DNA from: Dickeya poaceiphila
GTDB lineage: Bacteria; Pseudomonadota; Gammaproteobacteria; Enterobacterales; Enterobacteriaceae
Direction of reading: 5' to 3'
NCBI RefSeq assembly: GCF_007858975.2
Contig: NZ_CP042220.2
Location: 3,596,001 to 3,660,000, forward strand
DNA: 64,000 nucleotides
A program made the position numbers and the translations under genes. The notes under the pieces were generated by a model. That model ran no database searches, was not told the origin of the DNA, and saw only the letters and a list, made by a program, of their open reading frames with translations. Each line of letters begins with the position of its first letter. Position 1 is the stretch's first letter. Of this stretch, positions 1 to 64,000 are shown piece by piece.

Positions 1-767
1 TTCCTCGTTATATTCTGTGCGCCACTTCTCTGTGAGTTCGCGCACTTCAGACAAGGTTCTGAACAGATACATATCGAGTATTTCTGTTCGTAGCGTTTTG
101 TTAAATCGCTCGATAAATCCGTTCTGCATCGGCTTGCCGGGCTGAATAAAATCGAGTGTCATGCCGTGGCGTTCTGCCCATTCGGCTAACGCGGCGGCGC
201 TGAGTTCCGGCCCATTATCACTTCGTATAAAAGCCGGGTAGCCTCGTTCTGCGCTTAATCGCTCCAGAATGCGCACAACACGATGAGCCGGTATATTCAA
301 ATCAACGTCGATGGCCAGCGATTCCCGATTAAAGTCATCAACGACGTTAAATAACCTGAATCGCCGCCCGTCGATCAAGGCATCACTCATAAAATCAACT
401 GACCAACAATGGTTCATTTTATGCGGAATAACCAACGGCTGTGGATGCCGGTTGGGTAAGCGTTTTTTCCCTTTGCGCCGAAGGTTGAGTTTTAACACGC
501 GATAGAGCCGGTAAACCCGCTTTGCATTCCACCGTAGCCCTGCCTGGCGTAACGTATTGAACATCAGCCCAAAACCATAGGCCGGATACTGATGCGCCAG
601 TTTTTGTAGCGCCTCGACTACGGGCAGATCCCGTGCCGTATTCGGGCAATAATGCAACAGACTTCGACTGATACCGATAATCCGGCACCCGCGTCGTTCA
701 CTGGCCTGATGTTCCTTCATAACGTAACGCACCAGCTCACGCTTCTCAGGCACCGTTAAAGTTTTTT
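1..767 (-). CDS. IS3-family transposase orfB (partial at window edge)
   Basis: This is the catalytic half of an IS3-family transposase, read leftward and open to the left edge, so its C-terminus lies outside the window. An rve-type DDE core is visible: 'SVDFMSDAL' gives the first Asp, 'RSDNGPE' the second, and 'NGFIERFNKTLR' the Glu. The HTH_21-like N-terminus (SERRGCRIIGISRS) is present. The first in-frame ATG is at 720, but such elements make an OrfAB fusion by -1 frameshifting. A run of seven A followed by C (minus strand, 761-768) at the end of orfA is a suitable slippery site. The frame is undamaged in the window, although its orfA has a nonsense codon. Confidence 0.88.
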
Positions 768-1022
768 TGAAACAACATCCTTAAGAATTTCATGATTTAA
801 GCTCAGGGAGGCGTACATTTGCTTTAATCGGCGATTTTCCTCTTCCAGCTCTTTCATCCGTTTGATATCAGAGGACTCCATGCCGCCATATTTGGATTTC
901 CAGTTGTAATAGCTGGCTTCCGACACACCGTTTTCGCGGCAGACATCCTTCACATGCCGTCCCCCTTCAACCTCTTTCAAAACCCGCAGGATCTAAGTTT
1001 CAGTGAAACGCGCTTTCTTCAT
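756..1022 (-). pseudogene. IS3-family orfA with an in-frame nonsense codon
   Basis: This encodes the helix-turn-helix and leucine-zipper protein of the IS. The natural ATG is at 1022, giving MKKARFTET, then a TAG at 993-995 (codon 10), then ILRVLKEVEGGRHVKDVCRE. Family members have Gln here, so a CAG-to-TAG change is the simplest explanation. A later Met at 980 could still initiate a protein lacking 14 residues of the first helix. The sequence (VSEASYYNWKSKYGG) fits the IS407/IS1222-like group of IS3; the group name is from memory. The C-terminus VVSKKL overlaps the frameshift window into orfB. The element is probably weakly active or inactive. Confidence 0.85.
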
Positions 1023-1189
1023 GATGAGCCTCCCTTGGTTGCATTTTAACCAGAGAACTCTATTAAACGGTAAGACTAAATTCAGGGGGGACTACAACCC
1101 CTTTTCACGGGCTGAAGGGCCAAAAACTCTACTGTACACGAAACTGAACAAAGGAGAGGACTCAACACTGAGCAAAAAAAGATAAGGGA

Positions 1190-2269
1190 TCACCAAGTAA
1201 TCTTTCTCAAATTGGATTCAATATCAAATTGATTTTTTATGAATTCTTTCCTTTCGATTATATTATCATCAACAGGAATGTGCCCATTAACAATCGCCTC
1301 AATCTTTGATGGTAGCTCACATATATCTTTCAGGATTATGCCCAGTCGACCTTCATTTGTTACTTCATATACTCCACCTACATTAGTCGCCAGGATATAG
1401 CAACCAGAAAAAGCAGCTTCAAGTAACGCTATCGAAAAACCTTCCCATCGTGAAGGCATAAGAAAAACCCGAGATCTATTATATAATTCAAATATATCCT
1501 CCCTATCCTTTTCGCCTAAGATCTCTATGTTTTTAAGTAGATACGGCTTTTTAGCTATTAAGATAGAAAGTTTTGATTTAAAGGAGTTATCAACAGGACC
1601 AACAAATTTAAACTTCCAGTCAAAAAAATCATCAATTTTATCCAAGGCATCTAATATAGATTCATGATTTTTTTGATATGCACCAATTCTACCCACAATA
1701 AGAAAACAATTTTCTCTAGGTAAATCCAATACCGAAGGTGTAATGTCTTTAAATATTCCATTCGCTAAACAAATAACATCCAAATTTGGAAATAATATAT
1801 TCAGCTTTTCCTTTATACTTAGTCGCTCAACACTAACAGTATCAACAAGATTTAAAAAAAATCTGATATATGCTCTTCTTAATCTACATATAACTGACGA
1901 AGCGTTGAGCGTCTTAATCGTTTCTTCCGACATATCTAATTTTAAATATGTCTTAATAGAAAATACCTTAGCAATCAGGATAAAAACAAAAGACTCATTT
2001 TTTAAATGATAAACATTCACAACTCCGATTTTATTGGACACGATATCAAAAAAAGTCCTAATGATGAATCCAATACGGGTTTTAGCATGAATTGGAATAA
2101 GAGTTATATATCTAGAATACGGATTATTTATATTTTTTCCTTTTTCCCAGTAATATATCTTTGATTTATAACCTAATATATTAGTCATTGCCATAGGGAT
2201 CATTCCTACATCTTTAGTAAGATGTATCAGTTCTAGATCTCTGAATATCGTTGCAAATTTTTTACTCAT
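1190..2269 (-). CDS. GT4-like glycosyltransferase
   Basis: This is a 359-aa GT-B-fold glycosyltransferase, expected to add a sugar to the lipid-linked exopolysaccharide repeat unit at the inner face of the cytoplasmic membrane. The C-terminal half shows the glycosyltransferase group 1 pattern: 'FLIVGRIGAYQKNHESIL' near residue 188, then 'SRWEGFSIALLEAAFSGC' near residue 275, whose EGFSIALLE is the EX7E motif. The donor and acceptor sugars cannot be told from sequence. It is the last gene seen of the operon that starts with the WecA-like gene. It is markedly more AT-rich than the flanking core genes, as is usual for exchanged serotype-specific genes. An IS follows directly. Confidence 0.85.
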   Translation of the reverse strand: MSKKFATIFRDLELIHLTKDVGMIPMAMTNILGYKSKIYYWEKGKNINNPYSRYITLIPIHAKTRIGFIIRTFFDIVSNKIGVVNVYHLKNESFVFILIAKVFSIKTYLKLDMSEETIKTLNASSVICRLRRAYIRFFLNLVDTVSVERLSIKEKLNILFPNLDVICLANGIFKDITPSVLDLPRENCFLIVGRIGAYQKNHESILDALDKIDDFFDWKFKFVGPVDNSFKSKLSILIAKKPYLLKNIEILGEKDREDIFELYNRSRVFLMPSRWEGFSIALLEAAFSGCYILATNVGGVYEVTNEGRLGIILKDICELPSKIEAIVNGHIPVDDNIIERKEFIKNQFDIESNLRKITW

Positions 2270-2632
2270 GCAGTCTTAATTGCCTATTTATTGAATGGGA
2301 TAGTTATAACCCATTTATCCCTCTCCATTGGATGTTACTTCATAACCAATATCAGATTCTCGACTATAACAGTTACAGTCAGCATTTTATTCATCCAAGA
2401 ATCTGTACCTAATCGAACAGATATAAGTGTCTTGAGTACATCCACAAGATGATAAGTCGGAAAAGCTACGGCATCGATGACATTATTCAATCAAAGGCCG
2501 ACACAGTAACCTTAGTTGAATATATCGTTGCATCAACTATAGGATACAGTTTTCACCGAGTTAGCGGCATTCCTTCCATACCTCTAAATTTTCCATACAT
2601 CAGGCATATTTTAAAATAAATTAATAACGCCA
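2270..2632. other. Non-coding AT-rich gap inside the capsule operon
   Basis: There are 363 bp between wzc and the glycosyltransferase gene, with no credible ORF on either strand and no convincing terminator or repeat. The length is unusual inside a polysaccharide operon, where genes normally abut. It may be the scar of a lost gene, but I recognise no remnant. Confidence 0.5.
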
Positions 2633-4819
2633 TTATTTATTAGATTTGTAATCATAAGCATAATAACCATAATTTCCATATCCATAATAACTAGTTGCTC
2701 GTTTCTCAATAGCATTCAAAATTACACCTTTTATATTGATCCTATTCTGCTCAAAGCGGCGAATACTTATCTCAAGCTCTTTAACTGTATTTATTTCAAA
2801 ACGAGCGACCAATAATGAAGTTCCAGCATGACGGCCAATAATAGCAGCATCTGTAACAGCCAATATGGGCGGTGTATCCAGTAAAACAAGATCATAGTTA
2901 TCTTCCGCCCACTTAATAAAATCGGAAAAATTTTTATGCATCAACAACTCTGAAGGATTCGGTGGCATTTTCCCCTTTGAAATAAAATCCATATTCTCGA
3001 CCTGAGTTTTATGCACCACATCCTGTATTTTGGATTGTCCAGAAAGAATATCTGAAAGGCCGTTGATATTCTGTGCACCTATCAACTCGTGCAAATATCC
3101 TTTTCGCATATCACAGTCAACGATTAATATTCGTTGACCAGCCTGCGCAATAATCGTACCTAAGTTGATGCTAATAAAAGTTTTACCAATCGAAGGGCTA
3201 GCACCAGAGATCATCAGTACATTATTTTTTGCTTCCATCATTGCAAAGTGGAGACTTGTACGTAAACTACGAATCGCTTCAATCGCCAAATCTGCAGGAT
3301 TAGATAAAGCGAGTAGTTCAATTGAGCGAGTACCACTTTTCTTTCCTTTCTTATTTAACTTTGATAGGAAAGCTCTGTCTTTTTTCTGTTGCCACTCGGA
3401 AAGTGGTATACTGGCGTAAACATTAATCCCTAACTCTTCTAACTGTTCTGGACTCTCTATTCCTTTGTGAAGCATAGATTTTAATAAAGCCAGAACCGTA
3501 GAAAATGCAGTTCCTATAATTATGAACAATAATAAAATCAGCACTTTTTTAGGTTTTATCGGCGTCGGCTGTGCAACAGCTTTATCGATAATACGGACAT
3601 TGCCAACAATACTCGCCTTATTAATACTCAGCTCTTGCTGCTTATTTAATAGTTGCATATAAACTGTATGGCCTGCCTGCACATCCCGAGTCAGACGCAA
3701 TACTTCTTGTTGAGTCTTCGGCATGCCTCCCATTCGCTTATTTAATTTTTCACGCTCTTCTTGCAACATTTTACGTTTTTCAATTAATGCACGGTATGCA
3801 GGATGTTCGCGAGTATAAAGTTTAGATATTTCGGCTTCTTTAAATGTCAGCTCATTGAGTTGGGACTCTACTGATACCATTGAATCCAATACAGCCTTAG
3901 ACTCCAAGGATAGATCAACTGAATCATGCTGCTGTCGATAATTATTTAATTTATTTTCTGCATCATTTAGTGAATCACGAATTTTAGGTAACTGTTCTTT
4001 AAGAAAATCTAAACTTTTTTCAGCCTCTTCTGATTTACGCTCTATGTTCTGCTGTAAATAATTCAGGATGATGCTGTTCAATATTTTTGTTGTTACGATT
4101 GGGTCTTCACCTTCTAGGCTTACACCTAATACACCAGTGTCTTTTCCTTTATCTGCAACAGAAAATTCTCTCAAAATATTATTTACAGCAGTTAGCGTGT
4201 TTAACTTCCGTAAATTAAATACAGCACCTTTATCAGCTAAAATCTCACTAACTAGAATACTGATACCATTTTGATTTTCTAATTTCCCTACTTTACCATC
4301 AAAAGTAAATGTATCACCTCTTTTCAGACGATAATGCTGACTATCAAGTACTTCAAGAAAAAACTCTTTATCGAGCCAAGAGTCGGGTACATCAAGATGA
4401 GAAACCAAAATTCTACCTGACTCTATATCCATCAAACGCGCAACACCCTTTCCAATTATAGGAAAATATTTCTGCTGCACATAAATATTCAACGCCAGAT
4501 CATCTATAGTTTTTCCTATCACCATGCGAGATTTAATTAACTCAATCTCTGCTGCGGACTGTGGTTTAGCATCAGGTAACATGCTGGAAATATCCTTGAT
4601 AAGGCTATCACCATTTTTCTGTTCTACCTGAATCAGCGCATCAGCTTTATAAACGGGTGTTGCCAGCGTAATATAAAACACACCGATCATGGTAAATATC
4701 GCTGTTATTTTAATAATAAACCAGCGATTATCAAAAAAAACCCCCAAAGAACGCGCTAAATCAATACCATCTGCTCTATTAATTTCAGATGCTGTTACTA
4801 TTGAATGTTTTTCTGCCAT
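2633..4819 (-). CDS. wzc: Tyrosine-protein kinase / polysaccharide co-polymerase Wzc
   Basis: This is a 728-aa inner-membrane BY-kinase that controls chain length and export of capsular or extracellular polysaccharide with Wza. A Wzz-like N-terminal domain has its first membrane segment near residues 30-50. A coiled-coil periplasmic stretch follows at about 260-400, then a second membrane helix (KVLILLLFIIIGTAFSTVLA). The cytoplasmic kinase has Walker A 'GASPSIGKT' near residue 540, Walker A' 'ILIVDCDMRKG' and Walker B 'LVLLDTPP'. The C-terminus carries the tyrosine cluster YYGYGNYGYYAYDY that is autophosphorylated in the family and dephosphorylated by Wzb, encoded next door. Length and architecture match E. 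coli Wzc. Confidence 0.97.
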   Translation of the reverse strand: MAEKHSIVTASEINRADGIDLARSLGVFFDNRWFIIKITAIFTMIGVFYITLATPVYKADALIQVEQKNGDSLIKDISSMLPDAKPQSAAEIELIKSRMVIGKTIDDLALNIYVQQKYFPIIGKGVARLMDIESGRILVSHLDVPDSWLDKEFFLEVLDSQHYRLKRGDTFTFDGKVGKLENQNGISILVSEILADKGAVFNLRKLNTLTAVNNILREFSVADKGKDTGVLGVSLEGEDPIVTTKILNSIILNYLQQNIERKSEEAEKSLDFLKEQLPKIRDSLNDAENKLNNYRQQHDSVDLSLESKAVLDSMVSVESQLNELTFKEAEISKLYTREHPAYRALIEKRKMLQEEREKLNKRMGGMPKTQQEVLRLTRDVQAGHTVYMQLLNKQQELSINKASIVGNVRIIDKAVAQPTPIKPKKVLILLLFIIIGTAFSTVLALLKSMLHKGIESPEQLEELGINVYASIPLSEWQQKKDRAFLSKLNKKGKKSGTRSIELLALSNPADLAIEAIRSLRTSLHFAMMEAKNNVLMISGASPSIGKTFISINLGTIIAQAGQRILIVDCDMRKGYLHELIGAQNINGLSDILSGQSKIQDVVHKTQVENMDFISKGKMPPNPSELLMHKNFSDFIKWAEDNYDLVLLDTPPILAVTDAAIIGRHAGTSLLVARFEINTVKELEISIRRFEQNRINIKGVILNAIEKRATSYYGYGNYGYYAYDYKSNK

Positions 4820-4834
4820 TATTTTCTCTGAAAG

Positions 4835-5269
4835 TTAACGACTTAATGTATCAGCCCATTTATTTGCAGCCAACTCAAGTTGTAAATAAACAAACTCAAA
4901 GGCCTCACGACTTTTACGATAGGGGTCAGCTATTTCCTGCTGATTTATCCAGTGACCAAACAGCATAGTTTTTCCACGAACTTCTGGCGAGATACGGCAT
5001 ACTGCATCAATATGCCCTTTTTCCATAACCAGAACTAAGTCATATTCACGGCACATGGCTGGGGTCAGTTGCCGTGCAAGATGCCCTTCCAACGAGATGC
5101 CATGCTCTAACGCAACATTGATGGCCATGCTGTCAGCAGGCTTGTCTACCAATGCCCCAAGCCCAGCTGATGCAATAATTTTTCCTGGAAGAACACGCTG
5201 CAAAAGCCGTTCACCAGTGGGTGAGCGGCATATGTTTCCGACGCAAACCACCAAAATAGAATTAAACAT
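4835..5269 (-). CDS. wzb: Low-molecular-weight protein-tyrosine phosphatase Wzb
   Basis: This cytoplasmic phosphatase removes phosphate from the Wzc tyrosine cluster and so cycles the polymerisation machinery. The CX5R P-loop is at the N-terminus (C9 to R15 in 'CVGNICRS'), and the general acid Asp is in 'ADPYRKS' near residue 115. I chose the ATG at 5269, giving 144 aa and MFNSILVV, because Wzb proteins begin there. The longer reading adds eight residues that overlap wza. It lies between wza (15 bp upstream) and wzc (15 bp downstream), the canonical wza-wzb-wzc order. Confidence 0.96.
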   Translation of the reverse strand: MFNSILVVCVGNICRSPTGERLLQRVLPGKIIASAGLGALVDKPADSMAINVALEHGISLEGHLARQLTPAMCREYDLVLVMEKGHIDAVCRISPEVRGKTMLFGHWINQQEIADPYRKSREAFEFVYLQLELAANKWADTLSR

Positions 5270-5283
5270 GATGAGCAGAATCC

Positions 5284-6420
5284 TTACGGCCAAGTTCTAA
5301 CGCGCAACGAACCTTCGGAAAGATCGTTAAATCCAGAAATAGTGGGCACCAGTTGAGAGATCAAACGATTCCAACGCGCCACAGGCGCAGTAGTAACATA
5401 GACCACATCATAAGGTTGTAATTGGAATTCAGCCCCCATTACTAGTGCAGTGGCGTCAGCAGCATTTAACTGATAAATATTAGCCAATTTAGGTCCTTGA
5501 GTTCCATGCAAAGGGCGGATTACGAAAATCCCAGTTGCATCAGCTACAGACTGCTCAACGCCTTCTGCATTGCCTAACGCTTCTGTCAATGTCATTCCAC
5601 TACGGTCCATCTTAAGCGTGGCTTGCTTTTTAACCTCTCCCATCACAAACACTTTTAGATTGTCATTACGAGGGATAAACAAAATATCACCAGGATAAAG
5701 CAGGCGATTTTGAGAAAGATCACCATTCTGCATTAGTGCCTGAAGAGAAATACGCTCATCTTTGCCATTGTGGGTAAGAATTACATTACGCCAATCGGCA
5801 TTTTCTGTAAGCCCGCCAGCTTTATTGATAGCATCCAATATAGTTAGGGGTACATTGCTAATTGCCTGCTCACCGGATCTGGCCACTTCACCGGTTACAT
5901 AAGCTTTCTGGGAACGAAAGGCCGCAATGCTGATTTCCACCTGTGGAGATTCAATGAACTTGGCAAGGCGCACCATCAGTTCTTCACGAACTTCTGTTAC
6001 ACTTTTGCCCACCACATTTAACTTACCGATATAAGGGTAGAAAATAGTTCCATCAGCATGTACCCAGTTACCGGTGTCACTTGCACTACGGTATGTACCC
6101 GCTGGAGTCGTCAATTCGGGATGATCCCATACTGTTACCATCAATACGTCACCAATACCAATTCGGTATTGGTAATTTTGAAGCTCTGCATCCAAGACAG
6201 GGTTTGCCTGCGCTACCAGAGGCTTAGGGCGCATTTTTTCAATCAACACTGGAGTCATCGGGTAAACATTAACCAGCTTATTGATGTTGAAGCCCGCGTC
6301 ATCTTGCTCGACAGTTTCCTTCCCGCTTGTTGAAAGGTGAGAACCTGGAATAATAGTGCATCCGCTTACTAATGCCGTTATTACCACCAACGGTATCAAC
6401 CTGAATTTCTTATACTTCAT
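5284..6420 (-). CDS. wza: Outer-membrane polysaccharide export lipoprotein Wza
   Basis: This is the 378-aa octameric outer-membrane channel for capsule or exopolysaccharide. It has a lipoprotein signal peptide with lipobox 'ALVSGC' (Cys21). The Poly_export domain follows ('[20 protein letters not shown]'), then two SLBB-type domains (near '[17 protein letters not shown]' and '[13 protein letters not shown]'), and a C-terminal segment ending in VRTWP, which in E. coli Wza forms the membrane helix barrel. The ATG at 6420 is preferred to a TTG two codons upstream, and it gives nearly the E. coli length (379 aa). Confidence 0.97.
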
Positions 6421-6544
6421 GCTCAATTAAGCCGCTGTTTTCAATTTTTATAAAAAACAAATCATAAAAATTTAATAATTTCTTATTGTTATGATTTGCC
6501 ATCTCATACAACTCAGAAAAGATATTGCACGCATCTGGGCATAT

Positions 6545-7618
6545 TCAGGAGCTCATACCTTCAGAGCTTTCCGGCTGCATAATCGTTATGGTACCTTTCC
6601 ACGTCAACACTTTTACGATTCTTGCAATAGCCAGACAATAGGCTACAAATACGCCTATAAATCCCAATAACATCATATACTCCGGCACACCATACCATTC
6701 ACAAACAACACCAATCAGTGCCAGCAATAATGCCATACCCATAATAATCAACAATGTTTGACGAGAACTAAACCCACAAAGCATTAATATGTGATGCAAA
6801 TGCTCACGATCTGGTCTGAACGGGCTATTGCCGCGCCGGATACGTTTTATCATTACCGCAGCCATATCCATCAATGGAATAGCAATAACCCATAAAGCTG
6901 TAACAGGCTGCATGACCGCATGTTCACCCTGTGTAGCAATAATTAACACCCAAATAACAGTAAAGCCGATAAGTGTACTCCCGGCATCCCCCATAAAGAC
7001 TTTGAACTTCATACCCCCAAAAAGCCCCAGATTAAGAACAATGTAAGGTAATGTTGCCGCCAAGAAGCACAAACTCCATAACGCCAGTTCTTCACGACCT
7101 TTTAAAGAAAAAACGAGTGCTATGGCACCAAAAGTTATGCAACTTAGACATCCCAGTAATCCATCAATACCATCAACCATATTGAAGGCATTAATGGCCC
7201 CCCATACAGCAAACAGCGTGATTACATATCCAACAATCCCCAATAGAAGTTCATGCTGGCCAAGGATTCTTCCAAAAGAAGAAAGATAAAGGCCGCTCCA
7301 CATCATCAGCATGGCTGTCAATGCCTGCAAAGCCACACGAGGTAATACAGGTAGATCAAAGCGATCATCCAAAACTCCGATCAACAGTAATCCACTAGCG
7401 CACAACATGTAGGTATTAAAGGAGGGAAGCCAGTCAGAATGGAAAACGAACATAACCCAGAGCGAAAGATAAATCGATATACCTCCCGCTAAAGGAATAT
7501 GTCCATGATGTTTTTTTCGACTATTAGGTTTGTCAACCAGCCCAACTTTTTTTGCAGCTTTACGCGCGATAAAAAGCAATCCAAACGCGCTGACAAATAC
7601 CAGAAGGAAATCGCTCAT
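6545..7618 (-). CDS. WecA-like undecaprenyl-phosphate N-acetylhexosamine-1-phosphate transferase
   Basis: This is a 357-aa polytopic membrane enzyme that starts repeat-unit synthesis by moving a HexNAc-1-phosphate (GlcNAc in WecA) from its UDP-sugar to undecaprenyl phosphate. Family motifs are all present: 'GVLDDRFDLP' (Asp-rich site), 'NAFNMVDGIDGLLG', 'VFMGDAGSTLIGF' and the loop 'FRPDREHLHH' with its His pair. About 10-11 hydrophobic segments are seen. It is the first gene of the ops-led capsule operon, 125 bp before wza. WecA itself normally sits in the enterobacterial common antigen cluster, so this is probably a capsule-specific paralogue. Its sugar specificity cannot be read from sequence. 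Confidence 0.9.
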   Translation of the reverse strand: MSDFLLVFVSAFGLLFIARKAAKKVGLVDKPNSRKKHHGHIPLAGGISIYLSLWVMFVFHSDWLPSFNTYMLCASGLLLIGVLDDRFDLPVLPRVALQALTAMLMMWSGLYLSSFGRILGQHELLLGIVGYVITLFAVWGAINAFNMVDGIDGLLGCLSCITFGAIALVFSLKGREELALWSLCFLAATLPYIVLNLGLFGGMKFKVFMGDAGSTLIGFTVIWVLIIATQGEHAVMQPVTALWVIAIPLMDMAAVMIKRIRRGNSPFRPDREHLHHILMLCGFSSRQTLLIIMGMALLLALIGVVCEWYGVPEYMMLLGFIGVFVAYCLAIARIVKVLTWKGTITIMQPESSEGMSS

Positions 7619-7655
7619 ATACTATCATGACCTGTCTTTTCTATAGGTAATCGAC

Positions 7656-7690
7656 CAAGCTACCGCCCTTGGCTTTCAGCTACCAATTAG
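7656..7690 (-). promoter_or_regulatory. JUMPStart with ops element of the capsule operon
   Basis: On the minus strand, 7667 to 7657 reads GGCGGTAGCTT, the ops pause element that recruits RfaH. It is preceded by 'GGTAGCTGAAAGCCAAGG', the conserved upstream half of JUMPStart. It lies 38 bp before the start of the WecA-like gene, inside the untranslated leader. RfaH-dependent antitermination and translation coupling of the long operon is the expected consequence, from the known biology of this element. A second copy precedes rfbB. Confidence 0.92.
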
Positions 7691-8130
7691 CTATCTATTG
7701 CAAATTCAGTCAGTTGTAGATTACTCTTATTATACAGACACAGACTGACGTTCAAAACCACAACATTCTCTACTGATAAAAAAAACTGCAATAAATAAAA
7801 CCTATCCCTATAGCGTTCTATTTTAATTACTATTTTGAACCCAAATAGTGTTCGAAATCCTCACTGACTACCTTAACTACGCCCCCCCAGATTTGCGTAC
7901 TGCCTGAACAAAAACTAGCCATGTCAATTACATCTGGCGGTGAATACCTGACAATAAGCACATTGAGTGCTCCATTAGTATGTATGAATACTCATCAATC
8001 ACAATCATACATCCAGGCTCCCAAGTCTCATTCTTGTTGCTACTCAACAGTTAGCCTCATTTTAGAACAGACTACTGACTTAAATTCTATCATTAGCCAG
8101 AATGTGTGAAGAATGCCTGAAGAACATTCT

Positions 8131-8181
8131 TATTGATACACCAGGTTATTTTTCATCTAAAAATAACCTGGTGTATCAATA
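8131..8181. repeat. Perfect 23-bp inverted repeat with 5-nt loop
   Basis: Positions 8131-8153 and 8159-8181 are exact reverse complements (left arm TATTGATACACCAGG... to the loop), separated by CATCT. The core CACCAGGTTATTTTT is not GC-rich, and there is no clear T-run on the 3' side in either direction, so it is not a typical intrinsic terminator. It could be a cruciform, the end of a small mobile element, or a protein-binding site. Confidence 0.8.
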
Positions 8182-8283
8182 TTCTACTGCTAAATCCTGC
8201 AACTCTAAAATTTTGACAGCGTTGCCTACACCCCTGATTACTGGCTGCTTTCAGCAAGTGTGAAACTTTCTTGATTTCACTAT

Positions 8284-8328
8284 GGTCTGGTCTGGTCTGG
8301 TCTGGTCTGGTCTGGTCTGGTCTGGTCT
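8284..8328. repeat. Pentanucleotide microsatellite (GGTCT)x9
   Basis: There are nine perfect uninterrupted copies of GGTCT. On the minus strand the unit is AGACC, and three units (15 bp) would encode one repeat of T-R-P-D-Q in a short 81-codon reading frame (8398 to 8153). A unit that is not a multiple of three and has this many perfect copies is prone to slipped-strand copy-number change. It lies 620 bp upstream of the capsule operon leader, so any phase-variable effect would be on transcription or on the short ORF. Confidence 0.9.
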
Positions 8329-8702
8329 GAGTATTTAATACATTACCTATTTTATTAATTTTATAGATTTTTTGGGGCAATGTGTAAAAAAAATCCATTA
8401 ATCTATACTGCGCTAATTGTATAAAGAATTATATTCGTCAATCAATAAATAATTGATTTCGCAACAGACGCCCCTAAACCCAATCCGAAAAAACAAAATA
8501 AAAATCAATATCATAATGTAATTGCATCTCTAATTGAAGGCACTATAGAATCATCATCTGACTGGCTCTGGCCCTAGTCCCTCCGGTTTTTAGTACCACC
8601 GCCAATGAGGATCTCCGGCCAGTTGATCTCTTCCCTTTGTTCAGTACCGGTGTAAAGTAGAGTTTTCGGCCCATTTTCTCCGTAAAAAAGAGGTCATCCG
8701 GC

Positions 8703-9088
8703 ATGAAAAAGTCGCGATTCACCGAAGAACAGATTGCGTTTGCCCTGAAGCAGGCCGAAACCGGCACGCGGGTAGAGGAAGTCTGCAGAAAGATGGGGAT
8801 TTCCGAAGCCACCTTTTACAATTGGAAAAAGAAGTTCGGCGGCATGGGCGTGACGGAGCTGCGCCGGTTACGACAACGGGAGGAAGAGAACCACCGTCTG
8901 AAACGGCTGGTGGCGTATCTGCTGGACGCTTACCGTATCGGGCTGCGTCGCGGCTGTCGTCTGATGATGCAGAGTCGCAGGGTTACCACTACCACAGTTG
9001 CCGTGATGACCGGGCCGTCACACAGCGGATAAGGGAAATTGCCGAAACCCGTATTCGTTACGGCGTTCAGCGCATTCATATTCTTCTG
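8703..9088 (+). pseudogene. Decayed IS3-family (IS407-like) orfA/orfB, 5' part
   Basis: It starts as a normal OrfA (MKKSRFTEEQIAFALKQAE, then 'ATFYNWKKKFGGMGV', HTH plus zipper). After 'NHRLKRLVAYLLDAYR' an internal deletion joins orfA directly to the start of orfB ('RIGLRRGCRLMMQSR'). The orfB frame then continues only in another phase (HYHSCRDDRAVTQRIREIAETR), so the open frame beyond is not meaningful. The coding sequence is cut at 9088 by the inner IS and resumes at 10749. It cannot make a functional transposase. Confidence 0.85.
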
Positions 9089-10748
9089 TGTCAGCAACAC
9101 TGATATAAGACCGCAAAGGGGGTGCGGACGATTTCCTGGACTCTCAGGAGATAATTTATGTATTCCAAAGCTGAGCGCCTTCGCGCTATTGAGCTCTATT
9201 TTAAATTCGGCAGAAAGATCACCTCTGTTATTCGTGAACTGGGCTACCCCACAGAACGCAACCTCCGGCGATGGGTACAGGCATGGGAAGCCAGCAGTGG
9301 CGATATCAGTTGCCTGCCCCGCAAAGAGCGCTACTCTGATGCGCAGAAACAGGCCGCCGTCGACCATTACCTTACGCACGGCTGCTGCCTTGCCCATACC
9401 CGAAGGACGCTGGGATACCCCTGCGGTGCGCTTCTTATTCGCTGGATAGATGAACTCCATCCCGGCTGGCGACGCATCCACACCAGTGTGCAAAACGCCA
9501 GCGCGCCCTTTAAGCCGGAGGTTAAGCTGCAGGCCGTCAGGGATCTGTGTACCCGGACCATCCCCGCCCAAAAAATCGCACAGGACGTGGGCGTCAGCCG
9601 GCAGGTGTTGTATAAATGGAAAGACGAGGCCATCGGCGATGAGACTTACCAGTTCATGCGAAAAAATGACGACCCCTCCCTTATCCAGGAACGTGATGCG
9701 CTACGGGAAGAGCTTGCCCGGCTCACTCAGGCGGTAAAGCGCCAGCAGCTGGAACTGGATATCCTGAAGAAGGCGGAGGAAATAATAAAAAAAGACCCGG
9801 GCATCAGCGTCAGCACCCTGACAAACAGGGAAAAGACGAAGGTCGCTGATGCCCTCAGAGATACACATCCACTGCCAGTGCTGCTGAGCACCCTGAGGCT
9901 CGCCCGCAGCAGCTATTTTTATCACCGTGCAGCACTGCGTGCCGGTGATAAACACGCCGGTGTGCGCGTCAGCCTGTCGGAGATCTTCCACGCCAACTAC
10001 CGCTGTTACGGCTACCGCCGCCTGCACGCAATGCTCCGTCATGAAGGCGTCCGGCTCTCTGAAAAAGTCGTGCGCAGGCTGATGTCAGAAGAAAAGCTTG
10101 TTGTCAGTACAGCCCGTCGACGGCGTTACAGCTCGTACTGCGGAGAAATCGGGGTGGCCCCTGATAATCTTCTTGCGAGGGACTTCACCGCCGGGTTGCC
10201 CAATCAGAAGTGGCTGACGGATATCACGGAGTTCCATCTGCCCGCAGGCAAAGTGTGGCTGTCACCAGTCGTGGACTGCTTCGACGGTAAGGTGGTGAGC
10301 TGGTCGTTGAGCACCCGGCCAGACGCGATGCTTGCCAACAGCATGCTGGAAAGAGCGATCGGCACGCTAAAACCGCCCGAACGTCCGATCATACACAGCG
10401 ATCGCGGCGGACATTACCGGTGGCCGGGGTGGTTACAGAGAATATCATCCTCGGGCCTGGTGCGCTCTATGTCGCGCAAAGGTTGCTCTCCGGATAATGC
10501 GGCGTGCGAAGGGTTCTTCGGACGGCTGAAAAACGAGATGTATTATGGTCGCAACTGGTCAGGTGTAACGCTGGATGACTTTATGAAGCAGGTGGATGGC
10601 TACATCCGCTGGTACAATAGTCATCGGATCAAGCTGTCGCTGGGCGCAGTGAGCCCTGAAACGTACCGGAAAAGACTGGGGTTAATCTAATCAACCAGTC
10701 CAGGAAATCGTCCGCACCCAAAGCGGTCATTAAGCGGTGTTGTTGACA
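9089..10748 (+). mobile_element. Inner IS3-family element with long imperfect terminal inverted repeats
   Basis: The left end 9089 'TGTCAGCAACAC' matches the reverse complement of the right end 10737-10748 ('TGTCAACAACAC'). Further in, 9120-9142 and 10697-10719 are exact inverted copies (GGGTGCGGACGATTTCC...). The sequence TTCTTCTG flanks both sides (9081-9088 and 10753-10760), the right copy offset by four bases. A 12-bp imperfect target duplication is possible. The element is about 1660 bp long and carries a single transposase gene. Confidence 0.8.
9158..10690 (+). CDS. IS3-family transposase, single 510-aa frame
   Basis: This is an intact transposase for the inner element. Two N-terminal helix-turn-helix units come first (YSKAERLRAIELYFKFG; then 'AQKIAQDVGVSRQVLYKWKDEA'). 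A coiled coil follows near residues 170-215 (ALREELARLTQAVKRQQLEL). The rve catalytic domain has Asp in 'KWLTDITEFH', Asp in 'IIHSDRGGHY' and Glu in 'AACEGFFGRLKNEM'. Most IS3 elements need a frameshift to fuse OrfA and OrfB; here both parts are in one frame, as in some IS150-like relatives. The start ATG at 9158 follows 'CTCAGGAG'. All catalytic residues are present, so the element may be active. Confidence 0.9.
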   Translation: MYSKAERLRAIELYFKFGRKITSVIRELGYPTERNLRRWVQAWEASSGDISCLPRKERYSDAQKQAAVDHYLTHGCCLAHTRRTLGYPCGALLIRWIDELHPGWRRIHTSVQNASAPFKPEVKLQAVRDLCTRTIPAQKIAQDVGVSRQVLYKWKDEAIGDETYQFMRKNDDPSLIQERDALREELARLTQAVKRQQLELDILKKAEEIIKKDPGISVSTLTNREKTKVADALRDTHPLPVLLSTLRLARSSYFYHRAALRAGDKHAGVRVSLSEIFHANYRCYGYRRLHAMLRHEGVRLSEKVVRRLMSEEKLVVSTARRRRYSSYCGEIGVAPDNLLARDFTAGLPNQKWLTDITEFHLPAGKVWLSPVVDCFDGKVVSWSLSTRPDAMLANSMLERAIGTLKPPERPIIHSDRGGHYRWPGWLQRISSSGLVRSMSRKGCSPDNAACEGFFGRLKNEMYYGRNWSGVTLDDFMKQVDGYIRWYNSHRIKLSLGAVSPETYRKRLGLI

Positions 10749-11390
10749 GATGTTCTTCTGCGCCGGGAAGGCTGGTTGATTAACCATAAGAAAACTCACC
10801 GTATTTATTGTCAGGAAGGTCTGAATCTGCGGACAAAGCGTCCCCGCCGGCATGTCACCGCCAGACAACGACGTGCACGTCCGGCAGTCAGTGCAGTGGA
10901 CCCGTGCTGGAGCATGGATGTCGTTGCTGATAATCTGTTCAACGGGCGTCGGATACGGACGCTAACTGTAGTCGATAATTTTAGTCGGGAATGTCTGGCG
11001 ATCCAGGTCGGTCAGGGGCTGCGCGGCGAGGATGTGGTCGCCGTGATAGAGCGTTTGAAACAGTTACGCAAGCGCGTGCCGGGACGGCTGCAGACCGACA
11101 ACGGCAGCGAATTTATTTCCAGGTCGTTGGATCCATGGGCCTATGAAAACAAGGTGACGATGGACTTCTCACGGCCCGGAAAACCGACAGATAATGCGCT
11201 GATCGAGTCATTTAATGGCAGTTTTCGCAATGAATGTCTGAATGTCCACGGGTTCCTGTCACGGGAAGATGCGCAGGAAAAGGTCGAGCGCTGGCGGCAG
11301 GAATATAACCAGCAAAGGCCCCATTCCTCGTTAAATAACCAGACTCCGGAGGAATTTGTCCGAAGTCTGCAAAAAGGTCCGGATCTCTAA
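10749..11390 (+). pseudogene. IS407-like transposase orfB, 3' part
   Basis: This is the C-terminal two thirds of an IS3 OrfB. It has the DDE residues in 'WSMDVVADNLFNGRR', 'LQTDNGSEF' and 'NALIESFNGSFRNECLN', and ends in 'SSLNNQTPEEFV'. The reading frame is now preceded by the end of the inner IS, and a GTG at 10737 inside that IS gives a spurious start. Without its N-terminus and OrfA partner it cannot transpose. Confidence 0.85.
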
Positions 11391-11431
11391 TTTAGCCTGG
11401 CACTGATATTGGGAAGAGAGCAACCAATTAA

Positions 11432-11641
11432 TCACTCTTCCGGCCAATACTCCAGAACATCGCCGGGCTGACAGGCCAACGCCTCACATAGTCTCTGCAA
11501 TGTATCGAACCGGATACTTTTCACTTTGCTAGATTTCAGCAACGAAAGGTTCTGTTCGGTAATGCCGATAAGCCTCGCCAGTTCACGAGACTTCATCTTT
11601 TTTTGTGCCAGCAGCACATCCAGTTTGATAACAATTGGCAT
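11432..11641 (-). CDS. Small XRE-family transcriptional regulator
   Basis: This is a 69-aa Cro/CI-type DNA-binding protein: MPIVIKLDVLLAQKKM, then the helix-turn-helix 'ARLIGITEQNLSLLKSSK' and 'FDTLQRLCEALACQPGDVLEY'. I chose the ATG at 11641. An upstream TTG start would add 11 residues outside the conserved domain. Regulators of this type (YozG-like) often pair with a DUF2975 membrane protein gene. No such partner is seen here, and the nested IS lies directly downstream, so a neighbour may have been lost. The target is unknown; autoregulation is usual for the family. Confidence 0.75.
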   Translation of the reverse strand: MPIVIKLDVLLAQKKMKSRELARLIGITEQNLSLLKSSKVKSIRFDTLQRLCEALACQPGDVLEYWPEE

Positions 11642-12088
11642 AGCCAGTCTTACCAATAATTCCTCATGCCCCAATAAAATACGCCATCCAGCACAATAAG
11701 ATGAATTGCGCCTTACGCCGCGCCCGACAATTTACAACCCAACCACATTTGATCATATTTTTTTACAAAAATTTGTATTTCTTTTCTGTCAACACAGTGA
11801 AGCAACATCACTTTTTTCACCGTTCATCCTGATGCCATTGCTCCCACCGATCAATAAACTTATCGTTTAACGATAAAAAAACATTGAAAACAGTAATAAA
11901 CAGCAATTTTACAATAAATACATGCGATCAAATTAAAAAAACTTATTTCATGATCTCCTTGTCAGATTCCTATTAAAAGCAGTTAAGCATGAGCAAGCCA
12001 GTTTACTTTTTTCTCAATCAGGCAAATGATAAGAACATAAGTTCATTTCAAATGAAATAATGTTTTAATTTTGTTAGGCGAATCGATC
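11642..12088. other. Divergent intergenic region between the XRE gene and togT
   Basis: About 450 bp of AT-rich DNA should hold promoters for the XRE gene (leftward) and togT (rightward). The KdgR box at 12051-12069 is the one recognised site. A GTGA/TCAC dyad near 11810 has a seven-base spacer, one more than a CRP site, so I do not call it. Confidence 0.55.
12051..12069 (+). promoter_or_regulatory. KdgR operator of togT
   Basis: AATGAAATAATGTTTTAAT matches the published KdgR consensus AATRAAAYRNYRTTTYATT at 18 of 19 positions. It ends 20 bp before the togT ATG. KdgR is the IclR-family repressor of pectin catabolism in Dickeya and Pectobacterium and is released by 2-keto-3-deoxygluconate. 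This site links the gene to pectin use and supports the togT name. Confidence 0.82.
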
Positions 12089-13615
12089 ATGAATAAACCC
12101 ATTACGTTCAAACACACGTTCTGCTATGGCAGCGCGAACTTGCTGGGCAGTGGTGCTTTAGCCATCAGTGGTGCCTGGCTAATGTATTTCTATACCACAT
12201 TTTGTGGATTGTCCCTGGTTGAAGCCGCAGCCATTTTCTCTGTAGCTAGCGTTATCGACGCTATCAGTAACCCGATCATGGGTTACATCAGCGACAACTT
12301 CTATAATACCCGTATCGGTCGCCTCTTTGGTCGCCGCCGTTTCTTCATTCTGCTCGGTATCCCGCTGGTACTTGTCTATCCGATGCTGTGGATGGAAGGT
12401 TTAAGCTTCTGGTACTACATGTCAACCTATGTGTTGTTCGAGCTTATCTATACCTCCATCATGGTGCCGTATGAAACACTCGCTACCGAGATGACCACCG
12501 ACTTTAAAGTCCGCTCCAGACTGACTGGCTCCAAGGCTATCTTCGGTAAAGTCGCTAACTTTCTGGCGGCGTTCATTCCCGGTCAGTTTATTGGCATCTA
12601 CGGCAAAGACTCCGCTACACCGTTCTTCTACACCGGTCTGGCTTATGGCGTCATCATGTGTGCGGCAATGATCGCTCTCTATTTCACGTCATGGGAGCGC
12701 TCGCCGAGCGAAGTGGCGCGCGAACACCCCCAAAATCTGTGGCAATCGCTGAGAAAACTCAGTGTCGACATGGCCTCTACTTTCCGTCTGCGTATTTTCC
12801 GCAAACACCTTGGGATGTACCTGTTCGGTTTTGGTGCTGAATGGCTGTTCGCTTCCGCGTTCACGTACTTTATCGTATTCGGCCTGAAGCAAAGCACGGC
12901 GGTCGTGTCCCAGCTAAACAGTTTCAGTTCGGTGATGCAGTTTATCTCCACATTCCTCTTCATCGGCATTTGCGTAAAAATGGGTTTTGGTCGCCCATAC
13001 CGCATGGCATTGATGGTAGTGATTGTCAGCGTACTCGCTTACGCAGCACTCTATTTCACTGGCTGGTCTCAAACAGCGACTATCGCCGTTCTGTTCGGCA
13101 TCACTGCCATCTTCGGTCTGAGTACTGGTGGCATCTACTACATTCCCTGGACAGTCTACACCTTCCTGGCAGATGTGGATGAAGTGCTAACGGGGCGGCG
13201 CCGTGAAGGGATTTATGCCGGTGCCATGACCTTTGCAGGCAAGATGGTACGTTCCGTGATTGTCTTCGCCATGGGCTGGATTCTGAGTCAGTTTGGGTTT
13301 ATATCCGGCAAAGCAGCCCAACCGGAAAGCGCAGTACTGGCAATTGTGGGTGTGTTCTCACTGGGTGTCATTGCACTGGCCGTGGTTGCTATCTACTTCA
13401 GCGCCCAGATGCGGCTGGACCGTAAGAACCATATGATTCTGCTGCAAGAGATCGCCCGTATCAAAGCAGGCGGTGCCATTGCTGATGTTCCTGCTGAAGC
13501 CCGCGCGGTTGCCGAAGAACTGACCGGCTGGAAATATGAACAGTGCTGGGGTAATAACCCACTCGGTCTGCAACAGGCAGCACCGAAACCCGTGGTTGCG
13601 ACCTCTCACCACTAA
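12089..13615 (+). CDS. togT: GPH-family oligogalacturonide transporter TogT
   Basis: This is a 508-aa secondary transporter with about 12 membrane helices from the glycoside-pentoside-hexuronide:cation family (MelB fold). The N-terminal signature is visible: 'LMYFYTTFCGLSLVEAAAIF' followed by 'VIDAISNPIMGYISDN'. Loop 2-3 carries 'RIGRLFGRRRFFILLG'. TogT of Dickeya imports oligogalacturonides made by pectate lyases; RhiT-like rhamnogalacturonide porters are the closest alternative. The KdgR box overlapping the promoter favours TogT. The ATG at 12089 is preferred to an upstream GTG that lies inside the operator-proximal leader. The gene is monocistronic, with a hairpin 25 bp after the stop. Confidence 0.85.
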   Translation: MNKPITFKHTFCYGSANLLGSGALAISGAWLMYFYTTFCGLSLVEAAAIFSVASVIDAISNPIMGYISDNFYNTRIGRLFGRRRFFILLGIPLVLVYPMLWMEGLSFWYYMSTYVLFELIYTSIMVPYETLATEMTTDFKVRSRLTGSKAIFGKVANFLAAFIPGQFIGIYGKDSATPFFYTGLAYGVIMCAAMIALYFTSWERSPSEVAREHPQNLWQSLRKLSVDMASTFRLRIFRKHLGMYLFGFGAEWLFASAFTYFIVFGLKQSTAVVSQLNSFSSVMQFISTFLFIGICVKMGFGRPYRMALMVVIVSVLAYAALYFTGWSQTATIAVLFGITAIFGLSTGGIYYIPWTVYTFLADVDEVLTGRRREGIYAGAMTFAGKMVRSVIVFAMGWILSQFGFISGKAAQPESAVLAIVGVFSLGVIALAVVAIYFSAQMRLDRKNHMILLQEIARIKAGGAIADVPAEARAVAEELTGWKYEQCWGNNPLGLQQAAPKPVVATSHH

Positions 13616-13639
13616 ATTGCTCATCAGTCAGTTATTACT

Positions 13640-13664
13640 CAATGCCGCCCACCAGGCGGCATTG
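13640..13664 (+). terminator. Hairpin after togT
   Basis: CAATGCCGCC and GGCGGCATTG form a 10-bp stem with a five-base loop, followed by AGATTT. The U-tract is poor, so termination may be partial. It lies 25 bp after the togT stop. Confidence 0.6.
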
Positions 13665-13749
13665 AGATTTACAGATCGATTGTTTATGTTGTCCAATAAA
13701 CCACTGCCGGTACGAAGCAAACGCAGTGTAGTAAACAGAATCCAACCGC

Positions 13750-14760
13750 CTATATCAGCGCAGCCTCCCGCAGTTCACTTTTCAGGTAGGCGTAGTAAAT
13801 CGGTGCGGCAATGACTCCAGAAATGCCAAATGCGGCCTCAAACACCAGCATAGCCAACAAAATTTCCCAGGCATGTGCCTTGATACGAGTACCGACAATC
13901 TGGGCATTGAGGAAATACTCCAGTTTGTGGATCAGCATCAGATAAACCAGGGCCAGCAGTGCGATTGGCAACGAGATCGACAACGCGGCGATGAACACCA
14001 CGGAATTGGAAATCAGATTACCAATTACCGGCAGCAAACCAAAAATGAAAGTTAACGCTACTAACGTTTTAGCAAACGGTAGGTGGATAGCAAAACCAGG
14101 CAGCACGCCAAGAATGAGAATAGCGGACAGCACGGTGTTCACCAGCGAAATCTTCACCTGTGCAAACACAATATTGCGAAATGAGGACGAGAGTAGCGCT
14201 ATCCGATGCATCAATTCAGTTTTCAGCAACGGTCTTTCCACTGTCAGTTCGACGTTATACAGAGAGATGATCGCCCCAAGGATCATGCCGATCAACATGG
14301 TGACGAATCCATGCAAAAAATCTTTCCCCATGTTCTGCAACATCACCACATGTTTTTGCAGCCACATCACAAACTCGTGCTGCAACTCCTCCACACTGAC
14401 CGGTAGATAACCCGGTAGATAGGTCATAAGTTGCTTTTGCACATCATCGAGAATAAAGGCGATACGGGCATTAAATACGCTGGTATCTTTCATTTCCTGC
14501 ATAAGCACCCCAACCAACGTGCCGAAAAGTACACTTAGCAGGCTGACCACCAGCGTACTGATCACCGCGACCACCGCCAGACGGGCGCGCTTACCGCTGA
14601 TCACCTTCTGAAAATACGGCGTCAACAGATTAATGATTTCATACACCAGAAAACCGGCAATAAAGCAGGCAAGCAGGCGCAACTCAATCAAGAGCAGCAG
14701 CCCCCCCATAACAAAGATAAAACTTAACAACCTGGCCTGTTTCAAATTCAACAACTGCAT
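13750..14760 (-). CDS. AI-2E family transporter (PerM/YdiK-like)
   Basis: This is a 336-aa inner-membrane protein with about eight hydrophobic segments. The AI-2E domain is recognised by the central 'GVLPGFAIHLPFAKTLVALTFIFGLLPVIGNLISN' region and the C-terminal pattern 'WEILLAMLVFEAAFGISGVIAAP'. Despite the family name only some members export autoinducer-2; others act in Na+/H+ exchange or are unassigned, so the substrate is left open. It is convergent with togT and has its own upstream region. Confidence 0.85.
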   Translation of the reverse strand: MQLLNLKQARLLSFIFVMGGLLLLIELRLLACFIAGFLVYEIINLLTPYFQKVISGKRARLAVVAVISTLVVSLLSVLFGTLVGVLMQEMKDTSVFNARIAFILDDVQKQLMTYLPGYLPVSVEELQHEFVMWLQKHVVMLQNMGKDFLHGFVTMLIGMILGAIISLYNVELTVERPLLKTELMHRIALLSSSFRNIVFAQVKISLVNTVLSAILILGVLPGFAIHLPFAKTLVALTFIFGLLPVIGNLISNSVVFIAALSISLPIALLALVYLMLIHKLEYFLNAQIVGTRIKAHAWEILLAMLVFEAAFGISGVIAAPIYYAYLKSELREAALI

Positions 14761-15356
14761 ATGACATCCCGTTTCGTACTACCACGTCAGAGAACATTGC
14801 CTGCCAGCGCGGGACTAACCGCAGCCAGAAGTGGCAATACTCTGACCATGAAATAATATTTCAGCGACCATTTTTAGCGTTTTACCCACGAAACACCAGC
14901 ATGGCTAACATCATTTTTGGTCACAAACGCTATAGAGCACCGTCTCACACATCATTCTGCTCAACGTTCCATGTACCCACTGGCTGCGTTCGTTCACTCT
15001 AATCACTTACCTGAGTAGACCTGTAAGTATCCCTGCCTCGAATTATTTAGGGTATAGATTCTAATCTCATAAGAATTTGCGCGCTTACCACCTTCTGCAA
15101 TTTGAGTTATTTGGGGGTATGCATATTTCATTATTTATTTCATATTGATACAAAAAATTCACTTTTTACAAAAAATGTATTTAAATATGAAATTGATACT
15201 GGCTTATTTGTGGGGTCAGTTATCGAAACGTATCGATATAAAGGCAATAAAACAGAGAGGATATAGAAATGCGATTAATACCGTAGCAGCAGTCACAAAA
15301 GTACAAAAGTCATATCAAAAAATGACAATCTAAATTTCATTTTTCAAAGCATAACA
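14761..15356. other. Intergenic region with a truncated interspersed repeat
   Basis: This 600-bp AT-rich stretch has no convincing gene. Positions 14970-15056 are a shortened copy of the repeat at 62888-63022, sharing 'AATCACTTAC' and 'CTCGAATTATTTAGGGTATA'. A 62-codon frame at 15145-15333 has a TTG start and no ribosome-binding site and is not called. Confidence 0.6.
14970..15056 (-). repeat. Truncated copy of a Dickeya-type interspersed palindromic repeat
   Basis: It aligns to the reverse complement of 62888-63022 through TGGCTGC, TCGxTCAC, AATCACTTAC and the terminal CTCGAATTATTTAGGG TATAGAT. The central part is deleted. It is a second family member within the window. Confidence 0.75.
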
Positions 15357-15770
15357 TCATGAAGCCATTGTTGTGGTTATGTCTCCCTCATCCTGGTTTA
15401 GGATTAACAGCGACAATACCCGATCTTCTACGTTCAACTTAGAGAATGAGAGCGTACTGAGCGGCTTTTTAGCAAATCCGTCAGAAAGCAAATCCCAGGC
15501 AACATGTGTGCTGAGCAAATCGTTGTTGGTCATAAAGTCCTGATAAGCAAACCGGACGTTGACCGGAAGCACTTCGTCAATAGAAGCGGGTGTTGTGGTA
15601 CCAGCACGCAGGCCAAAGTGCGCATTAAATGCGGAATTCGCGCAGAGTATCTTGCATTTCTCATCAATGACTGCAATTGCACGTCTGTCATTGTGAACAG
15701 GGGCACTTAACATGCTCATAATTTCATTCTGCCCAAATATCAGACTCATATATCCTCTGTTTCTTGCCAT
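15357..15770 (-). CDS. Small PAS-like protein of unknown function
   Basis: This 137-aa cytoplasmic protein contains one PAS-like fold: 'RRAIAVIDEKCKILCANSAFNAHFGLRAG' resembles the first strands and helix of PAS domains ('...VIDxxGxIxxxNxAFxxxFG'). No kinase, GGDEF or DNA-binding domain is attached, so it may be a stand-alone sensor or a degraded regulator. The ATG at 15770 is chosen because GGGGGA precedes it by ten bases; a GTG at 15806 is possible. It is divergent from acs, 734 bp away, with no obvious partner. Confidence 0.6.
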   Translation of the reverse strand: MARNRGYMSLIFGQNEIMSMLSAPVHNDRRAIAVIDEKCKILCANSAFNAHFGLRAGTTTPASIDEVLPVNVRFAYQDFMTNNDLLSTHVAWDLLSDGFAKKPLSTLSFSKLNVEDRVLSLLILNQDEGDITTTMAS

Positions 15771-16504
15771 GTGAACACTATCCCCCTTGAAGTAGCCAAA
15801 CAACACCGGTAACTGGCAAATACAGGGATAGTTTTAACATCAGCCAGAATATACATCTGGCAACCAAAACCTTAAACCGTTGATATAATTATAATTTAAC
15901 AAAAACAAAGGATACCGAGTGATAACTTAATTTCCCACGTTATTACGCAGTTTAAAAAATATAGATTTATACTTTGGCTATTGTATCTCATGTCATCTGG
16001 CTAACTGAAAATTGAAATTACCTATCGCAATAATCAGCTTGCTTAATTATCAAGGTTTACTTAGAAAACCTCGCAATGCAGCAATGACATTAAATACAAC
16101 CACTTTAGGGATTATTTGCACTATATCCTCTTTTAGCGCAGGTCTATCGCTCAAATAAGGGCAATCTTTGGCCTGTTTGATCATATCTCTCGATCAAATT
16201 CTTGATAATGATAGTCAATACCAATTGAGTAGTCATTTTCATTAACTATTCCTTTTACGAATTCATGGGACGATACGCAGATGACAAAAATGTAAGCAGA
16301 ACGTGAGTAAAATCACATAAAACAGCGTACTTCGGCAAAGACATCACCATGATATCTGCCAACTAGGACTATTCTTAAAAGAAAACATCCAGGAATCTTT
16401 CCTGTAATGCGTGATCCATAGCGCAAAAAAGAAACAAACGTTAACGGCTCACTATTATTAACCATTGATTGACATAATATTAACAATGTTTAAGGAGACG
16501 CGCT
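15771..16504. other. Long regulatory region upstream of acs
   Basis: The 734 bp hold no gene. Recognised elements are a CRP-type dyad at 16302-16317 and a 23-bp dyad TTTGATC-N9-GATCAAA at 16176-16198. The great length fits the multi-site control known for acs in E. coli (CRP, FIS, IHF), but no other site could be assigned by eye. Confidence 0.55.
16302..16317 (+). promoter_or_regulatory. Probable CRP site upstream of acs
   Basis: CGTGAGTAAAATCACA matches TGTGA-N6-TCACA at nine of ten key positions. It lies about 190 bp upstream of the acs start. CRP activation of acs is established in E. coli; the promoter itself was not located here. Confidence 0.6.
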
Positions 16505-18466
16505 ATGAGCCAATATAATAAGCACCCTATACCTACCGCGATTGCGGAAAACGCCTTAATCACTGCCGAAAAATATAAAAAAATGTATCAGGAATCGGTA
16601 CAAGATCCTGATGCTTTCTGGCGGGAACAAGGCAAGATCATCGATTGGATCACCCCCTACCAACAGGTCAAAAATACCTCTTTTGACCCAGGCCATGTTC
16701 GCATCCGCTGGTTCGAGGACGGTACCCTCAATGTAGCGGCTAACTGCCTTGATCGTCACCTTGCTACACAAGGTGATCAAACTGCGATCATCTGGGAAGG
16801 TGACGATGCCAATGAAAGCAAGAAAGTCACCTACCGCGAGCTGCATCAGGCGGTTTGTCGTTTTGCCAACGTACTGAAATCAAAAGGTATCCGTAAAGGC
16901 GATGTCGTCGCCATTTATATGCCGATGGTGCCAGAAGCCGCAGTAGCGATGCTTGCCTGTGCACGCATCGGTGCTGTGCATTCGGTGATCTTCGGTGGAT
17001 TCTCTCCTGAATCAATCGCCGGGCGCATCGTCGATTCCAGCGCCAAACTGGTGGTCACCGCTGACGAAGGAATTCGTGCCGGACGGACAATTCCGCTGAA
17101 AAAGAACATTGATGAAGCTCTGCGCAATCCGGCAGTTACCAGTGTCAATCATGTAATCGTTTTCCAGCGAACCGGTAAACCCGGTAACTGGCAGGATGGG
17201 CGGGATCTGTGGTGGCACGAATTGGTTGCTCAGGTGGACGATCACTGCCCACCAGAAGAAATGAACGCCGAAGATCCACTGTTTATCCTTTATACCTCCG
17301 GTTCAACCGGTAAACCCAAAGGGGTGCTGCATACTACCGGCGGTTATCTGGTATATGCCGCCACCACATTTAAATATGTGTTTGATTACCACCCCGGCGA
17401 TATTTACTGGTGTACCGCAGACGTAGGTTGGGTAACCGGCCACAGCTACCTGTTGTACGGTCCATTGGCCTGTGGCGCCATCACGCTGATGTTCGAAGGC
17501 GTACCCAACTGGCCAACCGCCAGCCGGATGGGACAAGTGGTGGACAAGCACCAGGTTAATATCCTGTACACCGCGCCGACCGCTATCCGCGCGCTCATGG
17601 CAGATGGCGATAAGGCTATCGAAGGCACCTCTCGTCAGTCGCTCAAAATCATGGGTTCGGTGGGGGAACCCATCAACCCGGAAGCCTGGGAATGGTACTT
17701 CAAAAAAATTGGTAACAGCCGTTGCCCGATTGTCGATACCTGGTGGCAGACAGAAACCGGGGGATTCATGATTACTCCCTTGCCAGGCGCCATTGAACCC
17801 AAGCCCGGTTCTGCAACATTGCCGTTCTTCGGGGTACAGCCGGCGTTGGTAGACAATACCGGCAACCCACAGGACGGTGCCTGCGAAGGCAATCTGGTGA
17901 TTACCGACTCCTGGCCCGGTCAGGCGCGTACACTGTTCGGCGACCATGAACGTTTTGAACAAACCTACTTCTCGACGTTCAAGGGTATGTATTTCAGCGG
18001 CGACGGCGCACGCCGTGATGAAGACGGCTACTATTGGATCACCGGGCGCGTGGACGACGTATTGAACGTTTCCGGCCATCGGTTAGGAACTGCGGAAATT
18101 GAATCTGCACTGGTTTCGCACCCGAAAATCGCTGAAGCAGCGGTGGTCGGCATTCCACACAGCCTCAAAGGGCAGGCAATCTACGCCTATATCACGCTGA
18201 ATCATGGCGAAGAACCCACCAGTGAGCTGTATGCAGAAGTGCGTAACTGGGTGAGAAAAGAGATCGGCCCTATCGCAACGCCGGATATCCTGCATTGGAC
18301 CGATGCGCTACCGAAAACCCGATCCGGCAAAATCATGCGACGCATTCTTCGCAAGATTGCAGCCGGGGATACCAGCAATCTGGGGGATATCTCTACTCTC
18401 GCCGATCCTGGCGTGGTAGAGAAACTGCTGGAAGAAAAACAAGCCATGGACAACACACCGTCTTAA
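16505..18466 (+). CDS. acs: Acetyl-CoA synthetase
   Basis: This 653-aa AMP-forming enzyme makes acetyl-CoA from acetate, ATP and CoA (the high-affinity scavenging route). The adenylate-forming P-loop '[19 protein letters not shown]' is at about residue 265. '[18 protein letters not shown]' forms the acyl/ATP pocket near residue 412. The A8 hinge '[20 protein letters not shown]' follows, and the acetylatable lysine is in '[11 protein letters not shown]' near residue 609. Length matches the family (652 in E. coli). TAAGGAG precedes the ATG. It is followed by yjcH and actP, the conserved enterobacterial acetate operon. Confidence 0.98.
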
Positions 18467-18491
18467 CCGTTACCCGATAGATAAAAACAGC

Positions 18492-18535
18492 GCCACCCGC
18501 ACCAGATCGTATTACGCAGTCTGGTGTGTGGTGGC
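18492..18535 (+). promoter_or_regulatory. Hairpin between acs and yjcH
   Basis: GCCACCCGCACCAGA pairs with TCTGGTGTGTGGTGGC with small mismatches, leaving a loop of about a dozen bases. No T-run follows directly, so it is more likely an mRNA-stabilising or processing hairpin than a full terminator. Confidence 0.55.
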
Positions 18536-18591
18536 ACCTAAAAAACAGCCGCCCGTGAGGGCGACGCGACTTATCTGACTGGAGATTTATG

Positions 18592-18903
18592 ATGAATGAT
18601 CTCATTTATCAACGGATTGAAGATAACCCGCTATTTAAAGAACTGGTCCAGAAACGGCAACGTTTTGCCGCCTTTCTTTCGCTGATCATGCTGGTGTTGT
18701 ACGTTGGTTTCATTCTGTTGATCGCCTTTGCGCCGGGCTGGCTGGGAACGCCTATTGCACCCGGCGCAGGGACGACCCGCGGCATCCCGTTGGGTATAGG
18801 ACTCATTATCATCTCCTTTGTGCTTACCGGTGTTTATGTCTACCGCGCCAATGGTGAATTTGACCGCCTGACCAAAGCATTGCTGAATGAGGTGCAAAAA
18901 TGA
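18592..18903 (+). CDS. yjcH: DUF485 inner-membrane protein YjcH
   Basis: This is a 103-aa protein with two membrane helices ([21 protein letters not shown] segment near residues 22-45, and '[20 protein letters not shown]'). The DUF485 signature '[16 protein letters not shown]' and 'NGEFDRL' are present. It always neighbours ActP-type symporters and is thought to aid them; its exact role is unknown. Two ATG codons are adjacent. The second (18592) is better spaced from GGAG at 18581 and gives the E. coli-like start MND. Its TGA overlaps the actP ATG. Confidence 0.93.
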
Positions 18904-20558
18904 AAAGCCGCATTTTCCTGCTAACCGGTCTATTGGGACTACCGATATGGGCGCAAGCGGCGGATGCCGTTTCCGGCAACGTCCAAAAGCAACCGCTGAA
19001 TATCCAGGCTATCGTGTTGTTTGTGCTGTTTGTGGCGGCAACACTCTACATCACCTACTGGGCTTCCAAACGCACCCGTTCGCGCAGCGATTATTACACT
19101 GCGGGCGGTAATATCACCGGCTTTCAAAACGGGTTGGCGATTGCTGGCGACTACATGTCCGCAGCCTCATTCCTCGGCATTTCGGCGCTGGTATACACCT
19201 CCGGTTTTGACGGCCTTATCTACTCCCTCGGCTTCCTGGTCGGTTGGCCGATCATCTTGTTCCTGATAGCAGAACGGCTGCGCAATCTGGGGCGCTACAC
19301 ATTCGCGGATGTGGCCTCTTACCGGTTGCAGCAAAAACCGATCCGTACTTTATCAGCCTGTGGTTCGCTGGTGGTGGTAGCGCTGTATTTGATTGCTCAG
19401 ATGGTGGGCGCAGGTAAGCTCATCCAGTTGTTGTTCGGGTTGAACTACCATGTCGCGGTCGTATTGGTTGGCATTCTGATGGTGATGTACGTACTGTTCG
19501 GCGGCATGTTGGCAACCACCTGGGTGCAAATCATCAAAGCAGTATTGTTGCTGTGTGGCGCCACCTTCATGGCAATCATGGTGTTGAAAACGGTCAACTT
19601 CAGCTTTGACAGCCTGTTCACCGAAGCCACCAAGGTTCATGCTAAAGGCCTTGCTATCATGAAACCCGGCGGGCTGGTATCCGACCCGGTTTCCGCACTG
19701 TCGCTCGGACTGGGGCTGATGTTCGGTACCGCTGGCCTGCCGCATATCCTGATGCGTTTCTTCACCGTCAGCGATGCTAAAGAAGCGCGCAAGAGCGTGC
19801 TCTTTGCTACCGGTTTCATGGGGTATTTCTACTTCCTGACCTTCATTATCGGCTTTGGTGCGATTCTGTTGGTGGGCGCTAACCCCGCATTCAAGGATGC
19901 AGCAGGTGCGCTGATCGGCGGCAACAATATGGCGGCGATACACCTGGCGAACGCGGTCGGCGGTAACTTCTTCCTGGGCTTTATCTCCGCCGTGGCCTTT
20001 GCCACCATTCTGGCTGTGGTGGCCGGGCTGACGTTGGCCGGTGCATCGGCGGTATCTCATGACCTGTACTCGAATGTTATCAAGAAAGGCCAGGCCACCG
20101 AGCGTGACGAACTGAGAGTATCAAAACTCACAGTACTGGCGTTGGGTGTAATTGCCATCCTGCTGGGGATTCTGTTCGAAAACCAGAACATCGCCTTTAT
20201 GGTGGGGCTGGCATTCTCGATTGCCGCCAGCTGTAATTTCCCGATTATCCTGCTGTCGATGTATTGGTCGAAGCTGACCACCCGCGGCGCGATGATTGGC
20301 GGCTGGGCTGGGCTGTTGACAGCAGTCATCCTGATGATTCTGGGGCCGACCATCTGGGTGAAAATTCTCGGTAATGCGACCCCAATCTACCCCTATGAAT
20401 ACCCGGCGCTGTTCTCAATGCTGGTGGCGTTCATTGGTATCTGGTTCTTCTCCATTACCGATAATTCTGCCAATGCGATCGAAGAACGCGGCAAATTCAA
20501 GGCACAATTCATCCGTTCACAAACCGGCCTTGGCATATCCAAAGGCTCATCTCACTAG
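18900..20558 (+). CDS. actP: Acetate/solute:cation symporter ActP
   Basis: This 552-aa sodium:solute symporter (SSS family) takes up acetate and glycolate. A cleavable signal peptide (ends near 'PIWAQAADA') and about 13 membrane helices are seen. The SSS signatures '[21 protein letters not shown]' (split here after 20 residues) and '[21 protein letters not shown]'-like region are present. The start overlaps the yjcH stop in an ATGA junction, so the two are translationally coupled. A strong terminator follows. Confidence 0.96.
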
Positions 20559-20576
20559 CCAGAGCGAACGTACAAC

Positions 20577-20605
20577 AAACCGGGGGGTCTGCTCCCCGGT
20601 TTTTT
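20577..20605 (+). terminator. Intrinsic terminator after actP
   Basis: AAACCGGGG and CCCCGGTTTTTT form a GC-rich stem with a T-run. It lies between the convergent actP and yjcE genes. Confidence 0.85.
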
Positions 20606-22250
20606 ACACCTTCTCGCTGAGTACGGCTTCCAGCAAATCCAGTTCCCGCAACATCTTTTGCAGCGTTTCATTACTGATGTGCTGCGTAGCACGCAGGTGA
20701 TACAGCTCGGCGCGTTCAGCGCTGACCGCAGCCAGACGAAAGCGTCGTTCCAGATTCTCAATCGCCATGCTGTTTTCCAGCTCATCAGTCCCTGCCACAC
20801 GACGATGCAGCATACCGATGACGCGAGCGCTGACCTCCGCCAGCACTTGATCGTCCAGGTTTTCTTCCCGGTCTGCCGCCAGACGTTCCTGCATTTTTTT
20901 CAGGCTGTCGATAGCAACCTGCGCCATTGTGACCCTGGCCATACGTTCTTCTTTTTTCTGCACGCTGTGGTCAGTCAGCGTAACGCCTCTCAACAGCAGC
21001 GGTAGCGCCACTACACCGCATAACAGCGAAAACAAGATCACGCCGGTGGCGATAAATACCAACTGATAGCGGGATGGGAATGGTTCTCCGCTGCTCAGAA
21101 ACAACGGGATGGAGAGCACACCCGCCAGCGTAATAGCCCCACGCACGCCAGCAAAGGTACTGATCCAAATCTCGCGCGAGGTGTAATTGGCAAATAGCAT
21201 CGGACGTTTATGCTGTACATAACGACTGTAGAGTTTCATCAGCCACAACCAGGCAAACCGCAGCAGCAACAAGGCGCAATAGATCAGGGCAATATCAGCA
21301 AACAGCAGCCAGGTTTCAATGGTAGGGTCCAATTCCGCCTGCACAATCGACTCTTCAATCACGCCAGGCAGTTGCAGCCCCAGCATCAGAAACACCATAC
21401 CGTTGAACACAAATTCCAGCATGTTCCACACGCCGTTGGCCCTAAGCCGCATGGCAAGTGGAGCCTGTCGCAACAGTTGGGTTCGGCTGATAGTCATCCC
21501 TGATGCCACCGCCGCCAGAATGCCCGATACCCCAAAATGCTCGGCGATCAGATAGGCGGCGAACGGCAACAGCAGCAACAATACAATTTGCGTGGCAGTC
21601 TCATCATCACTTTGATGACCGAGCAACGACAAGGATTTGCTGTACACCCAGGTAACGCCGATTCCGGCCAACAGGCCGCCCAGCGCCACCTGTAAAAATG
21701 CCAGCGTCGCACCGGAAACACTAAACACCATGGTTCCCATGGCAATCGCTACCGCAAACTTAAGCGACACCAGCGCCGATGCGTCATTCATTAGCGCTTC
21801 ACCCTGCAAAATCCCCATCAGTTTTTTCGGAATTCGATCTTCACCGACAATGCCAGACAGCGCCACCGCATCCGTGGGAGATAAAACGGCGGCCAGCGCA
21901 AAAGCAGCAACCAGTGGCATGTCCGGGATCATCCAGTGCAACAGGTAACCAATGCCTACCACGGTAATCACCACCAGCACCAGCGCCAATCCCAAAATTT
22001 CACGCATGTGATGCAGGAACTCGCGGGTCGATGTTTTCCAGCCGTCGGCAAACAGCAAAGGCGGAATAAACAACACCATAAACAATTCAGGATTGAAATC
22101 GACATGCAAGCCGAACTGCGGCCAGGCCAACATGGCACCGAGTACTATCTGCATCAACGGCAGCGGCATCTGGAAAGGCAGAAGGCGCGTCATTACGCCC
22201 GAAAGAGAAACGATCAGCATCATGATCAGAATGGTGAAAAATATTTCCAT
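20604..22250 (-). CDS. yjcE: CPA1-family Na+/H+ antiporter YjcE
   Basis: This is a 548-aa cation:proton antiporter with about 12 membrane helices and a C-terminal cytoplasmic tail of roughly 130 residues. 'FALAAVLSPTDAVALSGIVGEDRIP' and 'LQGEALMNDASALVSLKFAVA' hold the conserved transport residues of the CPA1 family, including the ND pair. Length and sequence agree with E. coli YjcE (549 aa). In E. coli it also neighbours acs-yjcH-actP and ghxP, so this is conserved synteny. The tail is rich in charged helices (VAIDSLKKMQERLAADREEN). Confidence 0.93.
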   Translation of the reverse strand: MEIFFTILIMMLIVSLSGVMTRLLPFQMPLPLMQIVLGAMLAWPQFGLHVDFNPELFMVLFIPPLLFADGWKTSTREFLHHMREILGLALVLVVITVVGIGYLLHWMIPDMPLVAAFALAAVLSPTDAVALSGIVGEDRIPKKLMGILQGEALMNDASALVSLKFAVAIAMGTMVFSVSGATLAFLQVALGGLLAGIGVTWVYSKSLSLLGHQSDDETATQIVLLLLLPFAAYLIAEHFGVSGILAAVASGMTISRTQLLRQAPLAMRLRANGVWNMLEFVFNGMVFLMLGLQLPGVIEESIVQAELDPTIETWLLFADIALIYCALLLLRFAWLWLMKLYSRYVQHKRPMLFANYTSREIWISTFAGVRGAITLAGVLSIPLFLSSGEPFPSRYQLVFIATGVILFSLLCGVVALPLLLRGVTLTDHSVQKKEERMARVTMAQVAIDSLKKMQERLAADREENLDDQVLAEVSARVIGMLHRRVAGTDELENSMAIENLERRFRLAAVSAERAELYHLRATQHISNETLQKMLRELDLLEAVLSEKV

Positions 22251-22410
22251 GTGTTCCCTGGTTAGTTGCCGTTACATGAAAGGACTCCGGATAGCCGTCA
22301 TCAGAGGCAGAGTGCGCCATTCGATGAATGATCTTTATGAATACTAACAAGATAAAGTGAGATGAACAGAAAACGATGACAAAAAATCGGCGTCTTCTTC
22401 ACAGCGAAAC

Positions 22411-22434
22411 AAAAAAGGGGAACCTCAGTTCCCC
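22411..22434 (-). terminator. Intrinsic terminator after ghxP
   Basis: On the minus strand GGGGAACTGAGGTTCCCC is followed by six T. It lies 27 bp after the ghxP stop. Confidence 0.85.
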
Positions 22435-22460
22435 CTAGAGCATGATGTGGTATAGAGAGC

Positions 22461-23828
22461 TTAAAGCGCCCAGCCGCCAGCGTAAAATGCTACCAGCGCC
22501 ACAGCGATAATCACGGTGCCGACATTCAGCTTACGCCACTCGCCAGAAAACACGCGACCCAGCACCAGCGAACCAAAGCCCAGCATAATGCCGGTAACAA
22601 TATTACAGGTCAGTACGATAAACACCGCACACACCAAGCCGGACATAGCATCCACGAAGTCATTGAAATCCAGTTTGGATACATTGCTCAACATCAGCAA
22701 ACCGACATACATCAGCGCCGGTGCGGTTGCATAGGCCGGCACCAGATAAGACAACGGCGACAGAAACAAAATCAGCAGGAACAATACGCCGACTACGGTT
22801 GCAGTCAGGCCGGTTTTGCCGCCTGCAGCGGTACCCGCCGCCGACTCAATGTAGACCGCAGCCGGTGACGTACCTACCAGACTGGAGAAAATACTGCTGA
22901 TGGAGTCGGCAGTCAGTGCACGCCCACCATTGATAATCTGACCGTCTTTATCCAGCAGGTTAGCCTGGCCGGCTACTGCTCGAATGGTGCCAGTGGCGTC
23001 AAACACCGCCGTCATCACCAACGCCAGCACGCTCGGCAACACTACCGGCTGCAACGCCCCCTTGATGTCGAGGCTGAAAATCAGCGACTGACCGTTAGCA
23101 TCGGTCAGGCTTGGCAGAGCGAACAACCCCTGATATTTCACATTCGGATCAAACATCAGACCGATGACCGAAATAGCGACGATCACCAGCAGGATCCCGC
23201 CCGGTACGCGGCGTTTTTCAAGACCAATGGTCGCCGCCAGACCGATCAGCGACATCACCACCGGGAACGCGGTGAAATGCCCCAATGCCACCGGCAGACC
23301 ATCAATAGGATTCTTGATCACCAAACCAATGCCATTGGCAGCGATAATCAGCAGGAACAACCCGATACCGATACCGGCGCCATGCGCCACGCCCATCGGC
23401 AGATTGCGCAGGATCCAGGAGCGGATACCTGTCGCGGAAATCACGGTAAACAGTACGCCCATCATGAAGATGGCTCCCAGCGCGACCGGCACACTAATAT
23501 GCTGGCCCAGCACCAGGCTGAAAGCTGTAAACGCGGTCAGCGAAATCGCACAACCGATCGCCATCGGCAGATTGGCCCACAGCCCCATCAGCAGAGAGCC
23601 AAATCCAGCCACCAGACAGGTTGCGACAAATACAGCCGCAGGCGGAAAGCCAGCTTTACCCAGCATACCCGGCACGACGATGACCGAGTAAACCATCGCC
23701 AGAAAAGTGGTCAGCCCTGCCAGAACTTCCTGACGAACACTGCTGCCACGCTGCGTAATCTTGAAAAAGGCATCAAGCGCGCCTGCGGGACGAGCCGCAT
23801 CGTCAGCCTGACGAGTGGTATTGGACAT
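22461..23828 (-). CDS. ghxP: Guanine/hypoxanthine permease GhxP
   Basis: This 455-aa proton symporter of the NCS2/AzgA subfamily imports guanine and hypoxanthine. Signatures include '[19 protein letters not shown]', '[20 protein letters not shown]', '[20 protein letters not shown]' and '[22 protein letters not shown]'. It is close to E. coli GhxP (YjcD, 449 aa) along the whole length, and the yjcE neighbour agrees. AdeP-type adenine permeases are the nearest alternative. Upstream are a PurR-like half-site and an array of degenerate 17-bp repeats. Confidence 0.93.
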
Positions 23829-23843
23829 GGTGTATCCCCTGAA

Positions 23844-23940
23844 ATGTCGTTGTTATAGAACGCGATGGTTATCAGACGTCGTAATTCATCAAACGCCGTG
23901 ATTTATCAAATGCCATAGTTATCACGCGCCGTAATTAGCG
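23844..23940. repeat. Six degenerate ~17-bp tandem units upstream of ghxP
   Basis: Units begin at 23844, 23860, 23876, 23893, 23910 and 23927. Examples are ACGTCGTAATTCATCAA and ACGCCGTGATTTATCAA; an approximate consensus is AYGYCGTRRTTYATCA. The array starts 16 bp before the ghxP ATG, so it lies in the leader or promoter. It is seen only by eye, and its function is unknown. Confidence 0.6.
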
Positions 23941-24024
23941 CTTAGCCAGTATTCAAAAAAATGCTGTGGTTTAGCCGCCCTTCCAGACGCCATAAAACTT
24001 ACCGCTTTTTTGCGCCAGCCTGAC

Positions 24025-24040
24025 ACGCAAACGATTAACC
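24025..24040. promoter_or_regulatory. PurR-like half-operator upstream of ghxP
   Basis: ACGCAAACGATTAACC has a perfect left half of the PurR box (ACGCAAACG) and a poor right half. ghxP belongs to the PurR regulon in E. coli. It lies about 200 bp before the ghxP start, rather far, so the call is tentative. Confidence 0.4.
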
Positions 24041-24296
24041 GTTAGGTGACAGAATAGCTGAATACTGTCAGTTGTTGTTGAGGCCGCAGATTATCCTGCC
24101 TTCGGGACATCGATTTCAACTGCTATTCCCTGCGTTCGCATCATGTCTGCGCTGAAAATAGTGCACACTAAACGTAATGTGCTGTTATCACAGCAATAAG
24201 AGTCGCAACCTTTCATCATCATTTGAATGGCAACATAGTGAGTATGAAAGAAAACAAAACTGTGGTTCAGATAGTGCAGGCTGAGTGTTTATTTTT

Positions 24297-24312
24297 TGTG
24301 ATGTAAATCACA
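24297..24312 (+). promoter_or_regulatory. CRP box of the small-ORF transcription unit
   Basis: TGTGATGTAAATCACA is a perfect TGTGA-N6-TCACA dyad. Its centre (24304.5) lies about 50 bp before the predicted start of transcription, between the usual class I and class II positions. Whether CRP activates or represses cannot be decided from position alone. Confidence 0.8.
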
Positions 24313-24319
24313 AAAAAAG

Positions 24320-24348
24320 TTGACCATTTACCAGGCTGGGTATATCTT
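24320..24348 (+). promoter_or_regulatory. Sigma70 promoter of the small-ORF unit
   Basis: TTGACC (24320-24325), 17-bp spacer, TATCTT (24343-24348). Transcription would start near 24355 and end at the terminator at 24633, giving an RNA of about 280 nt. Confidence 0.65.
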
Positions 24349-24401
24349 TAAAACCGTGAGAAGCATCACAGAAATAACGGATTATATAGAGGAATACGAC
24401 A

Positions 24402-24473
24402 ATGAAACTGCTGCACAAAATTATCGCCATGTTTGAAAACTTCACCATCAATTTTGGTACTTTCAACCACTAA
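24402..24473 (+). CDS. Small protein, 23 aa, possibly AzuC-related
   Basis: MKLLHKIIAMFENF... ends in NFGTFNH. GAGGA lies 11 bases before the ATG. The N-terminus (MKL, KI, MF, N) resembles the N-terminus of E. coli AzuC (MKLRKILKSMFNN), recalled from memory. An amphipathic helix is predicted by the spacing of hydrophobic residues. It is the first of two tiny ORFs in one CRP-controlled unit. It may be a diverged paralogue of the second ORF or a leader peptide. Confidence 0.5.
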   Translation: MKLLHKIIAMFENFTINFGTFNH

Positions 24474-24500
24474 TTCTTTTATGCGACTGGGGTACATGCC

Positions 24501-24587
24501 ATGAGTATTGTCCGTCAAATCACTCAAATACTAAAAGCGTTGGGCAAAACCTACCGCGGTGTCACCCCGTACGCTCGCTTCCGTTAA
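24501..24587 (+). CDS. AzuC-like small protein, 28 aa
   Basis: The 28-codon frame MSIVRQITQILKALG... ends in KTYRGVTPYARFR. E. coli AzuC is also 28 aa and, from memory, ends in KTFKDVPPGNMFR. Shared features are exact length, a KT(F/Y)(K/R) block, V and P at matching positions, and a terminal FR after an amphipathic N-terminal helix. AzuC is known to associate with the glycerol-3-phosphate dehydrogenase GlpD at the membrane and is encoded by the dual-function RNA AzuCR. A GGGGT ribosome-binding site is 7 bases upstream of the ATG. The unit has a CRP box, promoter and terminator, and the ugp/gpdQ operon lies 1.5 kb away. Confidence 0.6.
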   Translation: MSIVRQITQILKALGKTYRGVTPYARFR

Positions 24588-24604
24588 TCATTCTCTCCTT
24601 CATT

Positions 24605-24633
24605 GTGGCTGCCTTCGGACAGCCACTTTTTTT
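24605..24633 (+). terminator. Intrinsic terminator of the small-ORF unit
   Basis: GTGGCTG and CAGCCAC flank a CCTTCGGA loop region and are followed by seven T. It lies 17 bp after the AzuC-like stop, just beyond the convergent lpxP stop at 24644. Confidence 0.9.
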
Positions 24634-24643
24634 GCGCCTGATT

Positions 24644-25564
24644 TTACCGGTACAACGATGCTTCTCCGCACGGACGAGTCTTAAATCGGCGGTGCAACCA
24701 CAGATACTGTTCCGGCGCACGCAGGATCTCTCGTTCAATCACCCGATTCATGTATTGCGCCGCCTGTTGTTGATCCTGGCACGGATAGTCTTCCAGTTCG
24801 GGTTCAATCACCAACTGGTACCCTCGATGGTCTGGCTTACGAATCAACACGGTGGTAATCATCGCCGGTTTGGCTAAACGATGAATAGTGAACGTCCCGC
24901 AAGTCGTCGCCGCCTGTTCCACCGCAAAGAACGGCGCGAACACGCTGCCTTTAGGACCATAATCCTGATCAGGAGCGAACCACACTGCTTCGCCGCTCTT
25001 CAGCGCCTGCACCATACCGCGCAGATCTTTACGATCAATCATCGCCTTATTAGAGCGGGAACGCCCCCAGGTTTGTACCAGCTCCATGAGTTTATTATTA
25101 TGCCGCCGGTACATCGCCATCATCGGCTGGCATAGCCCCATGGCTCGCCCCCCCAATTCCAGCGACATAAAGTGAATGCCGATTACCATCACGCCACGCT
25201 GCTCACGCCCGGCCAGCTGAAGATTCTCCAGGCCGGAAACCTCAAACCAGGCCCGGACCCGACTATCCGACCAGAACCAAGCCATACCAGTTTCCATCAG
25301 TGACATTCCCAGTGATGCGAAATTGGCTTCCAGCAGCGCTTCACGTTGAGATTCAGGCATCTCAGGAAAGCAGAGTTCCAGATTACGGCGAGCAATGCTC
25401 ACCCGTCGTTTGAGAAAATGGCGAGAGCTGCGTCCTAGCCAGCCGCCCAGCCGCATTAACAGCGGATAGGGTAACTGCACCAGCAGGAACAGCACAGCAA
25501 GACCGAACCACAGCAACCAGTAGCGTGGATGAAGCAAGTCTCTGGTTAAGGTTTGTTGAGTCAT
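24644..25564 (-). CDS. lpxP: Lipid A palmitoleoyl/lauroyl acyltransferase (LpxP-like)
   Basis: This 306-aa HtrB/LpxL-family inner-membrane enzyme transfers an acyl chain from acyl-ACP to Kdo2-lipid IVA. It has an N-terminal membrane anchor near residues 15-35. The catalytic HX4E motif is in 'GIHFMSLELGGRAMGL'. 'WFAPDQDYGPKGSVFAPFF' and the C-terminal 'RAPEQYLWLHRRFKTRP' are present. Sequence details (MSLELGGR, GLCQPMMAMYR) follow E. coli LpxP, the cold-induced palmitoleoyl form, more than LpxL (LTLELGAR). Chain specificity is therefore an inference. Confidence 0.85.
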   Translation of the reverse strand: MTQQTLTRDLLHPRYWLLWFGLAVLFLLVQLPYPLLMRLGGWLGRSSRHFLKRRVSIARRNLELCFPEMPESQREALLEANFASLGMSLMETGMAWFWSDSRVRAWFEVSGLENLQLAGREQRGVMVIGIHFMSLELGGRAMGLCQPMMAMYRRHNNKLMELVQTWGRSRSNKAMIDRKDLRGMVQALKSGEAVWFAPDQDYGPKGSVFAPFFAVEQAATTCGTFTIHRLAKPAMITTVLIRKPDHRGYQLVIEPELEDYPCQDQQQAAQYMNRVIEREILRAPEQYLWLHRRFKTRPCGEASLYR

Positions 25565-26084
25565 TATTGAATATCTTCTTGAAAGTCATACCAGTCAGTT
25601 TAAACAAACTCACCATGCACGACATTGTCGTTATCCAGACAGTACGAAGGAAGACAGAGCCATCTGAAAAAAAAGAGGAGGAACATATAGCAAAGTATAG
25701 CCCGATGATGCCGTGCCCCCTGCCGCTAAAAAGCAGCTCAGGTTACCTGAAATCCGCCGAAGAAAGGAGAGTCCGAGTGTAAAGATTGTGTGTAACGACG
25801 CCCTCTGCCGCTTGCTTTAACAACACCATTACCCTGATTTAACAAAGAACTAAGAGATCGCGTTTCCGGGTGGCCCCCCATAAAAAAACTACCAACACGC
25901 ATCCAACACGTTTCCCCCACCGTAGTACAAACCATCAGCGCCAGCTTTATTTTCTGGAAATTATCGTCACCAAATCGTCACCCATCTGCCATGCCCTTGC
26001 AGTATTCCCTGCGCAGCATATGCCTTTCATTTTTACCGAAATCTGTTGACTGGCATTAACCATCACCATGCGAAAACTATCACC
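25565..26084. other. Divergent intergenic region between lpxP and the ugp operon
   Basis: These 520 bp hold no gene. They contain the Pho box at 25964-25992 for the rightward ugp operon. The lpxP promoter should lie at the left end but was not recognised. Confidence 0.6.
25964..25992 (+). promoter_or_regulatory. Pho box (three half-sites) of the ugp operon
   Basis: TCGTCAC (25964-25970), TCGTCAC (25975-25981) and CTGCCAT (25986-25992) are spaced exactly 11 bp apart, like the CTGTCAT repeats bound by PhoB. After ten bases there is a -10-like TATTCC (26003-26008), the spacing used by PhoB-dependent promoters. Phosphate-starvation induction of the operon is the prediction. Confidence 0.75.
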
Positions 26085-26957
26085 ATGCAAAAAAACTGGC
26101 TCCCCTGGGTGATTCTGTCGCCTTCTTTGTTGTTTCTGTTGTTATTTACTTATTTTCCGCTATTGCGATCCGTTTATGACAGCCTGTTCGACACCCGCAT
26201 GATCGGCGCGGACGCCCCTTTCGTTGGACTGGGAAATATTATTCGTCTGTTGGATGACGCCGTATTCTGGCGCGCACTGCTCAACAACCTGATCTATATC
26301 CTGTTGACGGTGATCCCCGGTGTGGTGCTGGCGCTGGTGTTAGCGGTAGCGCTGTGGGAAAACCATGCGGTCAATCGTTGGCTGCGCACCGCTTTCTTCT
26401 TTCCGATGATTATTCCGATGGTCAGCGCCGCCGCGTTGTGGTTGTTTATCTTTATGCCCGGCATCGGCCTGCTGGATTACTATCTGGCCAAGCTGTTCGG
26501 GCCAATGAACAACAACTATCTGGGCCGCAGCAATAGCGCGCTGCTGGCACTTGCGCTGATTGGCGTATGGAAATTCGCTGGTTACTACATGCTGTTCTTT
26601 CTGGCTGGGTTGCAAAGCATTCCGCCATCCACCCGCGAAGCCGCCGTCATGGAAGGCGCCACACCAACGCAAGTATTTTTCCGGGTCACGCTGCCGCTGC
26701 TACGCCCGACGCTGAGCTTCGTCATCACCACGGCACTGATTTATTCCATCACCCAAATTGACCACGTGGCGGTGATGACCCACGGCGGGCCGGATAACGC
26801 CACCACGGTGCTGCTGTATTACATCCAGAATCTGGCCTGGGACACCCACGACCTCGGCAAAGCCTCCGCCGCCACCTTTCTGACGCTGGCCGGGCTGTTC
26901 GTCCTCTCGTTGATTAACCTGAAAGTACTTGAGAAAGGGGCGCATTATGAGCGTTGA
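26085..26957 (+). CDS. ugpA: Glycerol-3-phosphate/glycerophosphodiester ABC permease (UgpA-like)
   Basis: This is a 290-aa inner-membrane permease with six membrane segments and the EAA loop 'REAAVMEGATPTQVFFRVTLPLLRP' (split after 20 residues), which docks the ATPase. The N-terminus 'WLPWVILSPSLLFLLLFTYF' is typical of MalF/UgpA-type proteins. The ATG at 26085 (MQKNW) is preferred; a TTG upstream adds a non-conserved 13-residue tail. It is the first gene of a five-gene operon, behind a Pho box. Substrate is inferred from gpdQ and the binding protein, not from this sequence alone. Confidence 0.85.
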   Translation: MQKNWLPWVILSPSLLFLLLFTYFPLLRSVYDSLFDTRMIGADAPFVGLGNIIRLLDDAVFWRALLNNLIYILLTVIPGVVLALVLAVALWENHAVNRWLRTAFFFPMIIPMVSAAALWLFIFMPGIGLLDYYLAKLFGPMNNNYLGRSNSALLALALIGVWKFAGYYMLFFLAGLQSIPPSTREAAVMEGATPTQVFFRVTLPLLRPTLSFVITTALIYSITQIDHVAVMTHGGPDNATTVLLYYIQNLAWDTHDLGKASAATFLTLAGLFVLSLINLKVLEKGAHYER

Positions 26958-27834
26958 AATTTCTCCTGCGGTAGTCTGCTCCACAGGAGTGCCCTTGCCA
27001 GCCTGGCTGCGCTGGCGTCAGTCGCGCCGTGTCACCCTCAGCCTGCTGATGATCTGCGCCGCGTTGCTGTGGATAAGCCCGTTTATCTGGATGCTCTCGT
27101 CAGCCTTTAGCGCCACCACCTTTGGTACAGGCATGGCATCGCTGTTACCACGCTGGCCGCTGACGCTGGATAACTTCCGCGACGCCTGGCAGAGCGCCGA
27201 CTGGATAAGCCTGTACGCCAACACCATTTTCTTTACCTTCGGTACCTTTTTCGTTCAGTTGCTGACCATCACCACCGCGGGTTACGTCTTCGCCTGTCAC
27301 GAGTTTCGCGGCAAGCAGACACTATTTCTGCTGTTTCTGGTGCAGTTGATGATCATGCCGGTAGCAATGATGGTGCCCAATATGATGACGCTGAAGGCAT
27401 TCGGTCTGCTCAATACGCTGACCGGTGTGATGATGCCCTATTTCACCTCGGCATTTGGCGTATTTCTGATGCGTCAGGCGTTTCTGTCCATTCCTAAAGA
27501 GATGGAAGAAGCCGCGCTGATGGAGGGTTGTCGCTGGTGGCAGGTGCTCTTCCGTGTGCTGCTGCCCATGTCATGGCCTTCTATTCTGGCGTTCGCCACC
27601 GTCAGCATTACCTATCACTGGAACGAATACCTGTGGCCGCTAATGATGCTTAACGACCCTGACAAACAGGTTTTGACGGTCGGGCTGGTGTCATTCGCCA
27701 TGGGCGCTGAATCCGGTGGCCAGTGGGGAATGATCAGCGCCGGCACGCTGATGGTATGCCTGCCGTTAATGCTGGCGTTTATCGTTTTCCAAAAACAGTT
27801 CCTGAGAAGTTTTGGTTTTTCGGGGATAAAATAA
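26947..27834 (+). CDS. ugpE: ABC permease (UgpE-like)
   Basis: This 295-aa protein is the second permease of the transporter, with six membrane segments and the EAA loop '[20 protein letters not shown]'. The start ATG at 26947 overlaps the last codons of the ugpA gene, a sign of translational coupling. The N-terminus has an extra hydrophilic stretch of about 35 residues before the first helix. It forms a heterodimer with the UgpA-like protein in the membrane. Confidence 0.85.
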
Positions 27835-27844
27835 GGGGTTCTTC

Positions 27845-28666
27845 ATGCTGTTAGCACAAATTTCAGATACTCACTTTCGAAGCACAGGGCAAAAACTTTA
27901 CGGTTTCATCGACATCAATGCCGGTAACGCCGATGTGGTGTCACAACTTAACGCCCTCACCGAGCGCCCGAACGCAGTGGTAGTGAGCGGCGATATCGTC
28001 AACTGTGGTCGTCCGTCGGAATATCAGGTAGCCCGCCAGATTTTGGGTAGCCTCAACTATCCTCTGTACATCATTCCCGGCAATCACGACGATAAAACCC
28101 ATTTTCTGGAGTACTTGCAACCGCTGTGCCCGCAACTGGGCAACGATCCGCAGAATATGCGCTACGCGGTTGATGATTTCGCCACGCGGTTGCTGTTCAT
28201 TGACTCCAGCCGCGCGGGAACGTCCAAAGGCTGGCTGACGGAAGAGACGCTGGCCTGGCTGGAAGCACAACTGATGCGTGATGACAAACCCGCCGCGGTG
28301 TTCATGCATCATCCACCGCTCGCGCTCGGTTCCGCCCAGATGGACCGCATCGCCTGCGAGAACGGGCATCGTCTGCTGGAATTGGTAGAGCGTTTCCCAT
28401 CACTGGTGCGTATTTTTTGCGGTCACAACCATTGTCTTATCATGACGCAGTACCGCCAGGCGATCATCGCTACCGTACCGGGTACGGTCCATCAGGTGCC
28501 CTACTACCACGAAGATACTCGTCCTTATTACGACATGTCCCCGCCAGCCTGCCTGATGCACCGTCAGGTAGACCAACAGTGGGTCAGTTACCTGCACCCG
28601 CTATCGCATTACGCCGGCCCGTGGCTGTACGACGAAAACATCAGTTGCCCGGTGGATGAACGTTAA
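27845..28666 (+). CDS. gpdQ: Glycerophosphodiesterase GpdQ
   Basis: This is a 273-aa binuclear metallophosphoesterase that hydrolyses glycerophosphodiesters to glycerol-3-phosphate and an alcohol. All calcineurin-like motifs are present: 'ISDTHF' (D8, H10 region), '[10 protein letters not shown]', 'IPGNHDD', 'FMHHPP' and 'IFCGHNH'. Length and sequence agree closely with Enterobacter aerogenes GpdQ (274 aa), including the end '[12 protein letters not shown]'. CpdA-type cAMP phosphodiesterases are the other family possibility but match less. In this operon it takes the place of the unrelated TIM-barrel UgpQ of E. coli. Its stop shares a base with the next ATG. Confidence 0.93.
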
Positions 28667-29751
28667 TGGCCATGTTACGACTGCACAACGTCAGCAAGCA
28701 ATTTGACAACAAACCGGCGCTGCAATCGCTGTCGCTGGAGATCGCCGACGGCGAATTTCTGGTGTTGGTGGGACCATCTGGCTGCGGCAAAAGTACCCTG
28801 CTGCGCCTGCTGGCCGGGCTGGAAACCGTAAGCGACGGCGAGATTTGGCGGGACGGCGATAACATCACCGCCCAGTCGCCACGCGAGCGTAATTTTGCGA
28901 TGATCTTTCAGAACTATGCGCTATTTCCACACCTGACGGTAAAAGACAACATTACCTTCGGTATGCAAATTCGCCATGAACCGAAAGCAAGCTGGCAGCC
29001 CCGGCTGGAAAAAGTGGCGCAGTTGCTGCAACTGGACACCTTGTTGGATCGCAAACCGGGCAAGTTGTCCGGCGGCCAGCGTCAGCGAGTGGCAATGGCA
29101 CGTGCCATCGTACGCAACCCGAAACTGTTTCTGATGGATGAACCGCTGTCCAATCTGGATGCCCGGCTGCGCACCGAAGTCCGCGACGGGATTATGGCGC
29201 TACATCAGCAGCTCAAAACCAGCACCGTTTACGTCACCCACGACCAGATAGAAGCCATGTCGATGGCGGATCGCATCGTGGTCATGAACCACGGCAAAGT
29301 CCAGCAGATCGGCACACCGGAACAACTCTACGCATTCCCAATCAATCTGTTCGTGGCAAGCTTTATCGGCTCACCTGCCATGAATATCCTCCCCCTACCT
29401 TGCTCCGACGGTGCGGTACAGATAGGTGAAGAGAAGCTTCCCTTACCGCCACATGCCAGCCATCTGCAACAAGTGTTTTTCGGTATTCGCCCGGAACACC
29501 TCACTGAAGGTCAACAAAGCTGTCACCAGTCACTGCGCCTGACGGGTACCGTGACACAACGAGAATTGATGGGGGCAGACTATCTGCTGCACATCAACAC
29601 GCCAATCGGCGAATTACGCTACAGCCGCAAAAATCGCGGCGATACACCGATGGTTGGCGTCACCGTCAACCTCAGTTTTTCACCTTTTGATGTTCATCTT
29701 TTTCATGCTGATACACAGCAGAACTTATACCAGGAGACCACCCATGCATAA
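28666..29751 (+). CDS. ugpC: ABC transporter ATPase (UgpC-like)
   Basis: This is the 361-aa ATP-binding subunit of the MalK/UgpC group. Walker A 'VGPSGCGKSTLLRLLAG' is near residue 33, the signature 'LSGGQRQRVAMARAI' near residue 132, Walker B 'LFLMDEPLSNLD', and the H-loop 'VYVTHDQIEAM'. A C-terminal TOBE-type regulatory domain follows (FFGIRPEHL). The ATG at 28666 overlaps the gpdQ TAA. It powers import by the two upstream permeases. Confidence 0.92.
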   Translation: MAMLRLHNVSKQFDNKPALQSLSLEIADGEFLVLVGPSGCGKSTLLRLLAGLETVSDGEIWRDGDNITAQSPRERNFAMIFQNYALFPHLTVKDNITFGMQIRHEPKASWQPRLEKVAQLLQLDTLLDRKPGKLSGGQRQRVAMARAIVRNPKLFLMDEPLSNLDARLRTEVRDGIMALHQQLKTSTVYVTHDQIEAMSMADRIVVMNHGKVQQIGTPEQLYAFPINLFVASFIGSPAMNILPLPCSDGAVQIGEEKLPLPPHASHLQQVFFGIRPEHLTEGQQSCHQSLRLTGTVTQRELMGADYLLHINTPIGELRYSRKNRGDTPMVGVTVNLSFSPFDVHLFHADTQQNLYQETTHA

Positions 29752-31066
29752 GCCCCTGAAACAGCGGTTGCAGGCGCTCACCCTCAGCATCACGCTGGCC
29801 TTCACCGCTTCAGCGCTGGCCAAACAGAACATCGATTTCATGTTTCCAGCCCCGGTAGACGGCAAACTGACGATGGAAATGACCCGCATCATCAAAGAAT
29901 TCAACAGTTCTCAGCAAGATGTAGAAGTACGGGGGATTTTTACCGGTAACTACGACACCACTAAAATGAAAGCGGAAGCAGCGCAAAAAGCCGGTCAACC
30001 GCCTGCGCTGGTGATTATGTCCGCCAACTTCACGACCGATCTGGCACTGAAAAATGAAATCCTGCCGATGGACGAACTGTTCAAATTCGGCAACGAAAAA
30101 GCCGGTACGTTTTTAACCAACGAATTCTGGCCTGCCATGCACAAAAACGCCCAGGTGATGGGGGTGACGTACGCGATTCCGTTCCACAATTCGACACCGA
30201 TTCTCTATTACAACAAGACTCTGTTTGAAAAAGCCGGTATCGCACAGCCGCCGCAAACCTGGCAGGAGCTGCTGGCAGACGCCAAAAAGCTGACCGACCA
30301 GAGCAAAGGCCAGTGGGGCATCATGCTGCCGTCCACCAATGACGACTACGGCGGCTGGATTTTCTCCTCGCTGGTACGCGCCAACGGTGGCAATTACTTC
30401 AACGAGGACTATCCGGGCGAAATCTATTACAACACCCCGACGACTATCGGCGCGCTGCGTTTCTGGCAGAACCTGATCTACAAAGATAAAGTGATGCCGT
30501 CCGGCGTGCTGGATTCTAAGCAGATTAGCGCCGCCTTCTTCTCCGGCAAACTGGGTATGGCGATGCTGAGTACCGGCGCGCTGGGCTTTATGCGTGAAAA
30601 TACCAAAGACTTTGGATTGGGCGTAGCAATGTTGCCTGCCAAAGAGCAGCGTGCGGTGCCGATAGGCGGCGCCAGTCTGGTGAGTTTCAAAGGTATCTCT
30701 GATGAGCAGAAAAAGGCAGCTTACCAGTTCCTGAGCTATCTGGTCAGCCCGCAGATCAATGGTGCATGGAGCCGTTTCACCGGCTATTTCTCACCACGTA
30801 AGGCGGCGTACGATACCCCGGAAATGAAAGCGTATCTGGAGAAAGACCCGCGTGCCGCCATCGCGCTGGAACAACTGAAGTACGCTCACCCGTGGTACTC
30901 CACTTATGAAACCGTAGCGGTACGCAAGGCAATGGAAAATCAGTTAGCCGCTGTGGTGAATGATGAGAAGGTAACGCCGGAAGCCGCCGCCAAAGCCGCT
31001 CAGCAGGAAGCCGACACCATAATGAAACCCTATGTGGACCAGACGGCGCTGGCCCCGATAAAGTAA
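29744..31066 (+). CDS. ugpB: Periplasmic glycerol-3-phosphate/glycerophosphodiester-binding protein (UgpB-like)
   Basis: This is a 440-aa solute-binding protein of the UgpB/MalE group with a Sec signal peptide (MHKPLKQRLQALTLS...; cleavage near 'TASALA'). Ligand-pocket stretches typical of UgpB are recognisable: 'FHNSTPILYYNK', 'IGGASLVSFKG' and 'TGYFSPRKAAYD'. The start at 29744 has AGGAG 9 bases upstream and overlaps the end of the ugpC gene; a longer frame begins inside ugpC and lacks a signal sequence. The binding-protein gene is last here, whereas E. coli has ugpB first. Confidence 0.87.
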   Translation: MHKPLKQRLQALTLSITLAFTASALAKQNIDFMFPAPVDGKLTMEMTRIIKEFNSSQQDVEVRGIFTGNYDTTKMKAEAAQKAGQPPALVIMSANFTTDLALKNEILPMDELFKFGNEKAGTFLTNEFWPAMHKNAQVMGVTYAIPFHNSTPILYYNKTLFEKAGIAQPPQTWQELLADAKKLTDQSKGQWGIMLPSTNDDYGGWIFSSLVRANGGNYFNEDYPGEIYYNTPTTIGALRFWQNLIYKDKVMPSGVLDSKQISAAFFSGKLGMAMLSTGALGFMRENTKDFGLGVAMLPAKEQRAVPIGGASLVSFKGISDEQKKAAYQFLSYLVSPQINGAWSRFTGYFSPRKAAYDTPEMKAYLEKDPRAAIALEQLKYAHPWYSTYETVAVRKAMENQLAAVVNDEKVTPEAAAKAAQQEADTIMKPYVDQTALAPIK

Positions 31067-31097
31067 TTCCTGAACATGATGTAACGCAGTAACGTAA

Positions 31098-31125
31098 CGA
31101 TGCCGGCCTGACCGGCATCGTTTTT
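31098..31125 (+). terminator. Intrinsic terminator of the ugp operon
   Basis: CGATGCCGG and CCGGCATCG around CCTGA, followed by TTTTT. It lies 30 bp after the binding-protein stop, facing the convergent sugar-transferase remnant. Confidence 0.88.
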
Positions 31126-31136
31126 ATCAGTTTTTA

Positions 31137-31450
31137 TCAACTCACCCGATCACCGGAACCTTTACCGACCACCGTTTGCACCAGATAAGTGAAGTAATGC
31201 TTCACTGATAGAGTCTGGATCATCCGCTGATCACACTCCGCCAGTTTCTGTGGTGTAGACATGTCGATGGCATTAAGCTGTGCCAGCCCGGTAATTCCCG
31301 GCAATACATCAAAGACACCACGCGCCTGACGTTCGGCAATTAGCTCTTGTTGATTAAACAAACAAGGACGCGGCCCAACCAGACTCATCTCTCCTTTCAG
31401 CACATTGACCTGTAATCCATCCGTTTTTTGCCAATGAAGGGCTTCAGCCA
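31137..31450 (-). pseudogene. Truncated sugar transferase (C-terminal remnant)
   Basis: The readable part, 'NVLKGEMSLVGPRPCLFNQQ' onward to 'LSVKHYFTYLVQTVVGKGSG', is the C-terminal end of a bacterial sugar transferase (WbaP/WcaJ-like polyprenyl-phosphate sugar-1-phosphate transferase). The membrane helix and the catalytic DExxQ-type region that should precede NVLKGE are missing, replaced by unrelated residues (MLAVIYERQKLAEALHW). The break lies next to an IS relic (31507-31640), so an insertion/deletion probably removed the 5' part. It is the last gene of the rfb operon and is presumably non-functional. Confidence 0.8.
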
Positions 31451-31481
31451 ATTTTTGCCTCTCATAGATAACCGCTAGCAT

Positions 31482-31805
31482 ATCATCCAGTTATCTATGT
31501 GGGCGTTCCTCGTTACATTCTGTACACCAACTCTGCTGTTAGTTCTCGTACTTTAGACAAAGTTCTGAACAGATACATATCGCGTATTTCTATTCGCAGT
31601 ATTTTGTTAAAGCACTCAATAAACCCGTTATGACGAGCCAAACTGGTTTTATTTCGATCAGTGAGTTTTATTATAGGGTTTATTAATACCCAGAATAAAT
31701 CAAGATAATATTCGCACAACAAGAGCTCACACATCTAATTATTAGAACTCTCATAAACCCCCAATAATTATACTATCGAGAAAAATATCGTTTATATCTC
31801 AATCG
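31482..31805. other. Gap between rfbC and the sugar-transferase remnant
   Basis: Apart from the IS relic it holds AT-rich DNA with no credible gene. A 73-codon frame across 31513-31734 is only the relic plus unrelated sequence. Confidence 0.6.
31507..31640 (-). mobile_element. Degenerate IS3-family orfB relic
   Basis: The minus-strand translation 'NGFIECFNKILRIEIRDMYL' then 'FRTLSKVRELT' matches the orfB tail at positions 1-140 (NGFIERFNKTLRTEILDMYL). DNA similarity is plain (TTCTGAACAGATACATATCG is shared exactly). Only about 130 bp remain. It marks the breakpoint that truncated the sugar transferase. Confidence 0.85.
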
Positions 31806-32357
31806 TTACAGCGTTTCACACTCTATAAAAAGTTTACCATTTTTATCCTTATCTGATAAAAAAGGAGTATTATTTTCCGAAAAAGGCCATTCTATATTAA
31901 TATCAGCATCATTCCACAACAATGAACACTCTGCTTTAGGGTTATAATAATCAGTACACTTATAAACAAATTCAGCCTCAGGACTTGTCACATAAAACCC
32001 ATGAGCAAACCCTTCAGGAATCCATAGTAAACGTTTATTCTCAGCAGAAAGATATATACCAACCCACTGACCAAGTGTTGGGGAATTTTTTCGCATATCA
32101 ACTGCGACATCAAAGACCTCACCACTAATAACTCTAACTAGTTTCCCTTGAGTGTTTTCGGTCTGATAGTGTAACCCGCGTAAAATACCTTTACTGGATT
32201 TAGAATGGTTATCCTGCACAAAATTACATGTATGACCAACAACCAGATCTTCAAATTTCTTCTGTTGCCAAGTCTCCATGAAAAAACCGCGTTCATCACC
32301 AAACACCGTTGGTTCAATAATTTTCACATCTGGAATATTTGTCTCAATAACTTTCAT
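31806..32357 (-). CDS. rfbC: dTDP-4-dehydrorhamnose 3,5-epimerase
   Basis: This 183-aa cupin-fold enzyme performs the third step of dTDP-L-rhamnose synthesis. The family pattern 'FGDERGFFMETW' and 'FVQDNHSKSSKGILRGLHYQ' contains the catalytic His, with 'RLLWIPEGFAHGFYV' in the second half. The ATG at 32357 (MKVIETNIPDVK) matches the usual RfbC start; a longer frame overlaps rfbD. It follows rfbD by four bases. Confidence 0.95.
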   Translation of the reverse strand: MKVIETNIPDVKIIEPTVFGDERGFFMETWQQKKFEDLVVGHTCNFVQDNHSKSSKGILRGLHYQTENTQGKLVRVISGEVFDVAVDMRKNSPTLGQWVGIYLSAENKRLLWIPEGFAHGFYVTSPEAEFVYKCTDYYNPKAECSLLWNDADINIEWPFSENNTPFLSDKDKNGKLFIECETL

Positions 32358-32361
32358 AATG

Positions 32362-33234
32362 TCACTTATATGCTTGAATATTATCCAGTGCCAGTTGCCA
32401 GTTGCTAGGTTCAATATCGAACTGCTTTCTTATTTTCTCACAGTTTAATCGAGAGTTAGACGGCCTTTTGGCTGGTGTGGGATAAGCAGATGTTAGAATA
32501 GGCAATAACGTGGGAATACTAACAAGAACGTTGCTTTCTTTAGCCTTCTGAAATATTTGAGCCGCAAAATCAAACCAGCTAACATGCGGCATTCCGGAAA
32601 AATGATATATCCCCCATCCCGGCTTTCCACCATTTTCAATATAACTAATTATCTTGATTAATGCTGCCGCAATATCACCAGCATAGGTTGGCCCACCGAC
32701 CTGATCGCTAACTATATTGAGAGCATCTCGTGTAGCACCGAGCCGAAGCATAGTTTTTACAAAATTGTGTCCATGTTCACCAAAAACCCATGCAGTCCGC
32801 AAGATAATAAATTTCTCTGTTAAATCTGCAACAACGTGCTCCCCAGCAAGTTTACTTTTTCCATATATACCATGAGGCGCAGTTGGCATGCTTTCATCAT
32901 ATTCTGTCTGACTTTCACCATCGAAAACATAATCAGTAGAAATATGTAAAAAAACCGCATCAATTTCGCTTGCAGCCTGAGCCAGATAAGCTGGCCCATC
33001 ACGGTTAATGGCATAGGAAAGTTCAATTTCATTCTCAGCTTTATCTACAGCAGTATGTGCTGCTGCATTGACGATATAATCAGGACGGAATTGACTGATA
33101 GTATGAAATACTGCCCCCTTATCAGTTATATCCAGCTGATCACGGTCAACAGCCAGTACATGCGCTTTGCCCAACAATTGAGAAACTAAACAACTCCCTA
33201 CCTGCCCATTACTACCGACAATTAATACTTTCAT
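32362..33234 (-). CDS. rfbD: dTDP-4-dehydrorhamnose reductase
   Basis: This 290-aa NAD(P)H-dependent SDR enzyme performs the last step to dTDP-L-rhamnose. The Rossmann glycine motif is 'GSNGQVGSCL' at the N-terminus. The catalytic Tyr-x3-Lys is in 'GIYGKSKLAGE'. 'DYVFDGESQTEYDESMP' is the RmlD signature. The order rfbBADC is the common enterobacterial arrangement. Confidence 0.95.
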   Translation of the reverse strand: MKVLIVGSNGQVGSCLVSQLLGKAHVLAVDRDQLDITDKGAVFHTISQFRPDYIVNAAAHTAVDKAENEIELSYAINRDGPAYLAQAASEIDAVFLHISTDYVFDGESQTEYDESMPTAPHGIYGKSKLAGEHVVADLTEKFIILRTAWVFGEHGHNFVKTMLRLGATRDALNIVSDQVGGPTYAGDIAAALIKIISYIENGGKPGWGIYHFSGMPHVSWFDFAAQIFQKAKESNVLVSIPTLLPILTSAYPTPAKRPSNSRLNCEKIRKQFDIEPSNWQLALDNIQAYK

Positions 33235-33253
33235 TATATTTTCCTGGCATCAA

Positions 33254-34117
33254 TTACTTGATCAACCCCATCAGATATTGACCATATTCGTTCTTCAGCA
33301 TCGGTTCTGCCAGTGCAATCAACTCTTGATTAGACATCCAACCATTTCGCCAGGCAATCTCTTCCAGGCAAGCCACTTTCAATCCCTGGACATTCTCAAT
33401 AGTTTGCACAAAGGATGACGCTTCATGCAGGCTCTCATGCGTTCCAGTATCTAGCCAGGCAAAACCACGACCAAATAATTCGACGCTAAGCGACCCATCC
33501 TCCATATACATTTGGTTAATTGAAGTAATTTCCAATTCACCACGATGGGATGGTTTAACCTGTTTGGCGAACTCAACTACGCGATTATCATAAAAATACA
33601 ACCCAGTAACAGCATAATTGGATTTGGGCTTACTCGGTTTTTCTTCAATGGAAATGGCTTTCATTTCAGCATCAAACTCTACAACGCCAAAACGCTCCGG
33701 GTCTTTAACCTGATAGCCGAATACTGTAGCACCCACTGCTTTATCTACAGCATTTTTTAGCATCTTGCTGAAGGATTGACCGTAAAAGATATTGTCCCCC
33801 AGAACAAGGCAACAACGTTCATTGCCAATAAATGAGTCACCAATAATAAATGCCTGAGCCAATCCATCTGGACTAGGCTGAACCGCATAATCAATATTGA
33901 TGCCGAAATTGCTGCCATCACCCAGCAAACGCCGAAACCCTTCGTTATCTTCAGGTGTAGTGATAATTAATACATCACGGACTCCGGCTAACATCAGTGT
34001 AGATAGCGGATAATAAATCATCGGTTTATTGTAGATCGGCAACAATTGCTTGGATACACCTCGGGTTAAAGGATACAACCGAGTACCGGAACCACCTGCG
34101 AGGATAATACCTTTCAT
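33254..34117 (-). CDS. rfbA: Glucose-1-phosphate thymidylyltransferase
   Basis: This 287-aa enzyme makes dTDP-glucose from dTTP and glucose-1-phosphate (first step). The nucleotidyltransferase motif '[20 protein letters not shown]' is at residues 8-27, '[10 protein letters not shown]' near 108, and '[20 protein letters not shown]' further on. Its ATG touches the rfbB stop. Confidence 0.97.
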
Positions 34118-35184
34118 TATTTTTCTACGCTCCCCAAACGCTCACGGCTATAAGAACCATCCAGCACCCTGCTCCACCATGAGCGATTATTAAGGTACCA
34201 CTCTACTGTTTTACGAATACCGCTTTCAAAAGTTTCCTGTGGTTTCCAACCAAGCTCACGACCAATCTTGCCAGCATCAATAGCATAACGCACATCATGG
34301 CCTGGACGATCTTTCACATAAGTAATCAGATCTTGATAAGCACTGATACCCGACGGTTTTTGCGGAACCAACTCCTCCAGCAAAGCACAGATAGTTTTTA
34401 CGACATCAATATTGGCTTTTTCGTTATGCCCACCAATATTATAGGTTTCACCAACGACGCCCTCAGTCACCACCTGATAAAGCGCACGGGCATGATCCTC
34501 AACAAACAGCCAGTCTCGAATTTGCATACCATCGCCATATACTGGCAACACTTTTCCTTCCAGCGCGTTCAGTATCATTAATGGAATCAGCTTTTCCGGA
34601 AAGTGGTAAGGACCATAGTTATTGGAACAGTTGGTTACGATAGTCGGCAATCCATAAGTACGCAGCCAGGCACGTACCAGATGGTCACTGGAGGCTTTCG
34701 ACGCAGAGTAAGGACTGCTGGGAGAATACGGCGTCGTTTCAGTAAATAGCGACTCAGTTCCCTCCAGGTCACCATACACTTCATCCGTCGAGATATGATG
34801 AAAACGGAAAGCAGATTTTTTGGCTGGCTCCAGGCTACTCCAGTAAGCACGCGCAGCCTCAAGCAATGTATAGGTACCGACGATATTCGTTTCGATAAAA
34901 GCAGCAGGACCATCAATCGAACGGTCTACATGTGATTCAGCCGCTAAATGCATGACGGCATCTGGCTGGCTGGCATCAAAAACATGTTTGAGCGCCGCCG
35001 CATCGCAAATATCTACATGTTTAAAAGCATAACGCTCGTGACCACTCACATCAGCCAGAGATTCAAGATTACCGGCATACGTGAGTTTATCCACGTTAAC
35101 CACAGAATCCGATGTATTCTTTATGATATGCCGAACAACCGCAGAGCCGATGAACCCCGCACCACCCGTTACCAATATCTTCAC
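34117..35184 (-). CDS. rfbB: dTDP-glucose 4,6-dehydratase
   Basis: This is a 355-aa extended SDR enzyme (second step). It has the NAD motif '[16 protein letters not shown]', the catalytic '[11 protein letters not shown]', and the Tyr/Lys pair in '[17 protein letters not shown]'. I chose the GTG at 35184 because it yields (V/M)KILVTGG, the usual start. An in-frame ATG 11 codons upstream gives an atypical tail. It is the first gene of the rfb operon, 76 bp after the ops element. Confidence 0.95.
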
Positions 35185-35259
35185 GATGTCATACCCAGAA
35201 AATGAATTATCCGACAACTCAACGCAAATGCACCTTGATTATCAATAAACAAAATTAGG

Positions 35260-35300
35260 AACGCTACCGCCCTTGGGATTCAGCCCCAAAGGTAGCTACT
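35260..35300 (-). promoter_or_regulatory. JUMPStart with ops element of the rfb operon
   Basis: On the minus strand GGCGGTAGCGTT (35271-35260) is a consensus ops sequence. It is preceded by GTAGCTACCTTTGGGGCTG, the upstream JUMPStart half. As for the capsule operon, RfaH recruitment is predicted. Two ops-led operons in one window suggest joint RfaH control of both polysaccharide loci. Confidence 0.92.
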
Positions 35301-35642
35301 GCCTTCAACTTGTCGTTGCACGTGCGATTTTGCTGGAAATATAGTCAGAAAAAGGAAAAAGAAGTTGCACATTTTACATGTCACAACAAAGGAGGTGTAG
35401 CGGTATTGTGATTTACCCCTAAACCCAAACTGAAAATTTACACCATGCTCGCTCTTTACCTTCTTACAGCACGAATCATGGCGTAATAAATAATAATTAT
35501 TACGCTTACCCAATAGTTCAAGGCTATAGATTCAATCACAAACATAACATATTAATAAATAAGGTTATTGTCGAAATACAACAGAAACGATAAACACTGT
35601 TCGCTTTCTTTCAGGTCGCATTAACCTTTTAGAGGAGCATCG
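35301..35642. other. Promoter region of the rfb operon
   Basis: The 340-bp AT-rich stretch between the JUMPStart and the HxlR gene has no gene. It contains TACCCCTAAACCCAAACTG near 35417, similar to a word upstream of the capsule operon near 8470. Confidence 0.5.
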
Positions 35643-36020
35643 CTACACCACTGTAGCAGCAGAATTGAGCTCATCATATCGCTGCTGGGCAAGCATGACC
35701 TCATCAATATTTCGCTCCGCCCAGTGGGTCAGTTCGTGTACGGTTTTAACCAGCGTTTTGCCAAGTGTCGTAATTGAGTATTCCACCGTCACCGGCACGG
35801 TAGCAAACACCTGCCGATGAATCATACCGTCGCGTTCCAGGTGCTTTAGCGTCTGTGACAATACTTTCTGCGATACCCCTTCAATATCACGTCTTAGTTG
35901 ATTAAACCGTACCGGTTCACACGCCAGACGATCCAGAATCAGTAGTGACCACTTATTAGACAAACGATCCAGCACCACACGTGCCGGGCAGGTTTTACTA
36001 TAGACATTAAATTCAGGCAT
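35643..36020 (-). CDS. HxlR-family transcriptional regulator
   Basis: This is a 125-aa winged-helix regulator. The HxlR domain is clear: 'CPARVVLDRLSNKWSLLILD', 'RFNQLRRDIEGVSQKVLSQT' and 'LERDGMIHRQVFATVPVTVEYSIT' (wing). The N-terminal Cys in the CPAR motif is the redox or electrophile-sensing position in several family members. HxlR-type genes often control a divergent oxidoreductase; here the upstream side is the integrated element, so the original target may be displaced. It is outside the rfb operon although on the same strand. Confidence 0.88.
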   Translation of the reverse strand: MPEFNVYSKTCPARVVLDRLSNKWSLLILDRLACEPVRFNQLRRDIEGVSQKVLSQTLKHLERDGMIHRQVFATVPVTVEYSITTLGKTLVKTVHELTHWAERNIDEVMLAQQRYDELNSAATVV

Positions 36021-36254
36021 CCTGTGACCTCTGTTATATCGGTTAACGTCTTATTCGGTATACCTGCTTACCATAGCGCATATCGTTTCTTTTAGGGAGT
36101 TAGTTTCTTTTGAAGTGACTGGTATCTTTTTAAAACTACCGATACAGCACCTGCCATTCCTTGTATCCGAAACAACGCACTGATAAATAAAAAATCATTT
36201 CAAGATATAGAGGAATAAAAAACAGAATTGAAAGCTTGAAAGCACGGAGAGAAG

Positions 36255-36274
36255 TGGAGGCGAAGGGATTAGAA
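36255..36274 (+). other. Candidate distal attachment site (attR-like)
   Basis: TGGAGGCGAAGGGATTAGAA resembles the tRNA-Gly 3' end at 48589-48611 (TGGAGCGGGCGAAGGGAATC...), with a 3-base gap and two substitutions, in the same orientation. The 10-bp core GGCGAAGGGA is identical. This would bound a 12.3-kb element. Confidence 0.55.
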
Positions 36275-36328
36275 TAAGCCACCACAAACCCAGTAAATTA
36301 GCAATAACTTGAATTTATAACTCACCAA

Positions 36329-36350
36329 CTATACACATTTCTATACACAT
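36329..36350 (+). repeat. Putative integrase arm-type sites, distal end
   Basis: Two direct copies of CTATACACAT (36329-36338 and 36341-36350). The same word occurs at 48467-48476, with a one-base variant at 48455-48464. Location just inside both element ends suits arm-type integrase binding. Confidence 0.6.
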
Positions 36351-36559
36351 TAATCTTTCGCTAGGGCTGATTGCAGTCATTTTTTTGCTCGCCACTGATC
36401 GGAAAGATCTCACACCGCAACGCATCTTTTTATGGGAAAGAGGGCTATGCAGCCAGAGAATGGATGTTCAGCAAATATCACATCCTCACTCACAGAGCGT
36501 TCAATGAAAGCCCTCTCCCTTCATCAGCAAAACCGCATACATATACAAGCAAAGGTACG

Positions 36560-36670
36560 TTGGTTAAGTCGGTTCAATAAGTAAAGATAGTTGTTTTTAC
36601 TGGTTATTTTCATAATAAATGAACCAACACAGGGGTGTTTTGAACCAACATCCGCCTTTGGCTGAACCAA
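36560..36670. repeat. Iteron cluster C (inverted partial copy of module A)
   Basis: TTGGTTAA (36560), TCGGTTCA (36569), then TGAACCAA at 36620, 36641 and 36663. The segment around 36571-36590 (GGTTCAATAAGTAAAGATAG) is nearly the reverse complement of 39783-39800. It lies 3 kb from the main iteron modules, on the other side of the phage genes. Confidence 0.7.
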
Positions 36671-36706
36671 CATCATGCACATTTGATGTGTTTTCGAGGG
36701 TGTCTA

Positions 36707-37444
36707 TCAATCCAAATCAGGAAGCATCCTTTCCAGCTCCGCCTGTGCTCTGGCGTAGTCCTCTGGCGTGTAATTCACCTGAACAACAGGGCCACCGTCT
36801 TTGCCTGTCACCTCCTGGGTGATGCGCTCGCCATATTTTTTCGGGGCCATGCGGGACAGTACCCATTTTCTGGCGTCTATTTTTAACCGGGATTTTGCTA
36901 CTTCAGCGGCATCTGCTTCAGTGCTGTCAGCGATATCAATTATCTCGTCAAAAATCACATCGGCGCGGACATCGGTTGCTTTCGCGTACTGGTCGCGAAA
37001 TACCTCATTTTCTGCCAGCCAGCGAAAGACGGTTGCCTTGTTTGGCATACCGGGGTGGCGGCATACATCGCGCAGGCTTTCACCGTCTGCCAGCAATGTG
37101 CAAATGTCGTCTGCAACCTCCGGCATATAGTCGGATGGGCGTCCGGTGTGGTTTTTCTTAACGGTCAGACGATTTTTTTCAATTGACGGGCAATTTGAAT
37201 CAATTTGGTTTTCAATTGGCGAAATTGATTTTTTTGGGGGCGTTTGCCGGTTCGCACCGGGCATCTTTAGCGAACCTTGCGAACGGTGGTTTACCGCTCT
37301 TTTCCAGCCGTAAAGTTTTGCGTTTTTGCGTATGGCCGCGTCGCTGATACCATGCTGGCGCGCTAACGCCCGAATGGATAACTCGCCTTCACAGTATTCT
37401 CTCTCTATCGTTGCCCAGTCAGTTGCGGGGTGATTAATCGCCAT
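36707..37444 (-). CDS. Phage small terminase subunit-like protein
   Basis: This 245-aa protein is expected to recognise packaging sites on DNA. There are two helix-turn-helix segments: 'SIRALARQHGISDAAIRKNA' at the N-terminus, and 'DGESLRDVCRHPGMPNKATV' with 'FRWLAENEVFRDQYAKATDV' in the centre, the latter pattern being typical of small terminases. It ends in an acidic 'RAQAELERMLPDLD' helix. No large terminase, portal or capsid gene is present in the element. A lone TerS beside an integrase and primase is a hallmark of phage-inducible islands, which use it to redirect helper packaging. That role is an inference. Confidence 0.72.
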   Translation of the reverse strand: MAINHPATDWATIEREYCEGELSIRALARQHGISDAAIRKNAKLYGWKRAVNHRSQGSLKMPGANRQTPPKKSISPIENQIDSNCPSIEKNRLTVKKNHTGRPSDYMPEVADDICTLLADGESLRDVCRHPGMPNKATVFRWLAENEVFRDQYAKATDVRADVIFDEIIDIADSTEADAAEVAKSRLKIDARKWVLSRMAPKKYGERITQEVTGKDGGPVVQVNYTPEDYARAQAELERMLPDLD

Positions 37445-37522
37445 TGTGCTTACCCTTATCGTATTGCTGTTCTTGTATACCGCTCAATCGCAGGTATCGT
37501 CTGGCCGTGGTGCGCGTTGGCA

Positions 37523-39217
37523 TCACCTCCCCAGTACATAGGATTGCTGCCAGCGCTTAGCCGTTTCACCAATTGCTGCCGCGGCTGCGTCTTTCATTTG
37601 TTGTTCATTCAGACCAGCACCGGATATGTTGAATTCGTTTTGCTGGTTGATGACCATCCCGCCGCCAGCGCTTCCACCCTGCCCAATAACGGGTAGCGCC
37701 GCAGGTGTTGGCACTGCTCCAGCTCTGTAACCGTAATCACCGAGATAGTTCGCCATGTCTGCCTGTGACCTTTTAGGCTGCGCATATGGAGACGACGGCA
37801 GAGAGGCCCATACACCACCAAGCCCATTTGTCGCCGACATAAAATCACCGTTGACGACGTTATCCAGTTGCCCGGCACGCTGGATTAGCCATAAAGCGGC
37901 CATGTCCTGGCTACGGGGTGAAAAGTCGGTCAGGCCCAGAGCGGATGCCGCTTCATCCCACGATTTTTGAGTGAACTGATAGCGCCCGGCGGCGGACGTT
38001 TTATTTTGGACTCCGTCCGTTTGCGTGAATGGTTTCAGGATCCGTGGGTGATCTGACATATTGGCGAACTGCTCACCGCCAAATAGAGTGTTATATCCAT
38101 TGTTCATGTGGCCCGCCGTTCCTTCGGCTTTTGCGATAGCATCCAGATATGCGCGAGCGTTGGGGTTGTCTACCAATTTTCCTATTTCACCGCTCGTCTG
38201 GCGCTGGTATGCCTCGCGCGGACTCACCCCGCCGCCAGACCCGCCACGATTCAACAGGGGATTGCTCATGGCTCTGGCTTCATCGGCTGATGTAAAAATG
38301 TTTCCCGGCGTCAAGGCGGCTGCGGCTTCGAGGGTCAGGGGATTAAAGAGCAGGCGAGACAGTAAACCTCTGCTGGCGGTGGGAACCGGTCCTTTAGGTG
38401 GGGTGGGTCGGAGGAGCCACTTTAACATGCCGCTACCTGCGACAACGCTTCCTACACCAGCTGCTGTCAGCATCCCTTTTGCAGTGCCTGGGTTTTCCTG
38501 AATAAACCTGTTGGTGACTTTCAGCAGGTCGTTAACGACGGGAATAATCCCTTTTCCGAGCGAAATCGCTAACGCATCAAGATTGTTTTTGAACTGGGCC
38601 ATTTCATCGTTAAACACCTGCGCATTCTTTAGCAATTCGTTATCAATCGGAAACGGCATGTTGCCTGCCATCTTCATGGATTCATCAAGAAAACCGCTGC
38701 CTTTTTCCGACAGCCTGATGAGTGGTGAGTCCTGGCCGGTTTCTGCCCCCTGACGTAAAAACGTTCTCTGGTCATAATTCATCTTGCTGTAGGCGTTGAT
38801 GAAGTATTTCAACCCATTCATGGCGTCCATGCGGGCAAACTCGGTGGGGTTAAATGCCGCGCCCCAGTACGCCTTATCGCCCAACTGACCAAACCGCGCC
38901 TTTAATTGCAGGGCGGGGATCATCTTGGCAATATCCTGCGCGGCTTCCGGGTTGATTTTAAGCCGGTTCATCGCCATCTCCAGCCCCTGAATCTGGCGAA
39001 TGGTAAACCCGGTATTATCTGCAACGCGCTTCATCTCCAACGCGGTTTGAGCCACGCCGGAGATCAGCGCCCTGAGCCCCATGCCTGTACCGGCAACGGC
39101 AGCCAACTGGAGGATTTTGTCGCTTACGCCTTTAATCGCATCATTCGCCTTTTGAAAGGATTTGGCATCCATTTTCAGGCCAAGCGAAATCAACAGTTCA
39201 TCAATGGTCTGTGCCAT
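37523..39217 (-). CDS. Tape-measure-like protein with muramidase domain
   Basis: This is a 564-aa phage tail protein. The N-terminal 60 residues ('LGLKMDAKSFQKANDAIKGV') and the hydrophobic segment after them resemble tail tape-measure proteins. Residues about 350-455 form a lysozyme-like domain related to the lambda R/GH104 type: 'AIAKAEGTAGHMNNGYNTLF', 'HPRILKPF' and 'TSAAGRYQFTQKSWDEAASA'. The C-terminus is a glycine-rich linker and a helix. It is short for a tape measure (usually 700 or more residues). No other tail gene is present, so it may modify helper tails or act as a lysin. Confidence 0.7.
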   Translation of the reverse strand: MAQTIDELLISLGLKMDAKSFQKANDAIKGVSDKILQLAAVAGTGMGLRALISGVAQTALEMKRVADNTGFTIRQIQGLEMAMNRLKINPEAAQDIAKMIPALQLKARFGQLGDKAYWGAAFNPTEFARMDAMNGLKYFINAYSKMNYDQRTFLRQGAETGQDSPLIRLSEKGSGFLDESMKMAGNMPFPIDNELLKNAQVFNDEMAQFKNNLDALAISLGKGIIPVVNDLLKVTNRFIQENPGTAKGMLTAAGVGSVVAGSGMLKWLLRPTPPKGPVPTASRGLLSRLLFNPLTLEAAAALTPGNIFTSADEARAMSNPLLNRGGSGGGVSPREAYQRQTSGEIGKLVDNPNARAYLDAIAKAEGTAGHMNNGYNTLFGGEQFANMSDHPRILKPFTQTDGVQNKTSAAGRYQFTQKSWDEAASALGLTDFSPRSQDMAALWLIQRAGQLDNVVNGDFMSATNGLGGVWASLPSSPYAQPKRSQADMANYLGDYGYRAGAVPTPAALPVIGQGGSAGGGMVINQQNEFNISGAGLNEQQMKDAAAAAIGETAKRWQQSYVLGR

Positions 39218-39389
39218 GCAACACCCCGATATCGTGTAACGCCTTATCCATCAGGCTGCGTGCGATAGCGTGTACCGTGGGCGCAATACCCAGCGGTGAC
39301 TGGCGGCGCTCCTGCTCCTGAATACGGCGGAGTGCCTCCACCTGATGCCTGCTGAGTAAAACCGGTTTGACCTTGCTGCCCGCGTCCAT
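39201..39389 (-). CDS. Small phage protein, possible ribbon-helix-helix
   Basis: This 62-aa basic protein (VKPVLLSRHQVEALRRIQEQ, then 'APTVHAIARSLMDKAL') has a strand-helix-helix pattern reminiscent of ribbon-helix-helix DNA-binding proteins. It overlaps the start of the tape-measure-like gene by 17 bases, so the two are probably co-translated. Function is unknown; a repressor or regulator of the two phage genes is one possibility. Confidence 0.55.
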   Translation of the reverse strand: MDAGSKVKPVLLSRHQVEALRRIQEQERRQSPLGIAPTVHAIARSLMDKALHDIGVLHGTDH

Positions 39390-39556
39390 ACATCCCCCTG
39401 AGCATGATATTTATACAGTAATCATTATTTCATAAATTGAAATGATATCAATTTGTGTTGCGAAAATAGGGATAATGGCGTGTGGCCGGTTCATCGGGCT
39501 ACGGCTCTCTGCTTTTTTATTCCCGCCCAATTCCCCTATAGATCAGCAGAAAGATG

Positions 39557-39821
39557 TCGGTTCAGTTGGTTCAGTTGGTTCACGGGCCGCCAAGCCGCGC
39601 CAGCGCTGGATTTGTGTGAACCAACATCGCATCTGTTTCGTTGGTTCAGACGTGCTTTTTGTTGGTTCACGCATCCCGCCAGCCAGAAAGTAACCGGGTA
39701 CGTCGCCGTGTTGGTTCAAAATGCCCCTTTGTTGGTTCAGTGTTGGTTCAACAATGGATACGTTTTCCTTGTAAAACAAACATCTTTACTTATTGAACCA
39801 ACTGAACTGACTGAACCAACA
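39557..39821. repeat. Iteron module A (TTGGTTCA)
   Basis: TTGGTTCA or its complement TGAACCAA occurs at 39566, 39575, 39617, 39641, 39662, 39711, 39732, 39743, 39794 and 39812, with a variant CGGTTCA at 39558. The module opens with three direct copies and closes with three inverted ones (the middle one degenerate). The last direct and first inverted copies flank an AT-rich core with 'TTTTCCTTGTAAAACA'. Confidence 0.85.
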
Positions 39822-39920
39822 CACCTTCTACGTGTGTGAAAGCATCCTGTTCTGGCCGGTTGTCCTCTGGCTGGTGCTGAAACGTTGGCGTGACGACGAT
39901 ATACAGACACAAAACATCAC

Positions 39921-40217
39921 GGGTTCAGCGGGTTCACGGGTTCAGTTGCGTACCGTTACTATTTTTTTGTCTTTTCAAACATCGGGTTAAAAAATATTGC
40001 TCGCTTTTTGCGCTAAAAATTGAACCCGTAAAGCTGTGCGCTGAACCCGTTTGATAGGGTGTCGCCACGGGTTCACGCCGCCCACCAGAAAATGAGGCCC
40101 AAAAGGAAACGGGTTCAGAGTGCGGCAAAACGGGTTCAAGACGGGTTCAACAGGAAACCTGTTTCCCTTATAAAACAGGCCTTTTTACAGAGTGAACCCG
40201 TTGAACCCGCTGAACCG
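39921..40217. repeat. Iteron module B (GGGTTCA)
   Basis: GGGTTCA occurs at 39921, 39930, 39938, 40069, 40111, 40132 and 40143. Its complement TGAACCC is at 40021, 40042, 40193 and 40202, with a variant at 40211. The layout copies module A: three direct copies, scattered singles, an AT-rich core 'TTTCCCTTATAAAACA', then three inverted copies. It lies directly downstream of the primase-helicase stop. Confidence 0.85.
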
Positions 40218-40254
40218 TTATGTTTTATTCGTGTGTGAGCCACACAAGGGGCTG

Positions 40255-42930
40255 TTACTCCGTATCCGGGGCATACATCAGGACATAGAAAACCGGCTGA
40301 CGCCCCTCCACACGCACCGCCTTCTTTTTAAACCGGTCTTTCCCCGGCTCTAACATCCCCGCATCGGCCAGCACTTTCGCAAACTGCCTGACGTTAAACC
40401 CCCTGGCGATTTCGCCCTCAAAGGTGGCCGGGAAGGTGTAGAACATCATCGGGGCGGCATCGTGCTTGCCCCTGTCCCGGTATCCGGCAAGGTCGCGTAT
40501 GGGCAGGTCTTGCGGGTTGTAGGGCAGCGGGGCAAACCGGCTCAGGCCGTGGGCGTTCAGGAACGCTTCGCACTGCTCGATAATCTGCTGGTGCTCCTTG
40601 TTGCCGGTGCCGAATTCGCGCACCCAGGCATTAAAGCTGTGTTGTATCGCATCCCGGCCCGTCTGTTCATCCCAGCCGGTAATGACCCGGCCCAGCGACA
40701 GCGCCGCCTCCATCACGGCAAAGCGGGCGGCCACCCGGTGAACCTGCTCGCCATAGTCGGCAGGAATGAGACTGCGCCAGCGTGTTTCAGCGGCTCTGAC
40801 GGCCTCGATAGCCTGTTGCGGGTGGTCGGCAAGGTGCTTAATCCACGCCCGGCCTGCGGCACCGTGGTACTGCTGACAGGCGTCTTTCAGTGCGTCGGCG
40901 TGCTGTTTGCCGTTGGCATGTTCATGAAAGCACGCCGTTTTGCTTAACGGGATGTTCAGCAGCCGTACCAGTTGGCCCGCCTTGGTTTTTCTGCCCACAC
41001 TGGCAATGAACGTTTCCAAATCCATTTCGCCGGTGCTGATTGCCACCGTGCGCCAGCGCTTTAACTCCCGGTTGCCGCCTTCTTTGGCTCCCTGCAATTT
41101 GCCGACGCCGTTAAACAGTGCATAGGCGGCCTGCGCCACGCTCACCGGGTCAGCGCCCTGACCGACTTCATCGAGTGGCATCAGCGCGTCGTTGTGGGCG
41201 GCGGCTTCGTTCGCCAGCCCCAGCGCGGTGCCGTACCACGTCAGGCGCAGTAACTCCGGGTTACCGTACAGGCTGGAGGCAACACTGGCGGTGGTGGTTT
41301 TCCCGGCGCTCGATTGCTCATAGAAATGGATGCCGAATCCGTCAGCCCCCACCAGACCGATTAACGGGGCGGCCAGCGCCGCCGCTATACCGGTCATCAT
41401 GGCGTAATTGCCCCCGGCAAGGCGGGCCACGGTGTCGCGCCAGCCCGCTGCCGTGCCGCTGACGGTGTAGCCTGCGGCGGCCGCGCTGCGCCCGCTGAAC
41501 AGTACCGGCCTGTCAGGGGTTCCGATGATTTCCCCGTCCGGCATGAGGTAAGCCCCACACTGCCAGCCGGTCGCGTGCGCGATATGCCAGATATCCCGTG
41601 CGGCACTGCGCTGGAGCCAGTCGGCCAGAATGGCGCGCAGGCTGTTTTTGGTGGTGACGTTCACGCCGCCGTTTTTCAGCGTTCGCCAGCCCTCGCGCTC
41701 GCCGATATCCGCCAGCGGAATGGCCTGTGTGGTGTCGGTCTTCGCGCCGATGGGCCGCCAGCGCATTATCAGGTACTGGTCTTTGTCGTCCCGGCCAATG
41801 CCCACCACTGCCAGCGGGGAGCACAGCCAGCTTTCATTGTTGATAATCTCGCCGCTGTCTTTATCCACTTTGGGGGTTATCCAGAACACGCCGTCCCGGC
41901 GACTTTGTACGTGCGGTTTTAACGGGTCGCTATGCGTTGGCCTGCTGTCGTCCGGTTCATCCGCTGGCGGCGAATACAGTGAGGCGGCAAATGCCTGTGT
42001 GGCGGCCATCAGCCCGTATTGCTGGCGGTAATCGTCCCAGTCGGCCTTTTCATTGGTCGGCGGCAGCGCCACCTGGCCGTTCACCGCACGGGCGGCTTTC
42101 TCCGCCCAGTCTTTCCCTGCGTTCGGCATCTCCGGTTTGATGTCGTTATCGGCGGCCAGAATGATACGAGCGCTGGCATACCGGGTGCGCATGGCCTTTG
42201 ACACCGGCACCATGTTGCCCGCGTCGATAGCGGCGAGGGTCAGCGCCTCCGGGCGCATCTGGTGAACGCTTAATGCCGTCGCCAGCCCTTCGGCGATAAT
42301 CACCGTATCGGGCTGTGCGGGCGCATTTACCGCGTGATACGCGCCGCGTTTTGCCGAGTCCGTCACCAGTCGCTTGCCGCCATCGGGTTTTATTGTCTGT
42401 GCGGCGGTGGTGGTGCCGCTGGCGTCCTGTAACGTCAGCAGCAGGGTGCCATCGGGCAGCAGCGGATACGACAACCCGGTTAAGCCCTTTCCGGCCAGAT
42501 AGGCGGACTCCCCCGGCTGTGCCTGTGCGGTCAGTTTTTTCAGCCGTGCGGCAAAGCGCCGGGCTTTTTCTGCGGTACGGGTCTGCTCGTCGGCAGACGG
42601 TGATTGCCGGGTATCATACTGGCGCGTGTCCGGCGCTGGCGCACCGGCTGGCATTCCCAGCGCGTCGGCCACCAGCCGGGCGGCGGCGGTGATATCGCAC
42701 TGCCTGACTTTCTGCACCAATTCAAGGCCGTCACCGGCCCCGCACTGATTACAGAAATGCGCCCCGCGCCCGTCATCATCAAAACGGAAGCGGTCTTTAC
42801 CCCCGCACGCCGGGCAGGGGGCGTGCTGGCGGGCATTGTCGGGAACCGTAATCCCCAGCAGGGCCAGCACATCAGGCCAGCGGCCCACCGCCGAGCGGGT
42901 CACTTCACGGATAAAATCGATATTACGCAT
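40255..42930 (-). CDS. P4-alpha-like primase-helicase
   Basis: This is an 891-aa replication protein. It has a zinc-ribbon primase domain (C39, C42, C60, C63 in 'CPACGG' and 'HFCNQC'). A Toprim region follows near residue 208 ('VIIAEGLATALS' with 'IILAADND'). A DUF927-type helicase domain has Walker A 'EQSSAGKTTTAS' near residue 540 and 'MPLDEVGQGADP' as a B-type motif. Proteins of this kind prime, unwind and recognise iterons for P4-like satellites. The ATG at 42930 follows GAGGG with good spacing; a longer frame to 43002 overlaps the upstream gene. It is the last gene of the replication operon. Confidence 0.9.
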   Translation of the reverse strand: MRNIDFIREVTRSAVGRWPDVLALLGITVPDNARQHAPCPACGGKDRFRFDDDGRGAHFCNQCGAGDGLELVQKVRQCDITAAARLVADALGMPAGAPAPDTRQYDTRQSPSADEQTRTAEKARRFAARLKKLTAQAQPGESAYLAGKGLTGLSYPLLPDGTLLLTLQDASGTTTAAQTIKPDGGKRLVTDSAKRGAYHAVNAPAQPDTVIIAEGLATALSVHQMRPEALTLAAIDAGNMVPVSKAMRTRYASARIILAADNDIKPEMPNAGKDWAEKAARAVNGQVALPPTNEKADWDDYRQQYGLMAATQAFAASLYSPPADEPDDSRPTHSDPLKPHVQSRRDGVFWITPKVDKDSGEIINNESWLCSPLAVVGIGRDDKDQYLIMRWRPIGAKTDTTQAIPLADIGEREGWRTLKNGGVNVTTKNSLRAILADWLQRSAARDIWHIAHATGWQCGAYLMPDGEIIGTPDRPVLFSGRSAAAAGYTVSGTAAGWRDTVARLAGGNYAMMTGIAAALAAPLIGLVGADGFGIHFYEQSSAGKTTTASVASSLYGNPELLRLTWYGTALGLANEAAAHNDALMPLDEVGQGADPVSVAQAAYALFNGVGKLQGAKEGGNRELKRWRTVAISTGEMDLETFIASVGRKTKAGQLVRLLNIPLSKTACFHEHANGKQHADALKDACQQYHGAAGRAWIKHLADHPQQAIEAVRAAETRWRSLIPADYGEQVHRVAARFAVMEAALSLGRVITGWDEQTGRDAIQHSFNAWVREFGTGNKEHQQIIEQCEAFLNAHGLSRFAPLPYNPQDLPIRDLAGYRDRGKHDAAPMMFYTFPATFEGEIARGFNVRQFAKVLADAGMLEPGKDRFKKKAVRVEGRQPVFYVLMYAPDTE

Positions 42931-42940
42931 TCCATTTCCC

Positions 42941-43570
42941 TCAGTGCGTTGCCGGTGACGGCAGCACGCTATCCAGCGCGAAGAGCTGTAACGCCTGGTC
43001 ATGCAGGGTCGCCATCACACTGTGCCCGGTTTCGGTCAGCTCACCGGCCACCGGCCCCACCATAGCGACATAGAGCGCCAGCGCATTGCGCCGCCCGTCT
43101 TCCTCCCCATACGCGGCTGTCATGGCACCTTCGACCGCACCGGCAAGGGTTGCACGCTCTGCGGCAGGAAACACGGGTAATTCACCGTACTGGCTGCGAT
43201 ACAGCGCGGCGGTTATCGGGTGGCCGCTGTCGTCCGTCACGGTGACGCAGCCGTTTATCGCTTCCTGCTCAAGCACGAATTTCACCGCGACAAACCAGCG
43301 GAACAGGATCAGTTTCTGCCGGTCATCCGGCCTGAAATGGCCCTGTAGCATGGCATCGGTCAGCGCCCGCACCACCTGAATGCCGGTCAATAACGCCCGG
43401 TCATATTCAGTGCTGTCCAGACGGGAAACGGCCTCATCAAAGGTCAGTAAGCAGGGTTCATCCGGCACGGCGGCGCTCTCGTGGGTGATGAGGATACCGT
43501 CGGGCAGCATCTCAACGTGATGACGGGCAGATTGCGCCGCCAGCATGGAAATAGGGCGTTGTTTGTTCAC
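42941..43570 (-). CDS. Conserved P4-element protein of unknown function
   Basis: This 209-aa soluble protein has no recognised motif (MNKQRPISMLAAQSARHHVE; 'LLTGIQVVRALTDAMLQGHF'; 'VAMVGPVAGELTETGHSVMA'). It lies 10 bp upstream of the primase-helicase gene and overlaps the preceding small gene by 4 bp, so it belongs to the replication operon. Similar-size unknown proteins are common at this position in P4-like elements. Confidence 0.7.
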   Translation of the reverse strand: MNKQRPISMLAAQSARHHVEMLPDGILITHESAAVPDEPCLLTFDEAVSRLDSTEYDRALLTGIQVVRALTDAMLQGHFRPDDRQKLILFRWFVAVKFVLEQEAINGCVTVTDDSGHPITAALYRSQYGELPVFPAAERATLAGAVEGAMTAAYGEEDGRRNALALYVAMVGPVAGELTETGHSVMATLHDQALQLFALDSVLPSPATH

Positions 43571-43773
43571 TGTGCTTCTCCCATTGGCGCAACAACCTGC
43601 CAGCCCGCCAGCCGGGCCAGCTCCAGAAAGGCATCCAGACAGGCGACGTGTTCATCATCGAATAACCGGCGGTCACTGGTGGCTCTGCCGTTCTCCACAT
43701 ACACCAGCACGCGCCCGGAAAAGTCATGCGGCACGCTCAGTGTGGCGTTGAGGGTGGGGAGTTGGTCATGCAT
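43567..43773 (-). CDS. Small P4-element protein (68 aa)
   Basis: MHDQLPTLNATLSVPHDFSG, then 'RVLVYVENGRATSDRRLFDD'. The start ATG at 43773 overlaps the stop of the upstream gene (ATGCATGA), and its own end overlaps the next gene by 4 bp. GGAGG lies 8-10 bases upstream of the ATG. The length and tight packing support it as real; function is unknown. The longer reading frame to 43926 is only a shadow of the upstream gene. Confidence 0.65.
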   Translation of the reverse strand: MHDQLPTLNATLSVPHDFSGRVLVYVENGRATSDRRLFDDEHVACLDAFLELARLAGWQVVAPMGEAQ

Positions 43774-43954
43774 AGGACACCTCCGCTTGTTCAGGCTCTT
43801 TCTGGCTGGTGCGATACAGATGGTCGATACGCTCCTGCAGGACAAACAGCAGGATTTCACGCGCCTGCGGTTCATCCGTATTGACGGCGGCATAGGCCAG
43901 CGCCCGGCACTGGTCGATAATTTCATCCAGTTCTAACGGGGTGTTATCAAACAT
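43766..43954 (-). CDS. Small P4-element protein (62 aa)
   Basis: MFDNTPLELDEIIDQCRALA, ending 'QKEPEQAEVSYA'; an acidic, mainly helical protein. The ATG at 43954 overlaps the TGA of the Icd-like gene, a coupling junction. Its frame is continuous upstream with the ash-like frame, so a 246-aa fused product is formally possible. Function is unknown. Confidence 0.65.
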   Translation of the reverse strand: MFDNTPLELDEIIDQCRALAYAAVNTDEPQAREILLFVLQERIDHLYRTSQKEPEQAEVSYA

Positions 43955-44144
43955 GGCGCACCGCCTTAACCGGCAGGCGGCCCGCGAAAAAGCAGAGGTG
44001 ATCGCCAGCCAGTGTGCGGCGGGCTTCGTGTTCAGAAACGGCGGGGATACGGTGAATGACCGGTTTTTGTGTGAGACAGTCGCGGCGGATTGCGGCAATA
44101 AGCCAGATAAATTGCGGTGTTGGGGTAGGGGTAGTAGCCAGCAT
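43947..44144 (-). CDS. Icd-like host cell-division inhibitor family protein
   Basis: This 65-aa protein contains 'PQFIWLIAAIRRDCLTQKPV' and 'SEHEARRTLAGDHLCFFAGR' followed by LPVKAVRH, the pattern of Icd-like proteins in P4-type prophages. It has a strong GGAGG ribbon six bases before the ATG at 44144 and lies in a different frame inside the ash-like gene. P4 Icd affects host division, but most relatives are untested, so the activity is not assured. Confidence 0.75.
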   Translation of the reverse strand: MLATTPTPTPQFIWLIAAIRRDCLTQKPVIHRIPAVSEHEARRTLAGDHLCFFAGRLPVKAVRHV

Positions 44145-44506
44145 GTGGCAGCCTCCATTCGATATGGTTTAAACCCACCACCGAAGAGACCAATCTTGCT
44201 GGTGGTGGACTGTACGGAGTTGGTCTTACCGGCTCGAATGGATACCGGCGCTTCCGAAGAAGCCCCCGCACAGCCCACCATAATTTTGTGCGCGGCACGG
44301 ATTATACCCGCCTCGCTGAAGAAAGGGTGTACTGAGCTTACGACACAAAAAAAGACGCTCGGCGCGTCATGTGTCGCCATTCGAATTACCGGGAGACCAA
44401 TCCCGGCACCAGATTTTGCTGGTGCCCGTTGAAAATAGCCCATCTGTAAAGCAAACGGCAAGCAGTTTTTGCGTACCCTGCGGGCAGCGTCGCGTAAGTT
44501 ACGCAT
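43955..44506 (-). CDS. Ash-family protein (overlaps icd)
   Basis: The central part 'VSSVHPFFSEAGIIRAAHKI' then 'MVGCAGASSEAPVSIRAGKT' and 'NSVQSTTSKIGLFGGG' is the Phage_ASH pattern found in P4-like elements. The frame opens with an ATG at 44506 inside the last codons of the AntA-type gene, and an internal Met (MATHDAPS) is another possible start. The frame has no stop until 43766, so the end given here is the last base before the next gene's start, not a real terminus. The nesting of icd inside it is typical for P4 relatives. Confidence 0.55.
44393..44427 (-). ncRNA. Possible P4-type CI immunity RNA hairpin
   Basis: GGCACCAG/CTGGTGCC (44405-44412 and 44419-44426) make a perfect 8-bp stem with a six-base loop. 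Beside it is GAGACCAAT (44393-44401), which recurs at 44186-44194 next to another TGCTGGTGG. In P4, a short RNA from this region pairs with two nearby complementary sequences to terminate the operon. The layout agrees, but no promoter was mapped. Confidence 0.4.
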
Positions 44507-45341
44507 GGTTCACCCCCAGCCGTTTTGCCATCCAGCGCTGAGACAGCCGGGTTAATTCGGCTTTGCGCTGGGGGTAGTCCTGCCCCAGCTCAATCAGCGT
44601 GATGTTGGTCTGCTCAAGGTAGGAAAGGTGCTCCAGTTGGTCGGCGCTCATGCTGTCACGGGGTTCACCGGTTACACCATTGGCCTGCGCCCAGTCTTTT
44701 GCCGTCAGGCCGCCCAGTACCAGGCGGGCGATCATGTTGCTTTCGGTGGTGTAGTGGTGCGGCAGGGTTTTCTTGCCCAGCTCAGAACGGGCGGTTTCCA
44801 GTGCGGCGCACATCGGTTTGAAGTAATTCGCGGCGGTCAGGCGGGCTTTGAGCTGGCGGCGAAAACGGGCGGCCACTTCCGGTACGCTACGGTGTAAGGC
44901 TTCCTCGCACTGGATGAAGTAACGACGAACGGCACGGCCCTGCTCGTTACGCTCAACCATTGCCAGTTCTTTTGCCATGTTAAGTGACAGCACATAATCC
45001 TTTTCAGGGCGTCCACGTTTGGTAATTACTGCCCGTTTTGGCAATAATTGCTCATAATTTGTACTTTGATTCACCAATTCAGGGGAATCAAAAGTTATGA
45101 AATCGACACCCTCCACAAAGCCGTATTCTTCTACCCTTCCCTTTATCCAGTTGGCAAAAAATCGCCCTACACCCAGCGCAATATGCAGGGATTTGGCGCT
45201 CACAATACTGGTTTCGCGTTCGCCTATCCGGCCAGAAATCACCGGGATTAATTCGGCAAAGCCATTACTGGAAATATCGCTCTGGCAGTTTTCAGGGTGA
45301 GCGAGTCCCTGACCGTGAAGGTCATTGTTTTTTGATGTCAT
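44499..45341 (-). CDS. AntA/AntB-type antirepressor protein
   Basis: This is a 280-aa phage regulatory protein. The AntA domain covers roughly residues 30-135: 'VSAKSLHIALGVGRFFANWI' and 'GFVEGVDFITFDSPELV', then 'NMAKELAMVERNEQGRAVRR'. The C-terminal half (HYTTESNMIARLVLGGLTAK) resembles a second domain seen in phage antirepressors. Such proteins counter CI-type repressors or helper repressors. It overlaps the ash-like start by a few bases. Confidence 0.78.
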   Translation of the reverse strand: MTSKNNDLHGQGLAHPENCQSDISSNGFAELIPVISGRIGERETSIVSAKSLHIALGVGRFFANWIKGRVEEYGFVEGVDFITFDSPELVNQSTNYEQLLPKRAVITKRGRPEKDYVLSLNMAKELAMVERNEQGRAVRRYFIQCEEALHRSVPEVAARFRRQLKARLTAANYFKPMCAALETARSELGKKTLPHHYTTESNMIARLVLGGLTAKDWAQANGVTGEPRDSMSADQLEHLSYLEQTNITLIELGQDYPQRKAELTRLSQRWMAKRLGVNHA

Positions 45342-45355
45342 AAAATCAGGTTCCG

Positions 45356-45799
45356 TTAGCGGGCGGCGTAATCCGGGTACAGGCTTAGAATATGGTTAAT
45401 TTCCTGTTGGGTAAGCGGCGGGTGGCCGTTAATCTCGGCGTTACTATTGACCAGTCGAATGACGCGGGAAATATCATCACGCGTTGCAAATCGATAGCGG
45501 TAATGACTGCCGATCCCGTCAGCGTTGGGTTCGTCAATACGCGCTAACCGAATATTAAGCAGGCGTTCTAATTCCGTGGCGTAATTCCGGCCAGAAGAAA
45601 GGCGGCAGTGATGGAGAATGTCATTCTCAGTAAAACCACCTGCACCGGAACGCAGCATGAAAACCCGTGCGCGATGCTTCTTAGGGACTGGCCTTATCCG
45701 CGCTGGCTGGTTATTATGTCCGCCAGCAATATGCATTTGCGCAGCAGGTTTATTTTGTTCACATTGACGCCCGGTAGCACGGGCGTTTTTTGTTTGCAT
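45356..45799 (-). CDS. Hypothetical element protein (147 aa)
   Basis: It has a basic, probably disordered N-terminus (MQTKNARATGRQCEQNKPAA) and a folded C-terminal part ('MLRSGAGGFTENDILHHCRL', 'RLLNIRLARIDEPN', 'YRYRFATRDDISRVIRLVN') that looks like a winged-helix. The ATG shares a base with the AlpA stop (TAATG). Function is unknown; a DNA-binding regulatory role fits its place between alpA and the antirepressor gene. Confidence 0.65.
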   Translation of the reverse strand: MQTKNARATGRQCEQNKPAAQMHIAGGHNNQPARIRPVPKKHRARVFMLRSGAGGFTENDILHHCRLSSGRNYATELERLLNIRLARIDEPNADGIGSHYRYRFATRDDISRVIRLVNSNAEINGHPPLTQQEINHILSLYPDYAAR

Positions 45800-45996
45800 T
45801 ATGCAACCTCCCCGCGAGACTCGGCGATACGCTGATTAATCCAGTCATCAATTTCACTTTCAACGAAAGCTATTGAACGAGAGCCGATCTTTACCGGCTG
45901 CGGGAAGCGATCTTGGCTAATAAGGCGATAGAGCCATGCCTTGCTATAGCCGGTACGGCGCTGGACTTCGGGGAGCCGAATAAGATTATTAGACAT
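45799..45996 (-). CDS. AlpA-family excisionase/regulator
   Basis: This is a 65-aa helix-turn-helix protein: 'LPEVQRRTGYSKAWLYRLIS' then 'FPQPVKIGSRSIAFVESEID' and 'DWINQRI', the complete AlpA/MerR-like fold. AlpA proteins activate integrase expression or act as excision factors in P4-like elements and PICIs. It heads the leftward operon, just after the ACCCT-type palindromes that may be its operators. Confidence 0.92.
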   Translation of the reverse strand: MSNNLIRLPEVQRRTGYSKAWLYRLISQDRFPQPVKIGSRSIAFVESEIDDWINQRIAESRGEVA

Positions 45997-46215
45997 GTTT
46001 ACCTCGTAACGTCTATTGCGATTTACGAGATAATAATTACATGAAAAAATGCCTATGCTTCATACCCTCATGCATGATGGTTATTAGGTTTTAAATAACC
46101 ATAAGGGTAAGGGATAAATACTCACTTTAGGCGTTTAACTACCCTGAGGGTATCTATCAGACAACCCTCAGGGTAAATGCTCTGTGAGGGGAGTAGCCCT
46201 AAGGGTTAAGATTGG
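45997..46215. promoter_or_regulatory. alpA control region with clustered ACCCTNAGGGT palindromes
   Basis: TACCCTGAGGGTA (46140-46152), ACCCTCAGGGT (46164-46174) and GCCCTAAGGGTT (46196-46207) form a 24-32-bp spaced series. Looser matches lie at 46098-46113 and 46063-46070. The region separates the alpA start from the upstream gene stop and is the only place for the alpA promoter. Repeated dyads suggest cooperative operator binding. Confidence 0.65.
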
Positions 46216-46674
46216 CTACCCGCGCTTTATAGGACATGCAACCATTTCTATAGACTTTGCCTGGGCATTAGAGAATCCCTTATTTTCAAGGTATTGTATG
46301 ATTGATGCTTGGTTACCCCTAGTGGCCCTGTCGTTATCAGGATCGTATTTCGCCCACTCATTATTTCTTATTTGAATTGCAAGAAGAAGAGGATCATCCT
46401 TCCGATATTCACCTAAATTAGATGGCCTCTCCTGCATTAGCTTTTTGATCCTATCTTTTAAATTGGCAATTTCACTTCTTAGGACGCTAATATCTTCTTC
46501 AGAAAAAGTTTCTTGTTTTCTATCCCCGCCTGATGCGGTTATTTCATCTAAAGGAATATCAAGATTAACCCCTAGTTTATCCGCAATATCTTTCAGATCA
46601 GAGCGACGAAAACCATAGTTATCAAATTGCTTTGCCGACCAATGTTCTTCTTTGCGTTGTCCCAACCCACTCAT
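46216..46674 (-). CDS. Hypothetical protein of an integrase-linked two-gene unit
   Basis: This 152-aa acidic/basic mixed protein has a central coiled-coil (EEDISVLRSEIANLKDRIKK) and a C-terminal module 'DRATRGNQASIIQYLENKGF' then 'SNAQAKSIEMVACPIKRG'. I recall similar C-termini in uncharacterised enterobacterial accessory proteins, with no function. AGGAG lies well placed before the ATG. It lies 20 bp after the gene with the SSB-like tail, and both are more AT-rich than the rest of the element, so the pair looks like cargo. Confidence 0.65.
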   Translation of the reverse strand: MSGLGQRKEEHWSAKQFDNYGFRRSDLKDIADKLGVNLDIPLDEITASGGDRKQETFSEEDISVLRSEIANLKDRIKKLMQERPSNLGEYRKDDPLLLAIQIRNNEWAKYDPDNDRATRGNQASIIQYLENKGFSNAQAKSIEMVACPIKRG

Positions 46675-46693
46675 TGGCTTTATCTCCTATCAT

Positions 46694-47065
46694 TCAAAAT
46701 GGAATATCATCGTCAAAATCCAAAGTTGGTTCCGATGGCGTTGCAGTCTGTACTACAGGAGGAACTAACGATGGTGGTATAACCTCAGGCATTCCATTCT
46801 CTTCATGAATTACGTTCAAAAGAGACTGCAATGACGTATCACTATCAAAATGGTTGTTATCATCAACCCACGTAGTCTCTATCGAGCCAGCAATACCTTT
46901 TCTAACCCATTCGGGGAGCCCTCCATTGCTATTTTCAATGTATAGAAAATCGGCTATGTCTTTAAGGCTAACATGAGGTTGATGTAGGTGAATTCTGGTT
47001 ATGAATTCTCTAAGGCTAATAAACTCATTTTTGCGAGCTTTTAATAACTCAGCAATATCTAACAT
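46694..47065 (-). CDS. Hypothetical protein with SSB-type C-terminal tip
   Basis: This 123-aa protein begins MLDIAELLKARKNEFISLRE. After a proline-rich linker (PEVIPPSLVPPVVQTATPSE) it ends in DFDDDIPF. Those eight residues are the exact C-terminal tip of E. coli SSB, the docking peptide for RecO, RecQ, ExoI, PriA and others. No OB-fold is evident, so it is probably not an SSB. GAGGTG precedes the ATG by 6 bases. Mimicry of SSB to recruit host repair or replication proteins is an inference. Confidence 0.7.
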   Translation of the reverse strand: MLDIAELLKARKNEFISLREFITRIHLHQPHVSLKDIADFLYIENSNGGLPEWVRKGIAGSIETTWVDDNNHFDSDTSLQSLLNVIHEENGMPEVIPPSLVPPVVQTATPSEPTLDFDDDIPF

Positions 47066-47209
47066 AACGCCACCTCGCGCCCTCTAATTTTGGCGGCTAT
47101 GCCAGCCCGTAGAGGTGTACGGTTTTTCGGGGATCAGCCTAGACATAGCCTATTCTTTATTCGTCTACTAAAGTCTACTACCACCAACTGCCACTGTCTA
47201 TTCATCCAG

Positions 47210-48424
47210 TTATGCGCGTTTCCCAAACGAGCCGTGAACCACATTTTCGCCGCTCTCTAGCGCGTCCATATAGTCCGCATACCACTGGAGCATTTCACGC
47301 CTGCCATCCAGATATTGGGCATGGTTATAGGTGCCACGAATTGAGTTTTTATCGACGTGGGCAAGCTGGGTTTCAATCCATGCTGTGTTGTAGCCCTGTT
47401 CGTGGAGAATGGTACTCATGGTGTGGCGAAAGCCATGTCCAGTGACTCGACCAGCGTAACCGATGCGGCGGATAAGCACATTCATCGCCATTTCGCTCAT
47501 GGGCTTGCTGTGGTGAACTCTGCCGGGAAACACGTACTTATATTGGCCTGTCATCGGCTTTAGCTGCTCCAGAATGGCAATAGCCTGACTGGATAGCGGC
47601 ACACAGTGAGGGCGGCGTTTTTTCATCCGTGCCGGCGGCACTTCCCATAGCTGATTATCGAAATCAAACTCTGACCATTCAGCCTTTCGCAACTCTCCTG
47701 GTCTCAGGCCGGTAATCACCAGCAGACGCATAGCCAGCTTGACGATCAGGCTGCCGGTATAGGTGTTCAGAACGCGAAAGAATTCGGGAATTTCGCCAAC
47801 AGCCAGAAAGGCATAATGTTCTTTCTTGTGGGGGGCAAACGCGCTGGCAAGGTCTGGAGCCGGGTTGTATTCCGCCCTCCCGGTCACTACAGCATAGCGC
47901 CACACCTCACCGCACCGTTGACGTACTTTACGCAGTTTCTCCGTAGCACCGCGATCATTCAGGCGGGAAAGTACCGCCATCAGTTCCATCGGCTTTATTT
48001 CAGCAATAGGACGGTGGCCGATATAGGGAAACACGTCAGCCTCAAATGTCTTGATCATTTCCTCGGCATAAGATGCTGACCAGCGATCAAAACGCTTTTC
48101 ATACCATTCGCGGGCTATCCCCTCAAAGGTATTACCAATCGCTTCCTGTCTGGCCTGTTTCTCCTGCTTACGCACCTCGCTGGGGTTGATACCAGATGCC
48201 ACCAGCTTTTTTGCCTCATCACGTCTCTGGCGGGCATCGTTCAACGATACGGTGGGATATGTCCCCAGTGAAAGCATTTTAGGCTTACCGTCAAACCGAT
48301 AACGAAAGCGCCACCCCTTTGAACCGTTCGGCTCAATGAGTATAGAAAGCCCATTTCCGTCATTAAGTGTATAGGGCTTCTCTTTCGGCTTGGATCGCCT
48401 GATTTCAAGGTCTGTGAGGGGCAT
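47210..48424 (-). CDS. P4-type tyrosine integrase
   Basis: This is a 404-aa site-specific recombinase with the DUF4102 N-terminal domain ('MPLTDLEIRRSKPKEKPYTL', 'GWRFRYRFDGKPKMLSLGTY'), an SAM-like core-binding domain, and a catalytic domain. The residues are R in 'ITGLRPGELRKAEW', HxxR in 'GHGFRHTMSTIL', and the Tyr in 'IRGTYNHAQY'. It lies 165 bp from the tRNA-Gly gene, with putative arm sites between, so it integrates at that tRNA. P4-type integrases use tRNA 3' ends as attB. Confidence 0.95.
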   Translation of the reverse strand: MPLTDLEIRRSKPKEKPYTLNDGNGLSILIEPNGSKGWRFRYRFDGKPKMLSLGTYPTVSLNDARQRRDEAKKLVASGINPSEVRKQEKQARQEAIGNTFEGIAREWYEKRFDRWSASYAEEMIKTFEADVFPYIGHRPIAEIKPMELMAVLSRLNDRGATEKLRKVRQRCGEVWRYAVVTGRAEYNPAPDLASAFAPHKKEHYAFLAVGEIPEFFRVLNTYTGSLIVKLAMRLLVITGLRPGELRKAEWSEFDFDNQLWEVPPARMKKRRPHCVPLSSQAIAILEQLKPMTGQYKYVFPGRVHHSKPMSEMAMNVLIRRIGYAGRVTGHGFRHTMSTILHEQGYNTAWIETQLAHVDKNSIRGTYNHAQYLDGRREMLQWYADYMDALESGENVVHGSFGKRA

Positions 48425-48454
48425 TGTGTATAGCTCCGAAGAATCGCAACCATC

Positions 48455-48476
48455 CTATACGCATCACTATACACAT
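48455..48476 (+). repeat. Putative integrase arm-type sites, proximal end
   Basis: CTATACGCAT (48455-48464) and CTATACACAT (48467-48476), plus an inverted TGTGTATAG at 48425-48433. Two further copies of CTATACACAT lie at the other end of the element. Confidence 0.6.
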
Positions 48477-48588
48477 CTGTGTGTAGATTTTAATAGCTGG
48501 CAGTAGACCTTGAGATAACGAAAATGGATGCTAAGTCTTGTTATTACTGGGTTTAGTGGACTATGCGAGACGTTGGAAGAAGTGTCTT

Positions 48589-48662
48589 TGGAGCGGGCGA
48601 AGGGAATCGAACCCTCGTATAGAGCTTGGGAAGCTCTCGTTCTACCATTGAACTACGCCCGC
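48589..48662 (-). tRNA. glyU: tRNA-Gly (anticodon CCC)
   Basis: A 74-nt tRNA with encoded CCA. The acceptor stem is GCGGGCG/CGCCCGC, the D-arm 'AGTTCAATGGTAGAAC', the anticodon stem 'GAGAGCTTCCCAAGCTCT' with CCC at the centre, and the T-arm 'GAGGGTTCGATTCCCTT'. It is nearly identical to E. coli glyU (tRNA-Gly1). Its 3' end serves as the attachment site of the adjacent integrative element and is kept intact. Confidence 0.97.
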
Positions 48663-48747
48663 GCAGAAAGTGAGTGGCATTATAGCGTCATCTGTCTGGC
48701 GAGCAAGATAAAACACGGTCTTACTGAGTGCGTTTTGAGCAGTCGAT

Positions 48748-49419
48748 TCACCCTACGGGCACCAGCAGCGTTTGATATCCATTTACGATCACCTGAACAG
48801 CAAACACGGCGAATAACACGGCGGACACCGCACTGCAGTAAAACGACAATCGGCCTTTTAACGCACCGCGACCATATTTGATAAGCAGCGCCATGAACAG
48901 CGTCCAGAGTACGCCGCCAATGAAAAACCCACCAAGAAATAGTGCTATCTGTCTGGCAGAACCATCGGTGGCCTGGGCAATCAACGTCCCACCAACCGCC
49001 GCAAACCACAGCAATGCGCTGGGCGATGCCAGCGCCATTCCCATTCCGCTAATAAAATTACGGCGAGCAGGAGCCGACGCACACGATGAAAATGCGCTAG
49101 CGGTATCAACCGACAAGCCACGATGCTGGCGGTAATCACGCCAGGCGCTACGCGCCATACTAAACGACAGCCACAGTAATACACCGCCACCGCCAATCCA
49201 CAACAGCCAACGTACCGGCGTATAGTTGAAAATCACCGCCATTCCCAGCACCGACAACGTGGCGTAAACCATATCGCCAAAGCAGGAACCCAAACCAATA
49301 AAGAATGCTGCACCTGCACCATCACGGATACCACGATTAATAATCGCCGTATTGACGATTCCCAAGTCCAGACACAGCGACAACGACAGCAGCAAGCCGC
49401 TCAACATCACCAGTAGCAT
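48748..49419 (-). CDS. LysE-family amino-acid exporter
   Basis: This is a 223-aa inner-membrane protein with six hydrophobic segments. The family N-terminus 'LDLGIVNTAIINRGIRDG' takes the place of the typical GPxxxxxxxxGxxxG motif, and 'FFIGLGSCFGDMVYATLSVL' and 'MGMALASPSALLWFAAVGGT' follow. Substrate is unknown (LysE/RhtB members export lysine, arginine, threonine or homoserine lactone). GAGGG precedes the ATG by seven bases. It sits just outside the element, so it is host DNA. Confidence 0.85.
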   Translation of the reverse strand: MLLVMLSGLLLSLSLCLDLGIVNTAIINRGIRDGAGAAFFIGLGSCFGDMVYATLSVLGMAVIFNYTPVRWLLWIGGGGVLLWLSFSMARSAWRDYRQHRGLSVDTASAFSSCASAPARRNFISGMGMALASPSALLWFAAVGGTLIAQATDGSARQIALFLGGFFIGGVLWTLFMALLIKYGRGALKGRLSFYCSAVSAVLFAVFAVQVIVNGYQTLLVPVG

Positions 49420-49982
49420 AGTTTCCCTCGGTAGTTCTGTTTCCCGATAACGTTTTTCCGGCCATTATGGTGCAACACGCTTACGATGATATCCTTATCC
49501 TGTGTTGTCAAAAATTGATATCAAGAGACGATCACAGCGAGAACATGCCACAGGGTGACAACACCTACGCAAACGTATCACCCGCTACCTAATCACCATG
49601 GTGAAAAATAACATACCAGCAATAATACGGCGACAAGCATAAAAATAAACAATGCGATCTTTTTACTACCAGAATCATCCGATAATAACTATTTCGTATT
49701 AACTTTCTTAAATAAAGCCACCAGATTACCCATTTCAGATTTTTCATAAAAATAGACACTGCTATATATTATTTTATTTAAAATTTGACAGATGAATTCT
49801 CCGGGCTAAATTATCGATACACAGTATAAAGAAAATTCGTCCTATTCACGTGCATTCATTCACGTATATTCACGTAATTGTACCAATTAGCTTCATAACA
49901 CCTACACCAGACCAACATCCCCAATCAATTTAATTACTTGATATTTAACCATTTAACATCATAAACTACTAATGAGGTTGCC
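49420..49982. other. AT-rich intergenic region
   Basis: The 563 bp between the LysE gene and the phosphoesterase gene hold no gene, repeat or recognisable operator. A long upstream region suggests regulated expression of the phosphoesterase gene, but I see no specific site. Confidence 0.5.
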
Positions 49983-51410
49983 ATGGCCAATACTGGATTA
50001 TCGAATGTTGAGCATATTGTCTTATTAATGCTGGAAAACCGCTCGTTCGATCATATGCTAGGATTTCTTTATACTGACCAAAATAACCTTTCTCCACTCG
50101 GCCACCCGTTTGCCGGTTTAACCGGGAATGAAACCAATCCAGACAGTAAAGGCAATCCAGTCCAGGTATTTAAAATTACGTCGAATACGCCGAATGCCTA
50201 CTTCATGCCGGGTTCTGACCCCGGCGAAGGGTATTATGCGACAAACTCCCAACTGTTTGGCGATATTCATGCACCCAGCGCACCGCCATCCAACAGCAAT
50301 CAGGGATTTGTCACCGACTACGCCTACACATTGGGCTGGCAATCGAAGGAAAGCGGCTGGAAAATCCTGCCGGGCACCCAAGCCAGCAATATCATGGGTT
50401 GCTTTACCCCACAGACGCTCCCGGTACTCTGCACACTGGCAACAGGTTATGCCGTTTGCGATCACTGGTACGGCTCCGCACCTACCGAGACACTACCCAA
50501 TCGGGCGTTCGTTTCGGCAGCGACCTCTCAAGGACATATGAATGACAATACCAAGAGCTATACCTGCCCTTCTATTTTTGGTCGTCTCAGCCAGTCTGGC
50601 ATCACATGGTCTATCTACGGTTATAACCAACCGCCGCTGACCCGCCACAATTTCCCTGATACCCAGCAGGCTGATGATAGTCACTTCGGCGTATTCAGCG
50701 ATTTTCAGCAGGCGGCGCGCAACGGTACGCTGGCATCGTATGTGTTTCTTGAACCCAGTTGGGGTGAGGATGGCAACAGCCAGCACCCGGTCGCCGATAT
50801 CGCACTGGGAGAACAACTGATTCACGACGTTTACTACGCCCTGCGCAACAGCCCGCTCTGGAACAAGACGCTGCTGATCATTACCTACGATGAACACGGC
50901 GGCTGCTATGATCACCTGCCCCCGCCCTGGAACGCGACGCCGCCGGACGCCAGCACAGGCGAGTACGGTTTCGACTTCACCCGTTTCGGGCCGCGCGTAC
51001 CCACTGTACTGGTTTCGCCCTGGATTGAAGCGGGTACCGTATTCCGGGTTGCGGAGAAGGCTACACCGCTGGATCACACCTCAATCCTCAAAACTGTGGA
51101 GCAACGCTTTGGACTATCTCCCTTGACCAACCGCGATGCCGCCGCGTCCGGCGTGGGGGACGTACTTACACTCACCACACCACGCACCGACGATCCGCTG
51201 GCTGGGGTGACCGTTCCCACCTCAAATGGAAAAAACCCGGCGTTGGGCGCGCCCTCTCACCTGCAGCAAGTCCATGCCGAATTGGTCAGTGCATTGCCGG
51301 TAGCGGATGCACAAGGCGGAATGCACCACCAGATGCCCAACATGACCACGGCAGCCGAGTACACCGACTATATCCACCAGCGAACACAAGACTGGCTGAA
51401 CTCCCGTTAA
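49983..51410 (+). CDS. Phosphoesterase-family protein (phospholipase C / acid phosphatase type)
   Basis: This is a 475-aa member of the PF04185 alkaline-phosphatase-like family, which includes phospholipase C enzymes and AcpA. The N-terminal metal-site motif '[19 protein letters not shown]', the conserved '[10 protein letters not shown]' and the C-terminal '[17 protein letters not shown]' are present. Bacterial PlcC-type enzymes normally have a Tat or Sec signal peptide; none is visible here, as the start [13 protein letters not shown] leads directly into the domain. It is cytoplasmic, or exported by another route (some such proteins are type VI effectors). GAGG precedes the ATG. Substrate is not known. 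Confidence 0.8.
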
Positions 51411-51537
51411 TTGTTCCAGACCTTATCGGGGTCGGGACGGCAAAATCAGCAGGGACGATAAACAGTCGGCGCTATCGAATCCGCAAAGTTGCTGTTACCT
51501 TCAACCGCGGAGAACTGGCCCAGCCAATGACAGCCAT

Positions 51538-51567
51538 AAAAAAACCGGTGCCTGCTGGCACCGGTTT
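51538..51567 (-). terminator. Intrinsic terminator of lysS
   Basis: On the minus strand AAACCGGTGCC and GGCACCGGTTT pair around AGCA, followed by seven T. It lies 24 bp beyond the lysS stop. Confidence 0.9.
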
Positions 51568-51590
51568 ACCATCGTACAATCGTTATAGAC

Positions 51591-53108
51591 TTATTTCTGC
51601 GGACGCATCGCCGGGAACAGGATCACATCGCGGATGGTGTGGCTGTTAGTAAACAACATTACCATACGGTCAATGCCGATACCCAGACCCGCGGTCGGCG
51701 GCAGGCCGTGCTCCAGCGCAGTAACGTAGTCTTCGTCGTAGAACATGGCTTCATCATCACCGGCATCTTTCGCCGCTACCTGATCCTGGAAGCGTTGCGC
51801 CTGATCTTCAGCGTCGTTCAACTCGGAGAAACCATTACCGATTTCACGTCCGCCGATGAAGAATTCGAAGCGGTCGGTGATTTCCGGATTCTGGTCGTTA
51901 CGGCGCGCCAATGGCGAGACTTCAGCCGGGTATTCGGTGATGAATGTCGGCTGGATCAGATGGGCTTCTGCCACTTCTTCGAAGATCTCGGTAACGAGAC
52001 GACCCAGACCCCAACTTTTCTCTACCTTGATGCCGATAGACTCCGCAATAGCTTTAGCCGCATCGAAGCTATCCAGATCCGCCAGATTGGTTTCGGGACG
52101 GTATTTCTTGATGGCTTCACGCATGGTCAGCTTCTCGAACGGCTTACCAAAGTCGAACACCTGGTCGCCATACGGCACCTCGGTAGTACCCAGAACGTTC
52201 TGCGCCAGCGAGCGGAACAGCGACTCGGTCAGTTCGATCAGGTCTTTGTAGTCCGCATACGCCATGTAGAGTTCCATCATGGTGAACTCAGGGTTATGAC
52301 GCGGCGACACACCTTCGTTACGGAAGTTACGGTTGATCTCAAACACGCGTTCAAAACCACCGACCACCAGACGTTTCAGGTACAGTTCTGGCGCAATACG
52401 CAGGTACATGTCGATATCCAGCGCGTTGTGATGGGTGATGAACGGGCGAGCAGACGCCCCACCGGGGATCACCTGCATCATCGGCGTTTCCACTTCCATA
52501 AAATCACGACCGACCATGAACTGGCGGATACCGGCCAGAATCTGTGAGCGCACGCGGAAAGTGTGGCGGGATTCGTCGTTAGCGATCAGATCCAGATAAC
52601 GCTGGCGGTAACGCGTTTCCTGATCCGCCAGACCGTGGAATTTGTCCGGCAACGGGCGCAACGCCTTGGTCAGCAGACGCAATTCGGTACAGTGGATCGA
52701 CAGTTCGCCGGTTTTGGTTTTAAACAGTTTACCGCGCGCACCGAGGATATCGCCAAGGTCCCACTTCTTGAACTGCTCGTTGTAGACGCCTTCCGGCAGG
52801 TCATCACGCGCCACATATAACTGAATACGGCCACCGACATCCTGCAACGTGACGAACGACGCCTTGCCCATGATACGGCGGGTCATCATGCGACCCGCTA
52901 CCGTCACTTCCAGACCCAGTGCTTCCAGCTCTTCGTTTTCTTTTTCGTCATAGCTGGCGTGCAGTTTATCGGCAGTGCTGTCACGGCGGAAATCGTTCGG
53001 AAAAGCGATGCCGGTATCACGCAACGCCGCCAGCTTCTCACGGCGGGTTCTAAGTTCGTTGTTAAGATCCAGCGCCTGCTCGGCACCCTGGTTTTGTGGT
53101 TCAGACAT
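51591..53108 (-). CDS. lysS: Lysyl-tRNA synthetase
   Basis: This 505-aa class IIb enzyme charges tRNA-Lys. An N-terminal OB-fold anticodon-binding domain (about residues 65-150, '[20 protein letters not shown]') precedes the class II core: motif 1 near '[20 protein letters not shown]', motif 2 '[17 protein letters not shown]' and motif 3 '[13 protein letters not shown]'. Length equals E. coli LysS. It is co-transcribed with prfB, nine bases downstream of its stop. Confidence 0.98.
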
Positions 53109-53116
53109 GAGATTCC

Positions 53117-54215
53117 TTATAACCCCGCTTTTAAACTTGCTTCGATAAACTTGTCCAGATCACCATCCAGCACTGACTGGGTATTCCGTGTTTCCACCCC
53201 GGTACGCAGGTCTTTAATGCGGGAGTCGTCCAGCACATAAGAACGAATCTGGCTGCCCCAGCCGATGTCGGACTTATTGTCTTCCATCGCCTGTTTTTCC
53301 GCGTTCTTCTTCTGCATTTCGAATTCATACAGCTTGGCTTTCAGCTGTTTCATCGCCTGATCTTTGTTCTTGTGCTGAGAGCGATCATTCTGGCACTGGG
53401 TCACGATATTGGTGGGAATATGGGTAATACGCACCGCAGATTCAGTACGGTTAACGTGCTGACCACCTGCGCCAGAGGCGCGGTACACGTCGATACGCAG
53501 GTCCGCAGGATTGATCTCGATATCAATGTCGTCATCAACTTCCGGATACACGAAAGCGGAACTGAACGAGGTGTGGCGACGACCGCCGGAGTCAAACGGG
53601 CTCTTGCGCACCAGACGGTGTACGCCGGTTTCGGTACGCAGCCAGCCAAACGCGTACTCGCCCATAATCTTGATAGTGGCAGACTTGATACCAGCGACTT
53701 CGCCTTCAGATTCTTCAATGACTTCGGTTTTGAAGCCCTTGCTTTCCGCCCAACGCAGATACATGCGCAGCAGCATACTGGCCCAGTCCTGCGCCTCGGT
53801 GCCGCCGGAACCCGCCTGCAGGTCAAGGTAGCAGTCGGCGCTGTCATACTCGCCGGAGAACATGCGGCGGAATTCGAGCTGACCCAGCTTGTCTTCCAGT
53901 AGATCCAGTTCGGCGATGGCTTCGTTGAAGGTTTCTTCGTCGTCGGCTTCCACCGCCAGTTCCAGCAGGCCAGCCACATCGTCCAGCCCCTGAACCATCT
54001 GATCAATGGTATCGACAATCATTTCCAGGGAGGAACGCTCTTTACCCAACGCCTGCGCGCGCTCAGGCTCGTTCCATACGTCGGGCTGTTCCAGCTCGGC
54101 GTTTACCTCTTCCAGACGCTCTTTCTTGGCGTCATAGTCAAAGATACCCCCTCAGAACGGCTGTCCGGTCAGACAGGTCCTGAATGCGGTTTTTTACCGG
54201 ATTGATTTCAAACAT
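53117..54215 (-). CDS. prfB: Peptide chain release factor 2 (programmed +1 frameshift)
   Basis: RF2 terminates translation at UGA and UAA. The gene starts at the ATG at 54215 (MFEINPV). After 25 codons it reaches CTT TGA, with the in-frame TGA at 54138-54140. The internal Shine-Dalgarno-like AGGGGG at 54147-54152 is followed by TAT CTT TGA C, the autoregulatory +1 frameshift site. Beyond it are the SPF anticodon tripeptide ('[10 protein letters not shown]') and the GGQ motif ('GAGGQHVN'). A simple ORF caller would start at 54049 and lose the first 50 or so residues. Confidence 0.97.
54138..54152 (-). promoter_or_regulatory. RF2 programmed frameshift signal
   Basis: AGGGGGTATCTTTGA on the minus strand: a Shine-Dalgarno-like hexamer three bases before CTT, then the in-frame TGA. 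When RF2 is scarce the ribosome slips +1 at CTT and makes full-length RF2. Confidence 0.97.
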
Positions 54216-54398
54216 GGTCGTAAGATCTTATTAGTTGTTTGTCGATGACAGAATGCATGTAAACCGCGAATTGTAGCGGATTCGCGCAGTGGTTTATAGC
54301 TTTTTACCGATTATAGCTTTTACCGATTTTAGCGGGATGCGCCGCAGGGTGAAAAGAAAACGCCGGGGAAAGCCCGGCGTCGGTTTCAACATTTTACG

Positions 54399-56129
54399 CT
54401 ACAGCGGCCACAGGTGCTCTATCAGCAGTTGTACCGAACGTTTGCCGCGAAATTCATTGACGTCCAGTTTGTACGCCAGTTCGACTTCACGCACACTGCT
54501 GTCAGGCCACAGCAAAGTATCTACATTGAAAGCGATACCATCCAGCAGTGGGCCGCCGCCCAGCGGTTCCACCATCACTTTGAGATGACGCTCGCCGACC
54601 AGCCGCTGCTGCAACAGGCGAAAGCGGCCATCGAAGACCGGTTCTGGAAATGCCTGCCCCCATGGTCCCGCTTCACGTAGCATTTCAGCGGTACCAAGCG
54701 ACAGTTCAGGCGCAGCCAGCTCGCCATCTGACCATACCACGCCTTCCAGTTGTGAGGCATCCAGCCACTCGCCGACCAGATCAGCAAAACGCTGGCGAAA
54801 CTCATCAAAACGATCTTCTGCCAGCGACAACCCCGCCGCCATCGCGTGGCCGCCAAATTTCAACATCAGGCCGGGGTGACAGGTATCAAGGCGTTCCAGC
54901 GCATCGCGCAGATGCAACCCGGCGATAGAGCGCCCGGAACCTTTCAGAATGCCATCACCCGCGGGCGCAAACGCGATAACCGGGCGGTGAAAACGCTCCT
55001 TGATGCGCGAGGCCAGAATGCCCACTACTCCCTGATGCCACTGCGGATGGTACATCGCCAACCCCAGCGGCAGCGTATCACGGCTGCGTTCCAGTTGATC
55101 GCACAGGTGCAGCGCTTCCACCTGCATACCCGCTTCAATTTCGCGGCGACTCTGGTTCAACGCATCCAGATCGCTTGCCAGCATCCGCGCCTGCACAATG
55201 TCATCGCACAACAGCAGTTCAACACCGACGGACATATCGTCCAGCCGACCGGCGGCATTGAGGCGCGGTCCAAGCGCAAAGCCCAGATCGCTTGCCACCA
55301 GTTGAGTCGCATCGCGGTTGGATACTTCCAGCAGGGCGCGAATCCCCGGTCTACATTTACCCGCACGAATCCGGCTCAAGCCTTGCGCGACCAGAATGCG
55401 GTTGTTGGCATCCAGCGGCACCACGTCCGCCACCGTGCCCAACGCTACCAGATCCAGCAATTCGGCCAGATTAGGCTCAGCCAGACCGCGCTCGGCAAAC
55501 CAGCCGGACTCCCGCAGCTTAGCGCGCAACGCCATCATCAGGTAAAACGCGACGCCGACGCCAGCCAGCGCCTTCGACGCAAACGCACAGTCCGGCAGGT
55601 TAGGGTTGATCATCGCCTCCGCCGCCGGCAGCGTTTCCCCTGGCAGATGGTGGTCGGTCACTACCACCGCAATGCCGCGCCGGTGCGCATCGTCCACCCC
55701 GGCATGGGACGAAATGCCGTTATCGACGGTCACGATCAGCTCCGCGCCTCTGGCAGCAGCCTGCGCTACCACTTCAGGGCTAAGCCCGTAGCCATCCTCA
55801 AACCGGTTAGGCACCAGATACTGAATCTCTCGGCCACCCATGCTGCGCAGCGCCAGCACCGTCAGCGCGGTACTGGTAGCGCCGTCGGCATCGAAATCGC
55901 CGACGATCACGATGCGGCGATGGTCCGCCAGTGCCTGATGTAATACGTCAACCGCCTGCGCAATACCGCTAAGCTGACGATAATCCAGCAAGCCGCGCAG
56001 GCTGCGTTCCAGTTCCTGCATCTGTCTCACGCCGCGATGGGCGTATAAACGCCGTAATAACGCAGGAAGAGAGTCAGGTAATTCCGTCTCCGTCACCGGG
56101 CGGCGACGGAGTTGGGTAACAACATTCAC
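54399..56129 (-). CDS. recJ: Single-stranded-DNA-specific exonuclease RecJ
   Basis: This is a 576-aa 5'-3' ssDNA exonuclease for RecF-pathway recombination and mismatch repair. DHH-superfamily motifs are visible: 'VIVGDFDADGATSTALTVLA', 'VTVDNGISSHAGVDDA' and 'VVTDHHLPGE' in domain I; 'GFALGPRLNAAGRLDDM' and the DHHA1 part 'GKGSGRSIAGLHLRDAL'-like with 'KFGGHAMAAGLSL' in domain II; and a C-terminal OB-fold. It lies between dsbC and prfB as in E. coli. Confidence 0.97.
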   Translation of the reverse strand: MNVVTQLRRRPVTETELPDSLPALLRRLYAHRGVRQMQELERSLRGLLDYRQLSGIAQAVDVLHQALADHRRIVIVGDFDADGATSTALTVLALRSMGGREIQYLVPNRFEDGYGLSPEVVAQAAARGAELIVTVDNGISSHAGVDDAHRRGIAVVVTDHHLPGETLPAAEAMINPNLPDCAFASKALAGVGVAFYLMMALRAKLRESGWFAERGLAEPNLAELLDLVALGTVADVVPLDANNRILVAQGLSRIRAGKCRPGIRALLEVSNRDATQLVASDLGFALGPRLNAAGRLDDMSVGVELLLCDDIVQARMLASDLDALNQSRREIEAGMQVEALHLCDQLERSRDTLPLGLAMYHPQWHQGVVGILASRIKERFHRPVIAFAPAGDGILKGSGRSIAGLHLRDALERLDTCHPGLMLKFGGHAMAAGLSLAEDRFDEFRQRFADLVGEWLDASQLEGVVWSDGELAAPELSLGTAEMLREAGPWGQAFPEPVFDGRFRLLQQRLVGERHLKVMVEPLGGGPLLDGIAFNVDTLLWPDSSVREVELAYKLDVNEFRGKRSVQLLIEHLWPL

Positions 56130-56152
56130 GCTTGATTAACCACTCGATTCAA

Positions 56153-56869
56153 TTAGCCGCCTGATTTCAGCGATGCCTGGTGGGCATCCAGCATAGCCTT
56201 CATTTCTTTGGGCGGCTGATACCCCGGCACCACCGTGCCATCACTCAGCACAATTGCCGGTGTTCCCTGCACGCCGAACAACACGCCCAGTTGATAGTGA
56301 GCGCCGATATCGGTTTTACAGGTAGCGGGCGATACCCCATCGCCTTTCATGGCCGCATCAAACGCTTTGTTGCGATCCGCCACGCACCAGATGGATTGCA
56401 TGTCTTTCGCCGCCTGAGAGTTCATGCCCTGACGAGGATACGCCAGATAATGCACCGTAATGCCGAGCGCGTTGTAGTCTTTCATCTGCTCGTGCAACTT
56501 GTGGCAGTAACCGCAGGTAATGTCGGTAAACACGGTAATGACATGTTTTTCCTGTGGCGCTTTATAGACGATCATCTGGTCTTTCAAAGCCTCCAGACGC
56601 TCGTTCAGCATATGGTTGGTGACATTCACCGGGTTCGTGCCGCTGACGTCATACAACGGTCCCTGCAACAGGTGTTTGCCGTCGTCGGTGATGTAAAGCA
56701 CGCCATTTTCGGTTAGCAGAGTTTTCATGCCGCTGACGGGAGAATCTTTCACTTGCGCGTTTTGTAAACCCAGACGGTTCAATGTCTGCTTGATAGCGGC
56801 GTCATCCGCACGCACCGCGCCACTCAAAGCCAGAGCCAGTAACGAAAAGAGCACTACACGTTTTTTCAT
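56153..56869 (-). CDS. dsbC: Thiol:disulfide interchange protein DsbC
   Basis: This 238-aa periplasmic disulfide isomerase has a Sec signal peptide (MKKRVVLFSLLALALSGAVRA, 21 residues; quoted in part), an N-terminal dimerisation domain and a thioredoxin-fold domain with the active site CGYC in 'FTDITCGYCHKLHEQM'. A second Cys pair (WCVADR and PATCKT) is the structural disulfide. It is upstream of recJ. Confidence 0.97.
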   Translation of the reverse strand: MKKRVVLFSLLALALSGAVRADDAAIKQTLNRLGLQNAQVKDSPVSGMKTLLTENGVLYITDDGKHLLQGPLYDVSGTNPVNVTNHMLNERLEALKDQMIVYKAPQEKHVITVFTDITCGYCHKLHEQMKDYNALGITVHYLAYPRQGMNSQAAKDMQSIWCVADRNKAFDAAMKGDGVSPATCKTDIGAHYQLGVLFGVQGTPAIVLSDGTVVPGYQPPKEMKAMLDAHQASLKSGG

Positions 56870-56961
56870 GGAATTATCCTGTTATCAGGGCGCAAGCGCC
56901 GTGCTTATCCATATTTATTGGCGGGAGAACCTGCCATAACAGCCTGCCAGCCAGTCGAGCA

Positions 56962-57861
56962 TCATGCCCTGGGATGGTGCTGTTGATGCAGTTGCTTCAG
57001 CCGCTCCGTCGCAACGTGGGTATAAATCTGCGTGGTAGACAGATCACTGTGGCCCAGTAACATCTGTACCACCCGCAGATCCGCACCGTGATTGAGCAGG
57101 TGAGTGGCAAAGGCATGACGCAAAACATGCGGAGAAAGTTTATTGCTGTCAATAGACGCCAGTGTCGCATAGTGCTTGATGCGGTGCCAGAAGGTCTGGC
57201 GCGTCATCTGCTGGGCGCGGTTACTTGGAAACAGCACATCCAGCGTCTGGCCATTTAGCAACCACGGGCGACTGTACTCCAGATAGTGTTCCAGCCAGTA
57301 CACCGCTTCTTCCCCCAGCGGCACCAGTCGCTCTTTGTTGCCTTTTCCCACTACACGCACCACGCCCTGCCGCAAGCTAACATCACTGATGGTCAGTCCC
57401 ACCAGTTCCGATACGCGAAGTCCGGTCGCATAAAGCAATTCCAGCATCGCTTTGTCTCGCAGTTCAATCGGCTGATCGGTAACCGGTGCCGCCAGCAGCG
57501 CTTCCACCTGCGCCTCAGTCAGATCTTTCGGCAACCGCTGCGGTAGTTTAGGCGACGATAACGGCGCACTAGGGTCATCAGTTCGCTGTTTTTCCCGGTA
57601 AAGATACTGAAACAAACGCCGCATTGCGCTTAGCAGCCGGGCCGAGCTGGTAGCCTTGTAACCACCTTCCAGGCGCTCAGCCAAAAAATCCTGCAGATCC
57701 GACGGCTGTGCCTGCAACAGACTGCTATCGTGATGCGCCAGCCACTGCGCCAGCGAGCACAAGTCATTACGATAGGACGATAGCGTATTTTCCGCCAGAT
57801 TGCGTTCCAGCCACAGGGTATCCAGAAACTGTTCGATTACCGCCTGATCCTGTTTCTGCAT
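56962..57861 (-). CDS. xerD: Site-specific tyrosine recombinase XerD
   Basis: This 299-aa recombinase resolves chromosome dimers at dif with XerC and FtsK. The catalytic residues are R in 'ATGLRVSELVGL', HxxR in 'SPHVLRHAFATHLL', H in 'LGHSDLSTTQIYTH' and the Tyr in the same stretch. The ATG at 57861 (MQKQDQ) gives the normal XerD length; a longer frame starts at 57891. The xerD-dsbC-recJ order matches E. coli. Confidence 0.97.
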   Translation of the reverse strand: MQKQDQAVIEQFLDTLWLERNLAENTLSSYRNDLCSLAQWLAHHDSSLLQAQPSDLQDFLAERLEGGYKATSSARLLSAMRRLFQYLYREKQRTDDPSAPLSSPKLPQRLPKDLTEAQVEALLAAPVTDQPIELRDKAMLELLYATGLRVSELVGLTISDVSLRQGVVRVVGKGNKERLVPLGEEAVYWLEHYLEYSRPWLLNGQTLDVLFPSNRAQQMTRQTFWHRIKHYATLASIDSNKLSPHVLRHAFATHLLNHGADLRVVQMLLGHSDLSTTQIYTHVATERLKQLHQQHHPRA

Positions 57862-58124
57862 CACATTCTCTCCTGTCACACCGCAGACCATATCATCCCA
57901 CTATTATGCCTCAGCGAGTATGTTCGGGGTACAATTCGGTAATCATTCTCAATTTCATTACATCCTGTGGCAAAACAGAGCACAACAGGGATTATATTTC
58001 ATTATTCCAGCACATCCTGGGATGCTCTGGCCAAAAGGGCCGTCATCAGGCGCGTCACTGGTTTGAAAAGCGCTTTTTTCTATGCATAGAATGCATGTTC
58101 GTGTGTTACAAAAAAGAAAAAACT

Positions 58125-59450
58125 ATGCAAGCCTCCATCTCATCCACTATTGACAGTCAAACACCAGACGCGCCGGTAAACTCGCGCAATAAAGTGGTGG
58201 TCGCCTCACTGATCGGCACCGCCATCGAATTCTTCGATTTTTACATTTACGCTACCGCTGCCGTGCTGATATTTCCGCACATTTTTTTCCCGCAGGGTGA
58301 CGCTACTGCTGCTACGCTGCAATCGCTGGCAACCTTCGCCATCGCATTTGTGGCACGCCCGATAGGTTCTGCGCTGTTCGGCCATTTCGGTGATCGCGTT
58401 GGTCGTAAGGTCACGCTGGTTGCCTCGCTGCTGACCATGGGGATCTCCACCGTATTGATCGGCCTGCTGCCGAGTTATGAAACCATCGGCGTACTGGCTC
58501 CGCTGCTGCTGGCGCTGGCCCGTTTCGGTCAGGGGCTGGGTCTCGGCGGCGAATGGGGCGGCGCGGCGCTGCTGGCGACAGAAAACGCCCCGGCGCACAA
58601 ACGCGCGCTGTACGGCTCCTTCCCGCAGTTGGGCGCACCAATCGGCTTCTTCTTTGCCAACGGCACCTTTCTGCTGCTGTCCTGGGTGCTGACCAATGAG
58701 CAGTTCATGAGCTGGGGATGGCGTGTACCGTTCATTGCCTCGGCTGTGTTGGTGATTATCGGCCTGTACGTGCGTGTATCGCTGCACGAAACACCGGTTT
58801 TCGCTAAAGTCGCCAAAGAAGGGAAACAGGTACGCGTGCCGCTGGGCACCTTGCTGAGCAAACATGTAAAGGCCACGATTCTGGGCACCTTCATTATGCT
58901 GGCGACTTATACCCTGTTTTACATCATGACCGTCTACTCGATGACTTACGGCACCACACCTGCACCAGCAGGGCTTGGTATTCCACGTAACAACTTCCTG
59001 TGGATGTTAATGATGGCGGTAATCGGTTTCGGTTTGATGATCCCGGTAGCGGGCTATCTGGCTGATGCGGTCGGTCGTCGCAAAACCATGATCACCGTGA
59101 CCTGCATGATGCTGGTGTTCGCGATGGCGTTTCCGTCTTTGCTGGGTTCTGGCAACCAGACGCTGATTATGGCGTTTCTGCTATGCGGCCTGAGTCTGAT
59201 GGGATTAACCTTCGGCCCGATGGGCGCACTGCTGCCGGAACTGTTCCCAACCGAAGTACGTTATACCGGCGCGTCGTTCTCTTATAATGTTTCCTCCATT
59301 TTGGGGGCCTCCGTAGCGCCGTATATCGCTGCCTGGTTAACCAGCCATTATGGGCTGTTCTATGTGGGCGTTTATCTCGCTGGTATGGCATCACTGACCC
59401 TGATCGCTCTGCTGCTGACCAAAGAAACCCGCCACCAGTCTCTGAGTTAA
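58125..59450 (+). CDS. MHS-family MFS transporter (YhjE/ShiA-like)
   Basis: This is a 441-aa proton symporter with 12 membrane helices of the metabolite:H+ symporter family. Signatures are 'SLIGTAIEFFDFYIYATAAV', 'GHFGDRVGRKVTLVASLLTM' (MFS loop 2-3), 'ARFGQGLGLGGEWGGAALLA' and 'YLADAVGRRKTMITVTCMML'. Substrate is unknown; relatives carry dicarboxylates, shikimate, proline or betaine. The ATG at 58125 begins the typical MHS N-terminus. A longer frame upstream overlaps xerD antisense and is rejected. Confidence 0.88.
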   Translation: MQASISSTIDSQTPDAPVNSRNKVVVASLIGTAIEFFDFYIYATAAVLIFPHIFFPQGDATAATLQSLATFAIAFVARPIGSALFGHFGDRVGRKVTLVASLLTMGISTVLIGLLPSYETIGVLAPLLLALARFGQGLGLGGEWGGAALLATENAPAHKRALYGSFPQLGAPIGFFFANGTFLLLSWVLTNEQFMSWGWRVPFIASAVLVIIGLYVRVSLHETPVFAKVAKEGKQVRVPLGTLLSKHVKATILGTFIMLATYTLFYIMTVYSMTYGTTPAPAGLGIPRNNFLWMLMMAVIGFGLMIPVAGYLADAVGRRKTMITVTCMMLVFAMAFPSLLGSGNQTLIMAFLLCGLSLMGLTFGPMGALLPELFPTEVRYTGASFSYNVSSILGASVAPYIAAWLTSHYGLFYVGVYLAGMASLTLIALLLTKETRHQSLS

Positions 59451-59578
59451 ATGTTGCAGGGATGAAGGCATGGCTTTCATCCCTCTTCTTCCCCCACCCT
59501 GTACGCCCCCATCATATTCCGTTAGGCTAAGTGCACAGCTATAGCGCCTTTATTTGATGCAATCACGATCAGACACTT

Positions 59579-60097
59579 ATGAAAATAGGACTTTTTTACG
59601 GCACCAGCACCTGTTACACCGAAATGGCGGCGGAGAAAATCCGCGACATTCTGGGCGAGGAACTGGTCGACCTGCACAACGTAAAAGACGTTGCGCCTCA
59701 GGAAATGGAAAACTACGAGATGCTGATTCTTGGCATCCCTACCTGGGACTTTGGTGAAATTCAGGAAGATTGGGAAGCCATCTGGGCGCAGTTATCGGCG
59801 TTGAATCTGAAAGACAAAATCGTCGCGCTTTATGGCATGGGCGACCAGTTAGGGTACGGCGAATGGTTTCTGGATGCGCTCGGTATGCTGCATGACCAAC
59901 TCAAGCCGCTGGGGGTGCGCTTTATCGGCTACTGGCCGACCGCAGGCTACGATTTCACCAGCCCAAAACCGGTAACGGGAGATGGTCAACACTTTGTTGG
60001 TCTGGCATTGGATGAAGTGAATCAGTACGACATGAGCGACGAGCGCATTCAACAATGGTGCGAGCAGATCCTGCTGGAAATGGCAGCGTTACTCTGA
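59579..60097 (+). CDS. fldB: Flavodoxin FldB
   Basis: This 172-aa FMN electron carrier has the phosphate-binding loop '[18 protein letters not shown]' (STCYT is typical for FldB; FldA has TGT), '[15 protein letters not shown]' and '[18 protein letters not shown]' with the FMN-stacking Trp/Tyr. It lies next to xerD and opposite cptA-sdhE as in E. coli. Confidence 0.96.
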
Positions 60098-60162
60098 CGC
60101 GCTCGCGCTGCACCAGGTTCGACTCAGGCGAGCAGTACACCGCCTGAGTCGAACCGCGCAAT

Positions 60163-60594
60163 TTAATGATGCCGGGAAGATTGCGTTCCCTGTAACGGGT
60201 GTTGCTGCAATAACTGGCGTAACAGCCGCCACTCTTCGCAATCCATACTGTCTGATGCCAGCCACAGGCGCTGATGCCCCTTGCCATCCACCGCACGCAA
60301 CGACAGCAACACGCCGTTGCGCATTACCCAAGGCCGTCGGACTATCTGCCAGTCACGGTTCTGCCAATGTAGTTGGTTCTCGTCGTGCAGGGAGATTTCC
60401 CCCTGACGTGACTTGATGGTGCGCTGGCTACGCACGAAATCGAACACCACCAGCGTCACCAGTCCTAGCCACAACGGCGCATAGCCGTCCGGCCATGGAG
60501 CCAGCAGAATCATCAGCACCAGAAATCCGTGCGTCAGCAGCGAAAACAGCTGCATACGCCAGGATACGCGCAAATCACATTGCCACTGGGCCAC
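60163..60594 (-). CDS. cptA: CptA (YgfX), membrane partner of SdhE
   Basis: This is a 143-aa inner-membrane protein with two close membrane helices ([19 protein letters not shown] and '[15 protein letters not shown]') and a soluble C-terminal part. Reported roles are with SdhE in succinate dehydrogenase assembly, and as an inhibitor of cell-shape proteins in E. coli. The GTG start at 60594 overlaps the end of sdhE by 20 bases, so they are coupled. Confidence 0.92.
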
Positions 60595-60841
60595 GATCTT
60601 TATTTCGCATCTGAATAAGGGAAATCATGCGTTTCAAACCCGGATCGACCGGCTCGCCATGGTTCATCAACCAATTGAACAAGTCGGGATCGTCGCACTG
60701 CAACAGACGAATAAACTGTTGCTTGTCGTCGTCGCTCAGTGTGTCGTACTCATGCTCGAAAAACGGCATGATGGAGATGTCCAGTTCGCGCATTCCGCGC
60801 CTGCACGCCCAGTGAATGCGTGCTTTATTATTGATATCCAT
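60575..60841 (-). CDS. sdhE: FAD assembly factor SdhE
   Basis: This 88-aa cytoplasmic protein promotes covalent flavinylation of SdhA and FrdA. The signature '[17 protein letters not shown]' contains the essential RGxxE motif. It forms an operon with cptA and is divergent from ygfZ, a typical enterobacterial arrangement. Confidence 0.97.
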
Positions 60842-61141
60842 GTTCTTCGCCCACTTCTTATGGTTATCCGTACAGATCGATAATGACCGCTGGTATAACC
60901 CTATTCTACCTGATGGCCTTCAACCAATAGTAACACTTTGACATATTTTCGCGTATTAGCGCGTGTACTATTTTACGATGCGCGGTATATCGCACGATTC
61001 GCTCCATTTACCCTTTGACCTCAATTGCCTGCTCCGCCAGTCTGCAACACACAACGGAACACAGCCTAAACTGCTTGCAAACCGTTGTCGCTCTTTTACC
61101 ATTGGACTATTCGCTGACATTACGCATCGCAGGATTGTAAT
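60842..61141. other. Divergent promoter region between sdhE and ygfZ
   Basis: Exactly 300 bp with no gene and no recognised operator. Promoters for both directions are expected here. Confidence 0.5.
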
Positions 61142-62122
61142 ATGGCTCATCCGTTTACCGTACAACCGTTGTTTTCTTCCGCTCAACTGCCCGCCACCTT
61201 GATATCTCTGGATGACTGGGCGCTCGTCACACTCACCGGGCCGGACACTGTCAAATACCTTCAGGGGCAGCTCACCGCCGACGTCAATGCGTTACAGTCA
61301 AACCAGCATGTGCTGTGTGCCCACTGCGATGCCAAAGGCAAGATGTGGAGCAATATGCGTCTGTTCCATTACGGCGACGGATTAGCCTATCTGGAGCGTC
61401 GCAGTGTGCGGGATACCCAATTAGCGGAGCTGAAAAAATACGCAGTATTCTCCAAAACTACTATTGCGGCTGATGACAGCGTCGTTCTACTGGGTGCAGC
61501 AGGTCTCAACATCCGAGCCCATCTTGCTCCTTTGTTCGATACCCTGCCCGACGCAGACAACACCGTAGTGCACCAACCGGGAGCGACACTGCTGCATTTG
61601 GCCCACCCTGCCGAGCGCTTCCTGCTGGTACTGGATGCACAATGCGCCGCGTCCCTTATCGAAACACTGCAACCCCACGTCACATTTAATGATAGTCGCC
61701 AATGGCTGGCACTGGATATTGCAGCCTGCCAACCTATTATAGACAGCGCCAACGGCGCACAGTTCATTCCACAGGCCACCAATTTACAAGCTCTGCAGGG
61801 TATTAGCTTCACCAAAGGTTGCTATGCCGGCCAGGAAATGGTCGCACGAGCCAAATACCGCGGCGCTAACAAACGCGCGCTATACTGGCTGGCTGGCTCT
61901 GGCGCGCAACCGCCTTCGGTGGGCGATGAGCTGGAACTGAAGCTCGGCGACAACTGGCGACGTACCGGCACAGTGCTGGCAGCCAGCCAACTGCATGATG
62001 GTACGCTATGGGTTCAGGCCGTGCTGAATAATGATCTGGAGGTGGACAGCGTGTTGCGAGTGCGTGACGACAGCAGTAGCCAACTCGCCATTCAGCCGTT
62101 GCCCTATGCGCTGGACGAGTAA
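61142..62122 (+). CDS. ygfZ: tRNA-modifying/Fe-S assembly protein YgfZ
   Basis: This is a 326-aa folate-binding protein of the GcvT-like fold, needed for activity of some Fe-S enzymes such as MiaB. The signature '[17 protein letters not shown]' (KGCYxGQE, with the functional Cys) is near residue 225. '[12 protein letters not shown]' marks the N-terminal domain. Length equals E. coli YgfZ (326). Confidence 0.96.
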
Positions 62123-62207
62123 CCGTCCGATAAAAACATCAGGGAGTGGCAGCTCCCTGATGTTTGTTTTAAGGTGACACGGCTACAGCAGGTCTATCTG
62201 TACCGGT

Positions 62208-62858
62208 CTATCGCACGTACAGGTAAATCGCCAGAAAGTGGCATACGCTGCCGCCCAGTACAAACCCATGCCAGATAGCGTGATTAAACGGGATACGCTT
62301 ACAGACGTAAAATACGACCCCCAGCGTATATATCACACCGCCTATCGCCAACAGCGTCACGCCGCCGGCAGACAACTTCATGGCCAGTTGATAAACCACA
62401 ATCAACGACAACCAGCCCATCACCAGATAAGTGATGAGCGATAACACCTCAAACCGGTGCACAAACGCCAGCTTGAAAATGATGCCCAGCAATGCCAGGC
62501 TCCAAATGGTGATCATCAACCCATACGCCAGCGGCGAATTGAGTCCTATCAATAAAAAAGGGGTATAGGTTCCGGCAATCAACAGATAGATAGCGCAGTG
62601 ATCAAATTTTTTCAGCCACAGCTTCGCACGTTGATGAGGGATAGCGTGGTATAGCGTTGAAGCGAGAAACAGCAAAATCAGGCTACCGCCGTACAGGCTG
62701 TAGCTGGTGATGGCCAGAGAAGTAGCACCATGATTGACTGCCTGTACCAGCAGTAACACCAACCCGACAATCCCAAACACACAACCGATTCCATGGCTGA
62801 TACTGTTGGCAATTTCTTCCGCCAGTGTATACCCAGACTCCTCCACTTTCTTGTTCAT
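62208..62858 (-). CDS. trhA: PAQR/hemolysin III family membrane protein TrhA
   Basis: This is a 216-aa inner-membrane protein with seven hydrophobic segments. Family residues are visible: '[20 protein letters not shown]', '[20 protein letters not shown]' and '[20 protein letters not shown]', with His and Ser residues that bind a metal in PAQR proteins. The E. coli homologue (YqfA) affects membrane-energy metabolism. The ATG at 62858 is chosen; a longer frame runs into an interspersed repeat. Confidence 0.92.
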
Positions 62859-63212
62859 ACCAACCTCTTGTCCCACACTGGCCCTATTATATCTATACCC
62901 TAAATAATTCGAGTTGCAGGAAGGCGGCAACCGAGTGAATCCCCAGGAGCTTACCCAAGTAAGTGATTGGGGTGAGCGAGGGCAGCCAACACACCTGCAA
63001 CTTGAAGTATGACGGGTATACACTGGTGCACCGGCTGCATCTCCCGCCCCCCCTGCTAACCTGAGCAAACTTTGAGCAGATTAACTGAGAGCAATTCCAG
63101 TGTACAGCTGTACGCTAAAATAAAAACCCGCTGCTTTTGAGTGGTATTCTTGCGTATTCATCTCTCAATACATCCCCTACAATGATGTCTCTTCATTACA
63201 GGAGGTTAACGG
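62859..63212. other. Intergenic region containing an interspersed repeat
   Basis: The 354-bp divergent gap contains the repeat at 62888-63022. The remainder (63023-63212) has no recognised element. Confidence 0.65.
62888..63022. repeat. Enterobacterial interspersed palindromic repeat (about 130 bp)
   Basis: The ends are inverted copies: TATACCCTAAATAATTCGAG at the left and TTGAAGTATGACGGGTATA at the right. The interior has a GTAAGTGATTGGGGTGAGCG stretch. I know similar palindromic units repeated many times in Dickeya, Pectobacterium, Serratia and Yersinia genomes; the family name is not certain. A shortened copy is at 14970-15056. Confidence 0.85.
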
Positions 63213-63821
63213 ATGTCGTCTGCTTTACCCGTACTGGATTTCGGCCCCATGACCGATGTCGTCCGGTTTCTAATGGAAATCGACAAACTCAAGAGTGTTC
63301 AGCGCCGTTCCAAAGTGATTGGTACTGATCGTCAGGAAGATTCTGCGGAGCATAGCTGGCATTTTGCCGTCGCCGTGATGAGCCTGGCTGCTTATGCCGA
63401 TGAAACTATCGACATCACCCGCGTACTGAAAATGGCCTTGATCCACGATATTGTGGAGATCGACGCTGGCGACGTTCTGGTGTATGACCTCAAAGCACGT
63501 GCAGCCATTCAGGAGCAGGAACACGCTGCCGCTGCGCGTATATTCGGCCTGCTGCCTCAACCACAGCATGACCAGTTTCTGGCGCTATGGCACGAATACG
63601 AAGCCGGAGATACCGCCGAAGCGCGCTTTGCATTGATGATTGATCGCGTCATGCCGGTATTGATGAACCTGCACAATGGCGGTCAAAGCTGGGTAGAAAA
63701 CGGTATCAAGCTGGAGCAGGTGCTGAACCGCAACGATTTTATCCGCGAGATTAACCCGGCGCTGTGGGGCTATCTGAAGCAACATCTGGAAAATGCGCAG
63801 GCGAAAGGCTGGCTGAAATAA
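63213..63821 (+). CDS. HD-domain phosphohydrolase (HDDC2/YfbR-like)
   Basis: This is a 202-aa protein with a HD fold: 'EDSAEHSWHFAVAVMSLAAY' (first His), 'KMALIHDIVEIDAGDVLVYD' (HD pair) and 'LMIDRVMPVLMNLHNGG' with the last Asp. It is nearer to the HDDC2 type of 5'-deoxynucleotidases than to E. coli YfbR, so nucleotidase activity is plausible but unproven. AGGAGG precedes the ATG by eight bases. Confidence 0.85.
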   Translation: MSSALPVLDFGPMTDVVRFLMEIDKLKSVQRRSKVIGTDRQEDSAEHSWHFAVAVMSLAAYADETIDITRVLKMALIHDIVEIDAGDVLVYDLKARAAIQEQEHAAAARIFGLLPQPQHDQFLALWHEYEAGDTAEARFALMIDRVMPVLMNLHNGGQSWVENGIKLEQVLNRNDFIREINPALWGYLKQHLENAQAKGWLK

Positions 63822-63881
63822 TCGGGTTCGCCGTGAGCGGCACAATGTGCCGCTCATAATCAGAAAAATTGCATTTTATAA

Positions 63882-64000
63882 TCAATTGCTTGCTGTCATC
63901 GCCAATTTCACGCCCATTGAAATAAACAGCACGCCAATAGTTTTATTCAAACAAAAGCGCACTGCCTTGCTGGCTTTCAGCTTACTACTGGCCATCGCGG
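63882..64000 (-). CDS. LysE-family translocator, partial
   Basis: The minus strand at the right edge encodes a C-terminus 'SKLKASKAVRFCLNKTIGVL' followed by FISMGVKLAMTASN and a TGA at 63882-63884. This matches the last membrane helix and tail of LysE/RhtB family exporters. The rest of the gene is outside the window. Confidence 0.65.
   Translation of the reverse strand, partial: AMASSKLKASKAVRFCLNKTIGVLFISMGVKLAMTASN

Follow-up and report, generated by a model that had tools for sequence, protein, structure and literature searches.

Replication by the alpha protein of phage P4 is done with ori and crr. In Gram-negative PICIs of the EcCI type, two iteron sets flank an AT-rich core and allelic Pri-Rep variants have been noted, and no second, left-behind origin is described in the available part of that report (Fillol-Salom et al. 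2018, PMC6092414). In PLE of Vibrio cholerae, the DNA-binding domain of RepA covaries with the ori while the rest of the initiator is conserved, and the modules, which form two groups, were exchanged at least twice, with an origin-directed phage nuclease as a plausible driver of the swap (Barth et al. 2021, PMC8263062). Among the reports consulted, PLE is the one clear precedent for replication-module swapping in satellites. As given in excerpts of the respective reports, the iterons of SaPI are located downstream of Rep (PMC7581432), and TcpK of pCW3 (5vfy/5vfx) is a winged helix whose beta-wing binds 9-nt tandem boxes (PMC6137059). No report of origin/initiator exchange in DUF927 PICI primases was found in searches of the open-licence literature.

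The stretch of DNA analysed here (the window) comprises 64 kb of Dickeya poaceiphila (contig NZ_CP042220.2, positions 3,596,001 to 3,660,000), and the element within it seems, from its gene content, to be a PICI-like phage satellite. Every family-matched gene from 48424 down to 36707 is located on the minus strand, in a one-way order from the integrase through replication: a tyrosine integrase (47210..48424), which adjoins a tRNA-Gly gene (48589-48662), the AlpA regulator (45799..45996; PF05930, E 1.3e-17), an AntA antirepressor family protein (44499..45341; PF08346), an Ash family protein (43766..44506; PF10554), a TOPRIM-DUF927 primase-helicase of 915 aa as the putative initiator of the Pri-Rep type (40255..43002; Pfam, PHROGs), the origin-like modules and an Sf6-type terminase small subunit (36707..37444; PF20901). 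Integrase, AlpA, a primase with an iteron origin directly 3' (judged by anatomy only) and unidirectional gene order are shared with the Gram-negative PICIs of the EcCI type, and the terminase small subunit represents terS. Some PICIs carry terS or another packaging or interference gene. The CFT073 island, taken as EcCICFT073 by its place and gene order, carries a 584-aa primase and another iteron word. No tRNA-derived attachment repeat, as a second copy of the tRNA region of at least 13 nt, was found in the 64-kb window, and the dTDP-sugar genes farther left of the element look like host DNA. A 564-aa protein matched as a tail fiber protein/lysozyme (PHROGs) is encoded at 37523-39217, colinear with the relative L003 described below, and is an unusual neighbour for a PICI-type origin.

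Two iteron modules on the minus strand are located directly 3' of the primase gene. Module B (39920..40217), the first after the stop codon, consists of 11 CGGGTTCA iterons and an AT-rich core and is the probable current origin; module A (39556..39821), beyond it, consists of 10 exact TTGGTTCA iterons and an AT-rich core and is the putative former origin. In the 64-kb window, CGGGTTCA occurs 12 times (mean 1.82 and largest 6 in 100 dinucleotide shuffles), with 11 of the 12 copies within module B at 39920-40209, and TTGGTTCA occurs 14 times (mean 2.77 and largest 8), with 10 of the 14 copies within module A at 39566-39819. The part common to both words is GGTTCA. The layout is also common to both: at most three direct copies, spaced by about 9 bp, precede the AT-rich core, the first inverted copy is 43 bp from the last direct copy, further inverted copies stand at +11 and +21 bp, and the second half contains single copies and then closing copies 8-9 bp apart. 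The original prediction of two tandem, similarly built modules with different words was thereby borne out, with iteron counts above all 100 shuffles and closely similar spacing, and the AT-rich cores that it quoted are present in both modules. Of the 18 tabulated loci, all but L001 and L067 have the +11/+20-21 step, and these 16 span 10 of 11 word classes; the 43-bp step was exact in 9 of the 18 and different in the rest.

A third, degenerate half-module with the A word was found in inverted orientation at 36559..36671 (plus strand), with three TTGGTTCA copies, inverted copies 21 and 22 bp apart and degenerate direct copies. Its counterparts are L068:2383-2499, L193:3599-3715 and L116:12572-12693, all of these second inverted half-modules being located 2-7 kb beyond the primary module. 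The spacing of the inverted copies in L068, L193 and the window is about 21-22 bp, and not 11 and 21 bp. The second inverted half-modules of the window element and its relatives are reminiscent of crr of P4. Compared with the intact direct copies of L068 and L193, the degenerate ones of the window fit a loss of A reading, as a single case. Two satellites with A-type modules, L193 (NZ_CP148430.1, 12,152 bp, circular) and L194 (CP031370.2, 19,229 bp, circular), were deposited as 'plasmids', and such small circular deposits are expected if satellites excise and replicate.

The Pfam domains of the window primase are Zn_Ribbon_Prim (aa 59-93), Toprim_3 (aa 234-330) and DUF927 (aa 370-648; PF06048, E 5.5e-49), with RepA_N not among them, and the C-terminus is modelled as a winged helix, of which aa 876-915 would form the second half of the recognition helix and the beta-wing. 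Fold comparison of the modelled C-terminus gave TcpK, SaPI Rep and SCCmec Cch as similar structures, with moderate scores; a profile of the C-terminal domain gave no match among PDB sequences, the resemblance being drawn from the fold comparison alone. The match with the highest Z is that to TcpK, but this match covers only the winged-helix part (92-93 residues), and TcpK is an accessory protein of conjugation and no initiator. SaPI Rep and SCCmec Cch (8tch, 5dgk) have in common with the window primase a DUF927 helicase and, according to the model, a C-terminal domain of similar fold, with weak sequence similarity (E 1.2e-8 to 8tch, and 0.0045), and differ in that the window's DUF927 is fused to a zinc-ribbon/TOPRIM primase. 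Binding of iterons by the window C-terminus in the manner of SaPI Rep and Cch is predicted from the covariation described below. The term 'P4-alpha-like' was apt for the zinc-ribbon/TOPRIM N-terminal third, which is 35.6% identical to P4 alpha over aa 38-353, but not for the helicase part, a DUF927 domain like that of SaPI Rep and SCCmec Cch. Membership of the P4 alpha family was rejected because the tblastn match to P4 is confined to aa 38-353 of 915.

Relatives were collected by a primase search at E<=1e-100, with matches in 51 of 295 family genomes and 27 of 394 order genomes (overlapping sets), and from GTDB contigs (2 loci), IMG/VR (7 loci, then the best 80 of 232) and E. coli. The 160 loci were reduced to 138 distinct ones by dropping duplicates. 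A single cluster of a listed word stands right after the primase in 92 of these, none in 39, and more than one cluster or word was found in 7, among which L013, L014 and L071 combine two similar words in one module and L027 and L068 carry the same word again at a second site; separate modules with different words were found only in the window and L066 among the 138 loci. A wider scan (171 loci with a primase C-terminus, duplicates included, at least 4 copies, first 460 nt after the stop codon omitted, by which criteria the window's own module A and third half-module are absent from its list) added second half-modules with the primary word in L116 and L193, and in L082 a cluster of four copies that stands alone on the opposite side of the primase. 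The original prediction that both modules are origin-type iteron arrays is supported, since A alone in many loci, and B alone in L091, is the lone module immediately 3' of a TOPRIM-DUF927 primase, and both probably are or were origins. The original prediction took relatives with only one module as origin to speak against it, and this applies in part: a single module is present in most relatives, but its type follows the C-terminus of the primase.

The word of module A is the commonest, in 66 of 94 classed loci. Matches to window 39400-40300 were found in 505 of 5,426 E. coli genomes, the 20 matches listed being all on module A, and no match to the B cassette was found in the 5,426 E. coli genomes (E 1e-5). 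In plasmid records the query was matched 7 times, always on its module A side, and phage records gave one 81-nt match to module DNA. The pattern TGAACCCGNTGAACCCGNTGAACC was found in 23 stretches of viral contigs, of which only L185 (the same as L091) is a two-strand iteron cluster; the other 22 are probably coding repeats, since the densest group is one-strand and at multiples of 9 nt. With 1 mismatch allowed, the pattern matched 1 of 392 family genomes, the window's own.

For the comparison of iteron word with primase C-terminus, 94 of the 138 distinct loci were used, and 44 were left out (body identity <50%, <4 copies or no assignable word). Dereplication at 97% body identity (aa 370-860) within a word gave 57 loci and 11 word classes, the words being assigned by script, with some resting on few copies or one locus. 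Word sharing was found to track mainly the last ~40 residues. Among pairs with body identity >=92%, C-terminal identity (aa 876-909) averaged 94% for same-word pairs (28) and 54% for different-word pairs (15), and the partial r of word sharing with C-terminal identity given the body was 0.78 (0 of 2000 label permutations as high; kinship ignored). Along aa 370-910, partial r was -0.31 to 0.23 up to aa 784, 0.14-0.37 at aa 770-884 and 0.81 at aa 870-904. By C-terminus, the nearest neighbour shared the word in 49 of 53 cases; by aa 800-868 it did so in 40 of 53 and by body in 37 of 53. Word changes numbered 12 on the C-terminal tree and 18 on the body tree (least possible 10; shuffled mean 21.5); as 0 of 200 shuffles were as low as the latter, the word also partly follows the body. 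The strongest associations of residues with single word positions (window numbering, 60 loci, kinship ignored) were 887-1, 892-2, 893 and 898 with 4 and 5, 897-7 and 901-8. TTGTCTCA is accompanied by QG(R/K) as the wing motif in separate regions of the tree (L015/L016; L035/L166/L167), and the DRFKKK-type C-terminus was found in only the two B-word loci, the window and L091, among the 138 loci.

The window itself is a mosaic at this place. Its closest relatives, L003 (IMG/VR) and L012 (same genus), carry module A only, immediately 3' of the primase. Compared with the window primase in 40-residue segments, theirs are 85-100% identical at aa 161-880 and 41% identical in the last segment; the first ~120 residues of L012 are 55-72% identical (L003 begins only at aa 139), so that the C-terminus is not the sole mosaic part. 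DNA identity over the last 1,500 nt of the primase gene is 90-100% (L012) and 94-100% (L003), with 68-70% in the first segment at the alignment end; some 125 nt upstream of the stop codon it drops to 46-67%, where L091 is 80-92% identical. This switch from L012/L003 to L091 delimits the putative swapped C-terminal specificity segment of B type (aa 876-915; 40258..40377, minus strand), whose exact start was read by eye from the sequences. L091 has B only, as a single CGGGTTCA module in 4 kb, and a C-terminus near-identical to the window's; aligned identity from the primase through module B to +348 is 82%, by which L091 would be a relative of the donor and not the donor. According to BLAST, colinearity of L003 with the window extends over 37522-39881 and 40352-42588; between these two blocks lie 470 nt in the window and 77 nt in L003. 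A link (39882..39919, minus strand) leads from module B to the old DNA, similarity to L003/L012 resuming at 39881, and is followed by a stub of about 32 nt (39850..39881, minus strand), which aligns to the last 32 coding nt of L012/L003 and is a probable remnant of the former A-type primase 3' end. In another pair, L091 and the A-type L098 are 97.6% identical over aa 370-860, which is an exchange without leftover, as judged by sequence, of which either could be the derived form.

These arrangements are very probably explained by a graft of the B cassette from an L091-like element, with the primase now initiating at B and A being a former origin. The initiator would recognise the iterons directly downstream of its own gene via the C-terminal winged helix. 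The ancestor would have been like L003/L012, with an A-type C-terminus and module A, and recombination with an L091-like element would have brought in the codons of the last 40 residues, the stop codon and module B in one piece, a direction of exchange that we infer. The right-hand junction would have fallen inside the old primase 3' end, so that the stub and the whole of module A were left behind. B (CGGGTTCA) is the most likely initiation site of the present primase, which by analogy should load there; A (TTGGTTCA) would be unused by its own initiator, although co-resident satellites might supply A-type initiators that still bind it. The TOPRIM-DUF927 primase family would exchange such specificity cassettes repeatedly. 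The mosaic thus favours the earlier suggestion that A belongs to a former replicase.

The other reading of the original prediction, one origin duplicated in place with concerted divergence of the iterons, has in its favour the similar spacing and AT cores of A and B, but it was contradicted by the mosaic and is left with next to no probability, because B and the terminal 40 residues of the primase agree with L091, A and the rest of the primase agree with L003/L012, and the old-primase stub stands between. The C-terminus adjoins the module, and part of the covariation could be plain linkage, which agrees with the mildly raised correlation at aa 770-884. That linkage alone produced it, with recognition elsewhere in the protein, is however highly improbable: the jump is limited to ~40 residues, which form part of the recognition helix and the wing of the modelled winged helix, TTGTCTCA and the QG(R/K) motif go together in separate parts of the tree, and the iterons within a module change together with the +11/+21 step kept in 16 of 18 loci.

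It is unlikely, but less so, that both modules are active, with the primase reading B and with A as a second working origin or binding site for the same initiator, perhaps with weaker reading, or for co-resident A-type ones. The A iterons are without decay: 0 of 80 positions differ from L003/L012 (for iterons chosen as exact in the window), compared with 22 of 174 and 17 of 174 in the spacers, which indicates that A was under constraint at least until the swap. Of the columns of A, 0 of 96 in iteron slots and 7 of 178 in spacers show a window-unique change, too few to separate recent disuse from continued use. Foreign A-type initiators should be common, as A has the commonest word and the E. 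coli matches listed are on module A and none on the B cassette, and the secondary half-modules with the primary word in some relatives indicate that two sites are tolerated by the family. Against joint activity, the primase C-terminus is of the B type, as found elsewhere among the 138 loci only in the B-word locus L091, and the direct copies of the window's secondary A half-module are degenerate. In addition, no A-type initiator was found elsewhere in the window's genome, where the sole other primase match (L011, G000:C1:3931244-3932242) is N-terminal only, with 43% over aa 12-350. The single graft, with B probably read and A probably not read by the resident primase, is preferred.

A second case, as judged by sequence comparison, is the E. 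coli 19AR0656 locus (L066), in which a new cassette stands before three old ones. An A-type primase end and module A are followed there by three units with a period of 713 nt, each of which starts inside a T-type (TTGTCTCA) primase gene, within its last 89 nt, and contains a T module and the first part of ssb. Compared with E. coli PCN061 (L192), where the stretch is single at the same chromosomal place, two units match at 99.7% and the third is located within a 7.2-kb stretch matching at 98.6%. An 18-nt overlap between adjoining units in the alignment points to a short sequence shared at the unit joints. Among 5,426 E. coli genomes, 33 have the place with at least 80% of the array covered, and the only one-piece match is 19AR0656 itself. 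At L066:6872-8550, the tandem units leave three truncated ssb genes, annotated as partial.

In summary of likeness to PLE, the window element works like the PLE swap without being a member of the PLE RepA_N group. The PLE initiator is unrelated, being of RepA_N type with an N-terminal DNA-binding domain, whereas the window primase has a C-terminal cassette of ~40 residues; and PLE has two module groups, whereas the TOPRIM-DUF927 family has at least 11 word classes and fossils retaining the old origin. New relative to PLE are accordingly the unrelated initiator, the smaller cassette, the many words and the retained old origins. The locus also differs from P4 in that its two modules use different words. 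A change of replication identity has apparently been caught here, in that one can see the type of element that received the cassette, a relative of its donor, the two junctions and the origin that was abandoned, and the at least 11 iteron words set against a wing segment of ~40 residues, with recurrent spacing, constitute a natural data set for a testable protein-DNA recognition code. These cases suggest that enterobacterial satellites are under pressure to change origin specificity, as PLEs are in Vibrio. It is doubtful that satellites stock origin-specificity cassettes, with old modules (A, and the three T modules with old primase tail of L066) remaining usable; if they do, one element could be replicated by more than one initiator type or could switch back by recombination, and could so escape origin-directed attack or incompatibility with other satellites.

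Some further iteron arrangements were observed among the relatives. A single module in each of L013, L014 and L071 mixes the similar words GGGGTTCA and GTGGTTCA, possibly as a word in transition or as a degenerate recognition position. In L079, twelve TACCCCG copies are found in ~95 bp, 315-410 nt after the primase stop codon and next to an ACGGGTT module, and in L071, eleven GTTCGCA copies are found in ~90 bp, 884-975 nt after the primase stop codon.
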